Program-made: the position numbers and the translations under genes
Virus record (IMG/VR): IMGVR_UViG_3300027852_000031
Coordinates: 102,380 to 166,379 of that record
Length of the DNA: 64,000 nucleotides
Reading direction: 5' to 3' (one strand)
Source: a virus
In this document: one piece after another, positions 1 to 64,000 of the stretch
How the letters are laid out: each line of letters starts with the position of its first letter
Position numbering within the stretch: the first letter of the stretch is position 1
Notes under the pieces: model-generated
Told to the model about the DNA's origin: nothing
What the model saw: the letters and a program-made list of their open reading frames with translations, nothing else
Database searches by the model: none

Positions 1-430
1 TATAGTGTTCGCAAAATTGAATCCAATTATAATGAAAATGATTCCACAAATCGATTGCCTGGGTAACAGACATTAGTCGTTCTGGTCTTTCTTTAAACCG
101 CTTTGAATAACTACACCACCATGAGTATGGCGACTTGACTGTAACTATGTATCGCAATTCTTTGGTTTCGACTGCTCGTCGCATATCATCCGTAACCATT
201 TTGAGAAGTTTTTGTTTCTCAGCAAATCGTTCAGTTGCAGAATGTGCTGGATCTACCCACGATCCACCGCTCCAATCGATGTTACCATTATCTGGTGGCT
301 TAGGGGAATGTTTCCATAGTAAAACTTCAGATAATACTTGAACGTCTTGGAAATTATTTTCCAATAACCATCTAGTATAGTTCGTGCCAGATCTTTTCAT
401 ACCTATTTGTTTGATATAGGTGGTCATCAT
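1..430 (-). CDS. Sulfotransferase-like P-loop protein (3' end outside window)
   Basis: About 143 codons are visible before the window edge cuts the gene. The N-terminus carries the motif GMKRSGTNYTRW at residues 10-21, which matches the 5'-phosphosulfate-binding loop of sulfotransferases (KxSGTxW type). A second segment, TVKSPYSWW near residue 98, fits the strand and SPYxW pattern that follows in that fold. There are two adjacent ATG codons (430 and 427) after an AAAGG ribosome-binding site. It follows the methyltransferase gene on the same strand with a one-base overlap, so it probably belongs to the glycan-modification cluster. The acceptor cannot be told from the sequence. Confidence 0.6.
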   Translation of the reverse strand, partial: MMTTYIKQIGMKRSGTNYTRWLLENNFQDVQVLSEVLLWKHSPKPPDNGNIDWSGGSWVDPAHSATERFAEKQKLLKMVTDDMRRAVETKELRYIVTVKSPYSWWCSYSKRFKERPERLMSVTQAIDLWNHFHYNWIQFCEHY

Positions 431-1002
431 TATACCTTTCTACGCAATATAATCTCTATACATGCTTCTGCATTGTATGGATCATTGGTCTGATCAACAC
501 CGATTAGTGTATAATCATAGTTAGTATCTACCATTCTTATTAATACGATTTCAACACCAAATTGTTTCAACCATTCCGGAAGATAAATAGATTTTGGTAA
601 CTTACTGGATTCTTTTAAAGTAAACGACCATTTATGGTCTTTGTTGAATTGACTTGGCCATTTATTATGCTCATATAATCCTTCATCTGGGACAGTGATA
701 AATATAAACCCATTTGTTTTGACGATTCGTATCCATGACCGCATGGCTGAAACTGGATCATCTATATGTTCTAAGCAATTGGACGAATAAGCAAAATCAA
801 ATGTTTTTTCGCCTATCTCGCTCATAGTTTCAGCTTCGTTTGCCGTATCTACATGGATTTTGTCATACGGTATTACTTTACCAACCACTACATTTAATAT
901 ATCCTGGCCACATCCGATATCAATACCATCTCCGGTCAAATATAGCCGAAAATACCCCATAGACAATCGCCTGTTGTGTGCCTTGCTGGTTTCATAACTC
1001 AT
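430..1002 (-). CDS. Class I SAM-dependent methyltransferase
   Basis: A 190-residue protein with the SAM-binding motif GIDIGCGQDIL at about residues 26-36. An acidic second-strand residue (HVDTAN) follows, then a motif-IV-like FDFAYSSNCLEHIDDP segment typical of Methyltransf_11 enzymes. It overlaps the preceding gene by 11 bases and lies among sugar-transfer genes, so methylation of a glycan or sugar nucleotide is the likely role, but this is inferred from context. The substrate is unknown. Confidence 0.75.
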   Translation of the reverse strand: MSYETSKAHNRRLSMGYFRLYLTGDGIDIGCGQDILNVVVGKVIPYDKIHVDTANEAETMSEIGEKTFDFAYSSNCLEHIDDPVSAMRSWIRIVKTNGFIFITVPDEGLYEHNKWPSQFNKDHKWSFTLKESSKLPKSIYLPEWLKQFGVEIVLIRMVDTNYDYTLIGVDQTNDPYNAEACIEIILRRKV

Positions 1003-1684
1003 CTTTGTACCTTATCAGATAACAGTATTGTTTCCAAGCATCTGGGAGTCGATGTGAAACAAATGGTTCGTCATCTTTTCTTGTCATATAGATATTACTG
1101 GGTACCTTATGGCTCAACGACACCATACTCATTATACCCTGGAATGTAATCATTTTTTTTGCTTTTGACACAATACCAATTGCTTCTGGTAATGATGTTT
1201 TTCCCACAAGGTTTATAACCCCGGGTCCATTAATACATTTTAACCTATCATCTGTGCCGATTATAATGACAGGATATGGTGTTTGTTCTATCGTACCCTG
1301 GATTATATCTGTTCGTAATTGTCTATCCTGATTTGTGCGGCCAGCAATTGGGTTTAGTACGATATATTCTTGTGGCAAACTTGACATATACGGCAAGTTG
1401 AAATATGGGAATAATTGCCAATTATCTGGGTTATTAAAGATTCGACCATAACTTAAATGATCAGTAAACGTTGAGTAAATTCGTAAGCCACGATCAGATC
1501 TTGTGTTTACAAATTGTACTTTTATGTTAGGCAGCAAAGAATATATTTGTTTTATTAAATGTCTCCAATTGTATTGAGCCGTATAGTGCTCGCATATTAT
1601 TGGTTCGCATATCGCTATCTTGTATAAGATACATAATGTAATATATGTATCGCCGAGAGTACCGCTACAATTGTATATATTCAT
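992..1684 (-). CDS. GT9-like glycosyltransferase (heptosyltransferase-like)
   Basis: A 230-residue protein. It opens with SGTLGDTYITLCIL, the glycine-rich N-terminal loop of ADP-heptose:LPS heptosyltransferase-type (GT9) enzymes. The C-terminal half has the nucleotide-sugar-binding pattern NLVGKTSLPEAIGIVSKAK followed by a short 'MITFQGIMSMVS' segment where GT9 proteins have DTGxxHxA. That signature is degraded here and the protein is about 100 residues shorter than typical heptosyltransferases, so activity is uncertain. It overlaps the heptose-kinase-like gene by 20 bases, which supports a shared heptose-related role. Confidence 0.55.
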   Translation of the reverse strand: MNIYNCSGTLGDTYITLCILYKIAICEPIICEHYTAQYNWRHLIKQIYSLLPNIKVQFVNTRSDRGLRIYSTFTDHLSYGRIFNNPDNWQLFPYFNLPYMSSLPQEYIVLNPIAGRTNQDRQLRTDIIQGTIEQTPYPVIIIGTDDRLKCINGPGVINLVGKTSLPEAIGIVSKAKKMITFQGIMSMVSLSHKVPSNIYMTRKDDEPFVSHRLPDAWKQYCYLIRYKDEL

Positions 1685-2642
1685 CTTTCAATTCTCTGAA
1701 AGTACAACATGCAGTACCAGTTTTATTAACGACTATACCTGCTGCTATATTACTTATTTTCACAGACTCCTGTAGTGAATATCCAGCTGCGATGCACGAT
1801 GCCAAAGTGCTAATAACTGTGTCTCCAGCACCAGTTACATCTACTGTGTGATTAAGATTATTTTTTGTGATTGGTATGTGTGGTGGATGTGATGTGACAC
1901 AATCATTTTCATCTAACAAGAAAATACCCTTATCTGACATCGTAATTATAACAGATCGAAGATTCAAGTGGTTTTTGATCATAACTGCTAATCGTGCTAC
2001 GTCTATGTCATCATCAGTGTTTGGAACCAGTTGTCGTGCTTCTGACAGATTGGGCGATATGCACAAAAAATTGGAACAATACTGAGAATTAATTGGTTTT
2101 ATGTCGCCGACAATCGGACATTGAAATATTTGTTTTATAAAATTCATTGTTCTTTCTGTAAACACACCTTTTGCATAATCTGATATAATCAATATATCGA
2201 ATTCTGTTCGGGTATTAATTTGAGTTAGCGATTTGAGCAATTCATTCTCGTAAAGATTAACATTCTTTTCGGTTTCAAAACACGAATCGTCGTCATATCT
2301 GATAAGATGTTGTTGGTTCGCCAATATTCTGGTTTTGGTAATTGTTGGAAATACCGATTCTATGACCGCAGTTTGGCCTATACCGTATTCGGCTAACAAC
2401 AATTTGATTTGTCTAGCAGCACGATCTGCACCAACATATCCAGCTATTTCAACATTACACCCTAATGCACTAGCATTGATGGCTACATTGGCGGCGCCAC
2501 CGGGGACTAGCTTGGTATTAGATAATTTAACAACTGGGACTGGTGCCTCTGGCGATATTCTATGTACGACACCGTACTTGTATATATCTAGCATCAAATC
2601 ACCAACGACCAATATGTTTTTGTTTTCAAATGGATTCATCAT
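1665..2642 (-). CDS. rfaE1: D-glycero-beta-D-manno-heptose-7-phosphate kinase-like (PfkB family)
   Basis: A 325-residue ribokinase/PfkB-family kinase. Residues 10-60 show VVGDLMLDIYKYG, then RISPEAPVPV and PGGAANVAINASALG, which is the arrangement of the kinase half of HldE/RfaE. The PfkB catalytic signature DVTGAGDTVIS sits near residue 264. Known family role: phosphorylation of heptose-7-phosphate at C1 during ADP-heptose synthesis. The nucleotidyltransferase half of bifunctional HldE is absent. Flanking GT9-like genes suggest that the phage makes or re-routes an ADP-heptose-type donor for host surface or virion glycans (inference). Adjacent ATG codons at 2642 and 2639 leave the exact start open. 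Confidence 0.8.
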   Translation of the reverse strand: MMNPFENKNILVVGDLMLDIYKYGVVHRISPEAPVPVVKLSNTKLVPGGAANVAINASALGCNVEIAGYVGADRAARQIKLLLAEYGIGQTAVIESVFPTITKTRILANQQHLIRYDDDSCFETEKNVNLYENELLKSLTQINTRTEFDILIISDYAKGVFTERTMNFIKQIFQCPIVGDIKPINSQYCSNFLCISPNLSEARQLVPNTDDDIDVARLAVMIKNHLNLRSVIITMSDKGIFLLDENDCVTSHPPHIPITKNNLNHTVDVTGAGDTVISTLASCIAAGYSLQESVKISNIAAGIVVNKTGTACCTFRELKDEYIQL

Positions 2643-3248
2643 TTACCCATACTTTTGTCTTTTGTCAATAACGACTAAGTAGCACCATTGGTTCATAGCT
2701 ACATCTCCAGGTTTGGTTCTAATTTTTGATATTGACACAGAATATGGTTTACAAATATCTCTAAATTCATTTATGTCGTTTAATATATACAATAATTCCC
2801 CGTTTTTACCAAATATTTTATTTTTTTTGTTACCCCAGTGGTTACAATGTCCTATTGGTGGTGGCGATTGGTTATTAAATGATTGCTCAAAAGGAACCGT
2901 GATAATTAATCTAGTTGTTGTCATAACTAATAACTTTTGTATAGCCACTCGATAGTTTGAAAGATGTTCTAATACCTCACTACAAATTACTACCGGACTA
3001 TCCTTAATAGGAAAAGATTCTGTTTTGAAGATATCAGTTATGTGAAAAGTTATGTTTTCAGTATCCTGCCAAATACTATGATGCCGACAGTCTGTAGCAT
3101 ATACTCTGTAACCCATAGAAGCCAATATCCTATCTATTCGTCCTGCACCACACCCAATATTCAGAATAGTTTTGTCATACTGATAATTGGGTATTGCATC
3201 TATTATAGCTACGTCTCTTATATCGGCATAGTCCATTGTGTAGTCCAT
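2643..3248 (-). CDS. Class I SAM-dependent methyltransferase
   Basis: About 201 residues with the SAM-binding motif ILNIGCGAGRIDRILASMG near residues 29-47. An acidic second motif (YATDCRH) follows, then CSEVLEHLSNY, the usual motif IV/post-motif region of Methyltransf_11/23 proteins. An ATG at 3248 is preferred over the TTG one codon upstream. It ends immediately before the heptose-kinase gene. Substrate unknown; location suggests sugar or lipid-glycan methylation. Confidence 0.75.
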   Translation of the reverse strand: MDYTMDYADIRDVAIIDAIPNYQYDKTILNIGCGAGRIDRILASMGYRVYATDCRHHSIWQDTENITFHITDIFKTESFPIKDSPVVICSEVLEHLSNYRVAIQKLLVMTTTRLIITVPFEQSFNNQSPPPIGHCNHWGNKKNKIFGKNGELLYILNDINEFRDICKPYSVSISKIRTKPGDVAMNQWCYLVVIDKRQKYG

Positions 3249-3282
3249 CAATATAAATCGTATCGAATCTCTATCTTGCCCG

Positions 3283-4056
3283 CTATGAAATAAGTGCTAA
3301 TGTTTCTGAAACTATATTCTCTGGACTCGGCTCAACAGCATGTCCAATAAATTTTATGGGTGATTTAAATGGATTCCACATAGTTTGATATCGCTGTTTT
3401 AATGTATGATGAATAGACGCAATCCACGTGACATGCGGACAACCACATAGGCTCGCCAAGTGAATAGTGCCGCTACTAGGTCCAACAACACATTTTGCGA
3501 CGGATATTGCTCCACATTGAGTAGCTAGGGGTTTGTCTCTCAGATCCCTTGCTCCATTTGGGCAATAATTTTCTTTTCCTCCGAAGCATCCGACAGTTAA
3601 TCCTTGTTCAATAAGCAGTTCTACAACCTTCCTGCATTTGTTTAACGGGTACGTCTTTCCTGGAACTTCAAGTTTACCGATATACTTCTCTGGCCTAAAA
3701 GCGCACATAATATCTATCTGATCTATAGAACTTATATTTGACAAATGTCTCCATTCCCTTGGTGTTGATATTTTCTCTGGTCCACTAGTATCAGCTTCGA
3801 AGATTGTCTTCGGACCTAAGTAGTGATTAGCTTCCACAACAGGTTCGTCACCAATTAACTTACCATCACAATAACTAAGACCTTCTGTTTCTAATGGTAT
3901 GAATTTATCAGCAAATTCGTATAGATATCTTGAATTATGTGGTGCTGCCACGATTATGTGGTAATATTGTTTTGCTAGATATCGGAGGAATGGATTCCAC
4001 CAACACAATTCCCATCCGAATTCCCCCTTCCATGGACCGGCATATAATGTACTCAT
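3283..4056 (-). CDS. GT9-like glycosyltransferase
   Basis: A 257-residue protein. The C-terminal half contains VVGPSSGTIHLASLCGCPHVTW, the conserved GPxSGxxHLA nucleotide-sugar-binding signature of GT9 heptosyltransferase-like enzymes. The N-terminus (GPWKGEFGWELCWWNP) resembles a family of short phage/bacterial glycosyltransferases that begin with GEFGWEL. The ribosome-binding site GGTGG precedes the ATG. It is the second GT9-like enzyme in this cluster and the better preserved of the two. Confidence 0.65.
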   Translation of the reverse strand: MSTLYAGPWKGEFGWELCWWNPFLRYLAKQYYHIIVAAPHNSRYLYEFADKFIPLETEGLSYCDGKLIGDEPVVEANHYLGPKTIFEADTSGPEKISTPREWRHLSNISSIDQIDIMCAFRPEKYIGKLEVPGKTYPLNKCRKVVELLIEQGLTVGCFGGKENYCPNGARDLRDKPLATQCGAISVAKCVVGPSSGTIHLASLCGCPHVTWIASIHHTLKQRYQTMWNPFKSPIKFIGHAVEPSPENIVSETLALIS

Positions 4057-4064
4057 ATAACCAC

Positions 4065-4799
4065 CTATTGTATGGCGTTACCATCGTATGTGTACAACGT
4101 TCTTCCGTTGATGTCTATCACTCGGTTAATTTGCAACTTATCCATCATTAGTCTTAAATATTGTTGCATACGACAATTTCTGTGATTATAATAATTTGTA
4201 TCCTTAATCGGTCTATGCCCGACAGAAACAGTTGGCGTATGTCCTATGTTTAATTTGCCTATAGATCTTGCAAAGAAAATCATATGGTCAACTGTTTTAA
4301 AATCATGATCCCAACCACCTATCTCTTTGACTTTATCCGTCCTGCTCATCCAAAATTGTAGAACAATATTCCATAAAATGAAATTATCTAAAACTCCAGA
4401 TGGTGTTTTGCTGAATACCAATGCCCCATCTACAATGTGTAGGCTGGCGTGGTATTCTGGATGTCCATCCACATTACCACCTATCATATGAAGATTGGTT
4501 TCGTCTAATATCGTTAACCACTTTTCAAGTCGTGTCCTATGGTCAAAAACAAAATCGTCATCTAACGTCACAACAAATTCGGTGTCTACTTTGCTTAGTG
4601 CCAAATTTCTTCCAGCAGAAACGCCACTGTCATATGGCATGTGTAGGTGATCCACACCAGTTAGTTTGCATGGATTACTGCTATCATCAGCCACTATTAT
4701 TCTTATGTCTGGATACATCAGTTTAATGCTATATATTAATCTATTTAAGCAGTTTGGTCTCTCGAATGTTTTTACTATAAATGTCACACGCTTTTTCAT
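4065..4799 (-). CDS. Family 2 (GT-A) glycosyltransferase
   Basis: A 244-residue protein starting TFIVKTFERPNCLNRLI, then IIVADDSS and, near residue 100, a TLDDDFVF segment that supplies the DxD-type metal and nucleotide-sugar-binding acidic residues of GT-A enzymes. No membrane segment is apparent, so it probably acts in the cytoplasm. Its ATG overlaps the stop of the polymerase gene (ATGA), meaning it is translationally coupled to the replication gene although its role belongs to the glycan cluster. Confidence 0.7.
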   Translation of the reverse strand: MKKRVTFIVKTFERPNCLNRLIYSIKLMYPDIRIIVADDSSNPCKLTGVDHLHMPYDSGVSAGRNLALSKVDTEFVVTLDDDFVFDHRTRLEKWLTILDETNLHMIGGNVDGHPEYHASLHIVDGALVFSKTPSGVLDNFILWNIVLQFWMSRTDKVKEIGGWDHDFKTVDHMIFFARSIGKLNIGHTPTVSVGHRPIKDTNYYNHRNCRMQQYLRLMMDKLQINRVIDINGRTLYTYDGNAIQ

Positions 4800-7144
4800 A
4801 TTTCACTCTCAACAAATTCTTCGTCTAAAACTGTATCATCTATGCCACCATTGATAAGATCCTGTGCTTTCCATAGTTTATCTAAAGCTACTACGCCCAA
4901 AAAGTCAAATTTTACAGCGCCCATTGCTTCGGCATCATACATCTCTAAACCGACGACTCTATCCTTATTCTTTGGGTCGTATACTAAAGGAACTAATTCG
5001 GCTATGGGCCTATCTGCGATTACTACACCAGCAGCATGTTTCGATTGTGATTTTTTTGTTCCTTCTATCCTCATGGCCTGATCGAATAATGGTTTATACC
5101 AGTTATAAGCATCTCGTATTTGATCTATGTTGTGAACTGACCATTGTAGAATGCCATAATCATCTCCCTGTTCCTTTCTTGCCTGACGCAATTCATCAGC
5201 AATAGTAGCTTCATCTGGTATAAAATGTGTAATTTCATTACACAGGTCGTGTGGAGTGATATGGATTTCATTTGGATCTTTACCTTCTTTTACTGCCTTA
5301 ACTTTCATAAGCTGTTTAACAGTATCTGGGTGGGCTCTAAAGACTTCCTTCAAAGCTGCTTTACCCTGTAGTCTTCCGAAGGTTATCATTTGTGCAACAT
5401 ATTCCTCTCCCCATCGTTCTTTCAGGTATGCTATTACTTCATTCCTAAAAACAACCCCAATATCTGTGTCAATGTCTGGCAAACTTATATGACCACTATG
5501 TGTAGTAACTTTCTTGTCCGTATCAAATTCGTTTCGTCCAGCTAATGTTAATCCCAAACCATATGCCAAATGCGAATTTGATTTATTATCTGCTGGTTTT
5601 AACAAAAGCATGTCGTGTAAATACATCCACATTCTAGGGTTGTTGTGGTCTATCCACTCCACCTCTTCCCTCATATGGTTGGTAAATTCAATTCCATATT
5701 TTCGCATACGTTTCGCCAAGTGTCTCGCGATTTTTGCCCTTTCGTCGTCACGGTTTCGAGTGTGTAGTAATTCAAAATTATCAGACATCCATGACATAAA
5801 ATCCTGTTGGCCAATATCAAAGTGTGGTGGAATATTTCTACTCATATTATAGAATCGTTCAAAGTATAATCCATATTCAATAGGATCTATACCAGTGATT
5901 CCTACAAGATAATTTACCAATGATCCAGCGCCAGATCCACGACCCTTACCTCTTGGTCCATTTTTGGCATCGACAAACTTGCAAGCATCCCATACTATCA
6001 AAAAGTAATCAGCAAGACCAGCTTCGTTGATAACGATTAGTTCTTTTTTGAGTCTTGCCCAATAAACAACTTTTTGCTCATCCGTGCAATCTGATAGTTT
6101 GGTTTTAGCACCTTGTATACATAAGTGTCTAAGATAATCATTGGAGTCTAGTCCTAGTGTGCTAGACTCTTCGTTTGTGAATACTGGAAGATACGGAGAA
6201 TGACCAAGTGATGTGTAATTTATTTTTGCCGCTATATCAAGTGTGGTTTGTAATTCCTGTTCAGTAAAATGCTCTCTCATTTCATCATATGACGGGATAT
6301 AATAGTTGTCTGATACCATGAAGTCCATAACATCGCCCGTCTGCTTAAGTTTCAGATCTTGTTCTTCTCTGGTGGTGTGAAGTTGCGCATAGAGCAATAG
6401 TCTTTGGTCTTCCGCTTCTGTTTGTCTACAATAATGTGCATCAATCGTCGCTACTGTTGACACACCAGTTTCGTCTCCTAGCTGCCTCAAGCAATCAACT
6501 ACTACCTTTTGAATATCCATACCCTCATTTTGTAGTTCGAGGTAGTAGTTATCTTTACCGAATATTTCGATATGCTTATTGATTATATCAACACCAACTT
6601 GCTTCCAGTCGGGTTTAAGAAGTTGTCTAACGCCCTGCACATTAGTGCCATGTCCACTAGCTATTGTGGCTTCCCGGAAGTTAACAAATAGGCTAGAAGG
6701 CAATTCCCCGGCAATACAAGCTGTTAAAAATATCAGGTTATTTCTGCTGGCGAATTGTGTTATTCCACCAAGATGTATCCGTGGTTTACGATAAAAATAA
6801 TCTGGTCTATTAGATTCACTTATTAATTCCATTAGATCCTTAATGCCATCATCATTTTTAGCCAAAACTATTAGATGATTGCGTGTATTATTCGTATTAT
6901 CTTTTATGGCGGCGTCTTTTTCGACAACGTACATTTCACATCCAATAATGGGTTTTATTTGTTTTTTCATTGCTGCGTCATAAAAGGTTTTCAAACACGA
7001 TATATTCCCGTGGTCGGTGATGGCCACACCTGGTAATTTAAGTTCGACACATCTATCGACTATATCTTTTGGGGAACACAGGCCATCCAAAAGACTATAA
7101 AAGCTATGACAATGAAGTGGAACATATGTATTTTTTGTTTTCAT
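4796..7144 (-). CDS. dnaE: DNA polymerase III alpha subunit-like, PHP and palm only
   Basis: A replicative C-family polymerase fragment (residues counted from the upstream ATG at 7156). The PHP domain shows HCHSFYSLLDG (15-25) and TDHGN (47-51). The palm has GRGSGAGSLVNYL (405-417), the metal-binding aspartates in PDIDTD (560-565) and the third aspartate in VKFDFLG (748-754). The gene stops at residue 786, just after that third aspartate, so the fingers, helix-hairpin-helix, clamp-binding and OB regions (some 400-600 residues in DnaE) are missing. About 120 residues (437-557) not expected in DnaE lie between FERFYN and LPDIDTD. The ATG at 7144 is preferred: it overlaps the stop of a small upstream frame (ATGA). 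The rest of the enzyme is not found in this window. Confidence 0.85.
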   Translation of the reverse strand: MKTKNTYVPLHCHSFYSLLDGLCSPKDIVDRCVELKLPGVAITDHGNISCLKTFYDAAMKKQIKPIIGCEMYVVEKDAAIKDNTNNTRNHLIVLAKNDDGIKDLMELISESNRPDYFYRKPRIHLGGITQFASRNNLIFLTACIAGELPSSLFVNFREATIASGHGTNVQGVRQLLKPDWKQVGVDIINKHIEIFGKDNYYLELQNEGMDIQKVVVDCLRQLGDETGVSTVATIDAHYCRQTEAEDQRLLLYAQLHTTREEQDLKLKQTGDVMDFMVSDNYYIPSYDEMREHFTEQELQTTLDIAAKINYTSLGHSPYLPVFTNEESSTLGLDSNDYLRHLCIQGAKTKLSDCTDEQKVVYWARLKKELIVINEAGLADYFLIVWDACKFVDAKNGPRGKGRGSGAGSLVNYLVGITGIDPIEYGLYFERFYNMSRNIPPHFDIGQQDFMSWMSDNFELLHTRNRDDERAKIARHLAKRMRKYGIEFTNHMREEVEWIDHNNPRMWMYLHDMLLLKPADNKSNSHLAYGLGLTLAGRNEFDTDKKVTTHSGHISLPDIDTDIGVVFRNEVIAYLKERWGEEYVAQMITFGRLQGKAALKEVFRAHPDTVKQLMKVKAVKEGKDPNEIHITPHDLCNEITHFIPDEATIADELRQARKEQGDDYGILQWSVHNIDQIRDAYNWYKPLFDQAMRIEGTKKSQSKHAAGVVIADRPIAELVPLVYDPKNKDRVVGLEMYDAEAMGAVKFDFLGVVALDKLWKAQDLINGGIDDTVLDEEFVESEI

Positions 7145-7239
7145 ATATGTCTCCATGCTTTGTGTAATTTTATGGCAGAAACTAAACTTTGTGTAATACC
7201 AAATTGTTGTGCTATATCGATTGTATTTAATCTCTTCAC
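7141..7239 (-). pseudogene. HNH-endonuclease C-terminal remnant (HTH motif)
   Basis: A GTG-started frame of 32 codons overlaps the end of the nuclease gene and the start of dnaE. It encodes a helix-turn-helix tail including IAQQFGITQSLVSAIKLHKAWRHI, the pattern that ends many HNH/AP2 homing endonucleases (FGVSxSxVSxIxxxKxWxHI). The same frame stays open upstream (RQWGNKDNKHVKRLN), again as in those proteins, but inside the neighbouring gene. It may be a relic of an endonuclease that once sat at the 5' side of dnaE. A functional mini-HTH protein cannot be excluded. Confidence 0.45.
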
Positions 7240-8168
7240 ATGTTTATTATCTTTATTTCCCCATTGTCTGCCACATATTTTGTAGCAACGTAACTTTCGC
7301 CTAGTGTGTGTAGATCACTCCATATTTTTTGACATACGTCATCTTTATTAAATGAACACATTTTACATTTCCAGCTTCTACTCCGACGAATCAATGTATC
7401 CTTGCGAATCGTGGTGAAAAATCTATATAGCACAGATATTGTCTGGGCAATATCTTCTTGTGAAAATGAGATTGTGATTGGACCCTGGTCATTCGTATAA
7501 TAGAATGTTATAATGATGTTTTTATATTGTGGATACAACAAATATATAGCCAAATGATATAATCTTGGTTGTATTTCTTGAGTCAAGAAAAATTCATCTA
7601 TAGGTTCTTTCGTGGATAAATCGGTTCTACTGCCAGTTTTCCAATCAACAATCTCGATAGTGTCTTCGTCTATCCTATGTAACAAGTCAATAAAGCCTCT
7701 AATTGCAAATTGTTTCACTTTCCCATTTTCATCTACACATTCCCACTCTTTCCCCGGCATTTCCAAAGCAAACCATTTTTCTGTATCAAGCACTTCTGCA
7801 CAATAAGGATTATAAAATTTGTCATTCAAAACACTTTCCATGGCTATTCTACATTTTTTATAATCAGCAGCTTCTTTGTATTCTCCTGTTATCTTGTCTA
7901 TGCGTGTTGTGGTTTTTCGTATTGCGATGTGCGGTGTTTTGTCTACCCAATCATCCCATGCTCTATCTAATAACCACATTGGATCAACATTAGTTTTATT
8001 ACGTTTTTTCAGTTTTCCCATCCACTCCAATGCTTGGTGAACGATATTACCTTGTAATGCCGCTTTACCAGCTTTTGATCTAAGTCCAAGTATATAATTG
8101 AGAAAATAACCAAAAGGGCAATTCTGGTATAATCTCAACGAACTTGCACTACATCTATGTATTTTCAT
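7236..8168 (-). CDS. PD-(D/E)XK nuclease, Cas4/RecB-like
   Basis: About 310 residues. It begins with SSLRLYQNCPFGYFLNYILGL, the RecB-nuclease-domain entry with a cysteine. IEIVDWKTGS carries the catalytic D and K of motif II/III (VDWKTG), and the C-terminus has WKCKMCSFNKDDVCQ. Four cysteines arranged one N-terminal and three C-terminal fit the iron-sulfur cluster of Cas4/AddB-type exonucleases. It lies between dnaE and the nucleotide hydrolase and primase genes, so end-processing during replication or recombination is likely. An upstream ATG at 8180 is possible; 8168 has the better spacing to GAGTGAG. Confidence 0.75.
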   Translation of the reverse strand: MKIHRCSASSLRLYQNCPFGYFLNYILGLRSKAGKAALQGNIVHQALEWMGKLKKRNKTNVDPMWLLDRAWDDWVDKTPHIAIRKTTTRIDKITGEYKEAADYKKCRIAMESVLNDKFYNPYCAEVLDTEKWFALEMPGKEWECVDENGKVKQFAIRGFIDLLHRIDEDTIEIVDWKTGSRTDLSTKEPIDEFFLTQEIQPRLYHLAIYLLYPQYKNIIITFYYTNDQGPITISFSQEDIAQTISVLYRFFTTIRKDTLIRRSRSWKCKMCSFNKDDVCQKIWSDLHTLGESYVATKYVADNGEIKIINM

Positions 8169-8243
8169 ACCGCATCTCACTCAATAATTTACACATCGAC
8201 CCCACTACATATGCTAGACACATAAGATAGATTCAACCACAAA

Positions 8244-8858
8244 CTAAGCCTCATTATACCATCCCTTGACCCTGGGTGTTACGTCATCCAGATCATCTCT
8301 GTGGATAAGATTAAAATGCAATATTGATGCAGCATTAAAGAAGATTGCGCTTAAATGATCTTCGTCTGTTTCATTTTCAATAATAGAAAAAATATGTCTC
8401 ATTAGACTAGCATGGAAAACACTCAGTGGCATTCCTTTGGCCCAATTCCATGGATCATATTTTTTAGCACCCCCGCCATAGTGATTAGCCAATCTGTAAT
8501 ATGTTTTAGGAGAAATAATATGAAAACTATTGTCACTATCGTCATTGTGCATTAATGGGGCATCTTTTTCTTGTTGCATAATTACATCTAAAACAATTTG
8601 TATAATGTGAATTAAGTTGTTGTTACTTGGGTCATCACCCCATCCCATGCCCAAATTCCAAAGTTGAGCTTTTATATTATCACTTACACCAAATTCATCA
8701 AGGCGTGTGAATGGGTATGTTTTAGTGTTTATAATTGTTTTTATAACAGTGGTTGGTATCAAATCGAATCTGGGTTTATCGTAATCAACATCTCTAGTAG
8801 CACCAGTATCAAATCCGCGACGATCTCCAGAATCTTTAATATCAAATTCAGTTGTCAT
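8244..8858 (-). CDS. dATP/dGTP diphosphohydrolase-like (DUF5664 type)
   Basis: About 204 residues. N-terminal GFDTGATRD plus KPRFDLIP, then YGGGAKKYDPWNWAKGMPLS and an acidic stretch ENETDEDHLSAIFFNAASILHF. These match the phage family annotated as dGTP_diPhyd_N/DUF5664, whose members carry helical EDHLxxxxxN metal-binding residues. Family role: hydrolysis of purine dNTPs to alter the precursor pool. It follows the primase directly. The ATG at 8858 has GGAG upstream; an ATG at 8873 overlapping that site is the alternative. Confidence 0.65.
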   Translation of the reverse strand: MTTEFDIKDSGDRRGFDTGATRDVDYDKPRFDLIPTTVIKTIINTKTYPFTRLDEFGVSDNIKAQLWNLGMGWGDDPSNNNLIHIIQIVLDVIMQQEKDAPLMHNDDSDNSFHIISPKTYYRLANHYGGGAKKYDPWNWAKGMPLSVFHASLMRHIFSIIENETDEDHLSAIFFNAASILHFNLIHRDDLDDVTPRVKGWYNEA

Positions 8859-8873
8859 ACAAAACGTCTCCAT

Positions 8874-10013
8874 TTAATCTTCGGTTAAAACTTGCGACTT
8901 GGACACCCTGGCTAAAATAGGTGTAATTTTTTTTACCAAATCATCAGTAAACATATCGGCTATATCATTCACTGTATCCGGTGTCACACAAAATATGCGA
9001 AAATAATACATTAAATTGTCTTGTAGATGCTCCATTGCTTTAAGTCCAGCTTTATCGTTATCGAACGCTAGTATCAGAGTAAGTGCGCCCGCATTCTGTA
9101 GCATTAATCTTTGATGCTTTGACATACTTATACCGCACAAAGCCACGCTATTCCGTATATCTGCCGTTTCGCAGGCCCATACATCCCCCGGACCTTCGCA
9201 AACTATAGCCGCGCCAGTCTTCTGAATCCATGACTTAGCATGCCATATATTATATAAAGCCAATTCACTTCTAAAGTCTTTTGAGTGTTTCCACTTGGTA
9301 TAAGCCGACAGATACTCTTGGTCCGGACATCTATGTCGGTCTTGGTCGTGATATGTACCACATTCGCTACACTGATCATATATGCTTCTGCCAGACCACC
9401 CTATTACATATCGACCATTATAATCTAATACGGGGAAAAATGATCTTTTATACATCGGCTTACCACGGGTTTCACATGAAGATATGTGGTATTTTGCTAT
9501 TATATCCCTAGATACCCCACGATTTGGGTAATATGTAGTATCTTCCTGTAATCTTGACACAATAGAAGACAATGGTAGACCCTGGTCAATAGTTTGTTTT
9601 TTCTGATTGCGATGTTGTTTCAGTAGTTTAAATATTTCTATATCCTGTGAATCTGTCTGTCCGTCGTGGCTGATCTTCAAACCCAATACGTGTGCTACGA
9701 AACACACCGATTGATAAAAACTCCATTTTTTTTCTGTTTTGCGACCCATTGTCCCCCTGACTAATCCGAATATACTGTTAGACGGTCCTGTAATTGGATC
9801 TTTGTGACATTCTCTTGTCTTGCATTGCCAGTGGCCAGATCGCATAGCCCAAAACATAGCCCTTTGGTTGTCGCCACCATGAACAGGGCATGAAGCTTGA
9901 AGGTAATCGTTCCTTTCTGTGTAGTCCATCCCAAGAGCATCTAGCAGTTCTGTAATGCGCTCGCATGCGCGGTTTTGTATAAATTCGATGTCTTGTTCTG
10001 TGAATTTAGGCAT
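8874..10013 (-). CDS. DNA primase (DnaG-like, zinc finger plus TOPRIM)
   Basis: A 379-residue primase. A CHC2-type zinc finger is visible in ASCPVHGGDNQRAMFW and WQCKTREC near residues 40-70. A second zinc-ribbon-like pair (CSECGTYHDQDRHRCP) lies mid-protein. The TOPRIM domain has IVCEGPGDVWA (catalytic E) and LILAFDNDKAGLKA (DxDxxG variant) towards the C-terminus. It is shorter than bacterial DnaG (about 580 residues) because no C-terminal helicase-binding domain is present. It lies 3 bases from dnaB, as expected for a helicase-primase pair. Confidence 0.85.
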   Translation of the reverse strand: MPKFTEQDIEFIQNRACERITELLDALGMDYTERNDYLQASCPVHGGDNQRAMFWAMRSGHWQCKTRECHKDPITGPSNSIFGLVRGTMGRKTEKKWSFYQSVCFVAHVLGLKISHDGQTDSQDIEIFKLLKQHRNQKKQTIDQGLPLSSIVSRLQEDTTYYPNRGVSRDIIAKYHISSCETRGKPMYKRSFFPVLDYNGRYVIGWSGRSIYDQCSECGTYHDQDRHRCPDQEYLSAYTKWKHSKDFRSELALYNIWHAKSWIQKTGAAIVCEGPGDVWACETADIRNSVALCGISMSKHQRLMLQNAGALTLILAFDNDKAGLKAMEHLQDNLMYYFRIFCVTPDTVNDIADMFTDDLVKKITPILARVSKSQVLTED

Positions 10014-10015
10014 CC

Positions 10016-12718
10016 CTAACCCATCATACTTGATTGTGTCACCATTGAAAATGTTTGCCCTTCGGCCAATTTGCCTATTTCTAGTTCATTTACAATGTTT
10101 ATATATTCGCCACTCTCCATGCCAGGGCCATATCTAGTATCTGTTACCACCAATTTTTTGGTACCATTAGATGGTGGGTCTTCATTCAATTCGGTTTGTG
10201 TTTTCTTCTTTAGAATCGTAAAATTAGAACATAACCAAACTATTCTATCTGATCCAGAAACTACTTCTGCACCTTCTCTCTCAACACCGTCACGATTAAG
10301 TTGAACAGTAGCTAAAACTGGCAGTTTGTATTTAACTGCAAAATTATGTAGTGCTGTTATCAAAAAGCCAAGCAATTGATATTCCTGAACGTTTCCCTTC
10401 AAACCACCATCGTCCATTAGTTTTAAGTAATCATATATTATCAAACATGGTTTGGCACATCCACTGTCCGTAAAACCGACAGTTTTCGATAACCATCTTC
10501 TGGCAATGGACATTATTGCTTGAGGAGTTAAGCCAGCCACAGAAAAATGATCGATATCTAATTTCTTAATATTCGCTTGTGACTCCCATAGCGCATCAGA
10601 TTCATGTTGATTTTTTACGAACTGTCCAGTCTCTACGTGATTTAATTCAACACCCGATACAAGAGATGCTAGTCGGTGCAACTGCGTATCGCTCGTTAGT
10701 TCTGTGTCTAAATACAAAACTGGTATACCATTTTCTGCCATATTTTTTGCTACATTGATACAGAAAAAGCTGTTATGACTTACCATTCCATTCGTAATGA
10801 AACTGTGTCCATCTGGTATATAAAAATCCGATGTCCACTCCTTGTCTGATAATAGTGAATGTATCGGATCAAACAATAGATGCGGATCTATAATTGTTTT
10901 AATCTCCTGATATTCTGGCAAATAGTCATATATTGACAATTGATTTAATAGTTTTTGAACTACATCTCTTCTAGCTTTCCTGGTCCCTCTAATCCAGCGG
11001 TTAACGTTATCTCGCATATTGACTCTTCGTCCTGGCAAAAAAAAGCCTCTGTGTTTTTGGATTGCCCTTTTGAGTGCTAACAGCGGCACCTTTAGGTTTG
11101 GTATCACATCATTTTTGGTGGAAGACGGTTTTTCGCAAAATGAATTAAGTAATTTTTGCTTCCTTTCGATACCAAATCCTATCAGATCGCGGAAAATAAT
11201 TGCTGATTCTACGTTTTGTATTGCAATCTCCCAATACACATTGGGTTTTGTGTGTCCGGGTGGGACTATATGTCTTATTCTGGTTTTTGACAATATTCCT
11301 AAATTCAACAACATTGCCTTTAGTTGAATAGCTAGTTTTTGTGAATTTGTAGTAGCTGTTACTCCTCTTTTTTCTACACAACCATCAGCATCAAAATATC
11401 CACGTAAAGCCCGACAAACAATTTCTTCTTTACATGTTCTAATAGTCGTAGGAAAAATTTTGCGATTATTTTCATCATAAAATCCCAATGATAATATTTT
11501 TTTTGCAATTTTCACCCTATTGCATCTTATATGGAATTTGTTTTCTGTTCCTATGTCACCGCCACAACGACCAATAAATGTTCTAAATTGCTCTCGGCAG
11601 TGTCCATTAATTGAAGCTAGTTCGACGATTGTATCGTTTATACAACCATCGCCAACCAACAATCCAATAACATATGCGTCATTTATGTCGATAGTAGCAC
11701 TACCCCAGTATCTATCCCCTCTTCTACACACTAAATAATCTTTTGACTTCAAATCTTCTGTGTTCTTCCATTTGATTTTTCCATCGGTATCTAGAATTTG
11801 CACAGGGTGGTTTGGGGTTGCCGACAAGGTATTCCCATATTTGGTTTGTATCTTAATTACATCAACAAAACCATTATTCCACCAATACTCGGGTTGTTTT
11901 TCATCGCCATTTGAATTCAGTAATCTCAAATCCGAACTACATAATTGTGGTAATGCTTGTTGGAAATTTGTGGATTTAGCGCAATACATTTCGTATGGCA
12001 TTAAAATACCAAGGTTAGTCAATACTACCGTACTGAAGGAACCGTGACATTTTCCAATTTTCGGCCTAGCGCCAATAACGTTCACAGTAGCAGGACGTAA
12101 GCCACCACCTATTGCTATATCCCACTTAGTAAAACCAGTGGGAAGACCTACAATGTCTTGCGGTGTTGTGGCTAACGATTGCATGACATGCTGGAATGAA
12201 TCTCCTAGTGAAACCACACCTGCGGTTTGGGATACGGTGTTCCCCGTAAATTCGAATATGGGTTCTTCGATGGCACTAATAATTTCATCTACACCTTCTG
12301 CTCCAGTTATCGATGTTAAGGTTTTTTGTATTTTAGTTACAGCAAGATATCCCTGTCTAGCTAATGATAATTTGTATATTGCTATAACCATAGCCTGAAC
12401 GTTATCCCGAGACAGACCAGTTTCATCTATTATTGATGTCAAATACTCAGTGTGTTTTCCTCCAGCGGCAAAAGAGGCATATCCCAAAATCCTGGCAGTA
12501 GCCTGTATGCTAGGTAAATCAAATGTTTTTGTATCTTCTTTGTGAACCATGTGTGAAAAAATTGCAAACAATTCCTGATTATATTTCCAGTATAAATCTT
12601 TAACATTGATGATATCTTCTACTTCGAAGAAACAATCAGAACCATACGTAGCTATGCCCGCCATGACGGCTCGTTCCATGCCAGAGTCTTGTAGTATAGC
12701 ATTTTGTTTATTGCGCAT
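10016..12718 (-). CDS. dnaB: Replicative DNA helicase DnaB with an intein in the P-loop
   Basis: A 900-residue precursor. Residues 1-223 hold the DnaB N-terminal helical domain and the start of the RecA-fold ATPase up to GARPKIGK. The host protein resumes at residue 650 with SFFCINVAK, so the Walker A motif GARPKIGKS is rebuilt only after splicing out residues 224-649. The mature helicase would be 474 residues, normal for the family. Downstream are LIIYDYLKLM (Walker B region) and VLATVQLNRD, then a C-terminal GPG-containing part. It starts one base from the zinc-ribbon gene upstream and runs into the primase gene. Confidence 0.93.
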   Translation of the reverse strand: MRNKQNAILQDSGMERAVMAGIATYGSDCFFEVEDIINVKDLYWKYNQELFAIFSHMVHKEDTKTFDLPSIQATARILGYASFAAGGKHTEYLTSIIDETGLSRDNVQAMVIAIYKLSLARQGYLAVTKIQKTLTSITGAEGVDEIISAIEEPIFEFTGNTVSQTAGVVSLGDSFQHVMQSLATTPQDIVGLPTGFTKWDIAIGGGLRPATVNVIGARPKIGKCHGSFSTVVLTNLGILMPYEMYCAKSTNFQQALPQLCSSDLRLLNSNGDEKQPEYWWNNGFVDVIKIQTKYGNTLSATPNHPVQILDTDGKIKWKNTEDLKSKDYLVCRRGDRYWGSATIDINDAYVIGLLVGDGCINDTIVELASINGHCREQFRTFIGRCGGDIGTENKFHIRCNRVKIAKKILSLGFYDENNRKIFPTTIRTCKEEIVCRALRGYFDADGCVEKRGVTATTNSQKLAIQLKAMLLNLGILSKTRIRHIVPPGHTKPNVYWEIAIQNVESAIIFRDLIGFGIERKQKLLNSFCEKPSSTKNDVIPNLKVPLLALKRAIQKHRGFFLPGRRVNMRDNVNRWIRGTRKARRDVVQKLLNQLSIYDYLPEYQEIKTIIDPHLLFDPIHSLLSDKEWTSDFYIPDGHSFITNGMVSHNSFFCINVAKNMAENGIPVLYLDTELTSDTQLHRLASLVSGVELNHVETGQFVKNQHESDALWESQANIKKLDIDHFSVAGLTPQAIMSIARRWLSKTVGFTDSGCAKPCLIIYDYLKLMDDGGLKGNVQEYQLLGFLITALHNFAVKYKLPVLATVQLNRDGVEREGAEVVSGSDRIVWLCSNFTILKKKTQTELNEDPPSNGTKKLVVTDTRYGPGMESGEYINIVNELEIGKLAEGQTFSMVTQSSMMG
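10772..12049 (-). other. DnaB intein (426 residues, LAGLIDADG type)
   Basis: Boundaries follow splice chemistry: the first residue is Cys (TGT at 12047-12049) after IGK, the last is Asn preceded by His (VSHN), and the next host residue is Ser. Block B is visible as TPNHPVQIL. Two LAGLIDADG-like helices appear, VIGLLVGDGCI and LRGYFDADGCV, so a homing endonuclease domain is present and looks intact. Its sequence is closely related to the RecA intein in this window. Confidence 0.92.
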
Positions 12719-13263
12719 TATGACATTCGACCCTTTTTAGCATTTAAACATTGCTGACATTTTTGTCCCATCTTACCATCAGATCTACTAGAATCAAACT
12801 CTTTATCACATTCGTTGCATTTAACCTTGTATTGTTTATGGGTTGGTCTATTGAGTTTAACTTTGCGATCTTTTGTCTTTTCTGCTCGTATTGTATTGGC
12901 CCGAACTTCTGTCGGATCAATTTCGTTTGTAATAAAAACAGTTTTGCCAACTACAGATTCTGTTACTTGTGTTACTGATGGTGTCTCATCCATTATACGC
13001 TCTGTATCATTTTTCTTTGTTGTTTTTTTAGTTTTTTTCTGGGTAATTTTCTTTTTGGTTTTTTGAGGTAAATTTATGGTATTATCAAAATATTTGACGA
13101 TATTTTGGATTTTAGATATCATTTCTGGCGGTGTTAATTCAACTTCATTTGAATCACTACATGGAGGAGCTATCCATTCTCCAGTTATTTTTTCAAAACC
13201 ATTGCACACCTGTTGCCAATCGCCATCTATAATTCCATTCTTAATTATATCTAACGGATTCAT
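12718..13263 (-). CDS. Zinc-ribbon protein with basic linker, unknown function
   Basis: 181 residues. The centre is a lysine/threonine-rich run (KKKITQKKTKKTTKKN), likely disordered and nucleic-acid binding. The C-terminus holds CNECDKEFDSSRSDGKMGQKCQQC, a four-cysteine zinc ribbon. It is placed immediately upstream of dnaB, so a replication accessory role is possible but not shown. Confidence 0.6.
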   Translation of the reverse strand: MNPLDIIKNGIIDGDWQQVCNGFEKITGEWIAPPCSDSNEVELTPPEMISKIQNIVKYFDNTINLPQKTKKKITQKKTKKTTKKNDTERIMDETPSVTQVTESVVGKTVFITNEIDPTEVRANTIRAEKTKDRKVKLNRPTHKQYKVKCNECDKEFDSSRSDGKMGQKCQQCLNAKKGRMS

Positions 13264-13679
13264 ATATTTGTTCCTTCATTATATCTAGCTCTTACTAACC
13301 CATTAATACTCTGACATATTACCTCGATGCGTCTGGCTAGATATTGTATCCTTTCTAATCTAAGGCTAGCCTTTTTTATCCATTGATTCAATTTAGACCT
13401 ATCGTCGCATGATAATATTTGCTGAATTTTATCAGCCCATTTTAAAAAAGTATTACACTCATTAACTTTCTGTTGTAGAAATAATGCATATTGCGATAGA
13501 ATTACAGCATTCTCAGACAATTCGACAGACGATTGTAATCTCATATCTTGTCTTGTCAAGCCCAAAATATTTTCTATCTCATCTGTTCCTGGATTGTAGA
13601 TTGGCAAACTAAGCGACTTAATCCAGTCGTCCATTTCTTGTTTATATTTAGTCGTTTCTTCTCGTAGATTATTCATCAT
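13260..13679 (-). CDS. Hypothetical helical protein
   Basis: 139 residues, predicted from composition to be mostly alpha-helical with many Gln/Leu/Ile and no recognisable motif. It overlaps both neighbours (4 and 11 bases), so it is very likely translated as part of the replication operon. Function not recognised. Confidence 0.6.
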   Translation of the reverse strand: MMNNLREETTKYKQEMDDWIKSLSLPIYNPGTDEIENILGLTRQDMRLQSSVELSENAVILSQYALFLQQKVNECNTFLKWADKIQQILSCDDRSKLNQWIKKASLRLERIQYLARRIEVICQSINGLVRARYNEGTNI

Positions 13680-14040
13680 ATATTTCTATAAGTTTAAATC
13701 CGTTTAATTCGCACCAGTTTCTTTTCCTCTGATCTGTATCCTGTTGTTTATGAAAATCTTGTTTCGTTTTATGGAAATGTTTGATATGTGTAGTATGTTG
13801 TTTACCATGACATTCAACTACCACATTGACAGATGGAATGAAAAAATCTAAAATAAATTTTTCATCAGATACATATACTTCCTCAAAAATAATGTCGTGT
13901 GGATACTCTTGTAGTAGTTGTTGACCAATCTTATATTGAAAAATAGATTTTGACTTATCGTATGGTCTTAAGTGTTTGGTCCGAAGCTTAAGCTTGCACG
14001 TACCACCATTCAGTGATTTTATTTCCATTCTATAATTCAA
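13669..14040 (-). CDS. VSR/DUF559-like endonuclease-fold protein
   Basis: 123 residues. The core FILDFFIPSVNVVVECHGKQHTTHIKHF matches the D-x(n)-E-x-x-G-x-x-H pattern of VSR-like/DUF559 PD-(D/E)XK nucleases (LDFxxP, VVECxGxxH). The C-terminal ELNGFKLIEIYDE resembles the closing strand of that fold. It lies between dCMP deaminase and an unknown gene. It could be a repair nuclease or a free-standing homing-type nuclease. Confidence 0.6.
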   Translation of the reverse strand: MNYRMEIKSLNGGTCKLKLRTKHLRPYDKSKSIFQYKIGQQLLQEYPHDIIFEEVYVSDEKFILDFFIPSVNVVVECHGKQHTTHIKHFHKTKQDFHKQQDTDQRKRNWCELNGFKLIEIYDE

Positions 14041-14584
14041 TATCTTGTTGATTAAATCGTGCAGTTATGTTTAGCTTGCCGTTGAACAAACAACACTTTA
14101 CGCCCGCCTCTTGCAACATGCGCCATCCATTCTGTATTGACTCAACCCAGGTCTTGTGATTAGCTGCTCTCGCCATCAATTGTGCGTGTCCAACTACTTT
14201 AATAATACCTGCTTCTATTATTGCTTTAGCACATTCAGAACAAGAATAAAATGGACAATACAATACAGAACCTATTGTACCCATTTGTACTTTGGCAGCT
14301 TTTAGAATACTCCCGTGTTCTGCATGGACGACTAATCTATATTTTGTTGATCTATCTTCCAATCTTTCTCGCGTTTCTGCTATGCCATTTGGAAATTTAT
14401 TAGTTGCATATACAAAGTCTTCGTCATTATGACTTACTAGTACAGCACCGTTCTTGGTACTGGGGTCGGGACTAAATGTATTGCCGAAATCATACGCATT
14501 CGCAAGAAACAATTTAGCTGTAGTTGACGTCGTTAATGTAAATGGATTTGGTAACCATCGTAGTTGATCCGCCATATGATCCAT
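14030..14584 (-). CDS. dCMP/cytidine deaminase family protein
   Basis: 184 residues. The zinc site is visible as HAEHGSILKAA (HAE) and PFYSCSECAKAIIEAGI (CxxC), the signature of deoxycytidylate deaminases. The PC usually seen at PCxxC is replaced by an SC. Expected reaction: dCMP to dUMP, feeding ThyX (29.5-30.3 kb). The start is set by GGAG 7 bases upstream of ATG 14584, overlapping the tail of recA. Confidence 0.8.
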   Translation of the reverse strand: MDHMADQLRWLPNPFTLTTSTTAKLFLANAYDFGNTFSPDPSTKNGAVLVSHNDEDFVYATNKFPNGIAETRERLEDRSTKYRLVVHAEHGSILKAAKVQMGTIGSVLYCPFYSCSECAKAIIEAGIIKVVGHAQLMARAANHKTWVESIQNGWRMLQEAGVKCCLFNGKLNITARFNQQDIEL

Positions 14585-14585
14585 T

Positions 14586-16865
14586 TTAGTTCTCCTGATC
14601 CTGCGGTAATACTATAGTTCGTATCTCAGATTCTAGTTGCATCAATTTATCTATATTATTTCTTAAGAAATTAGACAATTTAGCCAACCCTTGGAATTTT
14701 GGTGTCTCATCGTTCTCTGCGAACATTGGTACGGAATACCATGCACCAGCTTTCTGGACTAAACCCAAATTTTCGGCTGTATTGACTATGTCGCGAACAT
14801 TGTCTATTCCTATGCCATATTTCAAAGGGATAGTGCACGGTAGCAATGGCCTGCCCATTGCCGATGACTGAACCATTATGTGCATATCGTGTCCATCTGG
14901 CGCGTTGGTCTCTGGGTTTTTATCCCACTGTTGCGTCCATGTAACTTTGAGCCAGACAGAACAAGCATACTGAACAGCGACACCACCCTTCTCTATATAT
15001 TTTGGCCCACGAGGTTCCCTGTTGCTAATCATCTGAGAAATAAATATTAGAATTACATTGTTAGTATCAACGACCTGTTGTGCTCGACGGAAAAAGGCTG
15101 ACAAAAGTTTTGCTGGTCCTGCCATATCCTTATTTGACCCGATTAATTCTTCTTGCTCTGTGATAGTAGATAATGCCGCTATGCTATCTATAACCACTAC
15201 AGCTTTTTTTTGTGTTTTGGCTATCCGTTCAATAATGTTGAGATAATCTTCTGCAGATAGCGGCTTATCTATTTGGTGTGGTACTACCTGTAGTTTATCG
15301 GCATCTAATCCACCAATGGTACCAAGCAATTCTGGGGTACACCGACGTTCTATGTTAATATAAAACGTTGGTCTATTTTGTTTTTGGGCATTTCGTAATA
15401 GCTCTAGACATAATGTTGTATTGTGATTTACTATCCCGTTTGCTAAAAACGATTTGCTGATAGGAACACTTAAGTCTGCTGTATGCACAATACCCGTATC
15501 CAAGGCTGTAACTGTATCAAAAAACAAATGTGGATCAATTAACGATTCAATTGTCTGATATTCTTTCGTGTGTCGATAATCCAAAAATTGATTAAGCATC
15601 TTCCGAACCACATCCCTGCGGGCTTGACGTTTTCCTGATTTCCATCTATTGATTGTCGTCCTCAAGTTGTTCATTGTTCTTGAAAGAAAATATCCACGAT
15701 CTCTGATAATTACTGTTTGTAGAGCAGTTATTGGTTCGTTCAGATACGGAACTGTATCGCATTTGGTAGATGATTTTCTACGACAAAGCGATTCTAGTGC
15801 TTTTCTTTTTCTTGGAATGCGGAAATTTATATAATCTTTAAATCTTTTTATTGATTCAGTATTATGTATATTTATTTCCCAATATTCACGACTTTCTGTG
15901 TGTCCCGGAGGAACAATATGTCTAACCCTGGTATTTGACAATATTCCTAAATTCATCAAAATGGTTTTTATTTGTATGGCGAGTATCCTAGAATTAGTGG
16001 TCGCACTTATTCCACTTTTCCCAATTGTTCCATCGGCATCAAAATAACCAGACAACATATTACATATGTTATTAATATTACATGTACGGATAAAAGCTGG
16101 TACTTGTTTGTATTTATTGATATAAAACTTCTCTCTTGTCAGTATTTTGCCGTATTTTACAGAATTGAAATGATGGTCCTTGTCTGCGTATGTTAAAACT
16201 TTACCATTTCTTTTAACTACAAAATCAACAAAAGCTTCATAACAAATAGAATCTTTTGTCGACAATTGTATTCTTTGATTGGCTATATGGCCGTCACCTA
16301 TTAAAAGGCCGTAGACATAGGCGTCGTTGTTGTCAATTGACCTATTTCCCCATATATTATCCCCTCTACGACACACTAAAGTATCACCTATCTCGACATC
16401 TTTACCATTTTTCCATCTCTGGATACCGTCATGATCTAGTACCATCAACGGATGGTTGTGCGTTACACTAATTTCTGAACCAAATTTTGTATCAATTTTA
16501 ATAACATTATCTATTCCATTATCATACCAAGATGATACTCGCTGCAATTTGCCGGTATTAGACACAACTCTAATTTTTGATAATGTTCTTAATTCTTTGA
16601 GATTCAATAGTCCATGATTTGTTACCACAAAAGTATTCTTAGAATCAACGCATTTCCCAGATTTTGGTTTGCCTGTTATCAAACATATTGTTCCGTCTGG
16701 TATTCCACCACTCAGTGCTATGTCCAAAGATAATGGGGTGTTCAGTATGTTACGTGACCGTGGTGGTAACGCCCTTGAGGCTGGTGCTATGATTCCTTCT
16801 CCGTGCACTCGCTCCAGAAATGCATCTAATGATTCTGCATTTACATCTGGTCGTTTTCTAGCCAT
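14586..16865 (-). CDS. recA: RecA-like recombinase with an intein in the P-loop
   Basis: A RecA-family ATPase. Before the intein: ILNTPLSLDIALSGGIP and TGKPKSGK. After it: TTLCLELLRNAQ, so Walker A becomes GKPKSGKT on splicing. Walker B is VVVIDSIAAL. The DNA-binding loop region shows NREPRGPKYIEKGGVAVQ, a RecA/UvsX hallmark. The ATG at 16865 (MARKRPDVN) is preferred; a frame start at 16925 would run far into the upstream gene. The mature protein would be about 348 residues, normal for RecA. Confidence 0.9.
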   Translation of the reverse strand: MARKRPDVNAESLDAFLERVHGEGIIAPASRALPPRSRNILNTPLSLDIALSGGIPDGTICLITGKPKSGKCVDSKNTFVVTNHGLLNLKELRTLSKIRVVSNTGKLQRVSSWYDNGIDNVIKIDTKFGSEISVTHNHPLMVLDHDGIQRWKNGKDVEIGDTLVCRRGDNIWGNRSIDNNDAYVYGLLIGDGHIANQRIQLSTKDSICYEAFVDFVVKRNGKVLTYADKDHHFNSVKYGKILTREKFYINKYKQVPAFIRTCNINNICNMLSGYFDADGTIGKSGISATTNSRILAIQIKTILMNLGILSNTRVRHIVPPGHTESREYWEINIHNTESIKRFKDYINFRIPRKRKALESLCRRKSSTKCDTVPYLNEPITALQTVIIRDRGYFLSRTMNNLRTTINRWKSGKRQARRDVVRKMLNQFLDYRHTKEYQTIESLIDPHLFFDTVTALDTGIVHTADLSVPISKSFLANGIVNHNTTLCLELLRNAQKQNRPTFYINIERRCTPELLGTIGGLDADKLQVVPHQIDKPLSAEDYLNIIERIAKTQKKAVVVIDSIAALSTITEQEELIGSNKDMAGPAKLLSAFFRRAQQVVDTNNVILIFISQMISNREPRGPKYIEKGGVAVQYACSVWLKVTWTQQWDKNPETNAPDGHDMHIMVQSSAMGRPLLPCTIPLKYGIGIDNVRDIVNTAENLGLVQKAGAWYSVPMFAENDETPKFQGLAKLSNFLRNNIDKLMQLESEIRTIVLPQDQEN
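15420..16652 (-). other. RecA intein (411 residues, LAGLIDADG type)
   Basis: Starts with Cys (TGC at 16650-16652) after KSGK and ends with His-Asn (IVNHN) before Thr. The block B motif is THNHPLMVL. The endonuclease helices are VYGLLIGDGHI and LSGYFDADGTI. Long stretches agree with the DnaB intein, for example NLGILSxTRxRHIVPPGHT, showing common descent. It sits at the structurally equivalent P-loop position of a different protein. Confidence 0.92.
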
Positions 16866-17328
16866 TTTCCATTTCTCGTATTTTAGAGATGGTTGTCTTT
16901 TCCCCAGTATCAACAAATTTAGCATTTTCTTTAATATCTATATCTGAATTATACCGATTTACATCCATCTTGTTTCTGTCACGATTAATAATATCTAGTT
17001 GTTTAAAGGTCAATGCAATCACTCTGCTGATTGTTTTTTTAGCTGTTAACGACTTTATATTATTGTTCTTTATAACATGCACCAAAGCGGTTCTTACGAC
17101 CTGGTCATCCATATTTAATTCATTCGCTAAATTTGCAATACCTTTCGTTTCTCTTCTATATTTCGGCCCCCAATATTTGGTATCTGACCAAAACCTTGGT
17201 GCCAATTTTCTATTCACATTCAGACAAACCAATTCTATGATAAATGACCTAAAAGTAGTATATAAACCCATCGTGGTCGGTGATTCGTATGGATGTTTTT
17301 CGTCTCGCTGTTGATGCCTAATAGCCAT
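16858..17328 (-). CDS. Hypothetical basic protein
   Basis: 156 residues, rich in Lys/Arg/Asn, with a helical middle (IANLANELNMDDQVVRTALVHVIKNN) that could form a helix-turn-helix. No family was recognised with confidence. It overlaps the recA start by 8 bases, and its position directly upstream of recA suggests a replication or recombination accessory. Confidence 0.55.
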   Translation of the reverse strand: MAIRHQQRDEKHPYESPTTMGLYTTFRSFIIELVCLNVNRKLAPRFWSDTKYWGPKYRRETKGIANLANELNMDDQVVRTALVHVIKNNNIKSLTAKKTISRVIALTFKQLDIINRDRNKMDVNRYNSDIDIKENAKFVDTGEKTTISKIREMENG

Positions 17329-17754
17329 CTATTTGTTCTCAATCAAAAAGAAGCCAGCCTCATGTGGTTTTCTATCTTCCGTAATTGTATGATCAAATCT
17401 TGGCTTCCTGTGCCATACAATATTCACCACACTGCTGTCGTGATAGCCTATGCCAATATATTCGAATTGTGGTCCATTCCACACTGCATGTTTTTTGTAT
17501 CCGAAAAAATATCCTTTTTGATTTGGCGGCATAGATATGTTGATATTCCTCGGAGCTTGTAGTCTTAATCCAGTAATAGATATATTTTTATTTATTTTTA
17601 ACCATTCTGACAACCTGACCCAAGCATGTCTTGCTTTTGGTCTGTTGTCCTGAATTACCGTTCTGCCATCAGATAAAGACGCTAAAAATCTAATCTTCGG
17701 AGTTTTTTCAGCAACCGTAAAAGATATCAGCGAATCTTTTTGTGTATTCACCAT
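17329..17754 (-). CDS. Hypothetical protein
   Basis: 141 residues with predicted beta-rich composition and several Trp/Tyr. No catalytic or metal motif is seen. It directly abuts the next gene downstream on the minus strand. Function not recognised. Confidence 0.55.
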   Translation of the reverse strand: MVNTQKDSLISFTVAEKTPKIRFLASLSDGRTVIQDNRPKARHAWVRLSEWLKINKNISITGLRLQAPRNINISMPPNQKGYFFGYKKHAVWNGPQFEYIGIGYHDSSVVNIVWHRKPRFDHTITEDRKPHEAGFFLIENK

Positions 17755-17757
17755 GGG

Positions 17758-18078
17758 TTATTGCTTCCTTTTTTTTGTACTTTTAGGTGCCGATCCACGT
17801 CGTTGTTCGTCTGCTTTCATTGATTCAGCGGGTGTCATAGCATGGACACCCTTGCCGATATTCAAATTGTTGCCTGGTTCTAGGCATATAATCCGGCCAT
17901 CTTTTACTTCTTTTTTCTGCTTAGATATATCATCATCTTTTTTGTCAACAAAATTGTTAAATTTTTCCGCAGCTTTGGATAAAAATACATTCCTTGTCTT
18001 TGAATGCAATCGTCCTAAATTAACATTCGAATCAGACAAAAATTCTAAAAAATCTTTTTTAAATTGCTCGAAAGTCAT
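17758..18078 (-). CDS. Hypothetical basic protein
   Basis: 106 residues, strongly charged, ending in KSTKKRKQ. Helical N-terminus (MTFEQFKKDFLEFLSD). It overlaps the upstream gene by 20 bases. No motif recognised; nucleic-acid binding is plausible from charge only. Confidence 0.5.
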   Translation of the reverse strand: MTFEQFKKDFLEFLSDSNVNLGRLHSKTRNVFLSKAAEKFNNFVDKKDDDISKQKKEVKDGRIICLEPGNNLNIGKGVHAMTPAESMKADEQRRGSAPKSTKKRKQ

Positions 18079-18385
18079 GACGGAATCTCCTCTGTGCTAT
18101 CATAAGTGGTGTTCTATTTTTTGTTTTTAAAAAGGTTATATATTGCTCATAACATTTTTGACTGCACGAAATTAATCTACAATGTCTTGTGCTATGTTTT
18201 GGGTTTTGCTGGGTGATTGAGCCCATAGATTCCAATGGATTAAACAAGTCGCCATTTTGATTACTCAAAACCCAACATCTATCTTGTTCTTTTTTGGCGA
18301 ATACATTAAACCTTGGTTTATGGTTCTTATTAATGCTGTGTGGTACCCCACCAACATCAACAGCTATGATTTTTTCTTCGCCCAT
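18059..18385 (-). CDS. Hypothetical protein with Cys/His cluster
   Basis: 108 residues. The segment HCRLISCSQKCYEQYITF carries a His and three Cys that could bind zinc, and the N-terminus has a small beta-rich block (IIAVDVGGVPHSIN). It overlaps both neighbours. Function unknown. Confidence 0.5.
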   Translation of the reverse strand: MGEEKIIAVDVGGVPHSINKNHKPRFNVFAKKEQDRCWVLSNQNGDLFNPLESMGSITQQNPKHSTRHCRLISCSQKCYEQYITFLKTKNRTPLMIAQRRFRHDFRAI

Positions 18386-18705
18386 ACACGAAATCCTACA
18401 TCAGTTTCTGGATCAGAATCTTCGGGTTCAACTACATCAAAACACAAATCATCACTTGGTGATCCTGGATAAAAAGTACCCAATATCTGTACAACATCAG
18501 AATGACCATTACATAGTTCGCATTTGACTAAAACACGAGTAATAACTTCAGCATCCGCGCCTTCTGGCGCGTCAACAAGTTGTAGCTGCAAAATATGCCT
18601 ATTGCAATCGTTGCATTTGATCGGTAATATACCTTTGTTTTTAATACCTTTGAGTATCCGGGGGTTGTTATCGCTTTGTGTTGTTTCTATTTTTGATTTA
18701 TCCAC
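18364..18705 (-). CDS. Zinc-ribbon protein, unknown function
   Basis: 113 residues with two CxxC knuckles (CNDCNRH and CELCNGH) about 38 residues apart, a typical zinc ribbon of small phage proteins. The acidic C-terminus (EPEDSDPETD) precedes a short basic tail. Neighbouring genes also encode zinc-binding proteins. Confidence 0.55.
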   Translation of the reverse strand: MDKSKIETTQSDNNPRILKGIKNKGILPIKCNDCNRHILQLQLVDAPEGADAEVITRVLVKCELCNGHSDVVQILGTFYPGSPSDDLCFDVVEPEDSDPETDVGFRVWAKKKS

Positions 18706-18707
18706 AG

Positions 18708-19028
18708 TTATATTTCTCCTGTTTTGATATATTTCTCGGGATTATTAAGAATTCTTTTATCAACAGATTCTTCTCTCCAGAATGGTGGTTCGGATTTGTT
18801 TTTATCTTGATTAAATTTGTCATTTTGGTTGGATTTCTTTTTCTGCTTACGACCGCCTAAGCATGGCGTTGATGTTCCTTTAACGATAGCAGCTGACCCA
18901 CATCCGATCAATTTGATAAGCTTCGGCTGTTTACACTTTGGGCATTCTAATAGCGGTTGTGCAGACATAGAATGGAATGCCTCAAACTCATGGCCACACG
19001 CTTCGCATTCGTAATCATATGTAGGCAT
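18708..19028 (-). CDS. FmdB-type zinc-ribbon protein
   Basis: 106 residues. The N-terminus MPTYDYECEACGHEFEAF and the following CPKCKQP form the CxxC/CxxC putative regulatory (FmdB/SSSS) zinc ribbon. A Lys-rich tail (GRKQKKKSNQNDK) follows. A strong ribosome-binding site AGGAGG lies about 14 bases upstream of the ATG. Role in phages not established. Confidence 0.75.
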   Translation of the reverse strand: MPTYDYECEACGHEFEAFHSMSAQPLLECPKCKQPKLIKLIGCGSAAIVKGTSTPCLGGRKQKKKSNQNDKFNQDKNKSEPPFWREESVDKRILNNPEKYIKTGEI

Positions 19029-19043
19029 ACCTTATTATACCTC

Positions 19044-19571
19044 CTAATCGGTTCTTTGTTCCGCGAAAGTTCCCTTGTTTTTTGCAAAATGGCCAAGATT
19101 CTTACGATCCTGTTCTGTGTACAAACCTCCGTCAGATGTTTCAATTTTCAATTGTTTCTTGATAGCCGAAACAACCTCTGGTGAACGTTGTCCAACCTTT
19201 TTGACAACACATGTTAGTAGGGTCAATAGGTTGTCACGTTTCAGAAACGCTTTCACAAACAAAAAGCCAGCCACGATAAAGATAACAGCCATGATACTAC
19301 TTCCTATTATCACCCAGCCAGCACCCCCATAATTTATTGTATCAGCTTGTACGTCTTTTTGCCACAAAGACAACTTTTCTGCAATCTGTACTGTTTGTTC
19401 AATCATGTTATTTATCTCGTCTATCTGTTCAGCCACTACGGTATTATCGGCCTTTTGATCCACAACTTTCTCAAGTCGTTCCATGTCAGTACGTACACCC
19501 TGGATGTCAGTCTTAACCGCTTCGGGTGTCACACATCCCTGCATGACACCAAAGAGTATGGCTAGGATCAT
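19044..19571 (-). CDS. Lipoprotein-like coiled-coil membrane protein
   Basis: About 175 residues. A short hydrophobic N-terminus ends in GVMQGC, resembling a lipobox. A heptad-rich stretch (VRTDMERLEKVVDQKADNTVVAEQIDEINNM) suggests a coiled coil, and a clear membrane helix (VIIGSSIMAVIFIVAGFLFV) follows. The visible signal lacks positive charges if started at ATG 19571. In the same frame an ATT at 19595 would add NKTSVKI after an AAGG site and give a normal lipoprotein signal, so a rare ATT start is possible. Could be a spanin-like or envelope protein; this is speculative. Confidence 0.55.
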   Translation of the reverse strand: MILAILFGVMQGCVTPEAVKTDIQGVRTDMERLEKVVDQKADNTVVAEQIDEINNMIEQTVQIAEKLSLWQKDVQADTINYGGAGWVIIGSSIMAVIFIVAGFLFVKAFLKRDNLLTLLTCVVKKVGQRSPEVVSAIKKQLKIETSDGGLYTEQDRKNLGHFAKNKGTFAEQRTD

Positions 19572-19600
19572 TATTTTTACTGATGTCTTATTAATTTGTT

Positions 19601-20047
19601 TTACCTTTTTCTTTTTCGATTTTGCTTAAGTTTTTTTGTACATTTTTGATTTTTTGCTGCAAAAACAGCATTAACCAAGTCGTCTGCGCGATGGTTTTCT
19701 CGCCTTGGAATCCATTTAATGGTGTAGTTTTCAAATTGCGATAATAGTTCTAGTACGAGATCACGATGTTGCCTAAGCTCTAATTTGTTAACCTTGAAGG
19801 TTCCAGTCACTTGTCTCACGACAAGTTGGCTATCCCCCATGATGTGAATAATATCTGCTCCGACCTTAATACTACCTTGTAGACCAGCAATTAGGGCACG
19901 ATATTCAGCGATATTGGACGTGCCCGCACCACACGTTCGATGGCCAGATGCGATTATCTTCGTTTCGTCGTTTGGATCAACAAGTAACCATCCATATGCA
20001 CAAATATTCTGTCGTATACCGCCATCGAAATAAAGTATAGCTTCCAT
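19601..20047 (-). CDS. rnhA: Ribonuclease HI
   Basis: 148 residues. Catalytic acidic residues are visible in LYFDGGIRQN, NIAEYRALIAGL, HIMGDSQLVVRQ and RRENHRADDLVN, the D-E-D-D order of RNase HI. KWIPRREN precedes the last. A basic tail (KKLKQNRKRKR) follows the domain. Expected role: removal of RNA primers. It overlaps the next nuclease gene by one base, forming a nucleic-acid-processing pair. Confidence 0.88.
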   Translation of the reverse strand: MEAILYFDGGIRQNICAYGWLLVDPNDETKIIASGHRTCGAGTSNIAEYRALIAGLQGSIKVGADIIHIMGDSQLVVRQVTGTFKVNKLELRQHRDLVLELLSQFENYTIKWIPRRENHRADDLVNAVFAAKNQKCTKKLKQNRKRKR

Positions 20048-21000
20048 TAAAAAGGTGTCTCTCCATCGCCGACTTCAGTTCGAGCGCCACTACACATGTC
20101 TCGGAAAAAACATCTTTCACAAGCACTTTCATTGTCTGTTTTCTTAAAATACGAAGGTTCGTCTTTGTGTTCGAATGACTCGGTCAATATCGGATATTCA
20201 TTTCTAATTATACCCGCTTGTCTTTCCATATGTTTCATTGTTACATCTAGGTGCGGTATTGCCCTCTCTCCTATATCGGCATATGCTGCTAAATACACGG
20301 GTATAATCACTATGTCTTGTGGTTTTTTAGCCCACCCCTGTTTCATAGCATACATAGCGTATGTAACCAATTGATCTATCACACTCTCATTCACACGACC
20401 AGTCTTCCAGTCCAATAAGTGTACTCTACCACCATACAGAAAGCCACAGTCAATTTTTACTGCGACATCTTCCCCTGTGTTCAGTTTAAACTTTTGGAAA
20501 TCTTCAATGGTAAGCCAGTCGTCGTCTGGCAGGCTTTGCATAATGGGAAACAAAGGCATATCATAAAATGCCTTAATGGATGATAGCACTTTATGCTTGA
20601 ATGAATTGCACCTATCCTTGTCGAGATCTTCCTGATAAAAATGCTCCGCTAAGTTAATATTTTTTTTGGGACTTCCCTGCCATCTTTTATCGACCGACTG
20701 TTTCCAACCCTTACGTAACGCTTGTATACCACTATGCTGTGCCTGTTCCAAGGTCTTCCAATCACCAGTCGCACGACCAAAAGTAATAATGTCTTCGATT
20801 ACATCGTGGACGACAGATCCCACGAACATCGGAAGATTGGTCATATTCTTTAGTGTGTAAGCTCTCTGTTTTTCTTGGGGAGCACTTGGTAACCAACCTT
20901 CCCACGCCTGAAAGTAAGTAAGATAATATTTCCACGCACATTCTCTTAGGCATTTGACCCGACTCTCGGACCACGCATACGACTGTTCTATATTACCCAC
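20047..21000 (-). CDS. PD-(D/E)XK nuclease, RecB/Cas4-like (second copy)
   Basis: 317 residues. It has SRVKCLRECAWKYYLTYFQAWEG (N-terminal cysteine motif), HLLDWKTGRVNES (catalytic D and K) and a C-terminal ESACERCFFRDMCSG with three cysteines, again the four-cysteine iron-sulfur arrangement. It is a distant relative of the gene at 7.2-8.2 kb, with less than obvious identity, so two Cas4/RecB-like nucleases coexist in this replication region. Confidence 0.75.
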   Translation of the reverse strand: MGNIEQSYAWSESRVKCLRECAWKYYLTYFQAWEGWLPSAPQEKQRAYTLKNMTNLPMFVGSVVHDVIEDIITFGRATGDWKTLEQAQHSGIQALRKGWKQSVDKRWQGSPKKNINLAEHFYQEDLDKDRCNSFKHKVLSSIKAFYDMPLFPIMQSLPDDDWLTIEDFQKFKLNTGEDVAVKIDCGFLYGGRVHLLDWKTGRVNESVIDQLVTYAMYAMKQGWAKKPQDIVIIPVYLAAYADIGERAIPHLDVTMKHMERQAGIIRNEYPILTESFEHKDEPSYFKKTDNESACERCFFRDMCSGARTEVGDGETPF

Positions 21001-21011
21001 TATGAATATCC

Positions 21012-22190
21012 TTAATCAACAAATATAGGTGCCTCTACGGTTTTACCAGCTTTTGGATTTATCAGGAAAAACGCCTGTTGCGGTTTCTCGAACGAAGCTT
21101 TAATGCTCAGTGCATATGGCCCGTAACCAATAATAGATCCGTTACCGACAGCGTTCTTGGTGGAAAATCGTTGGTGCCAATGGCCAAATACATCTAAATA
21201 CGCCTGTTTAGATTGGTTCCATTGAGAAATAGCTTTGTTTAGTGGGATTGTTATACCCCCAACTCCACCCGCATATCTTAGATAGTTTCCATGATGAAAT
21301 CGTAATGTAAAGTTGTATATGTCAAGATAGTTAAAATAACCACGGGATAGTTTGAATTTAACAATTTTGGATTTAGCATAATGATGCATCAAAAAATTGT
21401 ATAACAACCATTCGTAGTTATTTTCTACACTTGTCGATATTCTTATCTTATCTGTTGTCCTTCCATGATTCCCTACATTTGTTACAATCACAATTTCTTC
21501 AAAATCACCATTTTGTACCATAAAATCGATAGCAGAAATGCACAACTTATAAACATCCAAACTAGCTTCTATCGGCGACATCGCATTGCTTTCCATTAGT
21601 TCGTCATGTATATAGCCTGCTATCAAATCTCCTCCAAGCCATATGACAAGCTTAGATATATTTGACTTCGACCTACACATATCAACTAACTTAAGTCCAT
21701 TTTGAAAAACTTTGCGGAATCTGGCGGTTGCTATTGTCGGGTTATATTCATTTAAACCATCAATTTTCTGCGGGTCAACAAGTTCTTCGTAATGGAGATC
21801 TGAACATAACATAACGGCTGTTGATTCGGATGGCTTGCCTTCTTTCTCTATGCTGATCGTGTTATTATTTATATGTTCCAGGTTCCGTGAAAACACTTCC
21901 ATGGCATTGGTCTGTTGTGTTTGTCGTTCAAACAACTGAAGCAATTCATTGTATTTGGCTTTTAACTTTCTGTTATCTTTGGCCACCGACCTAAGCTTTG
22001 CATCCAAACCGATTTCTTGATCTGGCGACAATTGTGGAGAACCAGCTACAAGACCTTTATCAATCGCACGATTATATCTACCACTTAATGTTTGTCTTGG
22101 TATACCTGCCGCTTTGGCTGCCCCCGATATAGTTCCATATTTATTAACTAAATCGATGGCTTCTTGAAGTTGTTTATGACATTCTGCCAT
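21012..22190 (-). CDS. HTH-metallophosphoesterase fusion
   Basis: About 392 residues. The N-terminus has a helix-turn-helix (KYGTISGAAKAAGIPRQTLSGRYNRA), then a coiled linker. A calcineurin-like phosphoesterase follows with CSDLHYEE, WLGGDLIAG, NVGNHGRT, LRFHHGNY and FGHWHQ, the five metal motifs in order. Such HTH-MPE proteins are common in phage replication regions. ATG 22190 follows AAAGGTG and is preferred to a TTG at 22220. Confidence 0.75.
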   Translation of the reverse strand: MAECHKQLQEAIDLVNKYGTISGAAKAAGIPRQTLSGRYNRAIDKGLVAGSPQLSPDQEIGLDAKLRSVAKDNRKLKAKYNELLQLFERQTQQTNAMEVFSRNLEHINNNTISIEKEGKPSESTAVMLCSDLHYEELVDPQKIDGLNEYNPTIATARFRKVFQNGLKLVDMCRSKSNISKLVIWLGGDLIAGYIHDELMESNAMSPIEASLDVYKLCISAIDFMVQNGDFEEIVIVTNVGNHGRTTDKIRISTSVENNYEWLLYNFLMHHYAKSKIVKFKLSRGYFNYLDIYNFTLRFHHGNYLRYAGGVGGITIPLNKAISQWNQSKQAYLDVFGHWHQRFSTKNAVGNGSIIGYGPYALSIKASFEKPQQAFFLINPKAGKTVEAPIFVD

Positions 22191-22220
22191 GAGCAAATCA
22201 CACCTTTCTATTCTCGGCAA

Positions 22221-22314
22221 ACCGCATATACTATTACTATCACAGACTATTATACAACCGAACGTCTATATATATTCGGATATTTTGGCTAATAATGTGT
22301 TACATATGGATTTT
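22221..22314 (-). promoter_or_regulatory. Intergenic gap with a possible hairpin and -10-like box
   Basis: Between the RNR stop and the next gene, the minus strand carries a CCGAA...TTCGG inverted repeat with a TA-rich loop and, on its other side, TATAAT inside TTGTATAATAGTC. The box could serve the phosphoesterase gene or simply be AT-rich spacer. No clear -35 was found. Confidence 0.25.
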
Positions 22315-25083
22315 TTATGTGTCACATGCTCCGCTCGGACAATCATTAACAGAAGCCCCATCTGTCACTTGGTCTAAATGCTGTCTAGCTTCTTCCAATG
22401 GCACTGACATAAGTGGTGATTCTCCCTTACTGCCATCTCGATAAATAGTTATTCCTTTTAAATCACGGATACATGCCAGTATATCGTCAGACAGTTGTGT
22501 AATAGGATAATCATGCGGTATATTAATAGTTTTAGAAATAGAGTTATCTATATGTTTCTGACAAATAACTTGCATAGCTATGTGGTCTTTTGGATTTATA
22601 TCATGTGCTCCCTGGAAATGCCCTATAGACTTGTCGGCTAGAAGGAACGTTTTTAATAATGGATGTATAATTATTTCAGATTCTTTGCATCGTCTGCTCT
22701 CATCATGCATATCTTTGTGTTCGTTGAATTGTCTGCGATAAACTGGATGAAATAATGGTTCAATACCAGATGAACATCCAGAAACTATAGAAGTTGTTCC
22801 TGTCGGCGCAATAGTCAATAGTGCACAATTTCTGATACCATGCTCTTTAATCAATCTTCTATGTCGTTGGGTTAAATGCCTTTTTATAAATCCAGTTTTA
22901 ATATGTTTCTCAAAATCAATAGCTTGGAATGGACCCTTTTCGATCGCTAACGATATACTGGCATAATACGCTTGTTTTTTTACAAAATCCATAACCTTGT
23001 CAACGATATCTCTAGCGTCACTGGTGGAATACTTAAGTCCAATCTTAAGTAGCATATCATGCAAGCCCATGACGCCCAGACCAATTCTTCTGTGTTTCTG
23101 TGATGTCTCTTCTATAATTGGTAACGGGTAATGATTTTGATCAATAACATTGTCTAAGAAACGAACACCCATGGCGATAGTTTCTTCTAACAAATCCCAA
23201 TCGATTTTGTTATCAATTACATGAGTTGACAAATTGATGGCACCGAGACAACATGAACCCATATCCTCTAAAGCTTGTTCGCCACACGGATTGGTAGATG
23301 ATATTTCTCCTCCAGGGACGTAAGCCAATGAGTTTTTTTGCCTCATTAACCCAATATTCAAAATTCCTGGATCACCATTTTCCCAAGCATTTTTGATGAT
23401 GATATTCCATACTTCTTGGGCTGCTATCCTACCACGTTCTTCACCTTTCCACTTAAATATAATCTCACCATTGTTAGACAGTAGATCAAAAAATTCATCA
23501 TTTACTAAGATCGAAATATTCGCATTTGCTAATTCATTATTGTCCAATTTAGCACGAAGAAATTCTAGTAAGTCTGGATGTCTCCAGTCTAGACAATATA
23601 ACAGAGCGCTGCGACGACCTCCCCCCTCTCTCAATTCATTACATACAGCATTTACTGCTCTCATAAGACTTACAGATCCAGTAGCTTCTCCACCGGTACC
23701 CCTTATCGGAGTTCCTCTTGGTCGTATTTTGGAAAAATTAATACCGACACCACCACCAGTACCGGAAATAATGGTGACATTACGTAAGACATCGCCCCAT
23801 CCTTCTCTACTGTCATCTGCTGGTATGACAAAGCAATTTCCTGTTAAATAAAAATTGTCTATTACAAACGTATGCGTCTGTTGTTCTTCGCAACAAAAAA
23901 CTGTTTCATACCGATTAGTTTTTTCTACACCAACAACCTTGATACTACTTTTCTTCACATTGTCTTTTATTGATTTCGATACAATATTTTCCCTGTGCTT
24001 ATTTTTGATAATCAATTTATTATCAAATCCACTATTGCCAATAATTGACCCCTTACATATTGTTAGTTTGTATAAACTCGCTGCGCTTCCGTTAAACGGA
24101 TTTTCCGTTCGAACCAGTGTTACGGCAGTGGTGGCTATCCCGGCCAATTTACATATGTTCCTTGTATCACATAGAACATTTCTATTCTTATTGTGGATCA
24201 TACAGTGGCCTCGTTTATCGACATGCCCGTCAGATCCTATCAAGCCAGCCACAAACCCTCTTAAGTATGATCGGGATTTTGTTGTAGTTGGTAATTTTTT
24301 CCATTCTGGTGGATGCTTAGATGTAATTCTACCTCCAGTTGATGGCCAATCTCTAGCATCATTAAAAAAGTCATCCACTAGATGACGACTATCTCCAAAT
24401 TGCTGTAGCCGAGAATATTTTCCGTTCATATAGAGTGAACCATCGCCGAAAACCAACCCATGTCTAACACCACATACATATTCTTCATCATCGTAGTCGA
24501 ATCGAAGTGATGGTTCAATCAATATTCTTTTGTTCAATAATTCTTTTGTTTTTACCTTTTTTATTGTTTTTCCATTTTTGTAAACTGGCCATTCATGTTC
24601 CAACGTCGCAAAAAGTATATCACCATTCTCAAGTGTAATACGGTATAAGTATTGTTCGCCAGCGTTAAACCATGTAGCAGAACGAAAAACTCCGTCAATA
24701 GATAATACATCTGCTGTGGTGCCACCCAAAAGCTTTATAGGAATGGCACCATAATATTTTGTTTGTACCAGCGTTTCTCCCGACAAACAATTCAGCATTT
24801 GCCCCCTTGGTCGTCCTGCACCTCTCCAAATACGACCACCAGGAGAAAACCTATTGGTACCCAATATATTCATAAATCTATTGAAGTATTCATCTCTTTT
24901 TACACCCATCTCTGCATCAGCTATCGCCCTAGCAACTCTTTCGCACGCCTGAGCGAATGTCTCATCTGGATGAATTGCGTATCGATCTTTAAATATTTTT
25001 AACGCAAACCCTTCTGGTTCGTATCTGTCCAACCCCACTAAGAATCTCCCCCTTCGATATTTATACTTTCTCTGGTTGTACAA
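22315..25083 (-). CDS. nrdJ: Class II (B12-dependent) ribonucleotide reductase with an intein
   Basis: A 922-residue precursor. Host parts show FSPGGRIWRGAGRPRGQMLN (1-98) and, after the intein, CFVIPADD, TGGGVGINFS, REGGGRRSALL, STNPCGEQAL (active-site Cys), APTGTTSIVSGCSSGIEPLF and a C-terminal CPSGAC thiol pair. There is no ATP-cone, and no small subunit gene in the window, which fits NrdJ. The mature enzyme would be about 604 residues. The intein sits just before the conserved Cys of LNCFV, so catalysis depends on splicing. Its 3' partner genes (HD hydrolase upstream, ThyX, dCMP deaminase) form a dNTP supply set. Confidence 0.9.
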   Translation of the reverse strand: MYNQRKYKYRRGRFLVGLDRYEPEGFALKIFKDRYAIHPDETFAQACERVARAIADAEMGVKRDEYFNRFMNILGTNRFSPGGRIWRGAGRPRGQMLNCLSGETLVQTKYYGAIPIKLLGGTTADVLSIDGVFRSATWFNAGEQYLYRITLENGDILFATLEHEWPVYKNGKTIKKVKTKELLNKRILIEPSLRFDYDDEEYVCGVRHGLVFGDGSLYMNGKYSRLQQFGDSRHLVDDFFNDARDWPSTGGRITSKHPPEWKKLPTTTKSRSYLRGFVAGLIGSDGHVDKRGHCMIHNKNRNVLCDTRNICKLAGIATTAVTLVRTENPFNGSAASLYKLTICKGSIIGNSGFDNKLIIKNKHRENIVSKSIKDNVKKSSIKVVGVEKTNRYETVFCCEEQQTHTFVIDNFYLTGNCFVIPADDSREGWGDVLRNVTIISGTGGGVGINFSKIRPRGTPIRGTGGEATGSVSLMRAVNAVCNELREGGGRRSALLYCLDWRHPDLLEFLRAKLDNNELANANISILVNDEFFDLLSNNGEIIFKWKGEERGRIAAQEVWNIIIKNAWENGDPGILNIGLMRQKNSLAYVPGGEISSTNPCGEQALEDMGSCCLGAINLSTHVIDNKIDWDLLEETIAMGVRFLDNVIDQNHYPLPIIEETSQKHRRIGLGVMGLHDMLLKIGLKYSTSDARDIVDKVMDFVKKQAYYASISLAIEKGPFQAIDFEKHIKTGFIKRHLTQRHRRLIKEHGIRNCALLTIAPTGTTSIVSGCSSGIEPLFHPVYRRQFNEHKDMHDESRRCKESEIIIHPLLKTFLLADKSIGHFQGAHDINPKDHIAMQVICQKHIDNSISKTINIPHDYPITQLSDDILACIRDLKGITIYRDGSKGESPLMSVPLEEARQHLDQVTDGASVNDCPSGACDT
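23836..24789 (-). other. NrdJ intein (318 residues, LAGLIDADG type)
   Basis: Begins at Cys (TGT at 24787-24789) with CLSGETLVQT and ends YLTGN followed by host Cys. The usual penultimate His is Gly here. Endonuclease helices GLVFGDGSL and FVAGLIGSDGHV are visible, and the C-terminal block THTFVIDNFYLTGN is clear. It is not closely related to the two P-loop inteins. Confidence 0.9.
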
Positions 25084-25673
25084 TCTAAAAATTTGGTTTT
25101 TTCCCCGATAAGTCGATATCGCAAGTAATCATCCACTGTTTTCTTGAATGGATCTATAACGTGGCGACAATATTCACCATGTGATGCATAAGACTTAGAA
25201 TCAGCTATTCTTAAGCGAAACCAATTATCGATATTTGCGACACCAACATTAGCGACAAATTTACGAACTGTTCGTGGCCTTAATTCGCCACTAATATCGT
25301 GCATATGGGTAGCCACCAGCTTAGATATATCACGTACTACACCTTTGGATACTTCAAAATATTTTAATTTTTTTTGAGCTATCTCGGCTGACTTTTTAGC
25401 ATGACAAGGAAATCTATGCATAGATTGGTCGGGCATCGGTTGTACATTGCATTTACCGAGATCATGAAACATAGCTGCCAATAAAAGCGTAGGTGTTTTA
25501 GGTGTTATATGACTCATTACGCTAATTGTGTGTTCCCATACGGATTGGCCATTTCTTTGGAAGATTCCCATACTTATGGCTATTTCTGGGATATCAATAT
25601 TTCTGTTCAACAAATATTCGCCAGGAGAAGAAGCGTTCATTATTCCTGCAATAATTGGATTTACTGGTTTCAT
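25038..25673 (-). CDS. HD-domain phosphohydrolase
   Basis: 211 residues. The HD motif is AAMFHDLGKCN with a preceding WEHTISVM His. Further His-containing segments (FPCHAKKSA and VATHMHDISG) complete the metal site. Most similar in layout to the HD domain of CCA-adding enzymes and nucleotide phosphohydrolases. It overlaps the RNR start by 46 bases, suggesting a role in nucleotide metabolism. Confidence 0.7.
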   Translation of the reverse strand: MKPVNPIIAGIMNASSPGEYLLNRNIDIPEIAISMGIFQRNGQSVWEHTISVMSHITPKTPTLLLAAMFHDLGKCNVQPMPDQSMHRFPCHAKKSAEIAQKKLKYFEVSKGVVRDISKLVATHMHDISGELRPRTVRKFVANVGVANIDNWFRLRIADSKSYASHGEYCRHVIDPFKKTVDDYLRYRLIGEKTKFLDCTTRESINIEGGDS

Positions 25674-26506
25674 GGGGTTATCACGGTATTATCAATCAAC
25701 TCTCTGGCTACGTCTATAGATATTGCTTGTGCTAGATGGGACACGCAATCTCCTGTCCAGGTTGTAGCTGCTTTAAATGGTATCCCAATCAGATAATAAT
25801 GACCATCATATTCTCGAAATAAACCACCACCGCTAGAACCGGGCGTAATTTGTGCAGTGTTGCCATAAACAACCCATTGTTTTTCGCCATATGTGCCAGT
25901 AATTATGTCAGCGATTATTCCAACAGTCGGTGTTGGTTCTCTACCTAGCTGGCAGCTGATTGTAAATATGTCGTCAAAAATTTGAATTTGGTTGAGCATT
26001 TCACTGGTAGCAATTTTCGCTATACCAAGTTTGTCGTTTGAATGAAATGATAAAATGGCTAGATCATATCCAACATCTTCGCTGACTATGTTCGCATCAT
26101 ATCTAATCCAATTATCATTTTCGTTATCAAACACTATTATATAACATGGTGTCTCAACCCATGATAATTCTAATCTACCAGTGATGGAATTAACATTTTC
26201 TAGTTTGGTTTGCCATCTTTGCGAAACCACATGAGCATTTGTCAAAACATGATACTCTGTTATCTCTAGTCCATCATCTTGGATGGCCGATATTAACGTT
26301 CCCGACCCACTTCCATTGTTTGTCCCTACATATACTACTACGTCGAGCATTTCTGTATGTTTCAAGTCGACTAATGGCGTATCTTGAATAAGTGGCGATA
26401 AATTATTATCGTTTATCGCTTCTGGTATTTGATAGGTTAATGATATCCATATTACAGATAAAGCTACGAACACAACAGTTAACATTGTAATTAGTGGTTT
26501 GTTCAT
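25670..26506 (-). CDS. Membrane-anchored trypsin-like serine protease
   Basis: About 278 residues. An N-terminal membrane helix (LITMLTVVFVALSVIWISL) is followed by a chymotrypsin/HtrA-type fold: TNAHVVSQ (catalytic His), YDLAILSFHS (Asp) and ITPGSSGGGLF (Ser). No PDZ domain is present. The ATG at 26506 has AGGA at good spacing; the TTG at 26521 lies inside the upstream terminator's U-tract and is rejected. Its stop overlaps the HD gene start (ATGA). Confidence 0.75.
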   Translation of the reverse strand: MNKPLITMLTVVFVALSVIWISLTYQIPEAINDNNLSPLIQDTPLVDLKHTEMLDVVVYVGTNNGSGSGTLISAIQDDGLEITEYHVLTNAHVVSQRWQTKLENVNSITGRLELSWVETPCYIIVFDNENDNWIRYDANIVSEDVGYDLAILSFHSNDKLGIAKIATSEMLNQIQIFDDIFTISCQLGREPTPTVGIIADIITGTYGEKQWVVYGNTAQITPGSSGGGLFREYDGHYYLIGIPFKAATTWTGDCVSHLAQAISIDVARELIDNTVITP

Positions 26507-26518
26507 TTGTTGTCCTAT

Positions 26519-26550
26519 CAAAAAAGAGCGACCCCCGACCGGGTCGCTCC
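26519..26550 (-). terminator. Rho-independent terminator
   Basis: A perfect 9-bp stem (GAGCGACCC / GGGTCGCTC, 26527-26535 and 26542-26550) with a 6-base loop, followed on the minus strand by six T residues. It closes the lipoprotein transcript immediately upstream of the serine protease gene. It is the clearest terminator in the window. Confidence 0.9.
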
Positions 26551-26561
26551 TAGATTAATAT

Positions 26562-27011
26562 CTATATATTAAATTCTTCGACAGCTTCTAGTGCCCCACC
26601 AATACCTGCAGAGATAATTTGCAGTACTGCTTCCTGATCTTGCGTTAAATCTAATTCGGCTGATTGCAAATATCGTTCAAGAACATCTATGATGGTAAAG
26701 CCATATATTATATATTTTTGAGGTAATTGCGATGCCAACAACAGCCTTGCACCTGTAAAATCAGGAACTCCAGGTACAGACAGCAGGTCTTGTAGAGCTA
26801 TCAGATAATTTTTAATAGTATCCACATCTTCGGAAGTTGTTTCTGCTTCTACTAGCGTTATTCTTGTAGCCAGCTTCGCGAACATAAAAACATCTGCTTT
26901 AATTTGCGGCACATTGTCTGGCCACGGTTGGTGTGATCCGAGGGTTGCGCATCCCGGAGCGATAAAACACATACTACACAAGACGGCGGCAATAAGTAGC
27001 CAATTTTTCAT
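26562..27011 (-). CDS. Lipoprotein, unknown function
   Basis: 149 residues with a classic signal: MKNWLLIAAVLCSMCFIAPGC, where the lipobox is APGC. The mature part is helical (IKNYLIALQDLLSVPG). It is monocistronic at its 3' end because a terminator follows, and is preceded by an AAAGGAACTC ribosome-binding site. Envelope location is expected; function unknown. Confidence 0.65.
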   Translation of the reverse strand: MKNWLLIAAVLCSMCFIAPGCATLGSHQPWPDNVPQIKADVFMFAKLATRITLVEAETTSEDVDTIKNYLIALQDLLSVPGVPDFTGARLLLASQLPQKYIIYGFTIIDVLERYLQSAELDLTQDQEAVLQIISAGIGGALEAVEEFNI

Positions 27012-27076
27012 TTGAGTTCCTTTCTGTTATTCTGTAATTCGTATCTATTGATATTTTATACACATTATATTATACG
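27012..27076 (-). promoter_or_regulatory. Possible promoter for the lipoprotein gene
   Basis: This AT-rich gap contains TATAAT (about 27069-27074 on the minus strand) about 60 bases upstream of the lipoprotein start. No convincing -35 is visible, and the gene ends at a strong terminator, so an independent promoter here would make sense. Confidence 0.3.
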
Positions 27077-27397
27077 TTAATTTTTATCTCTGTTCATTTT
27101 ATTTCTACGTATTTGCTTATCTACTTGCCGATTATCTGTATCATTTTGACGTCCATATTTCCATGATCTTTTTGGCTTTTTATCTTTATTATGCAGTACT
27201 TCTCTGCCAATTTGATAACATTCAGAACAAACGACATGGTTAGAGTGCGGTGGTGTATGGGCTAATCTACATGGACCACAGCATTCAAGTTTATGTCCAC
27301 CCACACAAGCGCACAAATCAATACCAATAAACTTTTTCAGTCTCTCTTTTTTCTTTTTTTCTCTTTTGTGTTTATTCCGACTATTTTCGTTTGTCAT
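27077..27397 (-). CDS. Basic CACxGGH zinc-binding protein
   Basis: 106 residues. The core LCACVGGHKLECCGPCRLAHTPPHSNHVVCSEC contains eight Cys/His likely to bind zinc, framed by Lys-rich ends. The same core pattern occurs in the gene at 57303-57497, so it is a small family in this genome. DNA or RNA binding is possible. Function not known. Confidence 0.55.
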   Translation of the reverse strand: MTNENSRNKHKREKKKKERLKKFIGIDLCACVGGHKLECCGPCRLAHTPPHSNHVVCSECYQIGREVLHNKDKKPKRSWKYGRQNDTDNRQVDKQIRRNKMNRDKN

Positions 27398-27406
27398 TAT
27401 ATCCTT

Positions 27407-27913
27407 CTATCTAATCAAAAAATGTTGTCTCATCCTGTCGAGTGCCCTATGTTTCGCGTGAAACACAGTAGACGGTGCTGTCCCATTGTCTTCCGCGATA
27501 TCTCTCATAGTCTTGTGATCCCAAAATAGTTGTGTTATTACATCTCTTTCTTCGTCATTAAGACACGACAATCCTTCTTCTGCCGACATACTAGTATCAA
27601 AATCTTCATTAGTTTCAGATAGATCCATTATTGTATCTAGAGATACTAGTCCTATTCTCTTTGGTCTACGATCGTAATCTCTCATATGACGAAATACACC
27701 AAATAGCCTACTATATAGAAATGTACTAAAAGCTGCTCTGCCATCGTAGCATATCAGACATTTGAGGAGTTCGACAACACCTTGTGATTTAAGTTCTTCT
27801 ATTTGGTGTTGATTTTCACCAACCCGATAACATAACAGATAAATAAGTTTCTCATATTTTTTTAGTGCATGGTTGAAATAACCATTGGTTATTCTTCTGT
27901 TGATTTTCATCAT
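27407..27913 (-). CDS. Sigma-70 family RNA polymerase sigma factor
   Basis: 168 residues. Region 2-like segment (AAFSTFLYSRLFGVFRHMRDYDRRPKR) and a region 4 helix-turn-helix (LNDEERDVITQLFWDHKTMRDIAEDNGTAPSTVFHAKHRALDRM) are visible. It is compact, like ECF or phage late sigma factors. It probably redirects host RNA polymerase to a class of phage promoters. Confidence 0.78.
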   Translation of the reverse strand: MMKINRRITNGYFNHALKKYEKLIYLLCYRVGENQHQIEELKSQGVVELLKCLICYDGRAAFSTFLYSRLFGVFRHMRDYDRRPKRIGLVSLDTIMDLSETNEDFDTSMSAEEGLSCLNDEERDVITQLFWDHKTMRDIAEDNGTAPSTVFHAKHRALDRMRQHFLIR

Positions 27914-27925
27914 TTTATAGATCCA

Positions 27926-28567
27926 TTATTGGGAAACACGTTTCTCAAGCTCCGGGGTCCATATCCCATCGATCAGTCCCACCGTAATAGCTTCATCTGG
28001 CGACATCCATTTTGTTTCTTGCATCATTTTGAGCAACGTCTTTTGGTTGACCTTTAATTGTTTTGCTAAAGAAGCCACTTTCTTGTTGTAATCTACCTGC
28101 ACGTGATTCAGCATGCCTACATGCTTCTCTATAGATTGACCAGTCGATCCTATTATTATCGAATGAAGCATTATGGAAGAATTAGCAGTAGCGTACCTAC
28201 ACCCTTTTGTTCCAAACGCAGCTATTATAGCACTCATTGAGTTTGCTTGTCCACGCACAATGGTATAAATTGGACAAGAACTTAGTAACATTTGATCCAC
28301 AATAGCATATCCAGATGTTAAGCATCCACCAGGACTGTGTATGTACATATAAATTGGTTCATTCGTAAGACTAAATAGCTGTAGGTAGTTGCAGATATGT
28401 GTCGAGACAACTTCATCAATTTCTCCGACTACCATAAGCCGTCTGGTTCGGACAAGTAATTCTTCAACCATTTCATCAGAATTGAGAGACACATACGTCT
28501 CTTCTTCTTCCTTTTCACTATGGCAATTAGATAAACTATCAATTTTATTCCGTCGTGGCATTAACAT
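27926..28567 (-). CDS. clpP: ClpP-like serine protease
   Basis: About 213 residues. Motifs YIHSPGGCLTSGYAI, RGQANSMSAIIAAFGT (catalytic Ser in NSMSA) and SSIMLHSIIIG (catalytic His) are those of ClpP; the Asp would lie in the C-terminal helix. GGAG six bases before ATG 28567 sets the start, overlapping the recombinase gene by 23 bases; an ATG at 28606 would overlap more and lacks a site. It could remodel host proteolysis or act as a capsid maturation protease; no capsid genes are in view. Confidence 0.85.
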   Translation of the reverse strand: MLMPRRNKIDSLSNCHSEKEEEETYVSLNSDEMVEELLVRTRRLMVVGEIDEVVSTHICNYLQLFSLTNEPIYMYIHSPGGCLTSGYAIVDQMLLSSCPIYTIVRGQANSMSAIIAAFGTKGCRYATANSSIMLHSIIIGSTGQSIEKHVGMLNHVQVDYNKKVASLAKQLKVNQKTLLKMMQETKWMSPDEAITVGLIDGIWTPELEKRVSQ

Positions 28568-29435
28568 ATTTTGCTCCAAAAGGATGACATTGGCTATGAA
28601 TGTCACGCAGAGTATCTAATTGAACATCAAGGTATCTTTGTGTGGTAGACAATTGTTGATGACCAAGTATGGTTTGAATTAAGTCTATATCCATTCCATT
28701 ATTCATTAAGTCAGTTGCACAACTTTTTCTTAACGAATGAGAAGTTGTATGATTTACCCCCGCGCGGCGAGAATAATATGTAATCATATCACTAACCGCT
28801 CGACGCTTTAGTCGACTTCCATCTTGGCATACAAAAACAGCTTTTGTAGAAGACTGTCTATCGTATTCTATGTATTCCTGGACAGCCGAAAGGCAGGAAT
28901 GGGTAGTGGGAACAACTCGATCTCGACATCCTTTTCCATGTATTAGCAATTCTCGGCTTTTGATATTTATATCTTCCAGGTCTAACCCACAAAGTTCGGA
29001 AACTCGCAATCCACTATGGTACAGTATTAATACAATAGCGACATTACGACGAACGTTGCCGCCTCTAGGTGTCTGTGACATGTCATGGATAACAGATATA
29101 ATTCTATCAATTTCACTTTTACAAATAACATGTCCACTCCTGCTTTCTGCTCTAACAGAATCTAAATTTTTTAATGAATTAATGTTTATTTTTCCAACAG
29201 TTGCTAAATATCGGAAAAAACATCTTACCGACATATATTTCCTTCGTATGGTTGTAGATAACAATCGCTTTGTTTTAAGATGGCCAATAAAATCATCCAC
29301 CAAATCAATATCAAAACCTTTATCTTCTGTAAAATTTAGGAATTCGCCAACATCGTACATATACGCCCGCGATGTTTCTTCGCTAAGGTATAGTTCCGTT
29401 TGAATATATTGTTTAAATTCATCAATTAGTACCAT
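28545..29435 (-). CDS. Tyrosine recombinase (XerC/D-like)
   Basis: 296 residues. SAM-like N-terminal domain, then the catalytic set: Arg144 (HSGLRVSELCG), Lys168 (HGKG), His233/Arg236 (SHSLRK), His259 (LGHQ) and Tyr268 (TTQRYLD). All six are present. It may act as an integrase or, as in many large virulent phages, resolve genome multimers. No att site was identified. Confidence 0.85.
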   Translation of the reverse strand: MVLIDEFKQYIQTELYLSEETSRAYMYDVGEFLNFTEDKGFDIDLVDDFIGHLKTKRLLSTTIRRKYMSVRCFFRYLATVGKININSLKNLDSVRAESRSGHVICKSEIDRIISVIHDMSQTPRGGNVRRNVAIVLILYHSGLRVSELCGLDLEDINIKSRELLIHGKGCRDRVVPTTHSCLSAVQEYIEYDRQSSTKAVFVCQDGSRLKRRAVSDMITYYSRRAGVNHTTSHSLRKSCATDLMNNGMDIDLIQTILGHQQLSTTQRYLDVQLDTLRDIHSQCHPFGAKYVNATTE

Positions 29436-29494
29436 ATATATTCTCTACCATATTATACGACGCTATACCATGACTGTTTTGGGAATGTTATATT

Positions 29495-30319
29495 TTACAC
29501 ATTTGGAAAATCCGACTCAACCCCTTCTGTTCCGTCATCCAATTTTATTATTTTAAGCCCATGTGCAAAAAGTGGTGCTTGATTTTGTAAAATCTTGCAC
29601 ATTTTAATAGCCAATTTTCTTATTTCCAAATCAGCAGCTGGGTTGGCCCTTAATTCAATAAAATGACGCACAGCCCTAGCATTCATTGTCACAACTATCT
29701 TTGTCTCCGTCGCATTTGGCAAAACAGATCTTGCTGCTTGTCTAGCTTTCTTTCTGCGTTCAAGCCCACTATCAATATCAGAATACATTTCTGACAAACG
29801 ATTGGTCAAATCGTTGTATAGATGCTGAGATTTTGTGCAATGTTCCATCCATTCGTCATATGCTTCTTTGTCAATTTCTGCCAACTCTTGAATAGCTTGT
29901 GGGACAATAAAAGCTACATTTGATGAATCAACGTACCGTTGACTTAGTTGTGAATACGAAGCAATCCGATGTCTAACTAGTTCGTGAGTAAGACTGCGTG
30001 ATATATTCCACATAGCAAATGTAAAAGTTGCATGCTCGATACATGCGCCATGACCTACCTCTATAAGATGTTTGATGTGATCGTCGTGAGATCTTCCCTT
30101 TTGTGTCTCGCCATTCTTGGGCCAGGATTGATAGCACATTCTACCAGCAAATTCAGTAATCCATTCGCCATCGTCATCTCCGAGACTCACCATAGACTCT
30201 AACTTTTCTGTAAGTTCTGGCCAGGAATAATCGTGATCTTCCAAAAATCGTATTATACCTTCAATTTCAAGAACAGGCTTTCCGACTAGTGAGACTTCTG
30301 GTTCTGTAATAAAATTCAT
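29495..30319 (-). CDS. thyX: Flavin-dependent thymidylate synthase
   Basis: 274 residues with the ThyX motif RHRIASYSQLSQRY at 116-129, and the FAD/dUMP-binding pattern MNARAVRHFIELR later on. Reaction: dUMP to dTMP using methylenetetrahydrofolate and NADPH. It works downstream of the dCMP deaminase encoded at 14.0-14.6 kb. Confidence 0.9.
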   Translation of the reverse strand: MNFITEPEVSLVGKPVLEIEGIIRFLEDHDYSWPELTEKLESMVSLGDDDGEWITEFAGRMCYQSWPKNGETQKGRSHDDHIKHLIEVGHGACIEHATFTFAMWNISRSLTHELVRHRIASYSQLSQRYVDSSNVAFIVPQAIQELAEIDKEAYDEWMEHCTKSQHLYNDLTNRLSEMYSDIDSGLERRKKARQAARSVLPNATETKIVVTMNARAVRHFIELRANPAADLEIRKLAIKMCKILQNQAPLFAHGLKIIKLDDGTEGVESDFPNV

Positions 30320-30320
30320 G

Positions 30321-30581
30321 TTAAGACCCCTTTTGTTTGTGTTCCCTCATGTCCTCAAGCATTTCGCGTCTTTCTTTCTCAACTTTTTTAAGATTTATAT
30401 CGAAGAACTCTGCTAATAATTCTTCTGTTGTCATACCAATTGGTCCGTATGTATTACTGGGCCAAGTACAAATACATAGATTGAATCTTTTCGTCCCAGC
30501 TGCCCATTCTAAAAACTCACCAATTGTCTGAGACTTATCTGCCACCGCCGCCATCTTTTCACATTCTGGATATTTGTCCAT
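30321..30581 (-). CDS. Conserved phage hypothetical protein
   Basis: 86 residues starting MDKYPECEKMAAVADKSQTIGEFLEW, an opening shared by a widespread small phage protein family, and ending in a charged helix (INLKKVEKERREMLEDM). TAGG six bases before ATG 30581 favours this start. Function unknown. Confidence 0.65.
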   Translation of the reverse strand: MDKYPECEKMAAVADKSQTIGEFLEWAAGTKRFNLCICTWPSNTYGPIGMTTEELLAEFFDINLKKVEKERREMLEDMREHKQKGS

Positions 30582-30588
30582 TATTAAC

Positions 30589-30882
30589 CTACTCCATTGC
30601 ATCCAAATATTTATCGTATTGAGTAACCTTGTTCATAAAAGAAACTAGTCGTTCATATACTTCGCAGGTAAAATTGTAGCCACCAATGAATTCATGTTGG
30701 ATAAAACCAAATGCTTCTCTCATAGGAATATCACTGATCATGTGGAATGGCTGTATTTGCACAAAACATTTATTCCATTTACCAGAATCATTCTTTATGT
30801 CGACTAAGAAAAATCTACTGAGATAAGGCAATTGGCGATATCTTATTCTATATTTTCCAAATTGTATTGTGGGAGGCTTCAC
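30589..30882 (-). CDS. Hypothetical protein
   Basis: 97 residues, beta-rich N-terminus (IQFGKYRIRYRQLPYLSRFFLV), no motif recognised. It overlaps the stop of the BrxL-like ATPase gene by one base, so both are probably co-translated. Confidence 0.5.
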   Translation of the reverse strand: MKPPTIQFGKYRIRYRQLPYLSRFFLVDIKNDSGKWNKCFVQIQPFHMISDIPMREAFGFIQHEFIGGYNFTCEVYERLVSFMNKVTQYDKYLDAME

Positions 30883-32345
30883 TAAATATCTCCTTTGGTT
30901 ATTTTATATGACAATTTAACACCACCAAATTCACCTGGTGAAATTATTGCCAATTGATTCAACACCCTCTGTCTTAAATCTACTGCTATATCCAAAACAG
31001 TTTTCAACTCATTCGATTTAACATTATCAACACTTCTGTGTGGAAATACCAACTTTAACAACCCAGATCCAATTCTAACAAGCGATCTCTGATCTCTTTG
31101 TCCCATTTTACCAAAGTCCACATTTTGCAATATGATATTTGCATAATTGCGATTTCTCATTCTATGCATTACTTCAGACAGATAGTCAGCCATAAATCCC
31201 AGATTTTTAGAAAGATTAGCTTCCCTAATTGGACCAATGCGCCATCCTGGGATAAATCCGTGTATTCGATCGAGGAATGCTCGGTCTTGACTAACAATTT
31301 GTGGAAGTGGTGAAAATAAGTTACGATATCTTACGGCGACCTCTTTTTTATCTCTGTCACAATCGATGTTACCCATAAAAGTAACAGAACAGTCGGAAGC
31401 AAACTCAGCCGTACCTCTACCAAATTTTCCCGAATTCATAAAATCTTTCAGCAAATCTATTAAATCACCTTGCCCAGACCACTTATTCGCACCACGACTA
31501 CTAGCAAATTCATCGAATGCAACCACATCCCTGTAACCAACCAAACCTAGTTGTCTCCTGAGTTTATCATAAAATAAAGATGCGACAGTAGTCTGTGATC
31601 CGGAAATCACAAATCCATAAGAACTCAACGACTGATAAGCGAATGTTTTTCCTGTCATAGTTGGGCCGAGTTCTATCATATTCACATTTGACTCAACAAA
31701 TGGAACCATCCTAACCATATATAGCCATTTTTCTTCTTCTGAAAGATTTGTTGAATCAAACCCGACACTATTGATCATTAAATCGAGCCATTCTTCGTCG
31801 GAAAATCTTTCTCGACGTTGAATCCATGTGTCCAAATCAATCCCAGTAATTTGCATTGGACGGAATTCTGTCACAAGGAATGGATATAGTTTTTTGCGTA
31901 TAACGTAAGATTCATCATACACGATTTTAAACACACCCCACGCACCAGTAGTTAATAGGGTTTCTCCGTATTCTGTGATAAGATCTGAATCTATCCGAAT
32001 ATACTGATTTCCCAGACAAGATACGTCAATCCAATATATATCTTTTCCCTCGTCGTACCTACCCCGTATTCTACCAACAAGAGTATACTCACCCTTTTCC
32101 CTTATTTCACTTTTTATCCATTCTTTTTTATCAGAATCTAGAAAATGATTATCTAATAGTCTGCCAATACGTTCAAGACCATGGATTGAATTATTGGAAT
32201 CAACCATTTCTGCTATTAAATAATCAATTACAAAAGAGGGCAATTTTTTCCATTGATCGTTCCATTTAGATATATTTTTGTCTATTATTGTCCCCTTCTC
32301 GGGAAACACCAAAGAAACCTTTTGTGTCATTGTGGTTTCAACCAT
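30882..32345 (-). CDS. BrxL-like AAA+ ATPase lacking the Lon protease domain
   Basis: 487 residues. The central part matches the BREX protein BrxL: NMIELGPTMTGKTFAYQSLS (Walker A, 227-234), SGSQTTVASLFYDK, GLVGYRDVVAFDEFA (Walker B, 274-279), LKDFMNSGKFGRG and VTFMGNID. The N-terminal 200 residues have the BrxL-like preceding domain. BrxL is normally around 680 residues with a C-terminal Lon-like protease; here the protein ends about 200 residues earlier and no Ser-Lys protease segment is seen. No other BREX gene (PglX, PglZ, BrxC) is in the window. ATG 32345 has GGAG seven bases upstream. Confidence 0.75.
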   Translation of the reverse strand: MVETTMTQKVSLVFPEKGTIIDKNISKWNDQWKKLPSFVIDYLIAEMVDSNNSIHGLERIGRLLDNHFLDSDKKEWIKSEIREKGEYTLVGRIRGRYDEGKDIYWIDVSCLGNQYIRIDSDLITEYGETLLTTGAWGVFKIVYDESYVIRKKLYPFLVTEFRPMQITGIDLDTWIQRRERFSDEEWLDLMINSVGFDSTNLSEEEKWLYMVRMVPFVESNVNMIELGPTMTGKTFAYQSLSSYGFVISGSQTTVASLFYDKLRRQLGLVGYRDVVAFDEFASSRGANKWSGQGDLIDLLKDFMNSGKFGRGTAEFASDCSVTFMGNIDCDRDKKEVAVRYRNLFSPLPQIVSQDRAFLDRIHGFIPGWRIGPIREANLSKNLGFMADYLSEVMHRMRNRNYANIILQNVDFGKMGQRDQRSLVRIGSGLLKLVFPHRSVDNVKSNELKTVLDIAVDLRQRVLNQLAIISPGEFGGVKLSYKITKGDI

Positions 32346-32496
32346 TCATTTGCTCCGTTTCCGTTTTCTTGCAGGCATAGTTATTGCCTTTTCTGGCAAC
32401 CAACCATTTGTGATGTCCCCATTTATCATTCTCAACTCTTTTTATAACAACAAGCCTACCGAATTTCTTACCTGTTAAATCAATTAATTTTGACAC
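32338..32496 (-). pseudogene. Homing-endonuclease N-terminal remnant
   Basis: A GTG-started frame of 52 codons begins SKLIDLTGKKFGRLVVIKRV, the N-terminus of the endonuclease family seen at 34.6, 36.5 and 38.5 kb in this window. The expected CxCDCG zinc knuckle is replaced by unrelated residues (VARKGNNYACKK) and the frame ends at the start of the BrxL-like gene. It looks like a decayed or truncated copy. Confidence 0.55.
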
Positions 32497-32501
32497 AATA
32501 T

Positions 32502-32768
32502 CTACATTTCAAAAAGAGATAGGGCATCCGATCTAGTTACAACCGACTCTACAAACTCGTCTTCGTAAGGCTCGTGATGGGCCGTATTTGGCATTCTCGC
32601 AGCTTCTCCTGGCCTTTCTAAGCAAGATGCGTGTATCGAGACATAAGAACCACCAGTGGTCTCTGAGTGGACGTAATCGTGTTCTGACGGCCCGCAGAAT
32701 TTTACTCTACTGCCATAAAAAACATAGTCGCCAGGCGCAATAGCCAATTTGCATATTGGACATTCCAT
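32502..32768 (-). CDS. Small Cys/His protein, unknown function
   Basis: 88 residues starting MECPICKLAIAPGDYVFYGSRVKFCG, with further His and Cys (HASCLERPGE) that could complete a RING/LIM-like zinc site. No family recognised. It is preceded by a 295-base gap. Confidence 0.5.
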   Translation of the reverse strand: MECPICKLAIAPGDYVFYGSRVKFCGPSEHDYVHSETTGGSYVSIHASCLERPGEAARMPNTAHHEPYEDEFVESVVTRSDALSLFEM

Positions 32769-33063
32769 ATACTTTTAACTCACTATTATTCCACTACAGC
32801 GAATATCGATAATTCTGACACGATAAATATCTTTTAATCTTTGATATCACTACGATGCAATCATGACTAATAATATTCTTAGATATTCCAAGGTTGATCG
32901 AGACTCTAGTGCATGACAGAGAATATATATAACAACACAAAGATCTCAAGATTATCGATGATGATATACTAACAAGAGTTTACTATAAGTAGAGTCAGAA
33001 ATCAAGAAAGTGTTCCAACAAAAATATAAAAAGTTGAATAAAATCATGTTTTACCACTAGATC
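32769..33063. other. Gene-free gap of 295 bases
   Basis: Very AT-rich. No convincing gene: the longest minus-strand frame with an ATG is about 31 hydrophobic codons from 33043 without a good ribosome-binding site. A weak CAAC...GTTG repeat with T-rich interior follows the deformylase stop and could be a terminator. Several short ATCGAT-containing palindromes are present. It probably holds the promoter of the gene at 32502-32768. Confidence 0.4.
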
Positions 33064-33576
33064 TTAATCTTTTGAAGCTGTACTATGTTTTAAAAGCATA
33101 TCGATGGCGTCTTGATTTAAAGCAGCTTCTTCGTCGTTCATGTGGTGGATAATAGATATTCCATTTAAATGATCTATTTCATGTTGCCATATTCTGGTTG
33201 TTAATTGATTTCCAACGAACTGAACTGGTCTGCCGTTGATTCCTGTTCCTCGCAACACAGCAGACGTGGATCGTTCTATAGTAACATGAATCCCAGGGAA
33301 AGATAGACACCCCTCTTGCGATAAAGACGATCCAGTAACTCCTCGCAACTCTGGGTTCCAAATTGCCTGAACACAACCTTGGTCTAACCATACGAACATT
33401 CTAATATTAAATCCCACCTGTGGTGCCGATAACCCACACCCACGTTTTTTTCTCATGACTTTAAACATTTTAGACACTAACCTGATTCTCTCTTCTTGTA
33501 ATTTATTGTCTACTTTATCATTTACAGGTTGGCATATTTGCGTCAATATCGCGTCAGGATAAACTCTAAGTTTCAT
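33064..33576 (-). CDS. def: Peptide deformylase
   Basis: 170 residues with the three signature motifs: GCGLSAPQ (46-53), EGCLS (88-92, metal-binding Cys90) and HEIDHLNG (132-139, metal His and catalytic Glu). It removes the N-formyl group from nascent proteins. Phage-encoded deformylases are known mainly from marine and freshwater phages. Confidence 0.9.
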   Translation of the reverse strand: MKLRVYPDAILTQICQPVNDKVDNKLQEERIRLVSKMFKVMRKKRGCGLSAPQVGFNIRMFVWLDQGCVQAIWNPELRGVTGSSLSQEGCLSFPGIHVTIERSTSAVLRGTGINGRPVQFVGNQLTTRIWQHEIDHLNGISIIHHMNDEEAALNQDAIDMLLKHSTASKD

Positions 33577-33787
33577 TTGTATTTCTCCATGCCCTACTCT
33601 GTGTTTCTGTTGCCAACTTTTTGTGTCTTGCAGATCTATATTTTCTGGAGAGTAATGTACCAGTTATTCTTTTCGCAGCACTACCTATCAATAGTTTAGT
33701 TATGGGACCATGAGCGCGGATTGCTTCTCTCAATCCACCTACTATAATCATATTAATTTTTTGTCTGTCTGTTCGTTTCTTTTTCAC
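33566..33787 (-). CDS. Small basic protein, unknown function
   Basis: About 73 residues if started at GTG 33787, which has GAGG at 5-base spacing; a TTG at 33859 has no site. Highly basic (KKKRTDRQK, SRKYRSARHKK). Overlaps the deformylase gene by 11 bases. No motif recognised. Confidence 0.45.
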   Translation of the reverse strand: MKKKRTDRQKINMIIVGGLREAIRAHGPITKLLIGSAAKRITGTLLSRKYRSARHKKLATETQSRAWRNTNET

Positions 33788-33862
33788 TTGAACCTCAATT
33801 CTAAAGAATATACACGACAAACTGGGATGAACATACAAACGCGACGGACCACCGCGCAAAGT

Positions 33863-34213
33863 CTAACAATCATGTATTTGCTGGTCCCAACCAGAGTATT
33901 TAATTTTCACAGGATATTTAGACAACAATTTATGACAATTTTTACATGGCTTGGCCATCGATAATCCTTTTTTATTTATTCTTATGACCAATATTGTAAT
34001 ACCCCTAAATCTATCAAAGGCATTTAATTTGTGCAATTTATTTATTAGTGCTTCTTCGGCATGTTGGGTGAATTTTTTTGATTGGCCATCAATTCTACGA
34101 TTATGCGCTGTAGCTATGATTTCGCCAGACGAAGCGAACGCCACTGCTGATACTTTTGCCCTTCTGACATTAGAATATTTTGCGGCTTTTACGGCTTTTT
34201 CAGGTACGAGCAT
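33863..34213 (-). CDS. CDA-fold deaminase-like protein
   Basis: 116 residues. The zinc motif of cytidine-deaminase-fold enzymes is visible: TQHAEEALINKL (HAE) and AKPCKNCHKLL (PCxxC), preceded by VSAVAFASSGEIIATAHNRR. It is shorter than nucleoside or dCMP deaminases and distinct from the one at 14.0-14.6 kb. The substrate could be a nucleotide, tRNA or DNA base. Confidence 0.65.
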   Translation of the reverse strand: MLVPEKAVKAAKYSNVRRAKVSAVAFASSGEIIATAHNRRIDGQSKKFTQHAEEALINKLHKLNAFDRFRGITILVIRINKKGLSMAKPCKNCHKLLSKYPVKIKYSGWDQQIHDC

Positions 34214-34224
34214 ATCTAATCAAC

Positions 34225-34593
34225 TTATTGTTTATGATTTTGTTTGATAGTTGCTTTTATCGCATTAATCATTGGTAATACTTTATTATGTTTATTAAAT
34301 TTGTTATATGGAGATTCTATAGTGTCACATGATCCGCTATACTTTCCTAACGGACATTTATCACAATCATCATGGTAATGCACACATAGAGCACAAGTAT
34401 CAGCGTTTATATAAAATTCATTATAATCCTTATCTTCTAAGAAGTAACCCCCATATAGTTTAATACTGTGTTTCCTAAGATTACGCCTTAGAAGGCCAGT
34501 CCATTTTTTGAGCGAATGTCTCAAAGCATATCTTTTAGAACATTTTTTCGCAGGTGTCCTGTAAAATTCACGTTTCCAAGATGCAAGACTCAT
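34225..34593 (-). CDS. Cys-rich protein, paralog of 44014-44400
   Basis: 122 residues. The N-terminal 40 residues, including WKREFYRTPAKKCSKRY, are nearly identical to the gene at 44.0-44.4 kb. The middle differs, and a shared Cys cluster (TCALCxHY and CPLxxxSGSC) returns. GGGAG precedes ATG 34593. Unknown function; the basic N-terminus and zinc-like cluster suggest nucleic-acid binding. Confidence 0.6.
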   Translation of the reverse strand: MSLASWKREFYRTPAKKCSKRYALRHSLKKWTGLLRRNLRKHSIKLYGGYFLEDKDYNEFYINADTCALCVHYHDDCDKCPLGKYSGSCDTIESPYNKFNKHNKVLPMINAIKATIKQNHKQ

Positions 34594-34597
34594 GATA

Positions 34598-35239
34598 TTA
34601 CTCCCGTGGTCTGTGTTTGTTTTTCCATGATTTTGGTTTTGTGGTCAATGCTTTTTTTGTTGACCACCCCCTATTAAGTCTGTCCGATATTATACCAGGT
34701 TTGATCTGATAATGTTCTCCCCATGCAGATAGACATTTTGTTTCACTATTAAACGTTATTAATCTATTATTTCTTTTGTTCCTAGCTTGTTCTTTGTGCG
34801 TTGCCCATCTACAGTTTGTTTTGTTATATCCTTTATTGTTATTTTTCCTATCTAATGAGTGGTGTTTTGTGGGAGGGTGGCCCATGTCTGATAGAAAATT
34901 TTCGAATTTATGCCATTTTTTATGAACACGGATACCCCTGCCACCCCACTGAGAATATTTCTCGTATTTTTTATTGTGGCATCTATTCAACATAGCTGCC
35001 CAAGCGCGATAAACTTGTGTTCGGTTGTTAACTCTATTATTACCATGTTTTAAATTATTACCATTCTTTTTGATACATCCACAGCTTTTTGTACTACCGT
35101 TTCTTAGACTTGATCCTTCTGTGGTTTTTATTTACCCACATTCACATCGACACATCCATCGTGGGGAACCCCACTTGTTATTGGATGCTCTTTGTATAAC
35201 TGTTAGTTTGCCAAATTTTTTATTGGTTAGGTTAAACAC
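34598..35239 (-). pseudogene. HNH/AP2-type homing endonuclease, split by one TAA
   Basis: Reading from GTG 35239, the frame encodes the family N-terminus (LTNKKFGKLTVIQRA, then MCRCECG), is interrupted by TAA at 35132-35134, and continues in the same frame with GSSLRNGSTKSCGC, YRAWAAMLNRC, YSQWGGRGIRVHKKW, SLDRKNNNKGY and NCRWATHKEQ to the normal C-terminus. A single base change would restore it. The downstream part from ATG 34993 (131 codons) could still be made, but lacks the zinc-ribbon domain. Confidence 0.75.
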
Positions 35240-35426
35240 GGAATGTTTTCCCAATACTTGGATGTCTTTTGACTTCCTCTACAATCCATGCTCTTAGACG
35301 AGCTTCTATTTTTTCTAGAGATTCTTTTGAAACTCTGGTGATAGGCATTCCGGGCCGTATACTGGAAAACTTAGCCAGGATAAATTTTTTAGTTTGTATT
35401 TGGTTCAATATACTAGCCATTATCAT
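35232..35426 (-). CDS. Small hypothetical protein
   Basis: 64 residues with a charged helical C-terminus (ESLEKIEARLRAWIVEEVKRHPS) ending GKTFRV. Its stop overlaps the start of the broken endonuclease gene. Resembles short phage proteins ending in HPSxGKT, function unknown. Confidence 0.5.
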   Translation of the reverse strand: MIMASILNQIQTKKFILAKFSSIRPGMPITRVSKESLEKIEARLRAWIVEEVKRHPSIGKTFRV

Positions 35427-35441
35427 CCCCTTTGTTCCATA

Positions 35442-35642
35442 CTAATTTCTTTCTAACCTACGATTCTTTAGCACTGATCGTTGTCTATATTCTGGCTTTT
35501 GTTTTGTGGAGGATGTTGTTCCTAGAGACTCTTCTATTTCTTTCATAAACCTATCGCACTCGGGACCGACGAATCCTTCACCATCGACCGAACAGTTTCC
35601 ATCATTATCTATTTCTATTATAATGTGTTTTTGTTTTGTCAT
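35442..35642 (-). CDS. DUF2997-like protein
   Basis: 66 residues. The layout IIIEIDNDGNCSVDGEGFVGPECDRFMKEIEESLG matches DUF2997 (two short strands, G-F-x-G-x-x-C, then a helix ending in LG). Known context of DUF2997: next to DUF1257 (Ycf35) and AAA ATPases, both of which occur here at 38.0-38.5 and 40.4-42.0 kb. Confidence 0.55.
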   Translation of the reverse strand: MTKQKHIIIEIDNDGNCSVDGEGFVGPECDRFMKEIEESLGTTSSTKQKPEYRQRSVLKNRRLERN

Positions 35643-35941
35643 GTATATTTCCCCAATAATTGTTGAGCGAACAGGACTTTTCCGGCCTTAACACCTTCTC
35701 TATAGGAATCTGAATGATCTGCACAATATTTTTGTATATCTGATTTAGATTGATACGATTGCTTAGATTCTTGCTCTATTATATCTATCATTTTCGATGT
35801 TTTTTGGCAGTTAAGTTGAAGCATTGTTTTTAGTTCTGCTGCTATCGCGATAGCAGTTACTTCTGGGAGAGTGTAGTCATTGGCTGTACACCAGTCTTTG
35901 ACCCTTATTAATGCTTGTTTTGTAAATTCACTATCCATCAT
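35639..35941 (-). CDS. Hypothetical protein
   Basis: 100 residues, helical (VTAIAIAAELKTMLQLNCQKT and YREGVKAGKVLFAQQLLG). Overlaps both neighbours by 4 and 11 bases. No family recognised. Confidence 0.5.
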   Translation of the reverse strand: MMDSEFTKQALIRVKDWCTANDYTLPEVTAIAIAAELKTMLQLNCQKTSKMIDIIEQESKQSYQSKSDIQKYCADHSDSYREGVKAGKVLFAQQLLGKYT

Positions 35942-44411: not shown

Positions 44412-44621
44412 TTATCTTTTGTCTACCACATAACAAATTATGGTTGTGCCTAGTATTGCTGTAATGATGCTAAGTACTATTGTCCCATAAATAAGTAATG
44501 GGAACCATAGAGGTAATGTAATTACCCACCACGACCATCCCATCACACAGGTTTCTATAGCGCCTACTTTAAACAGAAATAGAATTATGAACAACACGCT
44601 ACATCCACTTAATCGCCCCAT
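44412..44621 (-). CDS. Small membrane protein (two helices)
   Basis: 69 residues with two hydrophobic spans (LFIILFLFKVGAI and WVITLPLWFPLLIYGTIVLSIITAILGTTIICYVV). Might be holin-like from size and topology, but it is not next to lysis genes. Confidence 0.5.
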   Translation of the reverse strand: MGRLSGCSVLFIILFLFKVGAIETCVMGWSWWVITLPLWFPLLIYGTIVLSIITAILGTTIICYVVDKR

Positions 44622-44642
44622 TATCTTCCCCTATTTTTGATA

Positions 44643-44882
44643 TTACTCACCCATTAAGTTACGAAGATTAGCTGCGACTTGTGATGCACGATTTTGTGCA
44701 CTCGATATAATTGTTTTTCGAATATTGAGAGCATCAATATGATCTTCAATGGCATCTGTTTCGCTAGTACAATGTTCCACGGCATCTTCCAGATCATCTA
44801 CTAATTCTTGGAATCGATCCAAAACATCATATACCAATTCTGTTCCAACCAACTTTTTTTGATTCTTTTTGTTCCCAAACAT
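44643..44882 (-). CDS. Small coiled-coil protein
   Basis: 79 residues, heptad-rich and acidic (RFQELVDDLEDAVEHCTSETDAIEDHIDALNIRKTI). It directly follows the E1-like gene (15-base gap) and may share its transcript. Function unknown. Confidence 0.5.
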   Translation of the reverse strand: MFGNKKNQKKLVGTELVYDVLDRFQELVDDLEDAVEHCTSETDAIEDHIDALNIRKTIISSAQNRASQVAANLRNLMGE

Positions 44883-44897
44883 TTCAATACCCTCTCT

Positions 44898-45557
44898 TTA
44901 GTTTTTGAATCCCATTTCATTAGTCAACAAATTAACATCAATCTCGTTATCCAGATCGTGTCCACGTAACCATTTGGTAAACTGGGCAACCATTAGCCCA
45001 GCCGCGATACTGGCACAATAGATAGTAGTTTTAGCTGTACAAGACCCATTATATGCCTCAGTTTCACTAAATAAAGTACTTTCATAGTGTGTACGAGATG
45101 CATCGTTATGTGATGTGAAAATTCGCATATATTCTGCACTCATCCTGCCATCTACAAATAGGTTTGCCCTATTTTTCACAGTATTAAATATATTGCGTCT
45201 AGTCTCAATACCGTCTACACAGCAGAATAAAACACCCCCAGTAAACTGAGTCGTATTGAATTTCCTACATGTAGTGGTAATGTCTACTGATGAATTTATA
45301 GATTTACATATTCGTTCTACAGCATCGACTTTCGACAATCCCATATCTTGCTCTAAGAACCCCTGTGGTGCCAGATTTTCCACTTCCACCCTGTCGAAAT
45401 CGATTAATTTCAGACGTGGCGTACCGATTGCCGCCAATTGAATGGTGACTTGTCTTCCTATTGCACCAGTCCCGACAATCGTTGCACTAATGGTCGCCAG
45501 CTTCTCTGGTGGAATTATGTCTCTTTGTCTGATATCTCTGTCTATTAGTTGGTTCAT
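44898..45557 (-). CDS. E1-like ubiquitin-activating enzyme (ThiF/MoeB family)
   Basis: 219 residues from ATG 45557, immediately after the upstream stop, with GAGGAAGG as ribosome-binding site. Adenylation motifs: ATIVGTGAIGRQV (nucleotide loop), LIDFDRVEVENLAPQGF (acidic residue and N-L-x-x-Q segment) and, towards the C-terminus, YNGSCTAKTTIYCASIAAGLMV, which places a cysteine where E1-like enzymes have their thioester Cys. Expected reaction: ATP-dependent activation of the C-terminus of a small beta-grasp modifier, here presumably the protein encoded at 47.8-48.0 kb. Confidence 0.85.
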   Translation of the reverse strand: MNQLIDRDIRQRDIIPPEKLATISATIVGTGAIGRQVTIQLAAIGTPRLKLIDFDRVEVENLAPQGFLEQDMGLSKVDAVERICKSINSSVDITTTCRKFNTTQFTGGVLFCCVDGIETRRNIFNTVKNRANLFVDGRMSAEYMRIFTSHNDASRTHYESTLFSETEAYNGSCTAKTTIYCASIAAGLMVAQFTKWLRGHDLDNEIDVNLLTNEMGFKN

Positions 45558-45558
45558 A

Positions 45559-46452
45559 TTAGCCTTCTTCCTCTGTTGGAACACATGCGGAATCTACTGT
45601 CGCATGACGATCTGCCCATTGTGGCATGAGTTCGGTTATACGTTTGTTTGGCGGGGGAGTACTCCTTTTCATTTCATTTCCGTTTTCAGTAAACCAATGT
45701 CCCGTATCCGGTTCATACAGATACCACTGTCCATTATCCTCGTCCCACCAGTAGACATCATTTTCTTCATCGCAGTAACAATCCATATTGTCTATTTCAT
45801 CACATACGTCTGGGATATCTACGTCTTCGACTATTGACCTAAACTCCCTATCCATGTCGAATGCTTCGTGCCCTCTGAACCCAACGTGCCGGAATTCTTC
45901 TATGCCGCTTACATGGAATTTTTCTTCAGATACGTTAGATTGATATTCTGCATTCCAAGCAGGTATGTCGGAACTAGCGAACGGCAGATTCCAGTCGATA
46001 CATACGTTCAATCTTTTTTCCATACCGGGGCCGACGTTGCTTTTCAGCCTGCAATAAGTCTTACCCCCGTCTGCTACTATCAGCATTATAGCCCAATTTG
46101 GGTGTGAGAATGCGTTTGTAAAATTTTCCTCATCCGTCCAAGATGGTTCCGGACTATCACCTGGATGAGTATGTGCTAGAATATTGGTTGCTTGCCATGG
46201 CGCCAACCCATCATCTGTCATTTTTTCTACGTATTCTACACAGCTTTCCGCATCTAAATCGAATGTTCCAGTAGTGCATTTTTGCTTTACTAAACAGAAA
46301 TCGGTTATCAGTAGTGGGTCTTCTGTTGCTGTAACACAATACCCAGCTACTTCTGTCGCTCCGATATCTCTCATATAGATTAATTTTGCCCATGCGTATG
46401 GTGTGAATCGTATTGTATCAGAAAATGTTGTTTTTGGTTTCATGAAATCCAT
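45559..46452 (-). CDS. JAMM/JAB metalloprotease (deubiquitinase-like)
   Basis: 297 residues. The JAMM motif is complete: Glu34 (GATEVAGYC), then His94-Thr-His96, seven residues, Ser104, two residues, Asp107 (HTHPGDSPEPSWTD). Known family role: zinc-dependent cleavage of isopeptide bonds or of modifier C-termini. A C-terminal extension rich in Trp, Asp and Tyr follows (VYWWDEDNGQWYLYEPDTGHW). It sits between the E2-like and E1-like genes. Confidence 0.88.
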   Translation of the reverse strand: MDFMKPKTTFSDTIRFTPYAWAKLIYMRDIGATEVAGYCVTATEDPLLITDFCLVKQKCTTGTFDLDAESCVEYVEKMTDDGLAPWQATNILAHTHPGDSPEPSWTDEENFTNAFSHPNWAIMLIVADGGKTYCRLKSNVGPGMEKRLNVCIDWNLPFASSDIPAWNAEYQSNVSEEKFHVSGIEEFRHVGFRGHEAFDMDREFRSIVEDVDIPDVCDEIDNMDCYCDEENDVYWWDEDNGQWYLYEPDTGHWFTENGNEMKRSTPPPNKRITELMPQWADRHATVDSACVPTEEEG

Positions 46453-46453
46453 A

Positions 46454-47716
46454 TCATAGTTCCTTCGTTTTCTCGACAGTTTCTAGCAAACATTTATGTT
46501 TTTTGTCGCAGGGAGGGCAACTGTATGTTCCACAATGATTACATTCACAAGCACAATCTACACAGACACGTTCCCCGCAATCACTGCACGTCTCACATAG
46601 ACAATCTTTACAAACAGCTTCTCCGCAATATTTACACATTTCTTTACAATCGCTGCAAATACTATAGCCGCAACATTCACACTGCGTATCACAATTTATG
46701 CATCTATCAGAACCACAGCTGTTACATGTAGATAAGCATTCGCTGCATATTTGATCTGAGCAATCTTCGCATATTAAAGTGCACTCATTACACATAGGTG
46801 CATGACAACAGTTGCATGATTGAATACAATTATCGCAGTACCATTGTTCACAAGTATCGCACATTGCGCCATCGGCACAATTAGCGCATTGGATTGAGTC
46901 ACAACCGTCACATGACACCTGGTCGTACTCGTCTTTCCATTCTTCGCAGCAAACACAATAGAAGCTGCCTTCACGATCGGGGCTATACCAACTACTCAAG
47001 GGTGTGTGTGGTGACTCTGGATTATATGTCCTTAATATTTTTTCTACTAGGTCGAAATAATCTTCCAATCTTCCCTGATCTATAGCTAGACTTAGTGAGT
47101 ACTGACCATTTCCTTCACACAATTCTTCATCAGCGACGTGGGGATGGAAAAACCCATTATATGACTCTTCACCGGTTACAGCTATGATGCGCAAACTATT
47201 AATTGGTTCGATTATATCTATACTGATCCGGAAGTTGCCCAAATTTACATTTTCTTCGTCATCATCCAATATTATACTTTTGACGAGAATAGATAGCCGT
47301 CCATCTTTATACTTTATATCATCCCATCTTTTGGATATAACATCGATTTCTTCTATTAGTTGCCGCAACGACACCACAGTCGGCCTACTTGCGTTTGTTA
47401 GGTGGGCTATTACTAATTTTATATGGTCTATGGTTGTTGTGCACATATCTGGTATCATCTCTTGCGCAACACTATTATATACGGATTCGCTCAATATACC
47501 TTCGTGGTTCGTTTTATCCCACGGAGATCTTTGTATCCTTCTTGTTACCCCATAAAATAACTTATCAGTCCACACTCGTAATTGATTTATTTTATCATAA
47601 GCGGTATCTATAGCCCTATAAACTCTTTTGTTGTCGTATGACGAGCGGCTATCTAGCCTTGTGAGCATCCATGTTCTAAATTTATGGGCGACTCTGATCT
47701 TTATTTTTTTATTCAT
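46454..47716 (-). CDS. E2-like domain fused to a tandem CxxC zinc array
   Basis: 420 residues. Residues about 130-240 show a beta-meander (RLSILVKSIIL, NLGNFRISIDIIE), then NGFFHPHVADEELCEG with HPHV at 191-194 and Cys200, and LEDYFDLVEKILRTYNPESPH. This order resembles the HPN-x(n)-Cys active site and following helices of E2 (UBC/RWD-fold) enzymes, so Cys200 is a candidate thioester cysteine. From 254 to 409 about ten units of CxxC-x4-CxxC follow with a 15-17 residue period (e.g. CDGCDSIQCANC, CKYCGEAVCKDC), resembling stacked treble-clef/RING-like zinc sites. Residues 1-130 are helical and unassigned. Together this suggests an E2-E3 fusion. The E2 call is inference from pattern. Confidence 0.6.
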   Translation of the reverse strand: MNKKIKIRVAHKFRTWMLTRLDSRSSYDNKRVYRAIDTAYDKINQLRVWTDKLFYGVTRRIQRSPWDKTNHEGILSESVYNSVAQEMIPDMCTTTIDHIKLVIAHLTNASRPTVVSLRQLIEEIDVISKRWDDIKYKDGRLSILVKSIILDDDEENVNLGNFRISIDIIEPINSLRIIAVTGEESYNGFFHPHVADEELCEGNGQYSLSLAIDQGRLEDYFDLVEKILRTYNPESPHTPLSSWYSPDREGSFYCVCCEEWKDEYDQVSCDGCDSIQCANCADGAMCDTCEQWYCDNCIQSCNCCHAPMCNECTLICEDCSDQICSECLSTCNSCGSDRCINCDTQCECCGYSICSDCKEMCKYCGEAVCKDCLCETCSDCGERVCVDCACECNHCGTYSCPPCDKKHKCLLETVEKTKEL

Positions 47717-47747
47717 ATTGTAACTCTGATGTCATAGAGGATTTTAT

Positions 47748-47776
47748 GGGTGGGGGGTGGTTGCCACCCCCCACCC
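47748..47776. other. Perfect 13-bp GC hairpin between modifier and enzyme genes
   Basis: GGGTGGGGGGTGG (47748-47760) pairs perfectly with 47764-47776 around a TTG loop. It lies in the 78-base gap after the modifier gene stop and before the E2-like gene. On the minus strand it is not followed by a T-run, so it is more likely an attenuator or mRNA-stabilising structure than a full terminator. Confidence 0.8.
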
Positions 47777-47794
47777 AATACAGCTATCAGAATA

Positions 47795-48028
47795 TTACGC
47801 ACCTTCGATCTTCTGAGGCGCAAGGGTTACCTTGTCTCCATCTCTCAGGACATAGTCTGTCTCAGCAACAAAACTCTCTCCATCAGATCGAACACGGATA
47901 GTGAAATCATCGAGATCACGATCCGGCAAGTAAAAATCCAAAAACGTACCAAGAGTAATACCAGGATTCACCGTCAATTGCTGCACACCACCGTCGCCAT
48001 CGTTCGTTACCAAAGTGACGTTCAACAT
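47795..48028 (-). CDS. Ubiquitin/ThiS-like beta-grasp protein
   Basis: 77 residues from ATG 48028, set by AGGAG eight bases upstream. The pattern is that of ThiS/MoaD/ubiquitin-like beta-grasp proteins: LNVTLVTN first strand, GVQQLTVNPGITLGTFLDFYL (strand and helix), then FTIRVRSDGESFVAETDYVLRDGDKVTLAPQKIEGA. YVLRDGDKVTLAP equals the L-x-x-G-D-x-V-x-x-x-P end of ThiS. The protein ends in Glu-Gly-Ala rather than Gly-Gly, so removal of the last Ala (for example by the JAMM protease) may be needed for activation. Confidence 0.75.
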   Translation of the reverse strand: MLNVTLVTNDGDGGVQQLTVNPGITLGTFLDFYLPDRDLDDFTIRVRSDGESFVAETDYVLRDGDKVTLAPQKIEGA

Positions 48029-48048
48029 CGTTGTTCTCCTAATAAATT

Positions 48049-48091
48049 GGGCTTTTAGCCCTACAATAAAATTCCAACTACGAGTTGGAAT
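48049..48091 (-). terminator. Terminator and hairpin upstream of the modifier gene
   Basis: A perfect 9-bp stem ATTCCAACT/AGTTGGAAT (48071-48079 and 48083-48091) is followed on the minus strand by TTTTATT, a good intrinsic terminator for the gene at 48099-48311. A second small stem GGGCT/AGCCC (48049-48061) lies between it and the ribosome-binding site of the modifier gene and may belong to its leader. Thus the ubiquitin-like operon appears to start here, although no clear promoter was found. Confidence 0.75.
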
Positions 48092-48098
48092 AAACACA

Positions 48099-48311
48099 TT
48101 AATTTATTACTCCAATACCGGCTATCTCATCAATGTCTATAAATTCATTTTTTTCTGGTTCAAAATATATATCAAGTGTCGTTAAAAGTTCTTCTTGTGT
48201 TGGATGCGTTTTTGACCACACCAACCATTGCGTGTAGCCATATGTATGACCGTGATAAACAGCAAAAAGTTTATGCTCATTACTGGGCGGTGTTGTGTTG
48301 TGCACAGACAT
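48099..48311 (-). CDS. Small hypothetical protein
   Basis: About 70 residues from ATG 48311 (GGAG nine bases upstream); longer frames to 48386 lack a site. KLFAVYHGHTYGYTQWLVW and acidic C-terminus. No family recognised. Confidence 0.45.
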   Translation of the reverse strand: MSVHNTTPPSNEHKLFAVYHGHTYGYTQWLVWSKTHPTQEELLTTLDIYFEPEKNEFIDIDEIAGIGVIN

Positions 48312-48404
48312 TATCAGTTTCTCCGTAGGTATAAGTAATAAGTTGGGTGGTAAGGATCGGTAGCCATCAAGTTGTCCTATGCCCACCCCACGGATGGCAC
48401 GTGA

Positions 48405-48671
48405 CTATAAAATCCAACCGCAGATAATAAGCACACCATCTTTGATATTAATTGGCTGATCACATGGGCATAGCATTGATTCACCGTATTGTTCAAGATA
48501 TTCGTTAAGATAACGTAGATTGTCGTTGATATGGTCTGGTGTATTTGTTCAATTAATGTAATAACCTTGGCATTCAATCACCTTACCGAACTGCTCAGGT
48601 GTCAAGTCTGTTAGGCGATACGTGCGAGTTACATCTGGGATAAGTTCCCATACGACATAAATATCTTTCAT
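48405..48671 (-). pseudogene. Small protein gene interrupted by an in-frame TGA
   Basis: From ATG 48671 the frame runs 40 codons (MKDIYVVWELIPD to CQGYYIN), meets TGA at 48549-48551, and continues without gap for 47 more codons (TNTPDHINDNLRYLNEYL, then LCPCDQPINIKDGV) to TAG at 48405. The second part has no start codon of its own with a ribosome-binding site. One base change would give an 88-residue protein. Its start overlaps the stop of the upstream gene (ATGA). Confidence 0.55.
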
Positions 48672-48808
48672 TTTTCACCTTTCACTATATTTATGTTATC
48701 AATTTGACAACCACATCGAAACTGATCCGTCCATTTATTCTTACACACCCACACCATACATACATTCCCGGACTGTATAAGTTCTGGATGTTTCGGACAT
48801 CTGCCCAT
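48668..48808 (-). CDS. Very small Cys-rich protein
   Basis: 46 residues from ATG 48808. Cysteines at positions 4, 17, 22, 32 and 34 (GRCPKHPE, NVCMVWVCKN, RCGCQ) suggest a zinc knuckle. The stop overlaps the next gene's start by 4 bases, which supports real translation. Confidence 0.5.
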   Translation of the reverse strand: MGRCPKHPELIQSGNVCMVWVCKNKWTDQFRCGCQIDNINIVKGEK

Positions 48809-48846
48809 AATTTATTCCTTTATACAGCACGACACAAATGTAGGAG

Positions 48847-49314
48847 CTAGACTATCACTTTCAGTGGTGGGTCTGGACGTGAATATTCCAACTCACTATC
48901 TAGGAGTTCATCTTCAAAGGTGTGGCCAATAAAACCATCTTTAAACATTACCGAATAGACGATAGGATGTCCGCATTCAAATCTTTCTGCCAGGGATGGA
49001 ATATCCCATCCATCGTTACTTGCGAATCCAACCACAGTAACTATTTTGTGCGATCGATACCATAATTCTGCGTCTTGCGAATTGTGAGATTCAAGGCAGT
49101 GATATTCAAAATAAAGTTTCTGTCCTATCTTTCGGATAGATTCGATATTGTTAGATGGAATTTGGAATCGTCGCAACAATTCCGGAGAACTTTCAATCAA
49201 TTTTCTGACCGTGCGAGGTATATGGTATAGATGTTCTGCTAGTCGTGTATCCCCACCGTACTTATTCACTATTGAGTTCAGCTTCCTCAATAGAACCGTA
49301 GAGTTCTCGCCCAT
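48847..49314 (-). CDS. Hypothetical protein
   Basis: About 155 residues from ATG 49314, which has GGGAG six bases upstream; a TTG at 49332 is rejected. Helical N-terminus (ENSTVLLRKLNSIVNKYGGD), then mixed. The segment LYFEYHCLESHNSQDAELWY has His/Cys, no clear motif. Function unknown. Confidence 0.5.
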   Translation of the reverse strand: MGENSTVLLRKLNSIVNKYGGDTRLAEHLYHIPRTVRKLIESSPELLRRFQIPSNNIESIRKIGQKLYFEYHCLESHNSQDAELWYRSHKIVTVVGFASNDGWDIPSLAERFECGHPIVYSVMFKDGFIGHTFEDELLDSELEYSRPDPPLKVIV

Positions 49315-49345
49315 ATTAGGCTCCCAAGACAATAGTATTAACGTG

Positions 49346-49450
49346 TCATGCGCTCCAAACCACTACAATAGACAGATAAATCAGAAACCACAAAAAGAAC
49401 GAAATTGGTATCCCGATCATTATGCCGATAAACACATTTTTGGGTTCCAT
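49346..49450 (-). CDS. Very small membrane protein
   Basis: 34 residues with one membrane span (VFIGIMIGIPISFFLWFLIYLSIVVV). AGGATATAAT precedes ATG 49450. Plausible single-pass phage peptide; function unknown. Confidence 0.4.
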   Translation of the reverse strand: MEPKNVFIGIMIGIPISFFLWFLIYLSIVVVWSA

Positions 49451-49459
49451 ATTATATCC

Positions 49460-50077
49460 TTATGACACCATGAGTTTTAGGCCTACTACCGTAGTCATGC
49501 GCCAATTACGCAAATAATATAATGACTGTTGTGTGGTTGGTTCTGGTACCTTTTGTAAATCGAAATATTGACGAATTACATCAACCATTCTAGAGATGGT
49601 ATCTAACATATTTATTCCGAGATAGTCTGGAGATACACAGAAAGCTGCGGCTTTAATATCATTGGTTATACTGTTCAATCGTGGCGTTCTTCGTCGAGAG
49701 AAGGTTATATTGTGTTTGTCAAACCATTCTTCAGCCAGATTCCAATCCAGATCTTCAGAGACGTTGTTGCCTACCCAAATGTATTTTTGGTACCACGATT
49801 GTGGTATGTGATACCCCCAATTGCCACAGTTTACATCTCGACCCGTTCCGTTATAGTAATCATGATGTTCGTCGATATTCACTATATCGAATGGTTTAGG
49901 CAACAATCCATCTTTTACCCATTCTCGCAAATCTGGCAGAAAATGATGATGTTGTATATGACATACTGCTGGTATATTTGGTGGTATTTGCTTCAAAAGA
50001 TTTTGAAGTTTTTTAACAGGATTTTTTGACGTATTAAACCAGTCAAGGTCTACGCTAAGGAGTGTCGGTGTTCCCAT
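49460..50077 (-). CDS. UPF0489-like protein (tentative)
   Basis: 205 residues. It contains LLSVDLDWF, CHIQHHHFLPDLREW and DIVNIDEHHDYYNG, an Asp/His-rich arrangement seen in UPF0489 proteins (arginase-like metal sites). Two Trp-rich segments follow (NCGNWGYHIPQSWYQKYIW). Assignment is tentative. It overlaps the phosphoribosyltransferase gene by one base. Confidence 0.45.
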   Translation of the reverse strand: MGTPTLLSVDLDWFNTSKNPVKKLQNLLKQIPPNIPAVCHIQHHHFLPDLREWVKDGLLPKPFDIVNIDEHHDYYNGTGRDVNCGNWGYHIPQSWYQKYIWVGNNVSEDLDWNLAEEWFDKHNITFSRRRTPRLNSITNDIKAAAFCVSPDYLGINMLDTISRMVDVIRQYFDLQKVPEPTTQQSLYYLRNWRMTTVVGLKLMVS

Positions 50078-50547
50078 TAATTAGATTCCTGTGCAATTGT
50101 GTGAATCTGATGTTCAAGAACAAGCATGGGGATACTATCATCTATCTTGTCGTAGCCATCTTTGTGAACAATCTTATCTTCTGATTCTTGATATAAGATG
50201 ATACCAACGCACCTACTGTGTGGGTATCGTCTAGTCATCTCGTGAGTTATATGATGTATAGTGTCGCCAGAAGATATTAAGTCGTCAATTATTACATATC
50301 TATTAACCATGAAGGTGTACGGTCCACCGAGTTCAAGAGTTGAAAAAGAATGTGACTGGTCGCTGGTTTTTCGGATTATACCGCATGGTATTCCAGACCT
50401 GGTCGATACAGGCACTAAGGCTAGCGATCCGCTTAGTCCGCATCCAACTAGGAAATCTGGTCTATCGATTCTCGGATTCTTCAATGCATGACATATACAT
50501 TCAATGGTAGCGGTTGGAAATTCGAAGATATTGCTGAAATAGCACAT
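50077..50547 (-). CDS. Type I phosphoribosyltransferase-like protein
   Basis: 156 residues with the PRPP-binding loop VIIDDLISSGDTIHHI and an upstream LVGCGLSGSLALVPVSTR segment, typical for type I PRTases such as hypoxanthine or orotate enzymes. Which base it uses is not evident. It lies just downstream of the tRNA-Lys gene. Confidence 0.7.
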   Translation of the reverse strand: MCYFSNIFEFPTATIECICHALKNPRIDRPDFLVGCGLSGSLALVPVSTRSGIPCGIIRKTSDQSHSFSTLELGGPYTFMVNRYVIIDDLISSGDTIHHITHEMTRRYPHSRCVGIILYQESEDKIVHKDGYDKIDDSIPMLVLEHQIHTIAQESN

Positions 50548-50583
50548 CGTGCAAACTCCATATAATTATATTCGTGATATACA

Positions 50584-50655
50584 TGGGGACGGAGGGGATC
50601 GAACCCTCGACCGATCGGTTAAAAGCCGATTGCTCTACCGCTGAGCTACATCCCC
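50584..50655 (-). tRNA. tRNA-Lys (anticodon TTT)
   Basis: Cloverleaf on the minus strand: acceptor GGGGATG, D-arm GCTCAGC...GAGC, anticodon loop CTTTTAA with TTT, T-loop GTTCGAT, 3' part ending CCGTCCCC plus discriminator A. CCA is not encoded. Confidence 0.93.
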
Positions 50656-50657
50656 AT

Positions 50658-51254
50658 TTAAAAATCGAGACACTCCAATTCGTCGATACAGGTGAATTGC
50701 GTGTCGTCTATGATTTTTGTCCACGACTTGTGGAAATGCCCAAATACCCATCGAGTTGGTTGATGCGCAGCGAACATTTGTCCCAAGACTTGATTCGTTC
50801 TAGACGGGATGATCCGCATGGATTCTGTGACATGCGGGATCACGTGTTGCGGACAATCGTGTGATACTACAAAGTTAGGTCTGACTCTTCGGTATTCAGC
50901 CAGAGCTGCATAACATTCAGCCATACTTAGTTCTTCCGCCTTCCACCAGCTTATTCCTTCTATGCGCATGTGGCGATCGATACTGAGTCCACCACGGACG
51001 AAGAAGATGTCCCCAAATCCCTCTACGGTATGGGTGCCATAGTTGCCGAGGAAATGGGGCCACTTTTCTACTTCGTCGTAGTTGTCATGGTTACCAGCTA
51101 ATATTCTGTGTCGTCTAGCGTCGATTGTTGAAAGAGTCGTGTATTCGAAACCAAAGTCGCCAATCTGAACGGTGGAGTGTGACTTTCGCAATAAACGATG
51201 GTAGTGTCTGTAATGTCCGTGGACATCTCCAATTATGCGAAAGTTTGCTTGCAT
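50658..51254 (-). CDS. Calcineurin-like metallophosphoesterase
   Basis: About 198 residues from ATG 51254 (GGGGATAATC before it). Metal motifs in order: IIGDVHGHY, QIGDFGFEY, LAGNHDNYD, VVSHDCPQ and VFGHFHK. Small soluble phosphoesterase of the Ser/Thr phosphatase/YfcE kind; it could act on nucleotides or RNA ends. Confidence 0.78.
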   Translation of the reverse strand: MQANFRIIGDVHGHYRHYHRLLRKSHSTVQIGDFGFEYTTLSTIDARRHRILAGNHDNYDEVEKWPHFLGNYGTHTVEGFGDIFFVRGGLSIDRHMRIEGISWWKAEELSMAECYAALAEYRRVRPNFVVSHDCPQHVIPHVTESMRIIPSRTNQVLGQMFAAHQPTRWVFGHFHKSWTKIIDDTQFTCIDELECLDF

Positions 51255-51256
51255 GA

Positions 51257-51511
51257 TTATCCCCCGATAAACAACATGATGATGAATGTAATGAATGCTG
51301 CTGGGATACATGTCTGCCCCATACCCGGAACAAGCCCCATTAGTCCACCCATCCACCACTCAATCACCGGTTGCTTGTCTGTGTAAATAAGCCACGTATT
51401 AATCGTGTACGGCCACAACACTGCTCCTAAAACGAAAGTGATACTACAAATTAGAATTAGGATTACACCAAAGCTTCCAGCAACTATTCCAAATTCATTC
51501 AAATTTTTCAT
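51257..51511 (-). CDS. Small membrane protein
   Basis: 84 residues with two or three membrane spans (GVILILICSITFVLGAVLW and AAFITFIIMLFIGG). No family recognised. Confidence 0.5.
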   Translation of the reverse strand: MKNLNEFGIVAGSFGVILILICSITFVLGAVLWPYTINTWLIYTDKQPVIEWWMGGLMGLVPGMGQTCIPAAFITFIIMLFIGG

Positions 51512-51527
51512 TTCTAATCCTTTCTAT

Positions 51528-51767
51528 TTAACGTTTGCCACAGCTGGGAACCCGCTTTTTATGATGGTGACCATTTTCGTGGTTGACTCCACGAATCCTT
51601 AGTCCACACGAAGTACACGTATCGCCTATTCGGACTTTCGCCCCGTCTACAGTGACTGTTTGCCCATATCCGACACTATTGCACGACTGACGATTGACAG
51701 CAACTTCTAGATCGATTCCACGATCAGACATGACAGTGTGTTTTACGTTTCTCTCTTTGTTTGACAT
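51528..51767 (-). CDS. Small zinc-binding protein with NHEN motif
   Basis: 79 residues. CTSCGLRIRGVNHENGHHHKKR gives a CxxC followed by a His cluster. The pattern C-x-x-C-x(3)-RGxNHENxHxHxK recurs in the gene at 58945-59163. Function unknown. Confidence 0.5.
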   Translation of the reverse strand: MSNKERNVKHTVMSDRGIDLEVAVNRQSCNSVGYGQTVTVDGAKVRIGDTCTSCGLRIRGVNHENGHHHKKRVPSCGKR

Positions 51768-51778
51768 ATTATCCTCTT

Positions 51779-52012
51779 TTAAAAATTTTCAATAGATTCT
51801 CCAGTTAGCTTTCGGCTGGTGTCCCACGTCAACGTTCCAGTCGGTGTTTCTGCCACCAGTGTCGTTATGTTTTCGTCCTTAAGAGCTTTACCAATAATAA
51901 ATGCCGCCTCGTGAGAACTTGTGCAATTAATAACACCAGTTCCATTTTCTCGCACAAATTGATTCGCATTAAAATTTGTGCTCAAGGCGTGCCATATGCG
52001 GATTATATACAT
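51779..52012 (-). CDS. Hypothetical protein
   Basis: 77 residues; the segment TSSHEAAFIIGKALKDENIT resembles SSHEEAICFGKNVSQHGIN in the gene at 53803-54078, so the two may be distant relatives. Function unknown. Confidence 0.45.
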   Translation of the reverse strand: MYIIRIWHALSTNFNANQFVRENGTGVINCTSSHEAAFIIGKALKDENITTLVAETPTGTLTWDTSRKLTGESIENF

Positions 52013-52183
52013 TTGTATTCTATCCTATTGATTGCTTAGATTTTCGATAATATCTGTTATTTAATATCCACCGCTTACAATCCTATGCGTTTTAGCAGCA
52101 ATGCTATTGTAGTCGACATATACATCAAGACAATTTGCATGACAGATAATATTTTGGTGGCTATCGTGTTGAAAAATCCAATA

Positions 52184-52267
52184 TGGCCAAGCTGGGACTC
52201 GAACCCAAACACCCTTTCGGATAACGGTTCTTGAAACCGTCGCGTCTGCCAATTCCGCCACAAGGCC
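52184..52267 (-). tRNA. tRNA-Leu (anticodon CAA)
   Basis: Acceptor GGCCTTG pairs with the 3' end; the anticodon arm GACGG-TTTCAAG-AACCGT reads CAA; a long variable arm as in class II tRNAs; T-loop GTTCGAG. Overlapping protein frames here are ignored. Confidence 0.92.
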
Positions 52268-52390
52268 ATCGCCAGAGTTTGACATCGGGACTTGCGTTCT
52301 ACCGGGTTGTCCTTATCTGGCTAATATATTATTTGTTCAAATTTAATTTTTCTAGTTTGACACGTAAAGCATTGCCGATATCGCGTGAAG

Positions 52391-52549
52391 TCAGAAGCCA
52401 GTCAGCCAAAATTTAAAGATCAAAATGATTAGACCGCCAACAAATAACCACTGTCCTAACTCCTTGTCTACACACATCAGTATCAAACCCATAGCGGCTA
52501 TTACTAGCGGGCCAAAAAATACCAATGCTCCAATGATTTTATCTTTCAT
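52391..52549 (-). CDS. Very small membrane protein
   Basis: 52 residues from ATG 52549. Two hydrophobic spans (GALVFFGPLVIAAMGLILM and LFVGGLIILIFKFWL) joined by a short polar loop. Two-helix phage peptide of unknown role. Confidence 0.45.
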   Translation of the reverse strand: MKDKIIGALVFFGPLVIAAMGLILMCVDKELGQWLFVGGLIILIFKFWLTGF

Positions 52550-52573
52550 TCTTATCCATCTTCAATGTATTAT

Positions 52574-52816
52574 TTAATCGCAATCACATTCGTCACATGG
52601 CTGTTTACACGTGCCAGCACCATCAAACCCACCGCAGTGACAATTGCATAGGCATGTAGCATATCCACCGGCGGTCTCCAGACCAGCTTTCTCTAGTTGA
52701 CGCCTTGTCATATCCAACGCTTCTTCCTCATTGGTCGCTTCCACTTCTCCGTAGGTCGGCGTAAACTTCCATATACTATTTTGGTGTCTTGCCATATAGC
52801 ATGTTCTATATCTCAT
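52574..52816 (-). CDS. Small Cys-rich protein
   Basis: 80 residues with a C-terminal cluster CLCNCHCGGFDGAGTCKQPCDECDCD (nine Cys) that should bind zinc or iron. The N-terminal part (TYGEVEATNEEEALDMTRRQL) resembles a small alpha/beta module. A start at ATG 52795 is also possible. Confidence 0.5.
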   Translation of the reverse strand: MRYRTCYMARHQNSIWKFTPTYGEVEATNEEEALDMTRRQLEKAGLETAGGYATCLCNCHCGGFDGAGTCKQPCDECDCD

Positions 52817-52851
52817 GTTATGTACTCGTTACAGCTAAAGATTTTTATTTC

Positions 52852-52995
52852 CTAATTTTCTAATTCAATCTCTTCCCAATCCAATTCCCAATTATCGCCA
52901 CAATACTCCATCGCCCTTTCTTCCGTACTAAATGCTCTGAACGGAATTGAATACCCGTCATATCCCAAGTCTTCATAAATAACATATATCTTCAT
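52852..52995 (-). CDS. Small hypothetical protein
   Basis: 47 residues from ATG 52995, placed right after the isochorismatase-like gene. Acidic (DNWELDWEEIELEN) with an aromatic N-terminus (KIYVIYEDLGYDGYS). Confidence 0.45.
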   Translation of the reverse strand: MKIYVIYEDLGYDGYSIPFRAFSTEERAMEYCGDNWELDWEEIELEN

Positions 52996-53002
52996 TACAT
53001 TA

Positions 53003-53524
53003 TCATCCGACAGAATAACTTTGGGTTGGTAATTCGATTTTCGTATTACTGCCACCTATGGATTCATACCCACTTTCGCTTGGTTCATCTGTGTCTTCCT
53101 CATATTGTCCGTTACACGCATCTCCTACTACGATTATTCGCGTATCGGGTAGGAGTTGAGATAGTCCCAAAACTGTATCGCACACACATGCCCCTTTATT
53201 CACTCCGACAACCCGAATTGTAGATTTATGTTCTCTCCAGTATTTGATAGCGTGGGAAACCTCTCTGCTTCCATCGTCTTGTTCTTTATGAACAACCAAT
53301 GCCACTGCGTGTTCTTCGCCGACGACAAGGTCTGTAAGCGCACGGTGGGTTTGTTGGTTTATAGCGACCCCGCCGCAACCAACTCCCCATGTGTATTCTA
53401 GAAATATAATACCATCCCCATTGTCTATAGCTCGACGGATTTCTCTTGATACATTTTCTATCAACCAAGAACGACACGATGTCTTAAATTGAGGTTGCAT
53501 GTCGATAACGAGAAGAATAGACAT
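53003..53524 (-). CDS. Isochorismatase-like cysteine hydrolase
   Basis: 173 residues. LLVIDMQPQF (catalytic Asp), then ALVVHKEQDD (Lys) and VVGVNKGACVCDTVLGLSQL (catalytic Cys) are the family triad of nicotinamidase/isochorismatase proteins. The gene ends with tandem stops TGA TAA. A second relative lies at 56.2-56.7 kb. A role in NAD precursor metabolism is possible but not proven. Confidence 0.75.
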   Translation of the reverse strand: MSILLVIDMQPQFKTSCRSWLIENVSREIRRAIDNGDGIIFLEYTWGVGCGGVAINQQTHRALTDLVVGEEHAVALVVHKEQDDGSREVSHAIKYWREHKSTIRVVGVNKGACVCDTVLGLSQLLPDTRIIVVGDACNGQYEEDTDEPSESGYESIGGSNTKIELPTQSYSVG

Positions 53525-53595
53525 CTTTATCTCCGTTTTAAAAAATAACCATTCTAGGTGCGAGAAATTTTATGCCACTATTGTTCAGTTGTCAA

Positions 53596-53669
53596 TACGC
53601 CCAGTGGGACTCGAACCCCCAACCTACAGTTTAGAAGACTGTTGCTCTATCCAATTGAGCTATGGGCGC
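53596..53669 (-). tRNA. tRNA-Arg (anticodon TCT)
   Basis: Acceptor GCGCCCA/TGGGCGT, D-arm GCTCAATTGG...GAGC, anticodon loop CTTCTAA with TCT, T-arm GGGGGTTCGAGTCCC. It reads AGA, a codon expected to be frequent in AT-rich phage genes. Confidence 0.92.
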
Positions 53670-53705
53670 CGTTGGATATGGTATTTTAAAAACACAAGTT
53701 CCACA

Positions 53706-53787
53706 TGGCCTAGGAGGGACTCGAACCCTCACTTCCTAGGAAACGTGATCTTAAATCACGCGCGTCTGCCAATTCCGCCACCAGGCC
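53706..53787 (-). tRNA. tRNA-Leu (anticodon TAA)
   Basis: Class II tRNA: acceptor GGCCTGG, anticodon stem GTGAT with loop TTTAAGA (TAA), long variable arm, T-arm GAGGGTTCGAGTCCCTC. Reads UUA, abundant in AT-rich genes. Confidence 0.92.
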
Positions 53788-53802
53788 AGATGTCCAATAG
53801 TG

Positions 53803-54078
53803 TCATGCGCAACTAATCAGCATATATGCGAATTCAACCAATGAACTAATCGGTCCCCGCCATGTGTCATAGATATTAATGCCATGCTGTGACACATTCT
53901 TACCAAAACAAATTGCCTCTTCGTGTGAAGACAATGGCTCGCTAAGTAAGCTATCTTGCTTTGGTTTGTTATCGTCCGTGACAACAACCTGCGATCCCAT
54001 CATATCGGTAATAGCACGAACCCTGAGTCCGTCTGGAGAGAATCCGCACTCTGTCATTTCACATTTATCGGTGCTCAT
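53803..54078 (-). CDS. Hypothetical protein
   Basis: 91 residues. SSHEEAICFGKNVSQHGINIYDTWRG shares a SSHEEA pattern with the gene at 51779-52012. Overlaps the next gene by 4 bases (ATGA). Confidence 0.45.
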   Translation of the reverse strand: MSTDKCEMTECGFSPDGLRVRAITDMMGSQVVVTDDNKPKQDSLLSEPLSSHEEAICFGKNVSQHGINIYDTWRGPISSLVEFAYMLISCA

Positions 54079-54293
54079 TTCAATCTCTCCCCAAATAGGT
54101 TATAGACATTTTCCAGTCGTTTAATGTACGATACAATCTCATTTTTTACAGTGAATCGGAAAATATCGTTAGGGAGTGGCTCGACACAAAAAGGAGTTGG
54201 GTGTTCTATCAAGCCACCTGCTAAAACAATAGAGCAGCGTCGTCCAGTCACCAATACATGAGCGCATCCTAACATATATTTCCTTTCCATCAT
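54075..54293 (-). CDS. Hypothetical protein
   Basis: 72 residues with a small hydrophobic core (CAHVLVTGRRCSIVLAGGLIEH). Overlaps both neighbours by 4 bases, so it is likely translated as part of the phosphatase-like operon. Confidence 0.45.
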   Translation of the reverse strand: MMERKYMLGCAHVLVTGRRCSIVLAGGLIEHPTPFCVEPLPNDIFRFTVKNEIVSYIKRLENVYNLFGERLK

Positions 54294-54745
54294 TTTGATA
54301 TACGCCGGAATGCCTCTAGTTGTAATCTGTACACCAAACGATTTGGCAGATATTTTTCAAAGTAAACTAGATCATCCATGCCGAAATGCCTTGCAGTGGC
54401 CGCTGCCATACCGACGCTTCTGCTTATTCCCATTTCGCATTGGAACACCACGGTCGGATTCAAAAATTGCTCCATGCATGAATAGACACATAGGGCTACG
54501 GCGTATGCTTGGTAAGGGGAGAAAGGTTTGATGTTTGTGTCATTCGAACAAAAACATGTTGATAATCGGCTTAATTCTACGTCATGGAAATCCAAATTGA
54601 TTATTTTAACACAATTAATTGGTCTTTCGACAGGTTCTCCGTCTGGATCATGTATTGATATTAGCTCAAATTTACCGCCTATCGGTTGGTCGAGTAATGA
54701 TTGCCGAGATTTGACGATAATGTTAGGATAATTTTTGTCTAACAT
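54290..54745 (-). CDS. Dual-specificity-phosphatase-like protein
   Basis: 151 residues. VVFQCEMGISRSVGMAAA contains the C-x5-R catalytic loop of cysteine-based phosphatases, and INLDFHD upstream could supply the general acid. It resembles small DSP-like proteins found in some phages. The substrate (protein, nucleotide or RNA cap) is unknown. Confidence 0.7.
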   Translation of the reverse strand: MLDKNYPNIIVKSRQSLLDQPIGGKFELISIHDPDGEPVERPINCVKIINLDFHDVELSRLSTCFCSNDTNIKPFSPYQAYAVALCVYSCMEQFLNPTVVFQCEMGISRSVGMAAATARHFGMDDLVYFEKYLPNRLVYRLQLEAFRRISK

Positions 54746-54755
54746 ATTATACCTT

Positions 54756-54899
54756 TTATTTTGTTTTTTGCTTTTTTGATATTCCTTTTTGGAACCCTAA
54801 ACCAAATCCCAGTAGGCCACATATTATTCCCATAAGCAATATAGGAAGGAAAGTTACGACATCTACTATGATTTTTGGTACGATAGTTGAGTGGATCAT
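54756..54899 (-). CDS. Very small membrane protein
   Basis: 47 residues from ATG 54899 with one long hydrophobic stretch (FLPILLMGIICGLLGFGLGF) and a basic tail (KKQKTK). Unknown role. Confidence 0.4.
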   Translation of the reverse strand: MIHSTIVPKIIVDVVTFLPILLMGIICGLLGFGLGFQKGISKKQKTK

Positions 54900-54919
54900 A
54901 CATGTTCTATCCTATTCAA

Positions 54920-54994
54920 TAGGCCGTGTCGGATTTGAACCGACGGTCTCCAACTTATAAGGATGGCGCTTTAACCAGGCTAAGCTAACGGCCC
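54920..54994 (-). tRNA. tRNA-Ile (anticodon TAT)
   Basis: Acceptor GGGCCGT/ACGGCCT, D-arm TAGCTTAGCCTGG, anticodon loop CTTATAA with TAT, T-arm GTCGGTTCAAATCCGAC. A rare isoacceptor that reads AUA, useful for AT-rich genes. One mismatch is seen in the anticodon stem. Confidence 0.85.
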
Positions 54995-55025
54995 AACGTA
55001 GTATCGATGACATACCGACTGACCA

Positions 55026-55217
55026 TCACTTCAATTGATTCGCGTAGAACATTAGTTCGAACAGTGCGATACCCGACACGGTGCTCCACACAAAAGATCC
55101 AATCGTCAAATAGCCGACGCTTCCCATCCCCACATCATCACGCGCGCTATGATAACATATTACAACACCAATTACCCAGTTAACTATTACGACTAACCAT
55201 ATTGCTAACATACCCAT
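55026..55217 (-). CDS. Small membrane protein (two helices)
   Basis: 63 residues from ATG 55217. Two spans (LAIWLVVIVNWVIGVVICY and YLTIGSFVWSTVSGIALFELMFY). Unknown role. Confidence 0.45.
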   Translation of the reverse strand: MGMLAIWLVVIVNWVIGVVICYHSARDDVGMGSVGYLTIGSFVWSTVSGIALFELMFYANQLK

Positions 55218-55330
55218 AGTTCTTTCTACCTTTATGTTAGAGAAAGCAACAAGACAAGAGTAATGGTTCCACCGTCCAGTCAACGGCTGCCACCAACAGA
55301 CTGGCTTCTCTTGCCCTGCTGCTTTTGTGT

Positions 55331-55421
55331 GATAACGATACAAGAAATCCCAGACAACAACATCAAGCCGTCTTAATTACAGACTTGGTCTGATGCGCCA
55401 GGGATTCTTTGTGTTGTTATC
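55331..55421. repeat. Imperfect 21-bp inverted repeat in a gene-poor gap
   Basis: The arm at 55331-55351 (GATAACGATACAAGAAATCCC) pairs with 55401-55421 at 17 of 21 positions. The 49 bases between contain a further CAAG...CTTG partial pairing. The 205-base gap 55218-55422 has no supported gene, so this may be a structured leader, terminator or small RNA. Confidence 0.5.
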
Positions 55422-55422
55422 G

Positions 55423-55716
55423 CTAATTAAAAATATCTCGCATAATTGCGTCGCGTTGATCGTTTAATCGCTGATCAATATCATCCGAAAGCTTTTTTGT
55501 CTTTCCCACACCGACAAGATTACAAAGTGGTCGATTAATACAGCAAGGGTTTTCACCAACCATAAACCACAAGTGGTTTGGTTTGTCATATTGTTTATCA
55601 CGATGCATGTTGTGGCATTCTACAACTACAAATTGTCTTCAAAAATACCAATGGCTTGCGTCGGTGACAATGGCCGTATCTCCAACCTGAATTTCTCGCA
55701 CTTGATTACCCATCAT
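55423..55716 (-). pseudogene. PGD-domain protein gene interrupted by an in-frame TGA
   Basis: From ATG 55716 the frame reads REIQVGDTAIVTDASHWYF, then TGA at 55639-55641, and continues RQFVVVECHNMHRDKQYD to a C-terminus ending DIDQRLNDQRDAIMRDIFN. The paralog at 61538-61816 shows the same order (PKPGDVIEITGGW, RFTVTECPA, then SLRDQRDDNLRSIFG), so both halves belong to one protein. The downstream half could be translated separately from ATG 55608 (61 codons). Confidence 0.6.
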
Positions 55717-56231
55717 GAAAGAATAGAAATATGTCGTTTGTGTCCGCGCCTAGCTCTGTTGTTTCTTGTCTTGGCGCGAGCCAACTTCTTCGCCGACGTT
55801 CTTTTTTCTTTTATTTCTGTATGATCCTGAGAAGCCAGTGCAATATCGACAGACGACACCAAACAGAATTTGCTGCCATCAATACGACGCGGACGGCGGG
55901 ACGCAATTGCTTTTGCAGATTTTGAACGTACAACAGTATGTCTATTGGCTTTGAATTGCCCGTCCATACCAATTTCGATACGAACATCGTCACGATGTCT
56001 GCGTCTAGTGGTGAACCCCATCCTGCCATCGCCGCACTTCTTGCGAATCCACTCGGGACCACTGAATTGTTTACCACCGTTTACTCTAACACAGAATTCG
56101 GCACGAGCCATTCCGTTTGTATTGGCCCAATCTCTTGCAGTTTCGTCCAAACGATTATATACGATTCCACGCACCAAACGGGTATCGCCTGGATTCGCGC
56201 TGTTGCAGCACTTACACGGTTGCGCCGTCAT
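55713..56231 (-). CDS. Basic protein with N-terminal Cys motif
   Basis: 172 residues from ATG 56231 (GGAG seven bases upstream). N-terminal PCKCCNSANPGD, a central acid/base mixed domain (RKKCGDGRMGF, VRIEIGMDGQF) and a strongly basic tail (KKLARAKTRNNRARRGHKRH). Likely nucleic-acid binding; family not recognised. Confidence 0.5.
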   Translation of the reverse strand: MTAQPCKCCNSANPGDTRLVRGIVYNRLDETARDWANTNGMARAEFCVRVNGGKQFSGPEWIRKKCGDGRMGFTTRRRHRDDVRIEIGMDGQFKANRHTVVRSKSAKAIASRRPRRIDGSKFCLVSSVDIALASQDHTEIKEKRTSAKKLARAKTRNNRARRGHKRHISILS

Positions 56232-56709
56232 TGGTTCGCTCCATTTCAACAGATAGTAATTTATGTACTCCTTGGACGTCTGATTGGTTCACCAGTGTAT
56301 GTTCTGTTAGTTGGTAAGGTGGAGAAACTAGATCTCTAATGATATCAACTTGGACATCCTTACTCAGTGAAAGGATACCACATACGGTTTTTTCAACACA
56401 CTGATCCCCATACACGCCACAAACTACCAGGTGCCGCGACCAACCGGGATGTTCCGACAAACAATATAATACTTTGTCGCCACCATCCATTTTCAACTTT
56501 TTGATAGTATCGACCATATCATATCCAGATACGCTTTCTAGGATTTTCCGTGTTGTTGGATCTCCACCGAATTCTACGAAGATGATACCCCATCTTTGTC
56601 TCGTGGCATATCTCAACAAACTACATATGCCTGGCACTAAGTCTTGACTCTCCGGTTTGGTCAAAAAATAATCCTGCATGTCAATAACCACGACGGTTTT
56701 TTTGGCCAT
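56212..56709 (-). CDS. Isochorismatase-like cysteine hydrolase (second copy)
   Basis: 165 residues from ATG 56709 with GAGG upstream. VVVIDMQDYF (Asp) and VCGVYGDQCVEKTVCGIL (Cys) fit the family; the lysine position is less clear (VLYCLSEH). It is diverged from the copy at 53.0-53.5 kb. Possibly acts on nicotinamide-like amides or is a non-catalytic relative. Confidence 0.65.
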   Translation of the reverse strand: MAKKTVVVIDMQDYFLTKPESQDLVPGICSLLRYATRQRWGIIFVEFGGDPTTRKILESVSGYDMVDTIKKLKMDGGDKVLYCLSEHPGWSRHLVVCGVYGDQCVEKTVCGILSLSKDVQVDIIRDLVSPPYQLTEHTLVNQSDVQGVHKLLSVEMERTNDGATV

Positions 56710-57256
56710 CACTTTTCCTCAAATAAAGGATGAGTATCATTCCAGAGGTGAGACCAGCTAGGTGTAGGATTTCGCTGCCACGACCACCGGTAACTATTTG
56801 ATATACATAAGCCAAAGCGGCTCCAATACTCACTACCCACAGAATTTTTATTCTGCGGCAACACATTGGTGATGCACCGACCAACCCAAGGATACATCCA
56901 GAAGCACCAAGACAGATAGATGACGAGTCGGTATATCCTATTATTGACAGGAGTACGAAAATTGTATTAGAGATTATTCCCGATATAGTGTAGAGAACAA
57001 CGAACTTCTTGTAACCTATTCTTTGTTGCACGACGGTTCCGAACACCAGCAATGTCACCATATTACATGACAAATGATTCAGGTCGATATGGATGAATGT
57101 TGCTGTCCATACCTGCCAAATATGGCCATTAAGCACATCATACGGTATCATTGTCAGAGGAGAAGTTTTGTCGTACCCAATTGCAAAAATGTAGACATTG
57201 ATGGCAGCAATAAACATAACAACAAATATCGTTTGGCGGTCACAATTTTGGGTCAT
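56681..57256 (-). CDS. Rhomboid-family intramembrane serine protease
   Basis: 191 residues with six hydrophobic segments. Rhomboid hallmarks: HLSCNM (HxxxN), CLGASGCILGL (catalytic Ser119 in GxSG) and LHLAGLTSGM (catalytic His165). Family role: cleavage of membrane proteins within the bilayer. Rarely seen in phages. A moderate start context; overlaps the downstream hydrolase gene by about 29 bases. Confidence 0.85.
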   Translation of the reverse strand: MTQNCDRQTIFVVMFIAAINVYIFAIGYDKTSPLTMIPYDVLNGHIWQVWTATFIHIDLNHLSCNMVTLLVFGTVVQQRIGYKKFVVLYTISGIISNTIFVLLSIIGYTDSSSICLGASGCILGLVGASPMCCRRIKILWVVSIGAALAYVYQIVTGGRGSEILHLAGLTSGMILILYLRKSDGQKNRRGY

Positions 57257-57302
57257 GTTTATCGTCTAACTTTCATTTTCTTTTCGTGTCTGATGGATAT
57301 AC

Positions 57303-57497
57303 TCAACGTTTCTTCTTCTTTTTCTTCTTCGTATCATTATCTGGTGACAAACTCTCATCGTGTGGGGCGACGTAATTGTGCACTGTGTAGCACTCACCGC
57401 ACCTAACTTTTCCTGTCTTTCTGTCTGTGTGATTATCACAGCATTTCCCGTTGCATTCCAATCTATGTCCACCGGCACAGGCGCAAAAGTTCTTCAT
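57303..57497 (-). CDS. CACxGGH zinc-binding protein (second copy)
   Basis: 64 residues. FCACAGGHRLECNGKCCDNHTDRKTGKVRCGEC repeats the Cys/His pattern of the gene at 27077-27397, followed by a poly-Lys tail. Zinc and nucleic-acid binding are likely. Function unknown. Confidence 0.55.
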   Translation of the reverse strand: MKNFCACAGGHRLECNGKCCDNHTDRKTGKVRCGECYTVHNYVAPHDESLSPDNDTKKKKKKKR

Positions 57498-57513
57498 GGT
57501 TTTTTCCGTTGTG

Positions 57514-57795
57514 TTATTTATTAAGAATATCCAAGGTACCGATTACCCTGTCTCGGGCGTTGGGAAACATTTCCTCGTATGCTGGGTCTACTTCTCCCAG
57601 TTCATATACGTTACCACTGTATGTTACGACAGTATCATCACTGTTTTTGCCAACTATTCTAGATGTGGTGACGGGATGACCATCAGCGAATCTTGGATGA
57701 CCAAAAACATTACCGTGCAACTATAAGGAGATCATTTCAGGAGGAGTGTATGGGTCTAAACATGTTTCGACTATTGACCAATTTTCAATTATCAT
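57514..57795 (-). pseudogene. Conserved phage protein gene interrupted by an in-frame TAG
   Basis: From ATG 57795 the frame reads IIENWSIVETCLDPYTPPEMISL, then TAG at 57721-57723, then LHGNVFGHPRFADGHPVTTSRIV, ELGEVDPAYEEMFPNARDRV to the stop at 57514. The block DPYTPPE-x(n)-LHGxVxGHPRF is one continuous unit in a small protein family common in phages and proteobacteria, so the stop cuts a real gene. The downstream half has only a TTG and no ribosome-binding site. Confidence 0.65.
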
Positions 57796-58000
57796 CTAGA
57801 TTACCTTTTTTCTGTGGATTATGGATACTCTTAACAGCTTCTACAACGCCAATTGTTATAAGTGAACCTATCCACATCACGAACTGTATAAACCGACCTA
57901 TCCTGGTTGCATACAACATGAACGAAATAATAATCCCACCCAATGCAATTATATTGATGCGATATGCTTCGACTACACGATCGCGTTGTTTCTTATTCAT
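57785..58000 (-). CDS. Small membrane protein
   Basis: About 71 residues from ATG 58000 (GGAG six bases upstream). Two membrane spans (INIIALGGIIISFMLYATRIG and FVMWIGSLITIGVVEAV). A plus-strand frame over the same bases with a good AGGAGG was rejected in favour of this one. Confidence 0.5.
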   Translation of the reverse strand: MNKKQRDRVVEAYRINIIALGGIIISFMLYATRIGRFIQFVMWIGSLITIGVVEAVKSIHNPQKKGNLDDN

Positions 58001-58016
58001 GGTTATCTCCACGATT

Positions 58017-58256
58017 TCACATAGGCCACTTACCTAACTGGAGTTTTGCCTCTAGGTCAAAGATTTCTCCGGATGCGATTAGCCATAACCATTCAGATAT
58101 AAGCGACGATGAAGATAAAAGGCGTGCCAATGAGTTCCATGTGCTGAATGTGCGACTACCAAGATGTGATCCAGTATTACCAAATGCTTCCAATATATAC
58201 TCCTGTGTGTCCGGCGCATAAACGATTCGAATGCAATTTTTCATATCACTATCCAT
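58017..58256 (-). CDS. Small hypothetical protein
   Basis: 79 residues from ATG 58256 after AGGAG. The sequence MKNCIRIVYAPDTQEYILEAFGNTGSHLGSRTFSTWNSLARLL looks like a compact alpha/beta protein with a strand-helix pattern. Unknown. Confidence 0.45.
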   Translation of the reverse strand: MDSDMKNCIRIVYAPDTQEYILEAFGNTGSHLGSRTFSTWNSLARLLSSSSLISEWLWLIASGEIFDLEAKLQLGKWPM

Positions 58257-58269
58257 TGTTCGTATTCTC

Positions 58270-58533
58270 CTATTCGAATCCCATACGAGCCACCATATCA
58301 GCGCAGGACGAACAATATTCGTTGTCATGTCCTTGAATGATATGAATTTCTCCGAGTACTGGAAAACCACACAACCCGCATGGCATTATCAACTCCGGTC
58401 CAAGACCCATTCGTCTACAACATTTTCCGCAGTAAATACCAACCGAGTCTATCATACAATAATCATCCATTGGGCCTGTCTGACCGTTGCAGAAACTACA
58501 ATTATCTGCCATATCGGAATGTGTCTGACCCAT
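58270..58533 (-). CDS. Small zinc-binding protein
   Basis: About 87 residues from ATG 58533. Two CxxC pairs (NCSFCNGQ, IYCGKCCRRMG), then PCGLCGFP and YCSSCADM, a two-zinc ribbon layout. Confidence 0.5.
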   Translation of the reverse strand: MGQTHSDMADNCSFCNGQTGPMDDYCMIDSVGIYCGKCCRRMGLGPELIMPCGLCGFPVLGEIHIIQGHDNEYCSSCADMVARMGFE

Positions 58534-58534
58534 T

Positions 58535-58732
58535 TCACCCAACCTCCCCAAAAGATACGCTAATCTTGTTCCCACTGTTTTCTGTCGTGTATTTCATGAC
58601 AGAGAGAGTAAAAGTATGACTTATGAATCCAATGCTGATAAGATGATGAAGTTGGTCAAGAACCTCGTCAATAGTGTCTCGGGTGTAGTTGGTATGAACC
58701 GAATCATCCACTACGGTGGCTCTATAGCTCAT
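58535..58732 (-). CDS. Small hypothetical protein
   Basis: 65 residues, acidic helix (YTRDTIDEVLDQLHHLISIG) then a beta-rich part (TFTLSVMKYTTENSGNKISVSF). AGGAG ten bases upstream. Unknown. Confidence 0.45.
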   Translation of the reverse strand: MSYRATVVDDSVHTNYTRDTIDEVLDQLHHLISIGFISHTFTLSVMKYTTENSGNKISVSFGEVG

Positions 58733-58772
58733 CGGATATAGACTCCTATCCTATTGCAAAACTTTTTTTTGG

Positions 58773-59045
58773 CTATCCCCACGTCCCATGGACTTCTGCT
58801 ACGTGCTCGATGCCGTCGTAATCTGCGATGGTGTATTTTATGTCGTCTGGAATTTCTACGACTTTCAAGCTAGCATATTTGCCGTTTGCCTTTTCTCCTA
58901 GTTGTTCTACGCATGCTACCAACCTGGGATCGTTCCTTGGCAGATCACTGTAGTGTCCATATCCATCCCATTCTAATCCAATGAATTCTACCCCTTCCTG
59001 ACTGAGACCGAATCCTCCGTAACATTTGTTTATTACGATTTTCAT
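58773..59045 (-). CDS. Conserved phage hypothetical protein (KCYGGFGLS family)
   Basis: 90 residues from ATG 59045 (GGAG six bases upstream). The N-terminus MKIVINKCYGGFGLSQEG, then RNDPRLVACVEQLGEKANGKYASLKVVEIPDDIKYTI and DYDGIEHVAEVH match a protein family found widely in phages and bacteria with unknown role. Confidence 0.7.
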   Translation of the reverse strand: MKIVINKCYGGFGLSQEGVEFIGLEWDGYGHYSDLPRNDPRLVACVEQLGEKANGKYASLKVVEIPDDIKYTIADYDGIEHVAEVHGTWG

Positions 59046-59163
59046 GATAGTCTCCAATACTGTTTTTGTTATGAGGGTGATCATTTTCGTGGTTTGGACC
59101 ACGCACTGCCATATTACATGTCGGACACTTTTTCCCTATAGTCAACTTTTTATCATCGACCAT
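58945..59163 (-). CDS. Small NHEN-motif zinc protein with overlapping tail
   Basis: 72 residues. CPTCNMAVRGPNHENDHPHNKN matches the zinc motif of the gene at 51528-51767. The last 33 codons run through the start of the next gene in another frame, an unusual 101-base overlap that suggests its own stop was lost by mutation. Confidence 0.45.
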   Translation of the reverse strand: MVDDKKLTIGKKCPTCNMAVRGPNHENDHPHNKNSIGDYHENRNKQMLRRIRSQSGRGRIHWIRMGWIWTLQ

Positions 59164-59359
59164 CTGTGTCTTCTAAAATACCAACTATTCCATGTACATC
59201 TTTCCATTTCGCGGTACAGTTTAAGCATTCGACATCTTGAGTAAGAGGGTCATCAAAGTGCATATGCTGACCTTCGATGTCATTAGATTTACAATATGGG
59301 CAGTGGTGCGGCGATCTTATGTAGTTAACCCTGTCTTTTTTTGATAATTGGTGCATCAT
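59153..59359 (-). CDS. Small zinc-ribbon protein
   Basis: 68 residues. HHCPYCKSNDIEGQHMHFD and VECLNCTAKWKDVH give the CxxC...CxxC ribbon of a common phage family. Two ATG codons (59359, 59356). Confidence 0.6.
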   Translation of the reverse strand: MMHQLSKKDRVNYIRSPHHCPYCKSNDIEGQHMHFDDPLTQDVECLNCTAKWKDVHGIVGILEDTDGR

Positions 59360-59643
59360 TCGTTCCTGTGTTTGATTTTTGTCTGTGGTAGAAAACAGTT
59401 TCTTTTTTCGACAGTTTCAGTGTATCCAATCACAAACATTTTGTCTATAAACTATTCGTCTACCTGTATATAGCCGCTAGATTTTGATGGCCATTCGCCT
59501 GCGTGATACCCACAGCATGACCCATAAGTCATGATATTCTGATCCCAGAGCCACATTAGTTCCAGACCGAGACAGATATCGAAGCAAATCCATTTGCCAT
59601 TTGAGAAAAATGGGTCACAATCTGCATGTTTCGATGGGCGCAC
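59356..59643 (-). pseudogene. Conserved phage protein gene interrupted by an in-frame TAG
   Basis: The frame ADCDPFFSNGKWICFDICLGLELMWLW to SSGYIQVDE stops at TAG (59452-59454), then continues in phase FIDKMFVIGYTETVEKRNC to TGA at 59356. The family layout (CDPFFSxGxWxCxDI, GxGYIxV, then a helix ending in ML-x-x-GY) spans both parts. The 5' side is also weak: only a GTG at 59643 after an 8-T run and no ribosome-binding site. Confidence 0.5.
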
Positions 59644-59732
59644 CCAGACTACTACAAAAAAAACCCCCGGAAGTCTCTAAAAAACCACAGGACAGTTTTT
59701 GAGGATGGAGAGTAGTTTTGTTGGGGTGATAA

Positions 59733-59882
59733 CTAGTAGTACTTGACCATGATGAAAAAAGTGTCCCCACCTTCTTCTGCGGTGGTTACTTGCATCGACT
59801 CGCCCCAGCCACTACAATCGACCTCCACTTCCAGGTCGTCAGGGCATTGTGCTAAAATGTCCTTCAATTCCTTGACTGTCAT
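59733..59882 (-). CDS. Small conserved phage protein
   Basis: 49 residues from ATG 59882 (AGGAG seven bases upstream). MTVKELKDILAQCPDDLEVEVDCSG is a frequent phage opening (helix then strand). Function unknown. Confidence 0.6.
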   Translation of the reverse strand: MTVKELKDILAQCPDDLEVEVDCSGWGESMQVTTAEEGGDTFFIMVKYY

Positions 59883-60249
59883 TTTATATCTCCTGCCGAC
59901 GCGCCACAAAATTGACAAGCCAACCCACCAGACTTGCCGTTGAATCTACTCTAAGATTGTGGACGATCGGCACGGCTCGGACTCTTCTCATGGTCCTTTA
60001 CTGACTCGTCTACCTCGAATACGATTCAACTTCCCTCGGCTACATGGACCGTAGCATCATAAGCCCACATATTGACCGTCCCATATAATATAAAATGTCT
60101 GAAGTCTAGCTGGATTTCCTACCAGCGCCTGCTCTGCACAAGTGGGTGGACTATTCCCTCAAATCGTCCGTTAGACGCCTTACGGCTTACTCTCAACCCC
60201 TACTAGAAGGGTAGACTCCAGACGGATTAAGGCGGGAATCCCCGCCGGA
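59883..60249. other. Gene-free region with several hairpins (candidate structured RNA)
   Basis: No supported gene in about 370 bases. On the minus strand GCC-GTAA-GGC (GNRA-type tet­raloop), GCTGG-TAGGAAAT-CCAGC and a GGAC...GTCC pairing occur within about 110 bases (60110-60220). No known RNA family was identified; tests against group I intron, RNase P and tmRNA landmarks were negative or inconclusive. Confidence 0.35.
60231..60246 (-). terminator. Possible terminator after the 60250 gene
   Basis: GGCGGG (60231-60236) and CCCGCC (60241-60246) form a 6-bp GC stem with a 4-base loop directly after the stop of the 60250-60453 gene, followed by TTAATCC on the minus strand. The T-run is weak, so efficiency is uncertain. 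Confidence 0.5.
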
Positions 60250-60453
60250 TTAACCTGACAAGTCGATGAGTCGAATGGTAACATCTACATAGAGAAGATC
60301 GTCACCATGTTTCTTTTTAAGCATGTTACTAATCTCAATAGCATTACAGAGACTGTCCACGACCTGCAGTTTGGTTTTCGGGTCGCTAACAGGAATGTCT
60401 GATGGCCAATAAGACCACGTTAACAGCATTTTACCTCTTGTTGCAGCTGACAT
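60250..60453 (-). CDS. Small hypothetical protein
   Basis: 67 residues, including LLTWSYWPSDIPVSDPKTKLQVVDSL, ending LIDLSG. Preceded by GGAGAAGATATGTC. No family recognised. Confidence 0.45.
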   Translation of the reverse strand: MSAATRGKMLLTWSYWPSDIPVSDPKTKLQVVDSLCNAIEISNMLKKKHGDDLLYVDVTIRLIDLSG

Positions 60454-60596
60454 ATCTTCTCCGTTATGGTCGTGGTTAGATATTGACGTAGACTATTCAC
60501 TGACACCGTAGGCTCATTACCGATTCAATAGGGTCGTTGCCGTACCCGTATCGGTTGCTCTCCCTTGTTTTCCAGCTACCTTTCTACGTCATTAAA
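60454..60596. other. Gap without supported genes
   Basis: 143 bases between a small gene and the tRNA-like element. No frame, hairpin or promoter could be supported here. Confidence 0.3.
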
Positions 60597-60677
60597 TGGA
60601 TCGGGTTGGATTCGAACCAACGCACTCACATTGATCAAGGCGCGCTGCAATGCTCTACCTGGCTGAGCTACCGATCC
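60597..60677 (-). tRNA. tRNA-like gene with an abnormal anticodon arm
   Basis: Acceptor GGATCGG/CCGATCC with discriminator A, D-arm GCTCAGCCAGG...GAGC and T-arm GTTGG-TTCGAAT-CCAAC are normal. The anticodon stem can only be drawn as CATTG/CAATG, leaving a 14-base loop (CAGCGCGCCTTGAT) instead of 7. No standard anticodon after U33 is evident, so the identity is undetermined. It could be decayed or carry a tiny insertion. Confidence 0.6.
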
Positions 60678-60716
60678 GGTTCGCTTGGTCTACGAAATAT
60701 CATGTGACCTGGCTTA

Positions 60717-60899
60717 CTATACATCTTCCCAATTCTTTGCCCTGGATATCAAATCAAATGAACGTAAAGGGCTACGGTTTGATTTTTTCGTGACGAATAT
60801 TTCTTGATTCATGAATGTCTCGTTGAGCCTGAATTCTTTTGGGAGTAGAACTTAGAGTTCTCTGCCAGTATCGGGGTTATTTTTACATCTAAATTGCAT
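60717..60899 (-). pseudogene. Small gene interrupted by an in-frame TAA
   Basis: A strong GGAGGTACAAA precedes ATG 60899. The frame reads QFRCKNNPDTGREL, TAA at 60852-60854, and then stays open for 44 codons (VLLPKEFRLNETFMNQEIF, RSFDLISRAKNWEDV). Composition on both sides looks coding, but no homolog was recognised, so this case is weaker than the others. Confidence 0.4.
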
Positions 60900-60914
60900 T
60901 TTGTACCTCCATGA

Positions 60915-61085
60915 TTAACCAGTCGCCCCAAGGCTGAACACTACAATAAACCACAAAATCATCAGACAAAACCACCAACTGGCTTTAATCCACTTCATTG
61001 GGTATCTCCCGTGATAATTCGGAGGGATTGATAAGTTCCACGTCGAATTGGCGTCCTGATTATACCAGACACAGATCGGCATCAT
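60915..61085 (-). CDS. Small membrane protein
   Basis: About 56 residues from ATG 61085 after GGTAGA. A short polar part, then one membrane span (ASWWFCLMILWFIVVFSLG). Unknown. Confidence 0.45.
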   Translation of the reverse strand: MMPICVWYNQDANSTWNLSIPPNYHGRYPMKWIKASWWFCLMILWFIVVFSLGATG

Positions 61086-61086
61086 T

Positions 61087-61518
61087 CTACCTTCTAAGTC
61101 GATTAAATCGCGCGCCGTTGAGTCGTTTAAACCTTTCTTCTGGCGTATTGCTGTCAATTCTAGTAGGCTGATTTTTGCCGTTCTGTCGGTACCAGACGAC
61201 GATACCGCCCCTCTCTGGAAATCCGATTATACCGTTGTCCTTGTGGTAATATCCGGATGAGCCGTGTTGTTTCATTAACACTTCAATGTGGTCCAGATAG
61301 TCCATCAGGATTGCCGATGCTTGTGATGGTGTCAAACCACAGTCGATTAGATCCTGTCTGGTTATGTCGCTGATGTCTATTTCCATAGCACTGATATACC
61401 CCGTTGCTATTGTGTTGGGTAATGGTACACCAGTTTTCACCCTCCACGGGAATGCTTTGGCTATACTTATCACCAATGGATCGTCTATTCTAAGTCTGAG
61501 AGTGTTTGTTCCGGACAT
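61087..61518 (-). CDS. Hypothetical protein
   Basis: 143 residues if started at ATG 61518, which lies just after the upstream gene ends; longer frames overlap that gene. SDITRQDLIDCGLTPSQASAILMDYLDHIEVLMKQHG is helical. Function unknown. Confidence 0.45.
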   Translation of the reverse strand: MSGTNTLRLRIDDPLVISIAKAFPWRVKTGVPLPNTIATGYISAMEIDISDITRQDLIDCGLTPSQASAILMDYLDHIEVLMKQHGSSGYYHKDNGIIGFPERGGIVVWYRQNGKNQPTRIDSNTPEERFKRLNGARFNRLRR

Positions 61519-61537
61519 TAATTTCTTAAGCTCCAAT

Positions 61538-61816
61538 TCATCCGAATATGGATCTAAGATTGTCGTCTCGTTGGTCTCGCAAGGATTTGTCGACACTATC
61601 GAGTTGGTGCGGTTGTTCGTGGGGAGAAATAATAATCCAGTCCATACCGTTTGACAGATAACATACTCTCGTTTCACTCTTGATCCAGACACAATTTTGA
61701 ATACTACTACCCAGGTGTACAGCCGGACATTCCGTGACCGTGAACCGTTCCCCTTCACCCATTGCCCATCCGCCTGTTATTTCTATAACGTCTCCCGGCT
61801 TGGGTTTTATTGCCAT
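61538..61816 (-). CDS. PKPGD-domain protein (intact)
   Basis: 92 residues. KPKPGDVIEITGGWAMGEGERFTVTECPA is an SH3-like or KOW-like small barrel pattern that recurs in 62661-63179, 63239-63781 and, degraded, in 55423-55716. The C-terminal SLRDQRDDNLRSIFG tail is shared only with the 55.4 kb copy. Unknown function. Confidence 0.55.
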   Translation of the reverse strand: MAIKPKPGDVIEITGGWAMGEGERFTVTECPAVHLGSSIQNCVWIKSETRVCYLSNGMDWIIISPHEQPHQLDSVDKSLRDQRDDNLRSIFG

Positions 61817-61848
61817 TTTATATTCTTATTTAGTGATAAGACGATGAA

Positions 61849-62082
61849 TTAAGATATTTCTGAAAGGATATCACGTAGAGGAATCCATCGAATAATATCG
61901 TCTAGGTTGTACATATCTCGGCCCGCCTGAGTCCATACGGGGTCAAATTCTCCCAGTTCACAGTATCTGACGTATCCTAAGAACGTGTGGCCGATGCGGT
62001 CTTGACACAACACCAGACCACTTACTAGAAGGGACATATCAGCGACGGCTGGCATCGCAGCATCTGTCGTTATCCACTTCAT
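61849..62082 (-). CDS. DUF551-like protein (tentative)
   Basis: 77 residues. The layout KWITTDAAMPAVADMSLLV, a central variable strand pair and the final IIRWIPLRDILSEIS resemble DUF551 phage proteins (W-I-x(n)-P...VxHWMPLPxxP). Tentative. Confidence 0.4.
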   Translation of the reverse strand: MKWITTDAAMPAVADMSLLVSGLVLCQDRIGHTFLGYVRYCELGEFDPVWTQAGRDMYNLDDIIRWIPLRDILSEIS

Positions 62083-62111
62083 TCGGTACTCCTGGACCGT
62101 TCTTTAGATGT

Positions 62112-62384
62112 TTACGCGTCATCCCCGAGAGTTTCGTGATATTTCCTATCGCACGACGCACAAAGGTCGATATAGGGGTTATTTTCGATATTCCCGTCTA
62201 ACCTTGGCGTGTTTACGATGGCTGGCAACCCGCATAGTTCACATGGTGGACGTTCGAAAACTTCGGCTTTTCCGTCTAAACCGATCTGCGCCGTCGGATA
62301 GAATCCGGCAGCTTCAGGGTTGGAGATATCATCTAATGCATCTAAATCTTCGTTTGTGACGCCCCAACGTGGGTCTTCTGACAT
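62112..62384 (-). CDS. Small zinc-binding protein
   Basis: 90 residues from ATG 62384. CELCGLPAIVN and LCASCDRKYHE give the four-Cys zinc site. Function unknown. Confidence 0.5.
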   Translation of the reverse strand: MSEDPRWGVTNEDLDALDDISNPEAAGFYPTAQIGLDGKAEVFERPPCELCGLPAIVNTPRLDGNIENNPYIDLCASCDRKYHETLGDDA

Positions 62385-62405
62385 TTTGTGTTCCATTTAG
62401 TTACA

Positions 62406-62618
62406 CTACAACATCCTCATCAAATCATAGACGACAGAAATGTTGAACTTCTCTTCGAACCACAGCCAAATTTCATCACAATCTGTGCTTTTCGGGAATT
62501 CATCCCATCTCTTGGTGGTCTTCCTGTCGTTCGTTAGAGGTACATTCCCAAAGTTTTTCCACAACTTTCTGGCTGTTTCTAGATTGTTCTGAAATTCTTG
62601 TCTGGTTAAATCCTCCAT
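62406..62618 (-). CDS. Conserved phage hypothetical protein
   Basis: 70 residues. LWKNFGNVPLTNDRKTTKRWDEFPKSTDCDEIWLWFEEKF matches a frequent small phage family with the pattern LWxxFGxVP-x(n)-FP-x-x-T-x-x-x-x-IWxWF. AGGTATAAA lies just before the start. Function unknown. Confidence 0.65.
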   Translation of the reverse strand: MEDLTRQEFQNNLETARKLWKNFGNVPLTNDRKTTKRWDEFPKSTDCDEIWLWFEEKFNISVVYDLMRML

Positions 62619-62660
62619 TTTATACCTCTTTGTATCGTATGACGGTGATAGTCGTTTACA

Positions 62661-63179
62661 CTACGTTCTGTTATCAACGATTTCCCACTGGGCTGGATCT
62701 ACCAGGTAATTGCTTATTCCGCCCATGTTGATCCAGATTTTATTCCGGAAATAGTCTCCGGTATAATCTACAGGACACGCCACTACACAGAACAAATGGC
62801 CTTCTTTCCCATCCCATCCACCAGTTATCCTGATTATATCACCCGGCTTTGGTTTACTGTCTGGTCGCCTCATCGTTCCGCGACAGAAACCACATGCGCC
62901 GCATGTTTGTCCTTTGACGCCCCATCCGATATGTCCACACGCGTCACACATGCACTTTTCTTTTTCGTCCCCTATCGTGCTGATTTCGTCCGTTATCTGT
63001 CTTATGGTTATTGGGCCGATAGGACACGCTCCAACTGAATGGAAAAACCAAAACTTGGAAATTTGACAATACTTTAAATTGCCGAGGAATCGTCTTTCGG
63101 TGTCATCTGTGACGATATCCATCGTATATGAGTCAGTTTTTTCGAAGATGACACGTGAGTTCACATATATCTCGGGCAT
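62661..63179 (-). CDS. Zinc ribbon plus PKPGD-domain protein (intact)
   Basis: 172 residues. N-terminal module with TDDTERRFLGNLKYC and WFFHSVG, a zinc ribbon (CMCDACGHIG, CGACGFCRGTMR), then PKPGDIIRITGGWDGKEGHLFCVVACP and RNKIWINMGG. It is the intact paralog of the interrupted gene at 63239-63781. Confidence 0.6.
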   Translation of the reverse strand: MPEIYVNSRVIFEKTDSYTMDIVTDDTERRFLGNLKYCQISKFWFFHSVGACPIGPITIRQITDEISTIGDEKEKCMCDACGHIGWGVKGQTCGACGFCRGTMRRPDSKPKPGDIIRITGGWDGKEGHLFCVVACPVDYTGDYFRNKIWINMGGISNYLVDPAQWEIVDNRT

Positions 63180-63238
63180 AGTTCAATCCCTCTGCAAACC
63201 AATAAGACAAACTTACTATCAGATTCTGATTGACCATA

Positions 63239-63781
63239 CTATTCGTTGGTGTTGATAACCTTCCACCCGATTGTTTTCCCAATGTATCTGGCCATGTCTT
63301 TCATGTTGATCCAGATTTTATCTTGGAAATAACCTCCCTGGTGAGACAAAGGACACTCTATAACGCGAAACACGCTATCTTGTTCTTCTGGCCATCCACG
63401 AACTATTTGAATCAGGTCGCCCGGCTTCGGTTTCTGTGACGACCCCGAAATAGGATCCTTCCGCTATCTCATCGTCTCTTGACACCTAACAACAGCGCCA
63501 CATTTTGCTCCGTCAGCCAACAGAGCCATCGAGCGACCGCAAACGTTGCAAGTGGTGTTGTAACTTGCCTTATTCATATCTGTGATCTTGTCGGCTACTT
63601 GACTGATGACGTGTGGAGTAATCCCGCACAGAGGCATCGTGCGAAAGAACCAGTGTCCAGCATTACAGCTATACTCGATACTACCAATTAGACGCCGTTC
63701 GGTATCGTCAGACAAAACCTGACAATAGTGTTCATCACGATCAGAGAATGTCACTGCCGTCGTGATATAATTGTCGTTCAT
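63239..63781 (-). pseudogene. Zinc ribbon plus PKPGD-domain gene interrupted by an in-frame TAG
   Basis: From ATG 63781 the frame encodes LSDDTERRLIGSIEY, HWFFRTM and a zinc ribbon ending CQETMR, meets TAG at 63464-63466, and goes on in phase KPKPGDLIQIVRGWPEEQDSVFRVIECP and FQDKIWINMKD to TAG at 63239. The neighbouring intact paralog joins the same two blocks (GTMRRPDSKPKPGD) without a stop. The second half has no start of its own. This is the clearest interrupted gene in the region. Confidence 0.75.
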
Positions 63782-63882
63782 GGTTCGATTCCCTTGTTTG
63801 CATTACAAGACGATAACTTTTTCCATCACAGGACGTTGGCTACAAGATTCAAGATTTTGTAGGTGGTTTTTTATACCTATTG

Positions 63883-63926
63883 CCCACTCACCCACTTAGA
63901 CCCACTCGTCACCACTACCACCCACT
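63883..63926. repeat. CCCACT repeats; G-rich minus strand
   Basis: CCCACT occurs four times (63883, 63891, 63901, 63921) with related ACCACT between. On the minus strand this gives four GGG runs with loops of 5, 7 and 17 bases, compatible with a G-quadruplex upstream of the last gene in the window. No gene is supported from 63782 to 64000. Confidence 0.5.
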
Positions 63927-64000
63927 AATAGTACCAAAATCGTATATACAGACACACAAATGGTAAGCTGGACTATGCTGGAAGGCGCCGATGCAGTACG

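Follow-up and report, generated by a model that had tools for sequence, protein, structure and literature searches.

Results

Gene content and setting of the operon

The window analyzed here, a stretch of 64,000 nucleotides, is part of a 166,379-bp IMG/VR virus record. At positions 44898-48028 it contains four consecutive minus-strand genes, which encode a ubiquitin-like modifier (Ubl), an E2-like protein with a zinc array, a JAMM peptidase and an E1-like protein (Table 1). The cluster is as the preliminary description of this DNA had it, in gene order, strand and coordinates, and its placement in a phage genome was also correct. Portal and tape-measure family matches are found in the record outside the window, together with a large protein that has weaker matches to the terminase large subunit. 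These matches mark the record as that of a tailed phage, and a sheath family was not detected in it. Around the operon lie genes for replication and nucleotide metabolism; the structural block is elsewhere.

The genes had been called nearly contiguous. This is true of the window genome, where 1 bp separates the E2-like gene from the JAMM gene and the JAMM gene from the E1 gene, and 78 bp separate the Ubl and E2-like genes. It is not true of several relatives, in which spacing differs and extra ORFs intervene. An ORF resembling the 79-aa protein downstream of E1 is also found downstream in two related loci, L001 and L003.

Table 1. Positions of genes, sites and hairpins in the window
Feature	Position	Strand	Basis
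Ubl modifier, 77 aa, beta-grasp	47795..48028	-	AF2, Foldseek, alignment
Gly76-Ala77, predicted JAMM cleavage point	47798..47803	-	alignment
E2-like protein with C-terminal zinc array, 420 aa	46454..47716	-	
UBC-like core, aa 112-250, with motif H191-P192-H193...C200	46967..47383	-	AF2, alignment, hhalign
Cys-rich array, aa 254-409, about 20 CxxC knuckles	46490..46957	-	
JAMM/JAB peptidase, 297 aa	45559..46452	-	Prok-JAB and Cap3 models, invariant catalytic residues
JAMM motif H94-x-H96-x7-S104-x2-D107	46132..46173	-	sequence
E1-like ThiF adenylating enzyme, 219 aa, stand-alone	44898..45557	-	Pfam ThiF, PDB profile matches
Cys173, predicted thioester cysteine	45039..45041	-	conservation
79-aa protein, directly downstream of E1	44643..44882	-	
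14-bp GC-rich hairpin between Ubl and E2 genes, terminator/attenuator-like	47747..47777	-	folding energy
Weak terminator-like hairpin upstream of Ubl	48071..48091	-	

The modifier and its expression

The preliminary description had staked its reading beforehand on a beta-grasp fold for the 77-residue protein, and structure prediction and Foldseek bear that fold out. The AF2 model, built from a 12-sequence alignment, has a pLDDT of 87.8 and the topology strand-strand-helix-strand-strand-strand. Its top Foldseek matches in the PDB are Caldiarchaeum ubiquitin and SUMO (probability 1.00, best E = 2e-4). The C-terminus reads ...APQKIEG76-A77, with a single Gly at the end of the modifier, not GG, and Gly76 is invariant in the 12 aligned Ubl sequences. 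The residues after Gly76 vary among relatives (A, P, E, S, AV, AN, ELN, AVVL and SDTVTIQAMH). In L015, Gly76 is followed by a fused domain of 80 aa, and L003 has a similar sequence as a gene of its own between Ubl and E2. An invariant glycine followed by a variable tail has the look of a precursor that is trimmed after the glycine, implying maturation by the JAMM peptidase. There is precedent for such maturation in BilA, which is matured by the BilC peptidase (PMC11354881).

A terminator was thought to precede the operon. A weak terminator-like hairpin is present upstream of Ubl, but the strongest hairpin falls within the cluster itself, where it separates Ubl from the enzyme genes. Its folding energy is -32 kcal/mol, compared to a background mean of -11.3 (sd 3.3) for random stretches of the window. 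A hairpin directly 3' of Ubl (-21 to -36 kcal/mol) is found in 9 of 11 loci, with a T-run after it in several relatives and none after that of the window. GC3 is higher in Ubl than in all three enzyme genes in 10 of the 11 loci, and in the window it is above that of all 23 other genes measured. Judged from the sequence, the hairpin after Ubl and the high GC3 of Ubl suggest that the modifier could be made in excess.

The three enzymes

The JAMM protein matches Prok-JAB (E = 2.2e-4, over residues 91-128) and, weakly, the Cap3 model (E = 1.1e-3). The intact metal site reported for it was confirmed: Glu34, His94, His96, Ser104 and Asp107 are all present and are invariant in 12 JAMM sequences.

The 219-aa protein matches Pfam ThiF (E = 4.7e-24), and its PDB profile matches include UBA5, UBA7, MoeB, ThiF and BubCD (6.5e-8 for BubCD). 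Among protein family models, it scores best against ThiF/MoeB. The GxGxxG motif, D53/D55, N61, Q65, K76, D115 and C173 are invariant within the new lineage represented by the window. These residues are also kept in crAss-like, Flavobacterium and jumbo-phage relatives, except for G34, which is Ser in L007. Cys173 is invariant in 16 E1s from these four groups, and lies in the context SCTAK in the window, CSYKQT in crAss-like phages and CTMKQT in Flavobacterium phages. Thus, the assignment as an E1-like ThiF protein with a candidate catalytic cysteine is well founded.

The 420-aa protein is likely, not proven, to be an E2, based on its UBC-like order of secondary structure elements, its active-site motif and its context. 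In the AF2 model of residues 1-256 (pLDDT 81.7), two long N-terminal helices are followed by helices, four strands, Cys200 and further helices, and the second part of the model matches the order of elements in UBC domains. H191, P192, H193, L199, C200 and G202 are invariant in 11 E2-like sequences. The HPx-V/I...C motif is in register with HPN...C of UBE2D2, with the asparagine of HPN replaced by His; the active-site stretch is FHPHVNSSGSLC in L017 and YHPNINSNGSICL in UBE2D2. The corresponding stretch in the annotated E2 of a Ubl operon from a Crinalium plasmid is YHPNVFSHGGFC.

In hhalign, the core profile scored 21.6 against UBE2D2, and the maximum from 300 column permutations was 21.2; this alignment is local (16 columns) and of low probability (5%). 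The same motif residues align with the Crinalium E2, with one of 200 permutations scoring higher. The UBC domain proposed earlier is therefore supported only in part: element order and active-site motif agree with it, but no significant Foldseek or HMM match was obtained. Foldseek of the model gave no significant match in the PDB and one match in BFVD, the unnamed protein A0A516LW79 (E = 2.6e-3). Searches of the PDB with the UBC-like region (phmmer and hmmsearch) gave nothing credible, Pfam, NCBIfam, PHROGs and PADLOC yielded no credible family for the 420-aa protein, and the Prok-E2_D domain, a mark of PRTRC/class 6D operons, has no match in the record. Cys200 is followed by 44 Cys, which form about 20 CxxC knuckles. 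The number of zinc-array units differs among relatives, and in L022/L023 the array is split over two frames.

Recurrence of the gene order

A search for the same four-gene order, as the preliminary description had proposed, recovered it in at least 11 IMG/VR contigs besides the window (loci L001/L002, L003, L009, L012, L014, L015, L016, L017, L018 and L022/L023), and the signature residues of E1, E2, JAMM and Ubl are invariant across these contigs. With this many occurrences, the set is more than a chance assembly. A pattern scan of genome contigs found no bacterial relative.

We claim no specific link between the operon and a possible degradation arm, consisting of an AAA+ ATPase (40439-42013) and ClpP (27926-28606). 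All 12 relatives have the AAA gene and 11 of them have ClpP, but they belong to a single lineage, and the AAA gene is also found in phages (e.g., of Mycobacterium and Vibrio) that are absent from the Ubl-E1 matches.

Parallel sets in other phages

The best matches of the E1 in the phage collection are from crAss-like, Flavobacterium and Xanthomonas/Erwinia phages. crAss001 (gp79-gp76), DAC15 and others have the order Ubl precursor, H-x-H...C-x-G protein, JAMM, ThiF, which is the gene order of the window, and the cluster is likewise set in the replication module; neighbors, where annotated, are primase and uracil-DNA glycosylase. In contrast to the window, the crAss-like clusters lack the zinc array, and their Ubl makes up the N-terminal portion of a larger protein (201-308 aa). 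Flavobacterium phages have a parallel set of Ubl precursor, possible E2, JAMM and E1. The tail after the Ubl glycine is 112-213 aa in the crAss-like and Flavobacterium precursors, and the junction is K-K/N-I-K/R-S-G|A in crAss-like phages and KQVKSG in a Flavobacterium phage. In cr106_1, an HNH gene parts the Ubl, which ends in KKIKSG-KF, from the tail, so that the two are naturally divided where cleavage is predicted.

The Xanthomonas jumbo phage PhiXhv-12 encodes a 140-aa protein ending in ASGG, a ThiF protein and a large protein (892 aa) that contains IHPHM...SLCLG and is rich in Cys in its tail. This cluster, and that of Erwinia phage Ep032, resemble the window in having a Ubl (with GG), an E2/zinc protein and an E1, but no JAMM gene was noticed adjacent to them, and the likeness is one of local motifs only.

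hhalign between lineages was not significant for Ubl, E2 or JAMM. For the JAMMs this is uninformative, because pairs in which both members match Prok-JAB were also not significant. In the E1 tree, the new-lineage and crAss-like proteins form separate clades, and separate recruitment is therefore possible. A single phage-wide origin of the E1s was rejected on the basis of this tree, although its bacterial rows are short and its branches long.

Discussion

We think it probable that the four genes constitute a complete, phage-encoded pathway for conjugation and deconjugation of a Ubl. The modifier would be produced in excess as a short precursor, and the JAMM peptidase would cut this precursor after Gly76. 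In the thioester relay that we infer, Gly76 would be adenylated by the E1 and then captured on Cys173, and Cys200 of the E2-like enzyme would accept the modifier and pass it to target proteins. The zinc array of the E2-like enzyme could serve as a built-in E3-like docking arm that guides attachment, and the JAMM enzyme could strip the modifier from targets. Replication, transcription or host proteins are more likely targets than virion parts, because in crAss-like phages, as in the window, the genes sit among replication and nucleotide genes. Several points speak against a complete pathway: the single terminal Gly of the modifier, the His in place of the HPN asparagine, the lack of an HMM or Foldseek match that identifies the E2, the short and low-probability hhalign alignment, and the fact that no separate E3 or degradative partner is evident.

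The pathway might instead act chiefly in counter-defense, by competing for or deconjugating the host Ubls of Bil, CBASS Cap2/Cap3 or other defenses. Phage or cGAS proteins are substrates for conjugation by host Ubl systems (PMC10097602; Hor 2024, cited in PMC13373217), and the weak match of the JAMM protein to Cap3 would fit such a role. A full pathway with its own modifier exceeds the needs of a decoy, however, and JAMM and Ubl are kept as a set, so we regard counter-defense as unlikely to be the main function. Our estimate for it overlaps that for the conjugation pathway, because the two are compatible if the tagged targets are defense proteins.

It is also quite unlikely, in our view, that the genes specify a sulfur-carrier pathway, in which a ThiS/MoaD/CysO-like Ubl would be activated by the ThiF protein and used to thiolate a nucleobase, tRNA or metabolite, with a Mec+-like JAMM releasing a product. 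Phages modify nucleobases, the Ubl has a ThiS-like Pfam match (E = 0.049), and the preference of the E1 for ThiF/MoeB models points the same way. Sulfur-transfer sets made up of JAMM, Ubl and ThiF have been described (Iyer 2006, PMC1779556), but the set here never lacks an E2-like protein, whose Cys is invariant, and among the neighboring genes examined we noticed no sulfur-donor enzyme or rhodanese and no acceptor enzyme, ThiG/MoaE-like or other. In addition, the sequence context of the E1 cysteine, C-T/S-x-K, resembles that of conjugating E1s.

Lastly, it seems just as doubtful that the 420-aa protein is a zinc scaffold or adaptor and not an E2, with the E1 handing the Ubl directly to targets as for SAMP/Urm1 and the JAMM reversing this: such a scheme would accord with the lack of significant structural or HMM matches to E2s and with conjugation of archaeal SAMPs without an E2 (PMC11354881), but the HPx...C motif in register with UBE2D2, the helix-meander-Cys-helix order, the invariance of H191, P192, H193, C200 and G202, and the crAss-like H-x-H...C-x-G proteins at the same position in the operon all argue for an E2.

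The chances are about even that several separate tailed-phage lineages, crAss-like gut phages included, carry their own complete tagging pathway in the replication module to mark host or phage proteins in the course of infection, and that the zinc-array E2 is an undescribed E2-E3. In bacteria, Ubl conjugation is known chiefly from anti-phage defense. A conserved phage-borne pathway would reverse these roles, and suggests that covalent protein tagging could be a tool for phage takeover. An E2 with a built-in zinc array, if real, would represent a new way of combining E2 and E3 in a single protein. In addition, the crAss001 genes gp76-gp79 and their crAss-like counterparts, annotated merely as ThiF, metalloprotease and hypothetical proteins, would gain sense as a tagging set. 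crAss001 is a cultured phage, and function is thus directly testable in the laboratory.

Comparison with known Ubl systems

The arrangement was at first not recognized. It agrees with none of the models for Bil, Bub, CBASS and PRTRC, but it is lineage-wide and has parallels in other phages. We found no description of a phage-encoded Ubl-E2-JAMM-E1 set in the open-access papers searched, and a 2021 survey of crAss-like phages (PMC7886860) makes no mention of such terms.

The Ubl of lambda tail assembly (TAPI/TAPK) is, like that of the window, a phage Ubl accompanied by a JAB peptidase. It lacks an E1 and E2 and sits in the structural module (PMC1779556). CBASS Cap2/Cap3 and Bub share the E1/E2/JAMM chemistry, as reflected in the BubCD and Cap3 matches. 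E1 and E2 are fused in Cap2, and also in BubCD according to the PDB entry name, whereas they are separate genes in the window, which also has its own dedicated Ubl and in which no nucleotidyltransferase was noticed.

One further known class is 6D, which we take to be the same as PRTRC. In gene content it is the closest to the window (PMC1779556): both have a stand-alone Ubl with a conserved C-terminal Gly, clustered with stand-alone E2, JAB and E1. The window differs in that no alpha-helical partner was identified and in that its E2 has the upstream His and the zinc array. Of the PRTRC models, ThiF reached 30.2 bits (cut-off 144.75), and A, B and C had no match.

Bil also comprises Ubl, E2, JAMM and E1, with a Ubl precursor that is trimmed by the JAMM peptidase. 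The PADLOC models for BilA-D gave a weak match to BilD alone (6.5e-5). BilA is a tandem-Ubl modifier and BilD an E1 with a double adenylation domain (PMC11354881), whereas the corresponding proteins of the window have one each, and the set in the window is encoded by a phage.

Other genes and possible inserted elements

The AAA+ ATPase of the window, whose gene adjoins that of a DUF3150 protein, is present in 12 of 12 related IMG/VR contigs of the same phage lineage, and in one of these (G002) the gene contains two in-frame TAA stops. Close relatives of the ClpP-like protease are found in 10 of the 12 contigs, with a distant match in one more. The phage also encodes a stand-alone BrxL-like protein in which both BrxL domains are matched (E=8e-104).

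Three window genes, encoding a DnaB-like helicase, a RecA-like protein and a ribonucleotide reductase, contain apparent inteins; each insert ends in an HN or GN motif, after which the host protein continues. The 1118 aa terminase-like protein of locus L064 has internal matches to helicase and HNH families, and this part is possibly an intein or insertion. The IMPDH/GMP-reductase-like protein has an N-terminal region similar to a nearby protein, and this shared region appears to be homing-endonuclease-associated.

Positions of the genes and loci discussed
Feature	Sequence	Position
DnaB-like helicase	window	10016-12718
RecA-like protein	window	14586-16925
Ribonucleotide reductase	window	22315-25083
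ClpP-like protease	window	27926-28606
BrxL-like protein	window	30882-32345
IMPDH/GMP-reductase-like protein	window	36480-37853
Protein resembled by its N-terminal region	window	38453-39115
AAA+ ATPase (PF00004) and adjoining DUF3150 protein	window	39425-42013
AAA+ gene with stops	G002 (contig of L003)	C1:92343-93881
Terminase-like protein	L064	6943-10296
Split Ubl precursor with HNH gene, crAss-like phage cr106_1	L033	2187-3390
Operon, Crinalium plasmid	L059	2950-6378

Ubl loci outside the lineage

The Ubl precursor of crAss-like phage cr106_1 is split: a gene annotated as an HNH endonuclease sits between its Ubl and tail parts. The Crinalium plasmid operon encodes an E1, two Ubl-like proteins, an E2 (HPN...C) and a JAMM protein.
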